From a virus: a stretch of DNA of 21,777 nt. A program made the translations under genes and the position numbers. The DNA is taken from the IMG/VR virus record IMGVR_UViG_3300018080_005748, positions 1 to 21,777 of that record, one strand, 5' to 3'. Each line of letters starts with the position of its first letter. Position 1 is the stretch's first letter. Positions 1-21,777 of this stretch are shown here, piece after piece. The notes below the pieces were generated by a model, which was given only the letters and a program-made list of their open reading frames with translations, did not search any database and was not told where the DNA came from.

Positions 1-1
1 A

Positions 2-61
2 GGATTAGGACCTATTCAAAGACGAGGAATCTTTCCTCAGTCTGAACCACCAAAGGGGTAA
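2..61 (+). CDS. C-terminal end of an upstream gene (partial)
   Basis: Frame 2 is open from the window edge and ends at a TAA at 59-61, giving a 19-residue tail ending QSEPPKG. The next gene starts three bases later with its ribosome site (AAAGGGG) inside this tail, which is the tight spacing expected inside an operon. Frame 1 also stays open for 14 codons, so the frame is chosen from spacing and composition only. Nothing can be said about function. Confidence 0.4.
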   Translation, partial: GLGPIQRRGIFPQSEPPKG

Positions 62-64
62 AAT

Positions 65-298
65 ATGGGAGGTCTTTCTTTAGCGACAAAGGGGGTATTA
101 CATCGAAAGATCCCTTGTGGGGATTATCGATTAGGTGGTGCCCCCCCATATAAGAAGGATGCAGAAGACTTCCGGCCCTACGTCAAAATCGTCAAAGTTC
201 TTGAATGTGACAAACCTGAAGATGATATAGTGAGAGCAGTTATCGTAAAATCTGTGAAAAATGGCCAAGATGATCCAGAGAATTCAGAACAAAATTAA
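65..298 (+). CDS. Small hypothetical protein, 77 aa
   Basis: The ATG is preceded by AAAGGGG about seven bases upstream. The protein has a basic N-terminal half (MGGLSLATKGVLHRKIPCGD) and an acidic C-terminal half with a predicted strand (PYVKIVKVLEC). It has no membrane segment and no motif I recognise. It sits three bases after the preceding gene, and the plus-strand promoter-like motif at 282-297 overlaps its last codons, so the next gene can be transcribed separately. The family is unknown. Confidence 0.6.
   Translation: MGGLSLATKGVLHRKIPCGDYRLGGAPPYKKDAEDFRPYVKIVKVLECDKPEDDIVRAVIVKSVKNGQDDPENSEQN
282..297 (+). promoter_or_regulatory. Plus-strand promoter-like motif, copy 1
   Basis: Sequence ATTCAGAACAAAATTA, a variant of the consensus TATTTAGAACAAAATA seen eight times in the window. 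It lies 36 bases before the ATG of the charged protein at 333 and overlaps the end of the preceding coding region. Confidence 0.5.
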
Positions 299-332
299 AA
301 TTAATTTCTCACTAAAATAGGATGTTATTGAT

Positions 333-1379
333 ATGTTAATATTAAATACATTAGAGAAGAAACCTCTTGAGTTTGAGGTTCAGATAGAAGGGATTGACCA
401 TACTCAGTTACAGGGATTCCTGAGATTCCGAATCAACGAGGTGGAATATGGATTTCCTGCACAAATACACGAAGATCACATCAATGTAATAATTCCAGAA
501 TTCAATAGAATTTCCAAGTTGAAATTTAAGAATGGTGATATAATTGAGGGAAGACTTGAGGTCTTTGGAAATGGATTTTTCCTAGAATCTTGGTCTGGAG
601 AATTCAAAGTCGATAGTCCACTTCAGGTCGAGGCCAAACTTGTGAAAAGCACAGGAGATATTGTCTCTGAAGATGAGGAACCAGAAGATAAAGCCCCTAT
701 ATCTGTTAAAGCTGTTCGAGAGATTACCGAAGAGAAAGAGGAAGTGGCCGTCGAAGATAATGATGATATCATGGAGTCTAGAATAAGGGAATTGATTCAA
801 AAAGAACTTGCTCAAGAAGAAACAGAATCTCCACATTCTGAGGAGTTGGAAATAATTCAAGAACCTGATGAACCAGAGGAACAAGAAGATAAAGAAAAAG
901 AGGAAGAACCTCTGGATGATGAAGAGGAAGAAGAGATCAAGTCTCAAGGATATATGCAACAGAATGAGAGTAAAGAGGATAGACAGAAAGTTGTTCAAAC
1001 AAAGGTTTCTGATATCCTTGAAAGATATATGTTCAAAACCAAAACAGAACAAACTCACACCCCAAAACCCGCTCCCAAGCCGAAAACGAAACAGATACCA
1101 AAGAAGGTTACGGCTGAAAGTGTAAAGAAGGTTCTCAAAAAAACTTCTCCAAAGAAGAAATCCATAAGGACAGTCCAAGAAGTGTTGAAAGATCACATTG
1201 TTGCGGAGGACGAAACTAATAAGACAATGGACGATATATATGCCCTTATGGAATCTAAGGGAATGAAATCAAAGAGGATCCAAAACTCAATAATTGAGAA
1301 AGCAAAATCGATGGGTTCAAACCCCGAATCTATTTATCATTGTGTAAGTGCGATGTTGACTCCACCGACACAACAGTAA
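333..1379 (+). CDS. Highly charged phage protein, possible scaffold/core protein, 348 aa
   Basis: Three parts are visible. Residues 1-105 look like a compact beta-rich domain (starts MLILNTLEKKPLEFEVQIEG). Residues about 110-215 are very acidic, with runs of Glu and Asp. Residues about 240-290 are Lys/Pro-rich, and the final 50 residues look helical (DDIYALMESKGMKSKRIQNS). A folded head, a long acidic low-complexity linker and a helical tail is a layout common in phage prohead scaffolds and DNA-mimic proteins, but I do not recognise a family, so the role is inference. The ATG has only a weak ribosome site (AGGATG about ten bases upstream). The next gene follows after ten bases, so they are probably cotranscribed. 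Confidence 0.7.
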   Translation: MLILNTLEKKPLEFEVQIEGIDHTQLQGFLRFRINEVEYGFPAQIHEDHINVIIPEFNRISKLKFKNGDIIEGRLEVFGNGFFLESWSGEFKVDSPLQVEAKLVKSTGDIVSEDEEPEDKAPISVKAVREITEEKEEVAVEDNDDIMESRIRELIQKELAQEETESPHSEELEIIQEPDEPEEQEDKEKEEEPLDDEEEEEIKSQGYMQQNESKEDRQKVVQTKVSDILERYMFKTKTEQTHTPKPAPKPKTKQIPKKVTAESVKKVLKKTSPKKKSIRTVQEVLKDHIVAEDETNKTMDDIYALMESKGMKSKRIQNSIIEKAKSMGSNPESIYHCVSAMLTPPTQQ

Positions 1380-1389
1380 AGGAGAAGAA

Positions 1390-1842
1390 ATGATAGAATG
1401 TATACACCTGAATACCGTAGCCTCTCGATCATTGCCCGTCTATATGGTGAGTATGTATGTTGCGAAAGGTCTGGAAGCAGAAAAGAAAGCCACCGGATTA
1501 ATCGAATTGTCACTCAAAGCTCTTGATACATCATATCGACCCGTCGGAAAATCTTATGGGATTGAATTGTTCGGTTTGAGAATAGCCTGTGAGTCAACAA
1601 ATTTCGACTTTCAGTTGCTTAACACAAATGATATAACCGAGATTGATTCAATTCATTCGCTCCTTTCTCAATCAAATATCAAAAGGATCTACAGAGGAAA
1701 TAACCTGAGGATCGTCGCTGTCAACAGGGATATGACTCAGACCAATAGTCTGTATCTTTATATTAATAATAACAGTGTTTACGATACTGGGCCTATAGCG
1801 ATTGAATTGATTTATTCATCTCTTCAGGATAGGCCATTTTAA
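1390..1842 (+). CDS. Hypothetical protein, 150 aa
   Basis: The start follows AAAGGAGAAGAA, a strong ribosome site. The protein is soluble, mixed alpha/beta, without Cys clusters, signal peptide or membrane segment. It contains GKSYGIELFGLRIACEST in the middle and ends YSSLQDRPF. It lies ten bases after the charged protein and 22 bases before a small membrane protein. A structural role is possible from position, but nothing in the sequence demonstrates it. Confidence 0.65.
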   Translation: MIECIHLNTVASRSLPVYMVSMYVAKGLEAEKKATGLIELSLKALDTSYRPVGKSYGIELFGLRIACESTNFDFQLLNTNDITEIDSIHSLLSQSNIKRIYRGNNLRIVAVNRDMTQTNSLYLYINNNSVYDTGPIAIELIYSSLQDRPF

Positions 1843-1864
1843 AATAAAGGTTGGTATTTAAAAA

Positions 1865-2095
1865 ATGAAGAATATAATAGATTCCATCATTAAAATATTC
1901 TCAGAAGATAATGGGAGCCCATCGTCTATGAGATCTATGATGTTTTTTATTATAGTGGTTGTTATGTTTAATTGGACATGGATAAATATAAAAACTGGAA
2001 CAATTGTTCCAATGGATTGGTCCAATTTAGGATTAATTATCGGGCCATTAGGATTTAAGGCCTGGCAAAAAGGAAAGGAAGGAAAAAACAAATGA
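1865..2095 (+). CDS. Small holin-like membrane protein, 76 aa
   Basis: An amphipathic N-terminus is followed by the segment EDNGSPSSMRSMMFFIIVVV, then a first membrane helix (about 24-41), a short polar link and a weaker hydrophobic stretch (about 50-65, NLGLIIGPLGFKAW), ending in a Lys-rich tail (KGKEGKNK). The DGSPSSMR-like segment before a helix is, from memory, common in small phage membrane proteins annotated as holin-like. The stop overlaps the next start in an ATGA (2092-2095), so translation is probably coupled to the secreted protein that follows. Size, charged tail and pairing with an exported protein fit a lysis-type role, but a plain inner-membrane virion protein cannot be excluded. 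Confidence 0.65.
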   Translation: MKNIIDSIIKIFSEDNGSPSSMRSMMFFIIVVVMFNWTWINIKTGTIVPMDWSNLGLIIGPLGFKAWQKGKEGKNK

Positions 2096-2502
2096 AAAAA
2101 ATTACAAAGATTATGACCATTGCTATATGTCTATTTTTTCTAGCAAGTTCTCCGGTTATTGGTAATGGGACATCGATTACCCTCTCATGGGATCAACCAA
2201 CACATTACGCAGATGGAGATAATTGTTTAGCCGAGACGAAAGAGATTGAAATTGATCAATCTCTAGATTTAAGATATCAAATTCAGTGGAGATTGGAATC
2301 TGAATCAACCTGGCAGAATATTCCTAATGCGACTTCTCCTTATGTAATCACAAGTTTGCCATATGGGGCTCAAGTTGAATTGAGAGTTTGGTCATATTTT
2401 GAGGGAGAGACTCCTCATTGTTTTGAGGAATTAGTCGCAAACACTCCTGTAAGACCAGCTCCGGGTGGATGTAAAAATATCAAAGCCGTTGTGGGGTATT
2501 AA
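2092..2502 (+). CDS. Secreted fibronectin type III-like protein, 136 aa
   Basis: The N-terminus MKKITKIMTIAICLFFLASS is a typical signal peptide, with likely cleavage near residue 24 after VIG or GNG. The mature part reads as a single fibronectin III-like beta sandwich: ITLSWDQP opening strand, YQIQWRLESESTWQNI central strands, PYVITSLPYGAQVELRVWSY closing strands. Cys residues near DNC, HCF and GGC could form disulfides in the periplasm. There is no lipobox, so it is not an obvious outer spanin. It is translationally coupled to the small membrane protein through ATGA. It may be displayed or released in the periplasm; the partner is unknown. Confidence 0.7.
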   Translation: MKKITKIMTIAICLFFLASSPVIGNGTSITLSWDQPTHYADGDNCLAETKEIEIDQSLDLRYQIQWRLESESTWQNIPNATSPYVITSLPYGAQVELRVWSYFEGETPHCFEELVANTPVRPAPGGCKNIKAVVGY

Positions 2503-2504
2503 AA

Positions 2505-2780
2505 ATGAAGAAAGTTACACATCAAACAATTACAGACAAATATTTGGAATTGACCGGAGGAAAACTTACCGAGACATCTGATGAAGAATCAATTGACTAT
2601 TCTGATATTCAAGTCCTTTCTGAGAAGATGTCTCCTGAGCAGGCCAAAACTGTTGTGTCAAATATGAAACAAGGGATTTCTAAATGTGCGACAAAATATA
2701 AGGGTGAACCTGAGAAGATCAAGAATTGTGAGGAAAGAATGAGAAAGATTATCGCTGGAATCGAAAAGAAATATGCCTAA
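2505..2780 (+). CDS. Small charged helical protein, 91 aa
   Basis: The ORF starts two bases after the preceding stop. The sequence is helical and charged, with an acidic first half (ETSDEESIDYSDIQ) and a basic second half containing two Cys (KCATKYKGEPEKIKNC). The Cys-Lys-rich style recalls the C-termini of the two large paralogues that follow, where KC and C pairs also occur. No family is recognised. About 100 bases without a gene follow and carry promoter-like motif copy 2. Confidence 0.6.
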   Translation: MKKVTHQTITDKYLELTGGKLTETSDEESIDYSDIQVLSEKMSPEQAKTVVSNMKQGISKCATKYKGEPEKIKNCEERMRKIIAGIEKKYA

Positions 2781-2803
2781 AAAATTCCACTGATATTCCA
2801 TTC

Positions 2804-2819
2804 TATTTAGAACAAAATC
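2804..2819 (+). promoter_or_regulatory. Plus-strand promoter-like motif, copy 2
   Basis: Sequence TATTTAGAACAAAATC, 15 of 16 bases of the consensus. It sits in the intergenic gap 60 bases before the start of the first tandem paralogue at 2880. Confidence 0.6.
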
Positions 2820-2879
2820 AAAAGACATTTAATCGAATATCTGATTAAAAATCATAGACAATCAATGGAGGAGTTAATA

Positions 2880-3872
2880 ATGGAAAATGTAAATACTTTT
2901 GACTCATTGTTGTTTCTGGGATGTGCCAGAATGACTCTGAAAGAAGCAGTTCCTGGTGATGAAGCATTTGCTCAGTTCGTTCTGAATGAAGCATCTGATT
3001 ATGAAATTATGCACGCTATCATTAGAGAAGATTTCCCAGAGGTTCCGCATAATGCTGAAGATGAGGCTGTCTTATTTGAAGAGCTTCAAGAAGTAGTTGA
3101 TGAGAATTACCAATACCTGAGTGAGCATATGGACAATGATGCTCTGGCTTCTCTGATTGAGATTGGCCCTATTTCTGATCAGGGTGTTTCTTCATCTTAT
3201 TCATTTCTTGAGGAAGCAGTCGTTATTCACAGACTGAATGAGGATATCGTGAGTAATATCACAAATCGGATTAAGGATCTTGATGCCAAGATTCGAGCCA
3301 CAGCAAATCCTACCCTGAAGAATAAACTTCGTTTGCAAATTCGGAAACTTCGGAGAGATCTGATTGATGCGAAGAAGAAAATTCCGTCTGCGAAAGATAT
3401 CCAGAAGGCTGGACTCAAAGCTCGTGTGGCTATTGCAAAGGGTGTTCATAAAGCCTCTCAGAAAGGAGCTGAGATTGGTTTAAAAGCAACAGAAAAAACA
3501 ATGAAGGGTTTAAAAGTAATTGGTGATAAAACTGGAGCATCCGGTATCGCTAAGAAGTTGGGCGCACCCGGAAAGATGGCCGGTGTTGAAGGTGGAATCG
3601 GTGTTTTGGCTCTAGCTGCTCTCCTTGCATACGGTGCTTATCGGACATATAAGAGATTTTTCTCGAAGGCAGCCACTGCTTGTAAGGGTAAATCTGGTTC
3701 AGAGAAGACTGCTTGTATGAACAAGTTTAAAGTTACGGCCCTAAATGCACAAATCAAGGATCTTCAGGCTGGTTCATCTGCGTGTGCTAAGACCAAGAAT
3801 CCTGCCAAATGTAAAGCAGTGGTCGCTAAGAAGGTTGCCAAACTGAAAGCCAAAGTGGCAAAATACAGTTAA
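2880..3872 (+). CDS. Tandem paralogue A with one C-terminal membrane segment, 330 aa
   Basis: I chose the ATG at 2880 rather than 2865 because GGAGG at 2867-2871 then sits eight bases upstream. Residues 1-100 form an acidic helical domain with the signature NEASDYEIMHAIIREDFP. Then come a Lys/Arg-rich, probably coiled middle (KNKLRLQIRKLRRDLIDAKK), an Ala/Lys/Gly-rich amphipathic stretch, a hydrophobic segment (GIGVLALAALLAYGAY, about 239-254) and a basic Cys-containing tail (ACKGKSGSEKTACMNKFK). The next gene has the same domain order, so this is a duplication. Long basic Ala/Gly/Lys helices with one membrane segment suggest a protein that enters membranes, such as an internal ejection protein. 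That is inference; I recognise no named family. Confidence 0.7.
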   Translation: MENVNTFDSLLFLGCARMTLKEAVPGDEAFAQFVLNEASDYEIMHAIIREDFPEVPHNAEDEAVLFEELQEVVDENYQYLSEHMDNDALASLIEIGPISDQGVSSSYSFLEEAVVIHRLNEDIVSNITNRIKDLDAKIRATANPTLKNKLRLQIRKLRRDLIDAKKKIPSAKDIQKAGLKARVAIAKGVHKASQKGAEIGLKATEKTMKGLKVIGDKTGASGIAKKLGAPGKMAGVEGGIGVLALAALLAYGAYRTYKRFFSKAATACKGKSGSEKTACMNKFKVTALNAQIKDLQAGSSACAKTKNPAKCKAVVAKKVAKLKAKVAKYS

Positions 3873-3892
3873 GAACAATAGGAGATTATATT

Positions 3893-4960
3893 ATGGAAGA
3901 GTTTGTATATGTTGATCCTATTGCAACGCTTGAGTTTCTTTCCTGTGCTCGAGTGACTCTGGAAGAGATTGCCCCAGATCATGAAGAGTACGTGAAGTTC
4001 ATCAGAAACGAAGCGACTGATTATGAAATTATGCACGCTCTTATTCGAAATCATTTTCCTGAAAGAAAGATCGATGTGATGGATGAAGCTCTTCTTTATG
4101 AAGAGCTTCAAGAAATCATATCTGAGAATTATGATGTTCTCGAAGAGCAGATGTCCATCAATGGTCTTGAAAAAATCAATGAAATTGGTTTTATTGAATA
4201 TGAGTCTTCATCTATACCTCTAACAGAAGGGATGCTTTTACAAGAGTTGGACATCAAAGGAATGATGGATAAAATGTCCCTTCTCAAAAGACAACTCGCT
4301 CAAGCTGTGAATCCAAGTACAAAAAATCAGCTTAGACTTCAAATCAAAAAGTTGGGTATGCAGATTAAAAAGTCCAAAGAAGCAATGAAAGCCCCAACAA
4401 AATTGGCCGTAAGTAGAGCGAAAGATATCGGTAAATTTGCGAGTGATGCAGCAAAAGCTGCTGGAAAAGCCACATACCAAACAGGTAAAGAATTTGGTCA
4501 GGCCGCAGGACAACAGGTAAAAGCTGTTGGTAAAACTGGAAGTGAGCTAGTTGGAAAAACTGGAATTCAGGCTTTAAGAGATATTGGAAAGAAATCTGGA
4601 GCCGCAGGAATTGCCAAGAAAATAGGTATTTCTGGAAAAACTGCTCAGACAGCAGGTGGAGCTGGAGTTCTTGCCATTGTCGCACTTCTTGCATTTGGAG
4701 CATATCAGACATACAAGAGATTCTTCTCTAAAGCTGCCAGAGCTTGTAAAGGAAAAGAAGGACCAGCTCGAAAGAAATGTCTGCTACAAAATAAGATTAA
4801 AGCACTCAACGCTCAAGTAAAAGATTATCAATCTGGAATGAAGGCTTGTGAACAATCGAAGAATCCAACGAAATGCAAGACAGCCGTAATGAAAAAGATC
4901 GATAAGATCAAGAAAAAGATCGCAAAAGAAAGCGATAAGTTTGCCAAACTTCCTAGATAA
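3893..4960 (+). CDS. Tandem paralogue B with one C-terminal membrane segment, 355 aa
   Basis: The start follows ATAGGAGATTATATT. It matches paralogue A along its length: RNEATDYEIMHALIRNHFPE against NEASDYEIMHAIIREDFP, EALLYEELQEIISENY against the same position in A, KNQLRLQIKKL in the middle, AGVLAIVALLAFGAYQTYKR as the hydrophobic segment, and a KACEQSKNPTKCK tail against ACAKTKNPAKCK. It has an extra 20 or so residues in the Ala/Lys/Gly region. The two genes are 20 bases apart, so they are cotranscribed and probably stoichiometric. Function is unknown; a membrane-active virion protein is the best guess from composition. Confidence 0.7.
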   Translation: MEEFVYVDPIATLEFLSCARVTLEEIAPDHEEYVKFIRNEATDYEIMHALIRNHFPERKIDVMDEALLYEELQEIISENYDVLEEQMSINGLEKINEIGFIEYESSSIPLTEGMLLQELDIKGMMDKMSLLKRQLAQAVNPSTKNQLRLQIKKLGMQIKKSKEAMKAPTKLAVSRAKDIGKFASDAAKAAGKATYQTGKEFGQAAGQQVKAVGKTGSELVGKTGIQALRDIGKKSGAAGIAKKIGISGKTAQTAGGAGVLAIVALLAFGAYQTYKRFFSKAARACKGKEGPARKKCLLQNKIKALNAQVKDYQSGMKACEQSKNPTKCKTAVMKKIDKIKKKIAKESDKFAKLPR

Positions 4961-4988
4961 TACTTTGGAAGTGAATTAAAATATCCAC

Positions 4989-5019
4989 GAGGAGATCTTG
5001 ATTTATTCGAGATCTCCTC
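4989..5019. other. Perfect 10-bp inverted repeat without a U-run
   Basis: GAGGAGATCT at 4989-4998 pairs with AGATCTCCTC at 5010-5019 around an 11-base loop. It lies 29 bases after the stop of paralogue B. No T-run follows on either strand, so it is not a standard intrinsic terminator. It could be an RNA processing or stability hairpin at the 3' end of the upstream message. Confidence 0.5.
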
Positions 5020-5078
5020 ATGGTTCGTCATCATACATCGAGGTAAACATCATGGACTATCACATGCAAGGCTGAAAT

Positions 5079-5344
5079 ATGTCACAAAAGGAAGAGTTAG
5101 AGATTTATCATCAAAATCTGTTCGAAATCTACACTTGTTAACTCACCAATATTACGACGAATCTACAATGGACTATTGCTCAAAATATCATGCAAATTCA
5201 ATTGTTAAAGCGCATGATATTCTAGCCAACGAGATGCATCGACGAGGGTTGAGACACATTTCAACAATCACCCCAAGAAAAAAGAAGTGGAAAATCTTTG
5301 GGTGGTTGAGAAATATATTTAGAACAAAGGAAAGAATAGATTGA
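5079..5344 (+). pseudogene. Small gene apparently split by a one-base frameshift
   Basis: An ATG at 5079, with AAGG seven bases upstream, opens MSQKEELEIYHQNLFEIYTC and stops at 5139-5141. A second frame is then open to 5344 and encodes LTHQYYDESTMDYCSKYH and onwards to a basic, Trp-containing tail (KKKWKIFGWLRNIFRTKERI). That second frame has no ATG before 5168 and no ribosome site at its TTG (5135). One extra base near 5136 would fuse the two into a coherent 88-aa helical protein. I therefore read it as one gene with a deletion, a sequencing error or a frameshift. The basic amphipathic tail might contact membrane or nucleic acid. No family is recognised. Confidence 0.45.
5316..5331 (+). promoter_or_regulatory. 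Plus-strand promoter-like motif, copy 3
   Basis: Sequence TATTTAGAACAAAGGA, matching the first 13 bases of the consensus. It overlaps the last codons of the small frameshifted gene. A terminator-like hairpin (5346-5372) lies between it and the beta-barrel start at 5399, so transcripts started here would carry that hairpin in their leader. Confidence 0.45.
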
Positions 5345-5345
5345 A

Positions 5346-5372
5346 TTCCCTCATGGTGAGGGAAGATTTTTT
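5346..5372 (+). terminator. Intrinsic terminator or leader attenuator
   Basis: TTCCCTCA (5346-5353), a three-base loop TGG, then TGAGGGAA (5357-5364), followed by GATTTTTT. It closes the upstream gene and lies just before the ribosome site (CAGGAGG) of the beta-barrel gene. Confidence 0.7.
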
Positions 5373-5398
5373 CAACCTGAAAACAGGAGGCAGTCGTT

Positions 5399-6067
5399 AT
5401 GAAGATCATGAAGGTAATGATGGCTCTTATCGTCATCGCACTAATTTCAACTCCAGTGTATGCATTCGAAATGAATGTTGGATTCAAGGCTGGAGGCCAC
5501 ATTTATGAGAATGAAGCTCTCAACGATGTTGAAGGCATGAACGATTTGAGCTTTTCATCTCCAACACTTGATCAAGCAGTCCCCCCAATTGAAGTCGAAA
5601 TTGGATTCCCCTTCTTGGGAAGTTTTGAAACATCCCTAATTGCAGGGACTTACTCAGGTGATGCCGAAACCGAAGAATTGGAAATGTCTACAAGGACCGT
5701 TTATATGATGGTCCAACCAAAGATTCTTTCGGAAGGCACGATGGGTGAAGTTATTGATTTGATTCCAATTGATATTCCTCTTGTCGATCTCCCTGCTCTA
5801 TTCCAGATCAATCCTGAAAAGACCGTAACTGTGAGTTCTGGTCTTGGTGTAGGTATGGCCTGGTATTCTGTTTTTACAGAAGTTGGGGCTGAGGAATGGA
5901 CTGACGATGAATTTGTATTTTGTATCGCTCCTTCTGTTGGGGCAAGATGGGGCATGACTGAAAAGATTGACCTCACAATTGATTACAGGTATCTTATTGC
6001 TAGAGGAAGCGATGATTTTGATGCCGGTGGGCATTTATTCCTCATGGGTATTTTAGCCACTTTCTAG
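5399..6067 (+). CDS. Outer-membrane beta-barrel protein, 222 aa
   Basis: A clear signal peptide (MKIMKVMMALIVIALISTPV, then YA as the cleavage site) leads a mature chain of alternating hydrophobic/polar strands: MNVGFKAGGHIY, VEIGFPFLGSFETSLIAGTY, VSSGLGVGMAWYSVF, SVGARWGMTEKIDLTIDYRY. It ends FLMGILATF, with the terminal Phe that the BAM machinery reads. Length and strand pattern fit an 8-stranded OmpA/OmpX-like barrel. It starts behind CAGGAGG and ends at a strong terminator, so it is its own unit. A phage-borne barrel of this kind would alter the surface of a Gram-negative host, for example serum resistance or superinfection exclusion as with lambda Lom; the specific role here is inference. 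Confidence 0.8.
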   Translation: MKIMKVMMALIVIALISTPVYAFEMNVGFKAGGHIYENEALNDVEGMNDLSFSSPTLDQAVPPIEVEIGFPFLGSFETSLIAGTYSGDAETEELEMSTRTVYMMVQPKILSEGTMGEVIDLIPIDIPLVDLPALFQINPEKTVTVSSGLGVGMAWYSVFTEVGAEEWTDDEFVFCIAPSVGARWGMTEKIDLTIDYRYLIARGSDDFDAGGHLFLMGILATF

Positions 6068-6092
6068 AGCAAAAAAAATAGATTCACTTGAG

Positions 6093-6128
6093 ATGGGGAA
6101 GACTTCTTATGTCTTCCCCATTTTTTTT
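6093..6128. terminator. Strong terminator between convergent genes
   Basis: ATGGGGAAGAC (6093-6103) pairs with GTCTTCCCCAT (6111-6121) around a 7-base loop, followed by eight T and then CGTCGG. An A8 run (6071-6078) precedes the hairpin, so the minus strand also has a U-run, though about 15 bases past the stem. It separates the beta-barrel gene from the minus-strand gene ending at 6138. Confidence 0.85.
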
Positions 6129-6137
6129 CGTCGGCAT

Positions 6138-6413
6138 CTACTTGGTGGGGAAAGATCTCAACATTCTTTCCCCTTTAGATATCTCACTGATGATTTTTTC
6201 CGAGAACCACCTATCGGACCTATTGCTAGACCCGATCTCGGCCACCTGGGACCGGAATAGACCTAAGTGCCTACGAAAGTACTCGATGGTACTTTCGTAA
6301 CATCGAGCATCAGAAATTTCTGATAATGTTTCTTTGAGATGCTCAATGTCGAATTCGACAGACTCCATGAGAGACACTAAACCAGGGTTTACTTTTTTGA
6401 TGGAAGTGAACAT
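6138..6413 (-). CDS. Hypothetical protein, 91 aa
   Basis: On the minus strand the ATG follows AAAAGGAGAACAAGAT. The protein is helical and charged (VEFDIEHLKETLSEISDARC, then YFRRHLGLFRSQVAEI and a basic end RMLRSFPTK), with no membrane segment and no motif I recognise. It is a single-gene unit, with the minus-strand TATATATAT promoter-like motif 35-60 bases upstream and the shared terminator immediately downstream. By its strand and promoter class it may be an early or middle host-takeover gene, which is inference. Confidence 0.65.
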   Translation of the reverse strand: MFTSIKKVNPGLVSLMESVEFDIEHLKETLSEISDARCYESTIEYFRRHLGLFRSQVAEIGSSNRSDRWFSEKIISEISKGERMLRSFPTK

Positions 6414-6430
6414 ATCTTGTTCTCCTTTTC

Positions 6431-6442
6431 AATTAAGGGTTA
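6431..6442 (-). promoter_or_regulatory. Leader element shared by two minus-strand messages
   Basis: On the minus strand this reads TAACCCTTAATT, between the promoter-like motif and the ribosome site of the 6413 gene. An identical 12-mer sits at the equivalent place before the MYG1-like gene (8757-8768). The match is exact and in the same position, so it may be a transcription-start or leader element. Confidence 0.4.
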
Positions 6443-6447
6443 TGAAT

Positions 6448-6475
6448 GGGATTATCATCAAATGATATATATAGC
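6448..6475 (-). promoter_or_regulatory. Minus-strand promoter-like motif, copy 1
   Basis: On the minus strand it reads GCTATATATATCATTTGATG followed by ATAATCCC. TATATATAT followed by an A/T spacer and ATGATA is shared with four other minus-strand sites. It lies about 35 bases upstream of the start at 6413. Confidence 0.55.
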
Positions 6476-6536
6476 TTTTTCGTTTATCCAAGATTGGTAA
6501 AATAGGCCATTTTTGATGCGTCATGTCAACCCTATA

Positions 6537-6552
6537 TACATAGAACAAAATA
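6537..6552 (+). promoter_or_regulatory. Plus-strand promoter-like motif, copy 4
   Basis: Sequence TACATAGAACAAAATA, 14 of 16 bases of the consensus. It is back to back with the minus-strand motif ending at 6475. The following leader to the membrane gene is about 160 bases and contains two small hairpins: GAAAC/GTTTC at about 6552-6567 and GGTGC TCT GCACC at about 6606-6618 followed by TTTT. Confidence 0.55.
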
Positions 6553-6713
6553 GAAACATTCACGTTTCATCCCCTATTTATATACCTACCTAGGATGCAC
6601 AGGACGGTGCTCTGCACCTTTTCAATATATTCTTGGGGGAGGATTCGACACTTATAAATGTCATCCTCCCCCAATCCTACGGGACAATCAAACATCAAAG
6701 GATTCTACGTTCC

Positions 6714-7169
6714 ATGAAAATATTGGGATTCTCCGACACATTCAAAGACCTCTCCGTGACCCTTCTGAAAGTCACATTCTCTGTCCTCCTGTGTTACATC
6801 ATCATAAACGTAAATACCTATTTCATAATGTATCTTCCTTTATTCGCAGCAATATGTGTGATCGGTCCTCTCATTGAAGAATACGCAAAACGTCTGTCAA
6901 TAATAAATAAATTTCCTCTCATCTTTATTGCGGTTTTTACGTCGGTAGAGTTTATATTATATGTGACTTCTGATAATGACCTGATGTATTCCCCCTATTT
7001 TATTTACGCAAGATATATGGGAGTTTTAATGCACTTCTTCACGATGTATATCCAAATATCATTTAGAAAGATATCCGTCAAATACAACAGACCAGTTTAT
7101 GATATAATCGGATTCGCTTCGGCATATGCATATCATGGGATATCGAATTATATGGCCGTGTTTGGATAA
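6714..7169 (+). CDS. Membrane protein resembling CAAX/PrsW-type intramembrane protease, about 151 aa
   Basis: I favour the ATG at 6714, with AAAGGA about ten bases upstream. The frame is open from a TTG at 6633, but no ribosome site precedes that. Four or so hydrophobic helices are visible. The motif order is GPLIEEYAKR (an EExxxR-type first motif), then FTSVEFILY (FxxxE), LMHFFTMYIQ (His in a helix) and AYHGISNYM (HxxxN). These resemble conserved motifs of the CPBP/CAAX and PrsW glutamic membrane proteases. Known members cleave or bind membrane substrates, and some serve in bacteriocin immunity. The call rests on motifs alone and the protein is shorter than most family members. The next gene starts five bases after its stop. 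Confidence 0.5.
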   Translation: MKILGFSDTFKDLSVTLLKVTFSVLLCYIIINVNTYFIMYLPLFAAICVIGPLIEEYAKRLSIINKFPLIFIAVFTSVEFILYVTSDNDLMYSPYFIYARYMGVLMHFFTMYIQISFRKISVKYNRPVYDIIGFASAYAYHGISNYMAVFG

Positions 7170-7174
7170 TCATT

Positions 7175-7591
7175 ATGTTTGAAATTTGGAAAATTCCAGA
7201 AAACACAATCGAAATAATCATCATGAATGGTATGCCCATAAAAGGGTTCTCTCCAATGTATCTTCTTGAACAATCCACATTCAGATATTCCATTAAGCCA
7301 ATGTTCAGACATTCCCGCTTTTTCATCAACAAAGATAATATAATCTTTAACGAAGAATTGATGTGTTTCTCGAATTGTGAAAAACAGGCCGCAGAGATTT
7401 ACCATGATCTTGCGTATGTTGGACAAGAGATGTATTTGGGGAAATACAATTTTCAATGGGCTAGGATTTTTCGGACGAAAAAAAGAAGTTTGAAAAGTTA
7501 TGCTCAAAATAAAAAAAGATATTTTGAATACATCCTTTCCAAAGGGCCGGGAGAACAATTCTTCCCGACCCACGAATATGAGATGATTTAA
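7175..7591 (+). CDS. Hypothetical protein, 138 aa
   Basis: It follows the membrane protein by five bases and is probably cotranscribed. The protein is soluble, rich in Phe, Tyr and Lys, with a basic segment near the end (RTKKRSLKSYAQNKKRYFEY) and one CSNC pair in the middle. The ribosome site is poor (none clear before the ATG), so translation may depend on coupling to the previous gene. Its end overlaps by four bases the end of the minus-strand gene 7588-7806. No family is recognised. Confidence 0.55.
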   Translation: MFEIWKIPENTIEIIIMNGMPIKGFSPMYLLEQSTFRYSIKPMFRHSRFFINKDNIIFNEELMCFSNCEKQAAEIYHDLAYVGQEMYLGKYNFQWARIFRTKKRSLKSYAQNKKRYFEYILSKGPGEQFFPTHEYEMI

Positions 7592-7806
7592 TTGAGGAAC
7601 CCGAGGGATCTTACAATCTCAGGTGCGTCTATCTTTTTCCCGCAGGGAGTGGTCATAGGAGGCTCAACCACTGACCTTGGATACACATCTAATTCTCCAT
7701 CTTCATATTGGACGAGGTATTCATCGGTACTGGCTGCAACAATCTTCGCAATCAGAACCGAATCGTCCCAACAGAGGATCTCAACAAACTGGCCGACTTC
7801 CCACAT
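7588..7806 (-). CDS. Small SH3/Tudor-like protein, 72 aa
   Basis: Two ATGs lie six bases apart. I prefer the inner one (7806) because AAGGAGG then has about seven bases of spacing, whereas the first ATG at 7812 is only one base from it. The protein has beta-strand spacing (WEVGQFVEILCWDDSVLIAK, then YLVQYEDGELDVYPRSVVEP) reminiscent of small SH3/Tudor-like barrels, a resemblance by eye only. The upstream MYG1-like gene ends in a TGA at 7809-7811, so the two are translationally coupled. A partner or regulatory role next to the hydrolase is possible but unproven. Confidence 0.6.
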   Translation of the reverse strand: MWEVGQFVEILCWDDSVLIAKIVAASTDEYLVQYEDGELDVYPRSVVEPPMTTPCGKKIDAPEIVRSLGFLN

Positions 7807-7808
7807 TT

Positions 7809-8732
7809 TCATTCCTCCTTATTGATAGCCTTTTCAGCTAGTTTGATGGCAGCTTTTTTCGTTGCCACTGTGCAAAAATGCCTTTTTTTGTGGATAAATT
7901 TGACACCTTCAGTCACAAGATCCTCACAATTCCAACTTGAAGGAATCTTCATCCGATACGCAATATTTGAATTTGGGTTAGCGGGGATTGATGAAATCTG
8001 CCATAAATCCCCATCTCCAGGTAAGACGACAAATTTTGCCTTACCCTTGAGCTCTGGTTTCTCTTCTTCAATATCAAATAGAGCTCGAATCCAAGGAATC
8101 CTAACATCAATTTCAATTATAGGGACTCCCCCTGCTCCAGACATAGCCTCTTCCACTACCTCTCTTGCTTTATATAAAGAAAGAGAGCGGCTTATTTCAT
8201 TTTGGAGGAAAATCTTGCAGATTGTCATTGCCTGTTCAAATCTCATATCCTCCTGCCCAGCCGAAATGTTCCAACTCGGAAGGAACGAACTTATAAACTT
8301 TTGAAACTTTAGGGATGCTCCGGGATAGAAATCCATTCCATTGTCATATATGTCAATGGGTTGAATTATTTCTTCATCGATTATGCCCCATACATAATTG
8401 ATTTCTTTTTCATCAACTGAAGTATATGAAAGAACTTCCTTGATGGTTTCTTTCCCAAAATGTTTCCATATTAGTCCAGTAGTTGAATATGGAATTCCTC
8501 GAGCTCCCTCTCTGATGGGGGAATCTTTCTGGTGATGATCAAACCGATTTCTGTACGGATCATAGACCATACCAATATCAAACACGACATCGGCATTATT
8601 AAACATCAATTCGTCTCTGGTCCGAGTTATTTGGACATCTTTATAGAGAGTTTTCAAAATTCCAGCAGAAAATACATCATCTGTATGGAATTTTCCATCG
8701 TGAGTAACTGCTTTTCTTATTTTTTTCTTCAT
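7809..8732 (-). CDS. MYG1/UPF0160-family metal-dependent hydrolase, 307 aa
   Basis: Family signatures are evident: THDGKFHTDDVFSAGIL at residues 9-25 (MYG1 form THNGxFHxDE), VVFDIGMVYDPYRNRFDHHQ about 49-68 (the VVDVGxVYDxxxxRYDHHQ metal motif), and the STTGLIWKHFG segment. The Asp/His pattern is related to DHH-superfamily phosphoesterases, and the eukaryotic member MYG1 has been described as an exonuclease. The length is close to that of cellular homologues, so it appears complete. The start follows GAAAGGAGATCACC. It heads a two-gene minus unit with its own promoter-like motif. In a phage it could process RNA or nucleotides; that role is inference. Confidence 0.85.
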   Translation of the reverse strand: MKKKIRKAVTHDGKFHTDDVFSAGILKTLYKDVQITRTRDELMFNNADVVFDIGMVYDPYRNRFDHHQKDSPIREGARGIPYSTTGLIWKHFGKETIKEVLSYTSVDEKEINYVWGIIDEEIIQPIDIYDNGMDFYPGASLKFQKFISSFLPSWNISAGQEDMRFEQAMTICKIFLQNEISRSLSLYKAREVVEEAMSGAGGVPIIEIDVRIPWIRALFDIEEEKPELKGKAKFVVLPGDGDLWQISSIPANPNSNIAYRMKIPSSWNCEDLVTEGVKFIHKKRHFCTVATKKAAIKLAEKAINKEE

Positions 8733-8756
8733 GGTGATCTCCTTTCATATGTCAAA

Positions 8757-8768
8757 ATTAAGGGTTAC
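8757..8768 (-). promoter_or_regulatory. Leader element shared by two minus-strand messages, second copy
   Basis: On the minus strand TAACCCTTAATT, identical to the element at 6431-6442, located between the promoter-like motif and the ribosome site of the MYG1-like gene. Confidence 0.4.
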
Positions 8769-8771
8769 CGG

Positions 8772-8796
8772 ATATTCAATTATTAATATATATAAA
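8772..8796 (-). promoter_or_regulatory. Minus-strand promoter-like motif, copy 2
   Basis: On the minus strand TTTATATATATTAATAATTG followed by AATAT. It shares TATATATATTA and the A/T spacer with the other copies, but its downstream half is the most divergent. It lies about 40 bases upstream of the MYG1-like start. Confidence 0.5.
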
Positions 8797-8824
8797 CCAT
8801 CTCCGAATCAAATAACCCACTTTG

Positions 8825-8840
8825 CATTTAGAACAAACAA
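8825..8840 (+). promoter_or_regulatory. Plus-strand promoter-like motif, copy 5
   Basis: Sequence CATTTAGAACAAACAA, keeping the ATTTAGAACAAA core. It lies 28 bases from the divergent minus-strand motif and about 43 bases before the first gene of the 8884-12434 operon. Confidence 0.55.
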
Positions 8841-8883
8841 TAAATTCGATTACTTTTGTCAAAAATAAAAGGAGGTGAGTTAT

Positions 8884-9072
8884 TTGATTAGGAACTTTCG
8901 TAAATCCAAATACGAAAGGGTTAAAAGACAGCGTCGACCAGTACCAAAACCAGGCTATCCAATAAAACCTAAGACTTCATATGACCGAAAGAAAAACAAA
9001 AAAGCGATTGAAGTAGAATTGGAGGAAGAATGTATATCTCTAAGATCAACAGAATCTTGGAAAAAAACATGA
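8884..9072 (+). CDS. Small basic protein, 62 aa
   Basis: AAAGGAGG ends at 8875. A TTG start at 8884 has good spacing, whereas the in-frame GTG at 8875 would overlap the ribosome site. The first 45 residues are strongly basic (KSKYERVKRQRRPVPKPGYP) and the last 17 are acidic then polar. It leads the operon, and its end overlaps the beginning of the HD-domain gene by 43 bases. A nucleic-acid-binding role fits the charge, but no family is recognised. Confidence 0.55.
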   Translation: MIRNFRKSKYERVKRQRRPVPKPGYPIKPKTSYDRKKNKKAIEVELEEECISLRSTESWKKT

Positions 9073-9596
9073 GCAATGAAGGATATACTCTTTGGAGCAC
9101 TTTATGTGAAAAGATCCCACCGATCTGGAATCGTTTATCATCGTCAACAAAAAAGTTTCATAAGAAAGAAGGAGGACGTGTTCCCACAATTGGTGAACAT
9201 ACATATGAAATGTTATTTGCTGCCGAGAAGATGATCAAATTGTTTGGGATAAAACCAAAAACTAGAGACGCGGATGTTCTTTATCTTGCGATCGCTCTCC
9301 ACGATTCATATAAATATGGGATTAATCCTCAAGGTCGAAGATTTACAGACACAAAACATGAAAAAATTATCGCAGATAAAGTGAAAGCGAATCGAGATAA
9401 ATTCAAAAGAATTATGGACGATGAACAAGTCACAACTCTGGAAGAAGCCTTGAGATATCATTCTGGAATATGGAGTCCAGATGCGAAAAAAGATAAATCT
9501 TTCTCATTAGATAATTTAAGACCTGAATCATTTTTTGTTCACCTCCTTGATATGTTCAGTTCAAGGAATTTAATCAAAATGCCCGAGGAATCATAA
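9030..9596 (+). CDS. HD-domain phosphohydrolase-like protein, 188 aa
   Basis: Metal-binding pattern: His57 in GEHTYEMLFAAE, the His91-Asp92 doublet in YLAIALHDSYKYG, and a later His (about 144) in LRYHSGIWSPD, in the order H...HD...H of the HD superfamily. Such proteins hydrolyse phosphate esters, often nucleotides, and phage versions are usually tied to nucleotide metabolism. Here no substrate can be read. GGAGG precedes the ATG at 9030 by four bases. A second possible start at 9069 makes an ATGA overlap with the preceding stop and would give 175 residues. It lies inside a structural operon, one base before the next gene. Confidence 0.7.
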   Translation: MYISKINRILEKNMSNEGYTLWSTLCEKIPPIWNRLSSSTKKFHKKEGGRVPTIGEHTYEMLFAAEKMIKLFGIKPKTRDADVLYLAIALHDSYKYGINPQGRRFTDTKHEKIIADKVKANRDKFKRIMDDEQVTTLEEALRYHSGIWSPDAKKDKSFSLDNLRPESFFVHLLDMFSSRNLIKMPEES

Positions 9597-9597
9597 T

Positions 9598-10251
9598 ATG
9601 TCATGTGGTGCATTAGCCAGTACGAAGGTTGTTCCTGAGCTTCAATATTGGATCAACCGTGTGGTCATAACGAGTAATCTGAATAAATATCAGATTCCGT
9701 TTCCACCCACTTTCGACGAATCATATCTCCCCGATAAATCGTTCATTGAACTCCTATTCAACGACAATTATCAGAGTGGATCATATCGATATCTCTACCG
9801 AGAAAGGTCCGATGCAAGCCCATGTCCTAACGTTGGTTGGCCAAGACCCCTCCGAGAGAGGGCAAATATCTACGCTAACTCTGCTCAATATTACACATGT
9901 GATAGCGACTCCACAAATGTTTGTAATGTCAATTTATTCAATCTCCAAGATGATGATCTCCGAATGTTAGATGCATTAGCCGCTTACAGATCCGATTCGA
10001 CGGGGGTCACTCTCATTGATACAACAGGATCTACGACTATTATCGGAAGTGAAATTCGTGTGAATTATAATGCGCTAACGACAAATCTCTCGAAACTGAT
10101 ATGCATTTATTTGAAATTTAAGATCAATGGAGAATATTCTTTATACAATACAACAACACTAATTGCATCAAGTTCGTGCATTTTGGAGTTATCATATGAA
10201 GCATATCTCATAGAGGAGATGTTCAACTTCATATCAGCCAGAGGAATTTAA
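9598..10251 (+). CDS. Putative virion/baseplate-associated protein, 217 aa
   Basis: Start behind GAGGAATCATAAT. Helical N-terminal portion (STKVVPELQYWINRVVITSN), then an aromatic, Ser/Asn/Thr-rich central portion typical of phage beta-rich structural proteins, with Cys at CTSD-like and NVCNVN sites, and a final helix (AYLIEEMFNFISARGI). I do not recognise the family. It sits directly before the baseplate protein, with three bases between them, in the same translation unit, so a tail or baseplate role is the best inference. Confidence 0.6.
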   Translation: MSCGALASTKVVPELQYWINRVVITSNLNKYQIPFPPTFDESYLPDKSFIELLFNDNYQSGSYRYLYRERSDASPCPNVGWPRPLRERANIYANSAQYYTCDSDSTNVCNVNLFNLQDDDLRMLDALAAYRSDSTGVTLIDTTGSTTIIGSEIRVNYNALTTNLSKLICIYLKFKINGEYSLYNTTTLIASSSCILELSYEAYLIEEMFNFISARGI

Positions 10252-10254
10252 AAT

Positions 10255-11985
10255 ATGTTTGAATGGACTGATTTTGTAGACATAATGAATTACCTGAAAG
10301 GGGATTCGGTCGTAAGTCTTGACCAGAATTTAAAGATAAGAGCTTCCGCTGAAGTCACAAAAGCAACCACCCTTTTCGAAAATACCATTGATCAGATATG
10401 TTTTGCATCTGATGATTATAAAAGATTAAAGAGTTTTCTGATTAATTGGTATGCTACACATAGAACAATTTCATCAACTCAAGAAGATATATCGAATATT
10501 TTTTCAGTGCCGAGCGATCACTTGGATGAATTATTTAGAAGTTTTGGATTTAATTATTCATCTGATCTTGATTCATTTATAAGCAAAGCTAATTTCTTTT
10601 TAGATTTGGTTAACTTATATAAGATCAAAGGTGCTCCTCAATCCATTATTCAAACTCTGAATTATTATGGTGTGGTGGATCTTGAAATTCTAGAATATTG
10701 GGTTGAGAAAGATGAAGATGAAAATGTTGTGTTCAGACCAGAAAAGGTTGATCCGTATATTCCAGGTGAAAAAATTCTGCCTTTGACGAATATCGGATAC
10801 AGTACGATGACTCGGGATGATCCACATTGGATGATCGATGAAAATGATCTTCTTCAACAAGTCTCCGAATATAAAATCGCTCTTCCCTCTAAATCTCCAT
10901 ATTTCGCTATTCGTCCAAAATATGGGGTTGAGGATATATATCTCCCTCTTTTAATTATTCAAAGATATATTCAAGATCAATATTCTAATTGGCAATCGAC
11001 AGGTGTAAAACCAACAAAATCTCTAGTCATTTCAAAAATAAGATTCGATGCATCGGTTTTAGAATTATATCTTGCAACGGTTCATACTTTTAATACAACA
11101 TATTCTAGAACAACTGGCTCGAGTGATTTGAATTTCTTTTGTTATGATGGAACGAATGTCATACACTCGCAAATTGTTGATGAATATGAATATATCACAC
11201 AACCTCCTGGTTCTAGATTTGAAAGAGATAATAAAATCCAAGAGTTCATGGATAAATTCACCCGACCGATGACATCTAATTTTCTTCAGACATACACGAC
11301 TGCGGGTGATACTCTTGAGATTCTAGATTCTGATATTAAAACAGCGATTGATAATTTAGTGGATGCAGGGAAAGGAGAGGATACGGTTAAATATCTCATT
11401 CGAGATTTAGCCGGTTGGATCAAGACGTATGTTGGCCCAGATTACCCAGATCTTGCAGCATTTATGTTTGGATTAGAAGCTCTTCCATTTGTTTCTGATA
11501 TTGTTAATTTTTTCAAACCTTATCATGCCAGATTAAAGGTAATTGATACTCTTTTGATAATTGACTCTCCTCTATTAGATTCTGTAAAATTGGCCGATAT
11601 TCCGATAAATAATGTTGTTCAAGAAATTGTAGATTTTTCAACTTGTGGAGGTGTACCGTGTTGTGATGGAACAACCTGTACATATTATCAAAGAGATACA
11701 TATGATTGTGGATCATTTTATGATAAAGGAGCAGCGTGTGATAATAAATTTGAGATGGTTATATATCAAAATATTGATGAAAAGGTAAATTTCACACCTG
11801 GAATGGTTGATGGTACAGATGTCTCATTTGTTCAGACTGGTGATCTTCCATTAGATTATCATGATGCCACAACCGTCGTATCAGCGTATAGACAATGCGG
11901 ACAATGGACGGATTTTGATTCAGGAGGATATTTTGATGCTCCTCACGGAAACGATATATGTGAAATATTTGTTGTTGAACCATAA
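10255..11985 (+). CDS. Baseplate protein with P2 gpI-like module, 576 aa
   Basis: Residues about 95-140 contain FISKANFFLDLVNLYKIKGA followed by PQSIIQTLNYYGV. The LYxxKGTxxxIxxxLxxxG pattern is the signature of P2 tail protein I and related baseplate wedge components that join the baseplate to tail fibres. A longer middle part follows, with several PY/RP segments. The C-terminus carries a Cys cluster (STCGGVPCCDGTTCTYY and two further Cys) that may bind metal or form disulfides, and then a beta-rich end. It is considerably longer than P2 gpI, as expected for a larger phage. It follows GAGGAATTTAAAAT and precedes the nucleotidyltransferase-like gene by 11 bases. Confidence 0.65.
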   Translation: MFEWTDFVDIMNYLKGDSVVSLDQNLKIRASAEVTKATTLFENTIDQICFASDDYKRLKSFLINWYATHRTISSTQEDISNIFSVPSDHLDELFRSFGFNYSSDLDSFISKANFFLDLVNLYKIKGAPQSIIQTLNYYGVVDLEILEYWVEKDEDENVVFRPEKVDPYIPGEKILPLTNIGYSTMTRDDPHWMIDENDLLQQVSEYKIALPSKSPYFAIRPKYGVEDIYLPLLIIQRYIQDQYSNWQSTGVKPTKSLVISKIRFDASVLELYLATVHTFNTTYSRTTGSSDLNFFCYDGTNVIHSQIVDEYEYITQPPGSRFERDNKIQEFMDKFTRPMTSNFLQTYTTAGDTLEILDSDIKTAIDNLVDAGKGEDTVKYLIRDLAGWIKTYVGPDYPDLAAFMFGLEALPFVSDIVNFFKPYHARLKVIDTLLIIDSPLLDSVKLADIPINNVVQEIVDFSTCGGVPCCDGTTCTYYQRDTYDCGSFYDKGAACDNKFEMVIYQNIDEKVNFTPGMVDGTDVSFVQTGDLPLDYHDATTVVSAYRQCGQWTDFDSGGYFDAPHGNDICEIFVVEP

Positions 11986-11996
11986 GGAGAAGATAT

Positions 11997-12434
11997 ATGA
12001 TAATTCGCAATATAACTGATTTTTTAAATGAAACTCTAGATAGATGTAATAGGTTAAATCTTAATCCAAGATACACATATTTATTTGGTTCTGCTCCAGC
12101 ATATATCTTTGGATATACGACTAACCCCCCGAATGATTTCGATTTTATTGTTCCTCAGGTTGTGTGGACAGATTTAGCTAGAAGAATAAGACCCGTAAAA
12201 TCCACCACCTTAGGAACATTAACTATTAAGGCTGGACCAGATGTCGAGATTTTTAACAAGACAGGATTTGAACCGAAAATAACAGTTACCGAAATGATAA
12301 AAAAATCCATTATCGTCAGGGGGGTTACTCTCGTCGATATTGGTTGTATGGTTCGATGGTGGTCTTTAAGCGCAAGAAAAAAAGACCTGGAAAAAGTTGC
12401 CATGGTTCTCAAAGGAAAAAAAGGAGTGAAGTGA
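11997..12434 (+). CDS. Nucleotidyltransferase-fold protein, 145 aa
   Basis: The key pattern is YLFGSAPAYIFGY followed by PPNDFDFIVP: a GS loop then an (N)DxD motif, which forms the NTP/metal site of the DNA polymerase beta-like nucleotidyltransferase superfamily (as in small MNT/AbiEii-type enzymes). A C-terminal helical part contains GCMVRWWSLSARKKDLEKVA. The second Asp of DxD is present (DFDF). A third acidic residue may be Asp or Glu in PDVEIF, downstream. Possible activities include AMPylation or nucleotide addition to host RNA or protein; no substrate can be read. It starts behind AAGGAGAAGATAT and is the last gene before a hairpin. Confidence 0.6.
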   Translation: MIIRNITDFLNETLDRCNRLNLNPRYTYLFGSAPAYIFGYTTNPPNDFDFIVPQVVWTDLARRIRPVKSTTLGTLTIKAGPDVEIFNKTGFEPKITVTEMIKKSIIVRGVTLVDIGCMVRWWSLSARKKDLEKVAMVLKGKKGVK

Positions 12435-12442
12435 ATTGATGT

Positions 12443-12468
12443 TGGGTCGGGAGAGTAACCCCGACCCA
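12443..12468. terminator. Hairpin between convergent genes
   Basis: TGGGTCGGG (12443-12451) pairs with CCCGACCCA (12460-12468). It lies after the nucleotidyltransferase-like stop and before the end of the minus gene at 12477. The downstream T content is weak (TAAGATATTTAA), so it may work as a bidirectional but imperfect terminator. Confidence 0.55.
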
Positions 12469-12476
12469 TAAGATAT

Positions 12477-12917
12477 TTAATTCACATAGGCCCACCCGGG
12501 TATTCTAAAACTTTTACCCGGTATATTTTCATGTTTAATTTCTAAATATGGATTCATCGCTAGAGGTCTATGAATAAGACCTATGTAGGTCGATGAAACC
12601 CCAGAGGGAAAGATGCAGCACATCACCACTGCCTCTTTCCGATCGGAGTCCTCGGATGGGCTTATATCTCTTTTTATCTCATCATTATCTCTTGTGACAA
12701 TCCAGCTTTCTGACACATGTATTATTAAGTCAGGATTGATGATCATTGCTATTTTATGAATGGAATCCATGGCTTGGATAAACTCGTTTCGATCAGACGG
12801 GAGAGAGTAATAAATAGACCTATTATCGTGGATCATAATAGCCCAATTTTCTACCATGCCATTTTCATTAAATTTTTTCTCCACTTCTCCCCACATTTTC
12901 TCGATTAATTCTTTCAT
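12477..12917 (-). CDS. Hypothetical protein, 146 aa
   Basis: The minus-strand ATG (12915-12917) overlaps the stop of the upstream 74-aa gene in an ATGA, so the two are coupled. The protein has an N-terminal helix, then alternating strands and helices (ENWAIMIHDNRSIYYSL, NPDLIIHVSESWIVT, DRKEAVVMCCIFPSG) in a compact alpha/beta arrangement. It lacks membrane segments and clear catalytic motifs. The SEDSDRKEAVVM segment recalls small phage proteins I have seen described only as hypothetical. Confidence 0.65.
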   Translation of the reverse strand: MKELIEKMWGEVEKKFNENGMVENWAIMIHDNRSIYYSLPSDRNEFIQAMDSIHKIAMIINPDLIIHVSESWIVTRDNDEIKRDISPSEDSDRKEAVVMCCIFPSGVSSTYIGLIHRPLAMNPYLEIKHENIPGKSFRIPGWAYVN

Positions 12918-13138
12918 ATTACCTCCCGTTTAATACGGTTTTCAAGACGGGTATGAGCATTTTCGATAGCCATAAATTCGGCTGACTCGACCCCACCCCG
13001 AATGGCATTCATCATAAATTTCATGATTTTTCCCATTCTTTTACCTTCCCCATTTCCATTAGACTTGAGGAATCGAGCTGTCATCCTCATATTGTTAATC
13101 ACTGTTGCCATCAAAAATCTTACCTTTAGATCCTTCAT
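12914..13138 (-). CDS. Small basic helical protein, 74 aa
   Basis: The start follows CAAGGAGACAAAAGGA on the minus strand. It is rich in Met, Arg, Lys and Asn (VINNMRMTARFLKSNGNGEG) and looks helical and basic, suggesting nucleic-acid contact, without a recognised fold. A minus-strand promoter-like motif lies 38-66 bases upstream, so this two-gene unit is independent of the RNA unit further upstream. Confidence 0.6.
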   Translation of the reverse strand: MKDLKVRFLMATVINNMRMTARFLKSNGNGEGKRMGKIMKFMMNAIRGGVESAEFMAIENAHTRLENRIKREVI

Positions 13139-13175
13139 TCCTTTTGTCTCCTTGTCATTTTGTTGTGTAAATTAA

Positions 13176-13204
13176 GAATGATATCATTAATTAATATATA
13201 TACC
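13176..13204 (-). promoter_or_regulatory. Minus-strand promoter-like motif, copy 3
   Basis: On the minus strand GGTATATATATTAATTAATG followed by ATATCATTC, the closest match to the shared consensus. It is 38 bases upstream of the 13138 start, and the upstream RNA unit's terminator (13228-13268) ends before it. Confidence 0.6.
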
Positions 13205-13227
13205 TACTCCATTCAAAAAAATAATTC

Positions 13228-13268
13228 AAAAAAAAGAGTGATGGTAGAGGCATGGGCCACCATCACTC
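13228..13268 (-). terminator. Minus-strand intrinsic terminator
   Basis: Read on the minus strand, GAGTGATGGT (13259-13268) pairs with ACCATCACTC (13236-13245) and is followed by eight T (13235-13228). The orientation serves only minus-strand transcripts entering from 13440. Confidence 0.8.
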
Positions 13269-13440
13269 ATTCGGGTTTCAAAGTACCCGATAGAACTTGA
13301 ACCCCACGACCTCATACAGGTTGGTTCCTTCCCTGGCTATTATCAACCCAATTACATAATCAGAAAATTTAAACTCGATAAAGGAGGGTTGCCCCGGGTC
13401 GCTTAGAGAGAATTAACTTCATCGAGTCTTTTAACAAAGA
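13228..13440 (-). ncRNA. Candidate stand-alone small RNA
   Basis: A 430-base stretch without a good ORF holds, on the minus strand, a promoter-like motif (13439-13469), about 200 bases of structured sequence, and a strong terminator (13228-13268). Helices visible in the RNA are ACTCGAT/ATCGAGT (13421-13427 with 13373-13379), GGTTG/CAACC (13344-13348 with 13319-13323) and TCGGGT/ACCCGA (13285-13290 with 13271-13276). The only ORFs are 17 and 29 codons, and the second runs through the terminator. It does not fold as a tRNA. It could be a regulatory RNA or encode a tiny peptide. The 5' end is estimated from the motif. Confidence 0.5.
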
Positions 13441-13469
13441 ATGTTTTTCATTAAGTAATATATATAGAT
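13439..13469 (-). promoter_or_regulatory. Minus-strand promoter-like motif, copy 4
   Basis: On the minus strand ATCTATATATATTACTTAAT followed by GAAAAACATTC. It abuts plus-strand motif copy 6 (13469-13484), giving an apparent divergent promoter pair in fewer than 50 bases. No protein gene lies downstream on the minus strand before the terminator. Confidence 0.55.
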
Positions 13470-13484
13470 ATTCAGAACAAAATA
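13469..13484 (+). promoter_or_regulatory. Plus-strand promoter-like motif, copy 6
   Basis: Sequence TATTCAGAACAAAATA, 15 of 16 bases of the consensus. It leads the zinc-ribbon protein after an 85-base leader. Confidence 0.6.
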
Positions 13485-13569
13485 GAAATCATTTTCCCTA
13501 GTCACATCAACCTCCACCGACTTAAAACACGTCAGCTATTAGTCGGTTAGCTGAGAAGGAGAAAGAGCC

Positions 13570-14367
13570 ATGACGTACAAAAATGCATTCGTTGCCGTAA
13601 TTAAATGTAATGGGAAAATCCTCAGAGAAAGAGATGACACCATCATCCTCCCCTTTGGGTCAGAATATTCCATCCTCCTAAAAAATCTTGAGACTAAAAG
13701 AGCCGTTGTCGATATTACGATTGACGGAGAGAATGCTCTCAAGGGAAAACAATTAGTTGTGGATGCGAATTCCGAAATTGAAATTGAGAGATTTTTGGAT
13801 GATCTGAAGAAAGGAAATCGATTCCGGTTCATTCAGAAAACTCAAGAAATCGCAGACTTCCGAGGGGATAAGGTAGATGATGGAATTATTCGAATTGAGT
13901 TCAGATTCGAAAAAGATCCGATCTGGAAGGATGATCTGATCCCGAAAGGTGGGAGTATTCGGTGGTATTATGGTCCTAGCTGTGGTGGACAATCGATGAC
14001 CAATTATTATTATCAGACTGAGAAGATGCCCAGGTCGATGTCTGATATAACATATGCATCAACATTTGCATCAACCGCTCCAGTCTGTGATTCAGCTCCT
14101 GCTCCGATGGCATCAGCTCCACTCGCAGAGGAAGGTGTCACTGTTCCTGGTTCCATTTCCTTACAGGAATTTCACACAACTTCCATTGGGGAACTTGAGG
14201 ATGTATCTAGAACGATCGTATTCAAACTCAGAGGAATCGAGTCAAATGGGAAGACTCCTGTGACCAAACCTCTCACAGTCAAGACAAAGATTCAATGCCC
14301 GACATGTGGGAGAAAGTGGAAATCCAATATGAAGTATTGCGGAAATTGTTCAACCGCACTAATCTAA
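13570..14367 (+). CDS. Protein with C-terminal zinc ribbon, 265 aa
   Basis: Start behind GAAGGAGAAAGAGCC. The N-terminal 150 residues look like a beta-rich domain (YKNAFVAVIKCNGKILRERD, then LPFGSEYSILLKNLETKRAV). A Ser/Ala/Pro-rich linker follows (about 175-195), and the C-terminus is a clean zinc ribbon: CPTCGRKWKSNMKYCGNCS, four Cys as CxxC...CxxC at about residues 243-261. The N-domain resembles proteins I have seen in other large phages with no named function. It is a single-gene unit with its own promoter-like motif and terminator. The ribbon suggests binding to nucleic acid or to a protein partner. Confidence 0.7.
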   Translation: MTYKNAFVAVIKCNGKILRERDDTIILPFGSEYSILLKNLETKRAVVDITIDGENALKGKQLVVDANSEIEIERFLDDLKKGNRFRFIQKTQEIADFRGDKVDDGIIRIEFRFEKDPIWKDDLIPKGGSIRWYYGPSCGGQSMTNYYYQTEKMPRSMSDITYASTFASTAPVCDSAPAPMASAPLAEEGVTVPGSISLQEFHTTSIGELEDVSRTIVFKLRGIESNGKTPVTKPLTVKTKIQCPTCGRKWKSNMKYCGNCSTALI

Positions 14368-14391
14368 ACCAAAAAAAATAGTGACTGGGGC

Positions 14392-14424
14392 AGGGGGATC
14401 AAAAAGTGATCCCCCTATTTTTTT
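14392..14424. terminator. Strong terminator between convergent genes
   Basis: AGGGGGATCA (14392-14401) pairs with TGATCCCCCT (14407-14416), followed by ATTTTTTT and CGTCGG. As at 6071, an A8 run (14371-14378) precedes the hairpin and could supply a U-run for the minus strand. Confidence 0.85.
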
Positions 14425-14438
14425 CGTCGGCAGAATGT

Positions 14439-14723
14439 TCATGGTTTCAATTGAATTCCACATAACCCGGCAATAACTAAAACCATAGGCTCGATATCAT
14501 AATGAATTATATGATCAATTTTTTCGCTTTGATAATCATTTATCTGGTCTACAAGAAATTTTTTCTTTCCTCTCAATTTTCTACTGCCCCTTGATGTTGA
14601 TAAATTCCCACTTGTATCAACAGAAACAATTACCGTTCTTTCGGGCTCAGCGGGAACAGGGGACTTCTGGACAAAATAGGTAATGTTTCCTTGTATGACT
14701 GCATATATTTCATGATCTCTCAT
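14439..14723 (-). CDS. Hypothetical protein, 94 aa
   Basis: The start on the minus strand follows AAAGGAGGAAAATATTA. The protein has a short beta-rich N-terminal part (HEIYAVIQGNITYFVQKS), a basic Ser/Arg stretch (NLSTSRGSRKLRGKKKF) and a hydrophobic C-terminus (EPMVLVIAGLCGIQLKP) that is too short to call a membrane segment with confidence. It lies 18 bases after the DUF5680-like gene in the same operon and ends against the shared terminator. No family is recognised. Confidence 0.6.
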   Translation of the reverse strand: MRDHEIYAVIQGNITYFVQKSPVPAEPERTVIVSVDTSGNLSTSRGSRKLRGKKKFLVDQINDYQSEKIDHIIHYDIEPMVLVIAGLCGIQLKP

Positions 14724-14741
14724 TAATATTTTCCTCCTTTC

Positions 14742-15314
14742 TTATGCCGCATCGGGAGAGGTCTCATCATCCTCTCGTCTGGGGTACTCTGGAAGAATCT
14801 GGGAAAAATACGTATGATAACCCATATACTTATTATTCGGTCCAAAGATTTCTTCTCGACCACCAAATTCAAAATTAAACCCGGTCCATCGATTTGAATA
14901 TGTGAATATGTTATCTTCGTAGCCGTCAGGTCCTCGACAACCATTACAGTTGAAGATATCGTTTACACCGTACATTTTTGCTGATGCCCTCAAGGCATCC
15001 TTGAGAAATGGGATTGCCCTTCTTTCGTACCATCCCTGATAAGACATCACCCAGAGGGTCTGATTCTTGTGAATCACGGTGGTTGATCCGGAACTTTTTC
15101 GACTCTCCGGAAATTTGTAATACATATCAATGACAGCCCAGTCTCCCTCATAATATTCGATGATGTTGGACCCAGGAAATTGCCGGGAGGTTCGAACCAA
15201 CTTCTTCTCCAGACTGCAATAACCTTCAAGCAGGGCCTTGAAATAATAGCTGAATATCAGTTTTATCAATGACCCATCAAACTTTTCGAGTTCTTTTTCA
15301 AGAGCGGGTTCCAT
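14742..15314 (-). CDS. DUF5680-like protein, 190 aa
   Basis: I start at the ATG at 15314, because AAAGGA precedes it with good spacing; a TTG five codons upstream would overlap that site. The core reads YYEGDWAVIDMYYKFPESRK, SSGSTTVIHKNQTLWVMSY, QGWYERRAIPFLKDALR, then a GCRGP segment and FGGREEIFGPNNKYMGYHTY. This order (YxGDWxxxDxY, SGSTxxxxxxxxxWxMxYxG, FxGREEI, GYHxY) matches my recollection of the DUF5680 family, found in bacteria and phages and without a known activity. The small frameshifted gene 15326-15501 lies 11 bases upstream, so the three minus genes form one unit. Confidence 0.7.
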   Translation of the reverse strand: MEPALEKELEKFDGSLIKLIFSYYFKALLEGYCSLEKKLVRTSRQFPGSNIIEYYEGDWAVIDMYYKFPESRKSSGSTTVIHKNQTLWVMSYQGWYERRAIPFLKDALRASAKMYGVNDIFNCNGCRGPDGYEDNIFTYSNRWTGFNFEFGGREEIFGPNNKYMGYHTYFSQILPEYPRREDDETSPDAA

Positions 15315-15325
15315 ATTTTTTCCTT

Positions 15326-15501
15326 TCAATAATTGAATTTGACCAATATTAGGATAGTACGACGGTCCGGCATTGGAATATACTCCACACCGATGACATT
15401 ATAATGTTCACCAATATTTCTTATAAAATTATTTACCTCCCTGTCATTATTATTTGTTATTTCAGAAATGTTTGTTCATCGATTTCTGTATCCATTTCCA
15501 T
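15326..15501 (-). pseudogene. Frameshifted small gene resembling Cse60-type proteins
   Basis: On the minus strand an ATG at 15501 with AGAAGGAG upstream opens MEMDTEIDEQTFLK and stops at 15459-15457. The adjacent frame is open to a TGA at 15326 and encodes ITNNNDREVNNFIRNIGEHY then NVIGVEYIPMPDRRTILILV, but has no usable start. One extra A in the AAA run at 15462-15460 would join the frames into a 58-residue protein. The combined pattern (DxEVNxFI..., VIxIxYxPM, ILILxxF) and length recall the small Cse60-type family. The cause may be a true mutation, a frameshift or a sequencing error. It leads the operon with the DUF5680-like gene. Confidence 0.45.
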
Positions 15502-15540
15502 TGTCAATACTCCTTCTTCTATGGGGGTAAAAGGTTAAAA

Positions 15541-15568
15541 TAATGTTATCATTTATAAATATATATAC
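15541..15568 (-). promoter_or_regulatory. Minus-strand promoter-like motif, copy 5
   Basis: On the minus strand AGTATATATATTTATAAATG followed by ATAACATTA. It lies about 40 bases upstream of the frameshifted start at 15501 and 36 bases from plus-strand motif copy 7, again as a divergent pair. Confidence 0.55.
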
Positions 15569-15604
15569 TCTCCTCTCGAATTAAAAGAAACCAATGTGTC
15601 AATG

Positions 15605-15620
15605 TATTTAGAACAAAATA
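15605..15620 (+). promoter_or_regulatory. Plus-strand promoter-like motif, copy 7
   Basis: Sequence TATTTAGAACAAAATA, equal to the consensus. It lies 32 bases before the ATG at 15653. An upstream in-frame ATG at 15602 would place the motif inside the coding region, so 15653 is preferred. Confidence 0.65.
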
Positions 15621-15652
15621 CAAATCTACATCCCACTGCGAGAGGAAGAAAA

Positions 15653-16309
15653 ATGTCAAAAGATGTTGTTGTAAAGATCAATGAAGAATATGGAAAACAC
15701 TGTCTGGAAGATAAAACATTCACTCCTGACAACTCAATCCGAAAACCAGAAGGATATGTAGAAATTTATGATATAGATGACAAGGGGAATTTGACCCTGA
15801 TAGGAAAACACAATCTCGTCGTCTATTGCGGAAGAGAATGGCTTGCAACCAGGATCTTCAATACAGAAAACCCAAACATAGATTCAACAGCCGGAGAGTT
15901 CATTTCTTGGGTCGGTGTGGGAACAGGTGGAGCTCCAGTTGGTGATCCACTGAATCCTACAGCCCCAACCAATTATGATACCGATTTGGACACAGAAGTT
16001 ATGATCAATGCAACAGATCCTCTCTGCGCAGATGTTCGAGTTGATGGGAGATACAAACATCCCATTGACAGCATTACATTTGATCAAGACTCAAACAACG
16101 GCTGGAAGTATCTAATTGTCAATGCAACCACCACGATCGGGATCGATGATGCAAATGGAAACAACATTTCCGAGGCTGGATTATTCGCATCTAGTTCAAG
16201 AATGGGTGGATATTCGGGAAATTTCACATTATTCGCAAGAATTACCCACCCGACAGTCGTTAAAGAATCATCTAGACAAATAATTTATGTTTGGTACCTG
16301 TATGTTTAA
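15653..16309 (+). CDS. Tail/virion structural protein, 218 aa
   Basis: The start follows GAGAGGAAGAAAA. The beta-rich N-terminal half begins MSKDVVVKINEEYGKHCLED, then EGYVEIYDIDDKGNLTLIGK. The second half has GNNISEAGLFASSSRMGG, FTLFARITHPTVVKESSRQI and IYVWYLYV. The SEAGLF...FARxTxPxVxKxxSxQIxxxWxxxx pattern is common in phage tail and baseplate structural proteins, especially fibre-attachment ones. Its place just before the sheath supports a virion role. The end overlaps in another frame the open start of the endonuclease remnant that follows. Confidence 0.65.
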   Translation: MSKDVVVKINEEYGKHCLEDKTFTPDNSIRKPEGYVEIYDIDDKGNLTLIGKHNLVVYCGREWLATRIFNTENPNIDSTAGEFISWVGVGTGGAPVGDPLNPTAPTNYDTDLDTEVMINATDPLCADVRVDGRYKHPIDSITFDQDSNNGWKYLIVNATTTIGIDDANGNNISEAGLFASSSRMGGYSGNFTLFARITHPTVVKESSRQIIYVWYLYV

Positions 16310-16320
16310 TTGAGTATAAC

Positions 16321-16506
16321 ATGGCAATCCCCCAACTCGGGATTGCGATAGAATATAACGGAAGTTATTGGCATCAAAATAAAGATTATGATAGGAAGCG
16401 TCAAATACTTTTAGAGAAATAAGGTTGGACGTTTCTGAGATACGAAGATTATCTTCCAAATAAGAAAAAGTTACATGAAGATATTCAAAGGATATTATCA
16501 CATTAG
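16321..16506 (+). pseudogene. Truncated, stop-interrupted Vsr-like homing endonuclease remnant
   Basis: One frame reads MAIPQLGIAIEYNGSYWHQN, then KDYDRKRQILLEK, an in-frame TAA (16420-16422), and GWTFLRYEDYLPNKKKLHED ending ILSH. This is the core and end of a Vsr/EDxHD-type nuclease domain (xLGIAIEYDGxYWH...RxxxLxxxGWxxLRxxD). LEK-E-GW is the usual junction, so the TAA is probably a point mutation of GAA. The N-terminal strands carrying earlier catalytic residues are missing. The IEYNGxYWH core resembles LAIEYNGIYWH in the full endonuclease at 18937. A palindrome GCAATCCC/GGGATTGC (16324-16346) marks its 5' end. It is presumably a decayed homing gene beside the sheath. Confidence 0.75.
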
Positions 16507-16530
16507 AGAAAAATTAATTAGAGAAAAATT
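16502..16530 (+). repeat. Short tandem direct repeat after the endonuclease remnant
   Basis: ATTAGAGAAAAATT occurs at 16502-16515 and again at 16517-16530. The first copy contains the final TAG of the remnant and the second precedes the sheath ribosome site (GAGGAGG). It may be a scar of insertion or loss of the homing gene. Confidence 0.5.
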
Positions 16531-16551
16531 CATTTGAGGAGGATTTTAAAA

Positions 16552-18791
16552 ATGGCTAATATTTCCCCCGGGGTTGGGGAAATTAAAAATGTATAGGCCC
16601 TCTCAATAGGAATGGAAAACTATTGAGGACATATCGGGTGAATTCAGGGAACCCCTATCAGACAAGATCTGAGGGCAATCCTGAGCCAAGCCTTGGGTAC
16701 ACCCAAGGAAGGTGCAGAGACTACCGGAGGAGTAGAGTCTCCTTAATTACCGGAATGAGCGCCCGACACCCATAATGGGTGAAGATATAGTCCAATCCAT
16801 AGAAGAAACTCTATGAAAAAAGCTATGCGAAGATTATCGATTTGTCCACTTATGTTCAGGCTGTGCCTGGGACAATCGGTCTTATTTGTGCAATCACCCC
16901 CAAAGGTGAGGACAACAAACTCAAGTTTATGGGATCACGATCAGAGTTGATCAGTGAGTTCGGTGAGCCCAACATTGCCAAATACGGCAAAAACTACAGC
17001 CAAGGTCTATATTGTGCATACAATTACCTTGGTGAATCTGGGTCCCTATATTTCATGAGATGTCTCCCAACCGATGCAACCTATTCAAACATGAGACTTG
17101 ATGTATCTTTTGGAGCCGCAGATGCGACAGCAAGTGTTCTGATTTCTTACATCGATAGTTTGAATTCTGAGTCTGAAATTAAGACAAATCTGGAATCAAG
17201 TGCTCCTACCTATCCAATCGGAATGCTCTATCCTATCGGAAGAGGTGAATATTACAACGGACTCGGGGTAAGATTCACAGAACATTCCAACCCACTCATC
17301 AGCGGTGTCTATGTGATGGATGTCTATGAGAAACAATCAGATGGTGATGAAGTTATCATCGAATCATTTGAAATTTCTCTAGATCCTCTAGCCAGAGATT
17401 CAGCTGGTGATTCCATCTTTATCGCAAACATCCTTGAGCTCTATTCAGCCGTTCTTAGGTTCGATATGAAGTTGTCAAGTGGTGATTGGACAGATGGATA
17501 TTCTATGATCGGTCGTACATTTGATCAACAGATCGGAACTGTTTCTCTAGTTGGAACTCCAGGTGCCGCATCTTTGACAGATACCAAACAGGTATTCTCA
17601 GATTGGGAAACCGATCCTGAAACTGGAAATAGTGCATTCTGTATTGTTGCAAAGGATGCCAAAGGAAACAAGATTCGGGGTTGGCTCGGTGCATCCGGTG
17701 GATCTGACGAAGACACAGTGAATGTGTTCAACGGACGTGATCTGGATACTGCATCTCAAACATGGCAGCTTTACAATGCATCTGCCGGAACTTGGGGTGA
17801 CTGGGATGGAAGTTCAACATTCGATTCAGCGAGCGAGATCATCTATGAGGTGAAGAGAACTTTTGCAAATCTGGCAACAGCCTTCACAAACTCTGATCCT
17901 GTTCCTCTGAAGAAGGGATCGGATGGTGGGCTTCTGAATTCAGTTGGTGATGTTGTGGCCGCAACAGCGACACAGCTTCTGGCACAGGGTTATGCAGGAA
18001 CTCTTGATGATACAGTCCTTGACATTGACAATATGTATTTCAGTCTGGTCTTCGATTGCGGTTATCCTTCAGATGTCAAGACCCAGATTTCTTCTCTTGT
18101 TCAAACTCGAAGGGATTGTGTGGCCATCATGGATAATGGGGATAACCCATCTTATTCAGCGTCTATGGTCTCAAGAGACAATTCCAACACATTCAACAAC
18201 TATTTCTGTGCTCTCTATGAGAGCTACAATAAGGTATATGATATCTTCACAGGCCAGGATATGTGGGTATCTCCAATCTATCATATGTCATACATTATTC
18301 CTCGGAATGATGTGGTGGGTGAGGTCTGGACAGCACCAGCAGGATTTGCAAGAGCTTCAATTGATTCAATCAAGGAACTTCGGTTCAATCCTCGTCTAGG
18401 ACAGAGAGATCAGATGTATCTGAATCAGTTGAACCCGATTGTTAAATTCAGTGAAGGATATGTTGTTTGGGGTCAATTGACAACTCAGACAAAGGCCAGT
18501 GCTCTATCCGATCTGAATATCGTCCGTCTGATTCTTTACATCAAGAGAGCCCTTGAGCGTTACTGTCGAGGATTCATCTTTGAGCTCAATGACGCTGTCA
18601 CCTGGGACAATGTCTCATCTGACATCGTGAGCTTCCTGAGTGATGTGAAGAGCGCTAGAGGCCTGTATGGATTTAGTGTAGAGGTCGGTGCCACAGAATA
18701 TGAGCTTAAGAGTAAGACATTTCATGTTCACGTAACCCTCAACCCAACGAGAGTTGTCGAGAAGATCGAACTGAATTTCTTTATTGTTTAA
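16552..18791 (+). CDS. Tail sheath protein, interrupted by a group I intron (join 16552-16574, 16823-18791), 663 aa
   Basis: Exon 1 starts behind GAGGAGG and encodes MANISPG plus two bases of codon 8. Exon 2 supplies the third base, and the spliced start is MANISPGVYAKIIDLSTYVQ, a good fit to sheath N-termini (ISPGVYxxxIDLSxYV). The rest carries the usual sheath pattern: AVPGTIGLICAITPKGEDNK, a long variable middle, a conserved C-terminal half (PAGFARASIDSIKELRFNPR, LYIKRALERYCRGFIFELND) and the strand FHVHVTLNPTRVVEKIELNF. Sheath subunits polymerise round the tail tube and contract at infection. A downstream TTG (16842) also opens a long frame, but it lacks the conserved N-terminus. Two hairpins terminate it. 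Confidence 0.9.
16575..16822 (+). ncRNA. Group IA self-splicing intron, 248 nt, no internal ORF
   Basis: P1: exon GGGGU pairs with GCCCU (16597-16601), with a U.G at the splice site. P10: 3' exon CTAT pairs with ATAG (16593-16596). P2: CTCAATAG/CTATTGAG. P3: TCGGGTG (16634-16640) with CGCCCGA (16760-16766). P4: TTCAGG/CCTGAG. P5: TCAGA/TCTGA. P6: CCTTGGG/CCCAAGG. P7: GACTA (16719-16723) with TAGTC (16788-16792). P8: CACCC/GGGTG. J8/7 is AAGATA. P9: CATAG/CTATG. The intron ends in G (16822). Extra pairing between P7 and P3 (ACCGGAGG region) is typical of subgroup IA. The canonical R sequence GTGCAGAGACTA is present. All core elements are intact, so it should splice. Confidence 0.92.
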
Positions 18792-18797
18792 TATGTT

Positions 18798-18825
18798 ACA
18801 GGATTGATAAAATCCTGTTTGTTTT
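18798..18825 (+). terminator. First hairpin after the sheath gene
   Basis: ACAGGATT (18798-18805) pairs with AATCCTGT (18811-18818), followed by TTGTTTT. It starts seven bases after the sheath stop. Confidence 0.65.
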
Positions 18826-18830
18826 AACAG

Positions 18831-18873
18831 AATCTCCCAATAGGGTTATTATTTCCCTATTGGGAGATTTTTT
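18831..18873 (+). terminator. Second, long hairpin after the sheath gene
   Basis: A 15-bp stem AATCTCCCAATAGGG (18831-18845) with CCCTATTGGGAGATT (18855-18869), followed by TTTTTT and CGTTG. It insulates the sheath from the endonuclease gene, which has its own promoter-like motif. Confidence 0.85.
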
Positions 18874-18903
18874 CGTTGTATTTCATGAAGTCATTTAATT
18901 TTC

Positions 18904-18919
18904 TATTTGGAACAAAATA
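18904..18919 (+). promoter_or_regulatory. Plus-strand promoter-like motif, copy 8
   Basis: Sequence TATTTGGAACAAAATA, 15 of 16 bases of the consensus. It is only 17 bases before the ATG at 18937, so transcription must start at or just after the motif. This limits where the start can lie relative to the conserved bases. Confidence 0.6.
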
Positions 18920-18936
18920 CAAAAAGGGAGTTATAA

Positions 18937-20997
18937 ATGTTCCAATGTGAATTATGTAAACGAGAATTTGATACCCTAACCAAATTGGTTTCTCATCTTA
19001 CCCATCCCAAATCTCAATGTAAAACCGATATAAAAGAATATTACAACCAATATTATCGGAAAGAAAATGAAGGTATATGTGTTTCGTGTGGAGCAGAAAC
19101 GAGATTTATAAGTCTTAGACATGGATATGGTGACACAAAATATTGCAAGAGATGTAAAAATTTAAATCCTGATACCCAAAAAAAAAGATCAAAACAAACC
19201 AAAGAGAAAAGAGAAAAAAAGAAGATCAACTCTGGATATTATGATCGAAAAGAAGTTTGTCAAATATGTGAAGAACGATTCAATTCTAGACATGGTCTAG
19301 CAAAACACATATGTCAAACCCACAAAGATGAAATTTCAGTTCAAGAATATTACGATAAATATTTCAAAAAAGAGAGCGAAGGAATTTGTCCTGAAACAGG
19401 TGAACCGACCAGATTTAAAAATATGATTGAGGGATATTTTAAGTTTAGTGGAAAAGGAACAAATTCAAAGTCAGACAAAACAAAAGAAAAGAAATTTAAA
19501 ACTCTGAGAAAAAACTATGGGGTTGATAATCCCATTTATGTTAATCCAGAAAATAGAATTAAAAAATATAAAGAAACCAGAGCTAAAGAAAGACAATTGA
19601 AAAAAATAGAGTCAGAATTAGAAACTCTTCAAAAAATAAGAACCATAGATGAAAATGACAAATTTCAATGTCAAATATGCGGTGAAGAATATAATAATTT
19701 AAAAAGTATCACGTCTCATATTATAAAAAACCATTCCTATTCCATAAAGGACTATTACGATAAATTTTTTAAAGGAGAGATTGAGGGAATATGCCCAATA
19801 TCAGGAAATCCAACAGTCTTTCATTCCTTATTGGTAGGATATCGAACATATGCAAAAGGTTATGCTCAAAAATCGGAGGAATTAATAGAACGAAATAAAC
19901 AATTAAATATAGAAAGAAATATTCAAAAAATTGTAGAAAAAGGAGAGGAGTTTGGAGTTGAGGTATTAAACATATATGATATTGGGAAGGTTTCAAAATT
20001 AATAAAATTCAGATGTTTGAAGTGTGGTACAATATATGAAAATAGATGGTATAATATCCAATTGAATTATGGGAAATGTCTAAAATGTCACCCAAGATTT
20101 ACTCATGTATCAAAGGGTGAAGAAGAAGTTTTCAACTTTATCAAAGAATCAATTAAAAATGAGCATGTTCACGGAAGTTATTTTGGTCTTATAAGAAGTC
20201 AGAAAACCGGAAGGCCCTTAGAACTTGATGTTTATATTCCATCGAGAAAATTAGCAATTGAATACAATGGAATTTATTGGCATTCAAGTGCTGTGAAAGA
20301 AGACCCGGTTAATTACCACCTTCATAAAACAGAAGAATGTGAAAAACTCGGAATACGGTTAATTCATATATTTGAAGATGAGTGGAAATATAAACAAGAA
20401 ATTGTAAAATCTAGGTTGGCAGCCATTATTGGATATACCAAAAATTTTAATCGAATTCATGCCAGAAAATGTACAATTCATAAAATAGATTCAAAAACTA
20501 AAAATACATTCCTCGAAGAAAACCATATTCAAGGTCCCGATGCATCCAAAATAAAACTCGGAGCTTTTTATAAAGATGAGTTGGTATCGGTTATGACTTT
20601 TGGGCATGGAAATATATCAAGGGGTGGAAAACCAGACCAGAAAAATATATGGGAACTCAGTCGATTTTGCTCAAAACTCAATCATATTATTCCGGGTATT
20701 GCTGGAAAATTTTTAAAATATTTTCAAAGAAATAATATTTGGACTGAAATATATAGTTACGCAGATCGAAGATGGTCTAATGGGCATCTGTATTTATCTC
20801 TTGGATTTAAATGTACAAATATATCTAGACCAAATTATTGGTATATTACCGAAACTGGAATTAAAAGAATTCATAGATTTAATTTACGGAAAAAACCAGA
20901 TGAACCAAAAGATATTCCTGAGTGGAAATTGAGATATGACCAAGGATTTCAACAAGTCTGGGATTGTGGAAATATAAGGTTTTCACTATATAAATAA
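18937..20997 (+). CDS. Free-standing homing endonuclease with repeated zinc fingers, 686 aa
   Basis: Start behind AAAGGGAGTTATAA. Three copies of a module, each a C2H2-like finger plus a YYDKYFKKESEGICPETGEP-type segment, occur at about residues 3-57, 108-163 and 244-297, followed by a CxxC...CxxC finger (about 362-392). The nuclease domain follows: LELDVYIPSRKLAIEYNGIY (Asp431, Glu442, Asn444-Gly), then WH, HKTEECEKLGIRLIHIFEDE and W, of the Vsr/EDxHD (I-Bth0305I-like) type. The end (KIKLGAFYKDELVSVMTFGH to LYLSLGFKCTNISRPNYWYI) looks like a GNAT-like accessory domain seen in phage homing proteins. All domains look intact. It likely cuts an intronless sheath allele or nearby DNA and spreads this locus; the target site is inferred. 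It has its own promoter-like motif and terminator. Confidence 0.8.
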   Translation: MFQCELCKREFDTLTKLVSHLTHPKSQCKTDIKEYYNQYYRKENEGICVSCGAETRFISLRHGYGDTKYCKRCKNLNPDTQKKRSKQTKEKREKKKINSGYYDRKEVCQICEERFNSRHGLAKHICQTHKDEISVQEYYDKYFKKESEGICPETGEPTRFKNMIEGYFKFSGKGTNSKSDKTKEKKFKTLRKNYGVDNPIYVNPENRIKKYKETRAKERQLKKIESELETLQKIRTIDENDKFQCQICGEEYNNLKSITSHIIKNHSYSIKDYYDKFFKGEIEGICPISGNPTVFHSLLVGYRTYAKGYAQKSEELIERNKQLNIERNIQKIVEKGEEFGVEVLNIYDIGKVSKLIKFRCLKCGTIYENRWYNIQLNYGKCLKCHPRFTHVSKGEEEVFNFIKESIKNEHVHGSYFGLIRSQKTGRPLELDVYIPSRKLAIEYNGIYWHSSAVKEDPVNYHLHKTEECEKLGIRLIHIFEDEWKYKQEIVKSRLAAIIGYTKNFNRIHARKCTIHKIDSKTKNTFLEENHIQGPDASKIKLGAFYKDELVSVMTFGHGNISRGGKPDQKNIWELSRFCSKLNHIIPGIAGKFLKYFQRNNIWTEIYSYADRRWSNGHLYLSLGFKCTNISRPNYWYITETGIKRIHRFNLRKKPDEPKDIPEWKLRYDQGFQQVWDCGNIRFSLYK

Positions 20998-21019
20998 ACA
21001 AAAAAAAGATCACCGAGAT

Positions 21020-21057
21020 GGATCGGGGGAAGTCAAATCCCCCGATCCTCTTTTTTT
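21020..21057. terminator. Strong terminator between convergent genes
   Basis: GGATCGGGGG (21020-21029) pairs with CCCCCGATCC (21039-21048), followed by TCTTTTTTT and CGTTG. An A8 run (21000-21007) precedes it. The minus gene ends at 21065 just beyond the CGTTG. Confidence 0.85.
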
Positions 21058-21064
21058 CGTTGAT

Positions 21065-21388
21065 TTAATCTTTTATCAACACTTCCTCAAGAAGTTTATA
21101 CTTTGGAAGATATTGGTCAACATATCCTTCCTGTAGACTTGTAACACATTGATCTCTGATTTTTCTCATTTCAAATCCAGACTCAGAGATCATGTATTCC
21201 ATTCCTCTTTCGAAGGCTCGAATGGCCAAGGTTTTCAAAAGTTCTAGGTCCGATCCCTTCGGTACATCGATCAAAAAACAATTGATCTCTGAATTGCTTG
21301 AGACCAATTGTAATGAGGTTTTGTTTTTCAGGTATGTAAAGTCTTCGGATCTGTCGATCCATTTTAAATAAATATATTCATTCTTCAT
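21065..21388 (-). CDS. Hypothetical protein, 107 aa
   Basis: The minus-strand ATG follows AAGGAGACATCCATA, and the AAGGAG overlaps the stop codon of the Ser/Arg-repeat gene upstream, so the two are coupled. The protein is a small soluble alpha/beta chain (EYIYLKWIDRSEDFTYLKNK, NCFLIDVPKGSDLELLKTLA, RAFERGMEYMISESGFEMRK) with a charged helical C-terminus. No catalytic motif or family is recognised. It is the last gene of a minus operon whose promoter lies outside the window. Confidence 0.65.
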   Translation of the reverse strand: MKNEYIYLKWIDRSEDFTYLKNKTSLQLVSSNSEINCFLIDVPKGSDLELLKTLAIRAFERGMEYMISESGFEMRKIRDQCVTSLQEGYVDQYLPKYKLLEEVLIKD

Positions 21389-21401
21389 TATGGATGTCTC
21401 C

Positions 21402-21569
21402 TTATATGGTATTCGACCACGACCTTGACCACGACCTTGACACCGACCCCGACCTTGACCACGACCCCGACCTTGACCACAACCACGACCTTGACCCCGA
21501 CCTTGACCCCGACCACGACCTTGACCCCGACCTAAGCCTCGACGATTTTCTGTAAGATGTTATTTTCAT
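21402..21569 (-). CDS. Ser/Arg-repeat micro-protein, 55 aa
   Basis: The minus-strand ATG (21567-21569) has GTAGGAGTG six bases upstream. It encodes MKITSYRKSSRLRSGSRSWS, then Gly/Ser/Arg/Trp dipeptide repeats (GSRSGSRSWLWS...) to a SNTI end. The repeat part is coded by the hexamer array 21415-21532, with every second residue Ser. RS-dipeptide tracts in eukaryotes and viruses bind RNA and are regulated by phosphorylation; nothing similar is known to me in phages, so function is open. Translation is supported by the good ribosome site, a unique N-terminus and the coupling of its stop to the next ribosome site. The gene might instead be an accident of repeat DNA. Confidence 0.5.
   Translation of the reverse strand: MKITSYRKSSRLRSGSRSWSGSRSGSRSWLWSRSGSWSRSGSVSRSWSRSWSNTI
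21415..21532. repeat. GACCNN hexamer array 1
   Basis: About twenty units of GACC followed mostly by AC, TT or CC, arranged without a strict higher period, with GACCTT and GACCCC alternating with GACCAC. The hexamer period preserves frame, so the minus strand stays open. It codes the repeat part of the Ser/Arg-repeat gene. Confidence 0.9.
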
Positions 21570-21583
21570 TTTAACACTCCTAC

Positions 21584-21777
21584 TTAACTCTCCGACCACG
21601 ACCTTGACCTTGACCACGACCTTGACCTTGACCCCGACCTTGACCACGACACCGACCTTGACCACAACCACGACCACAACCACGACCTTGACCCCGACCA
21701 CGACCTTGACCCCGACCTTGACCCCGACCACGACCTTGACCCCGACCTTGACCCCGACCACGACCTTGACCCCGACC
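21584..21777 (-). CDS. Second Ser/Arg-repeat gene, 3' part only (partial)
   Basis: One minus-strand frame is open from the window edge to a TAA at 21586-21584 and encodes SGSRSWSGSRSGSRSWSGSR and onward to SWLWSWLWS and a SES end. This shares the SGSRSW and SWLWS pattern with the 55-aa gene in the same repeat frame, which makes it the likely paralogue. The other minus frames would read Gly/Arg/Gln (stop at 21580-21582) or Val/Lys/Gly repeats. The start lies outside the window, so length is unknown. The 55-aa gene starts 15 bases beyond its stop. Confidence 0.4.
   Translation of the reverse strand, partial: SGSRSWSGSRSGSRSWSGSRSGSRSWSGSRSWLWSWLWSRSVSWSRSGSRSRSWSRSRSWSES
21594..21777. repeat. 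GACCNN hexamer array 2 (continues past the window edge)
   Basis: About thirty units of the same hexamer family as array 1, interrupted by ACAACC and ACACCG variants, running to the last base. The two arrays are separated by a 61-base unique segment that carries the start of the 55-aa gene. Confidence 0.9.

Follow-up and report, generated by a model that had tools for sequence, protein, structure and literature searches.

Ser-[Gly/Arg/Trp] repeat micro-genes at a phage contig end belong to an apparently undescribed family usually coupled to genes for proteins with a predicted Sm-like fold

Background

Among Sm proteins, SmB, SmD1 and SmD3 carry Arg/Gly-rich tails, and a crystal structure is available for an Sm-like protein of putative cyanophage origin. 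The phage gene pair described here resembles the Sm/LSm proteins in the predicted fold of one partner and in the association of an Arg-rich low-complexity tail with an Sm-fold body, but the pair has no significant sequence similarity to them, and its tail is a separate open reading frame (ORF) in which Ser alternates with a second residue, X, that is Trp in one third of cases. Hfq, a bacterial Sm-fold protein, has a disordered C-terminal domain, and the tail of Escherichia coli Hfq lies in the same chain and is acidic at its tip (PMC5606850). The phage pair is like Hfq in that an Sm-fold protein is predicted to work with a disordered tail, and unlike it in that this tail is separate and basic and that the partner matches neither the Hfq nor the LSM profile.

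SR proteins and the RS tracts of viral nucleocapsids are likewise basic and likely disordered, with Ser partly alternating with Arg. In the phage proteins, however, X is Gly, Arg or Trp in near-equal shares, an RRM is lacking and the entire protein consists of a head and the repeat. An earlier note on this locus had compared its Ser/Arg/Gly/Trp dipeptide repeats with the RS-dipeptide tracts of eukaryotic RNA-binding proteins and viral nucleocapsids; a likeness to the RS tract of SR proteins was not supported, the repeat being (S[G/R/W])n with Gly and Trp as frequent as Arg.

The open literature searched yielded no description of repeats of this type, nor of a comparable Sm-like partner in phages. 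The parts, an Sm fold and Arg-rich disordered tails, are familiar, but no system is known to us in which a phage protein of predicted Sm fold is coupled to a separately encoded Ser-[Gly/Arg/Trp] tail of random order. The micro-gene family is widespread in phages and apparently undescribed, and neither gene is in the family libraries searched, though one scan gave 466 loci of one branch of the partner (type A).

Hexamer arrays and micro-genes of the window

The window (the whole 21,777-nt stretch of viral DNA that was analysed) ends inside a hexamer array that is read on the minus strand as two micro-genes. The features are as follows.

21414-21777: whole hexamer array, TRF score 186
21413-21533: hexamer array 1, a TRF sub-array, GACCNN on the plus strand and TCNNGG on the minus strand
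21593-21777: hexamer array 2, a TRF sub-array that runs past the contig end
21584-21777, minus strand: micro-gene 2, the upstream copy, 63 aa visible, 5'-end lost at the contig end
21577-21581, minus strand: ribosome site AGGAG of micro-gene 1, with GGAG at 21577-21580, 7 nt ahead of the ATG
21402-21569, minus strand: micro-gene 1, 55 aa, head MKITSYRKSSRLR followed by (Ser-[Gly/Arg/Trp])n, ATG at 21569 and TAA at 21404-21402
21398-21404, minus strand: TAAGGAG, the stop of micro-gene 1 fused with the ribosome site of a 107-aa gene
21065-21388, minus strand: the 107-aa gene behind the micro-genes; relatives were searched for and none was detected
21020-21048: terminator-like inverted repeat of 11 pairs between a homing endonuclease gene and the 107-aa gene, T run on the plus strand

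The window contains 44 [GA]ACCNN units in runs, with NN being TT in 17, AC in 14, CC in 12 and TA in one. The Ser wobble base is tied to the variable base (TCA-AGG, TCG-TGG and TCG-GGG), and TT, AC and CC specify AGG, TGG and GGG at X; CGG is absent, leaving Gly, Trp and a single NGG codon for Arg. The window array is a variant of a pattern in which one position takes exactly three bases and the rest are fixed.

The product of micro-gene 1 begins MKITSYRKSSRLRSGSRSWSG, ends SNTI and has a net charge of +12. TRF and the ORFs confirmed the two GACCNN arrays and their minus-strand reading as micro-genes, both claimed in the earlier note, and the unique head, ribosome site and stop fused to the next ribosome site that it ascribed to the first gene are all present in the sequence. 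The TAA of micro-gene 2 stands directly ahead of the AGGAG of micro-gene 1. As had been proposed, this second gene shares the orders SGSRSW and SWLWS with the first; it is 5'-truncated, the contig end having removed its start. The 55-aa ORF has a non-repeat head and (S[GRW])n up to the stop, written in TCn/AGy-NGG codons, and the window micro-genes are very probably members of the family characterised below. A search of IMG/VR for the exact head MKITSYRK returned 8 ORFs, all unrelated.

Hexamer arrays in other phage contigs

Scanning IMG/VR for runs of GACCNN, a search biased to GACC, gave at least 120 loci. The reversed motif CCAGNN, scanned as a control, likewise gave at least 120: hexamer arrays by themselves are no rarity among phage contigs. 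The two kinds of array differ in other respects: among the matches listed, the median length was 13 units for GACCNN and 8 for the control, and a single position with exactly three bases was seen in 53/63 long GACCNN arrays versus 0/21 long control arrays. At most of the listed GACCNN loci, NN combines one fixed base with three of the four bases at the variable position. The listed arrays read as TCn-NGG, specifying Ser-(Gly/Trp/Arg), and lie in short ORFs, each bounded by a start and a stop and opening with a short head that has no repeat. Hundreds of loci carry a Ser-X micro-gene, and the gene type is therefore not confined to the phage of the window.

Composition and selection of the micro-proteins

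The 205 distinct relatives, which are from uncultured phages, each comprise a short head of roughly 8-15 aa and (Ser-X)n, with X being Gly, Arg or Trp, and have a median length of 65 aa. Their charge is basic (median +9 to +11), and the tail is of low complexity; we infer it to be disordered. Over the arrays, X is Gly 1477 times, Arg 1344 times and Trp 1212 times, and adjacent X residues are independent of each other (observed/expected 0.94-1.05). The micro-protein is kept by composition, and the order of X is random.

The dominant Ser codon in arrays of at least 8 units (of the 205 distinct) is TCG in 98, TCT in 47, TCA in 30, AGC in 14, TCC in 2 and AGT in 1. It is close to uniform within each array and follows genome GC, phages that use TCA/TCT differing from those that use TCG/TCC (p = 1.3e-17). 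The variable position takes G, T and just one of A or C in 150/165 arrays, which gives Gly, Trp and one Arg codon, and the rarest variable base is A or C in all arrays but one (binomial p 3.5e-48, with arrays treated as independent). Composition is stable across the four main Ser codon families in the Ser frame only, with a cosine of 1.00 versus 0.41-0.61 in the six-frame comparison, by which the antisense and other reading frames were ruled out as coding; several of the non-Ser frames contain stops. From phage to phage the Ser codon family changes but the residues do not, so conservation is at the level of the protein and not of the DNA.

Where near-identical relatives differ in length (28 non-zero differences), they always do so by a multiple of 6 nt, in a set of pairs that are not mutually independent and in which both members were required to have an intact Ser frame. 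This agrees with the earlier proposal that hexamer slippage alters length without loss of frame, and out-of-frame variation of the arrays, which the same proposal had set against its own reading, was not found. The pN/pS ratios of the heads (0.27 and 0.18), together with retention of the Ser frame, also bear out selection at the protein level, and there is hardly any doubt that a translated micro-protein is under selection.

Selfish or structural repeat DNA, in which the array would serve as a signal for recombination or packaging and the reading frame would be open by chance, would accommodate both the growth and shrinkage by hexamer units and a wobble base that is near-uniform within a phage. 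It is already contradicted by the change of the DNA motif from TCN to AGY between phages with the Ser-frame residues unchanged, on which ground a DNA element was ruled out. The purifying selection on the heads, the retention of Gly, Trp and exactly one Arg codon, and the position of the array directly behind the partner gene likewise make this explanation extremely unlikely.

The composition and random order mark the micro-protein as a natural, very simple low-complexity protein that is held by selection on composition alone. Random order and length changes in hexamer steps offer a direct test of how disordered proteins function without conserved sequence. In L176/L177, the repeat tail is interrupted by an in-frame non-repeat insert, HTFLSPLWGVANFG.

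The coupled partner gene

The partner gene encodes an acidic protein (pI about 4.9-5.0) of 90-115 aa, here called the barrel, which falls into two branches. Type A has the motif pattern ..IRTVT..TG..LVLEDAAWIADTGRF..NEVEPFP.. and type B ..LLGERVTLFC.NYIYTGKL.GVN..C..L.DA.IVYETG..; a profile comparison identified them as homologous (E 1.4e-9). Behind type A the usual head of the micro-protein is MNAAILRTGFD, and behind type B it is usually basic (e.g. MRGLKQKYRS).

Among the listed array loci, a partner gene lies directly upstream in 52/66 G/W/R arrays with enough upstream sequence, versus 3/14 arrays without that mix (p = 8e-5), and none was present at the 116 CCAGNN control loci among the matches listed. 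Searches with the partner only, which favour no hexamer, gave 466 loci (79 kept) for type A, with a two-pattern search, and 85 loci (80 kept) for type B, with a single type B protein as the query. A micro-gene begins between -30 and +120 nt from the partner stop in 231/248 partner genes. The start is conserved in relatives, as expected from the earlier note, lying exactly 4 nt inside the upstream stop (-4 nt, ATGA) in 130 of these 231. Barrel and tail were never fused as a single ORF (0/248). The coding of the micro-gene and its pairing with the partner are strongly supported. Both module genes also occur in MW202573.1 (uncultured Caudoviricetes, Manatee Spring), where UOF78857.1 and UOF78858.1 overlap by 4 nt and are annotated as hypothetical; that module differs from the window in that its micro-gene is the only one and has a type A head (MNAAIIRAGLDAS). 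In INPHARED, only two records matched the two partner queries.

The pairing has exceptions. No micro-gene accompanies 17 of the 248 partner genes, 12 of them in partner-only loci, with three of those 12 at contig ends. Conversely, 14 of the 66 testable G/W/R arrays listed have no barrel directly upstream, and other genes occupy that position in L074/L102, L103 and L116. L074, L102 and L105 share the head MIKKSIYKxxI behind a different upstream gene (for a 113-aa protein in L074/L102) and have no recognisable barrel. In L164, L166 (behind 4345) and L211, the position at -4 nt behind the barrel gene is taken by an unrelated gene in place of the repeat micro-gene.

Tandem micro-genes were found in 39/276 distinct locus/strand sets, with up to 8 in succession and mostly with 4-nt overlaps, and the two copies in the window fit this arrangement. 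Long trains with near-identical heads are present in L006, L052 and L019, and L006 alone has 15 micro-gene ORFs.

No barrel gene is present elsewhere in the 21,777-nt window, and the contig stops inside the upstream micro-gene, presumably the reason that no Sm-like gene is visible. The head of the window micro-gene resembles those of L002 and L034, both of which are located behind a type B barrel. Given this likeness and the 52/66 rate, a gene for the Sm-fold partner probably lies past the contig end.

The opposite charges of the two products and the stop-start coupling of their genes, whose order is one often seen in pairs of this type, would suit a toxin and its neutraliser, with a basic Arg/Trp micro-protein that harms the host being restrained by the acidic barrel as in a toxin-antitoxin or host shut-off pair; the accessory distribution of the module points the same way. 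However, micro-genes have multiplied into tandem rows of up to 8 without additional barrel genes, and some have no barrel directly upstream. PADLOC gave no match of note for type B and the micro-protein has no folded toxin domain, so that a pair of this kind appears rather unlikely.

Predicted fold of the partner

AlphaFold2 models of the barrel have a mean pLDDT of 94.2 for type B and 89.7 for type A. Foldseek matched the type B model best to PDB chains of which almost all are spliceosomal Sm, LSm or archaeal Sm (best E 3.8e-4, TM about 0.55-0.65), and the type A model gives the same, weaker picture (best E 1.4e-3). The partner is therefore predicted to have an Sm/LSm-like fold, as a resemblance and not as proven membership. 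A PDB sequence search revealed no relation of the barrel to Sm/LSm, hhalign against 20 archaeal LSM was not significant, and Pfam scans assigned the partner to no family. Matches in PHROGs were marginal and scattered for both barrel and micro-proteins, and Pfam had none for the window micro-protein, including RRM.

The MM0924 family (NCBIfam NF041655) is matched weakly by 29/62 type B barrels (best E 8.5e-4), below the curated cut-off, the first member scoring 18.3 bits versus a cut-off of 45. Among Sm-fold viral proteins in BFVD, the 'RNA binding protein' of Gordonia phage Reyja and the DUF6948 phage proteins are similar in fold to the type B barrel, but identity is ~14% and E-values are weak. 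The predicted fold fits the RNA binding hinted at previously without proving it, and would suggest a phage ribonucleoprotein-like device, formally like the Sm proteins with their Arg-rich tails.

Neighbouring genes and possible function

Genes for ERF, YqaJ, AAA_24, DUF669, DUF3799 and the ResIII and SNF2 helicases recur near the module, none of them constantly. These are recombination and replication genes of early-gene type.

Composition, charge, coupling, predicted fold and neighbours together suggest, with about an even chance of being right, that the micro-protein is a basic sticker-and-spacer tail that acts on nucleic acid, RNA being the likeliest, together with the acidic Sm-fold partner. 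Arg and Trp would be the stickers, through charge, cation-pi contacts and stacking, and Ser and Gly the spacers, with selection acting on the composition of the tail and not on its order. The tail would bind the nucleic acid jointly with the partner, either as the tail of an Sm-type assembly, detached from its body, or as a component that forms condensates, and the module would probably act early in infection. A more specific form of this proposal can be put forward only tentatively: the Sm-fold protein and its separate Ser/Gly/Arg/Trp disordered 'tail', selected for composition only, may be an snRNP-like two-component device of tailed phages. This device would build RNA-protein assemblies or condensates inside infected cells, and its evolution would proceed by expansion in hexamer steps, the order being random.

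The charge of about +9 to +11 and the recombination and replication neighbours (ERF, YqaJ, DUF669, helicases) could also be expected of a protamine-like protein that would compact or protect the DNA of phage or host, with intercalating Trp and with the Sm-fold protein as a DNA- and not an RNA-binding partner. Protamines, however, are far richer in Arg than the micro-proteins, in which it is about one residue in six, and no DNA-binding domain was recognised; DNA coating is unlikely. A membrane-active or lysis peptide would share the cationic, Trp/Arg-rich composition, but a hydrophobic segment is absent, the order is near-random, and the genes are mostly found among replication and recombination genes and coupled to a soluble-looking barrel, which makes such a role very unlikely.

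Distribution of the module and surroundings in the window

Among the genomes of 84,980 species, type A was detected in 12, all of them bacterial or archaeal MAGs of mixed phyla, and in 1/294 genomes of the phylum of one such MAG. With matches so scattered, no host was named.

Several contigs (L127, L129, L135, L147, L151, L153 and others) stop ~70-120 nt past the barrel stop, inside the micro-gene. Short-read assembly apparently tends to fail at the repeats, and phage catalogues therefore probably contain too few of these genes.

In the window, the module is on the strand opposite to the tail sheath gene, behind a homing endonuclease gene and the terminator-like inverted repeat, and no replication genes adjoin it. 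The records of tail-sheath relatives of the window (L212-L224, partly fragments) show neither the array nor a type B barrel, and the module thus looks accessory.

Two other genes of the window encode recognisable proteins. Positions 7809-8732 (minus strand) encode a 307-aa MYG1-family protein (Pfam MYG1_exonuc, E 2.6e-64), unusual for a phage fragment with tail genes. The gene at 18937-20997 (plus strand), which adjoins the tail sheath gene, predicts a 686-aa homing-endonuclease-like protein (PHROG 3339) that matches C2H2-type zinc fingers and, weakly and at its C-terminus, Mom.
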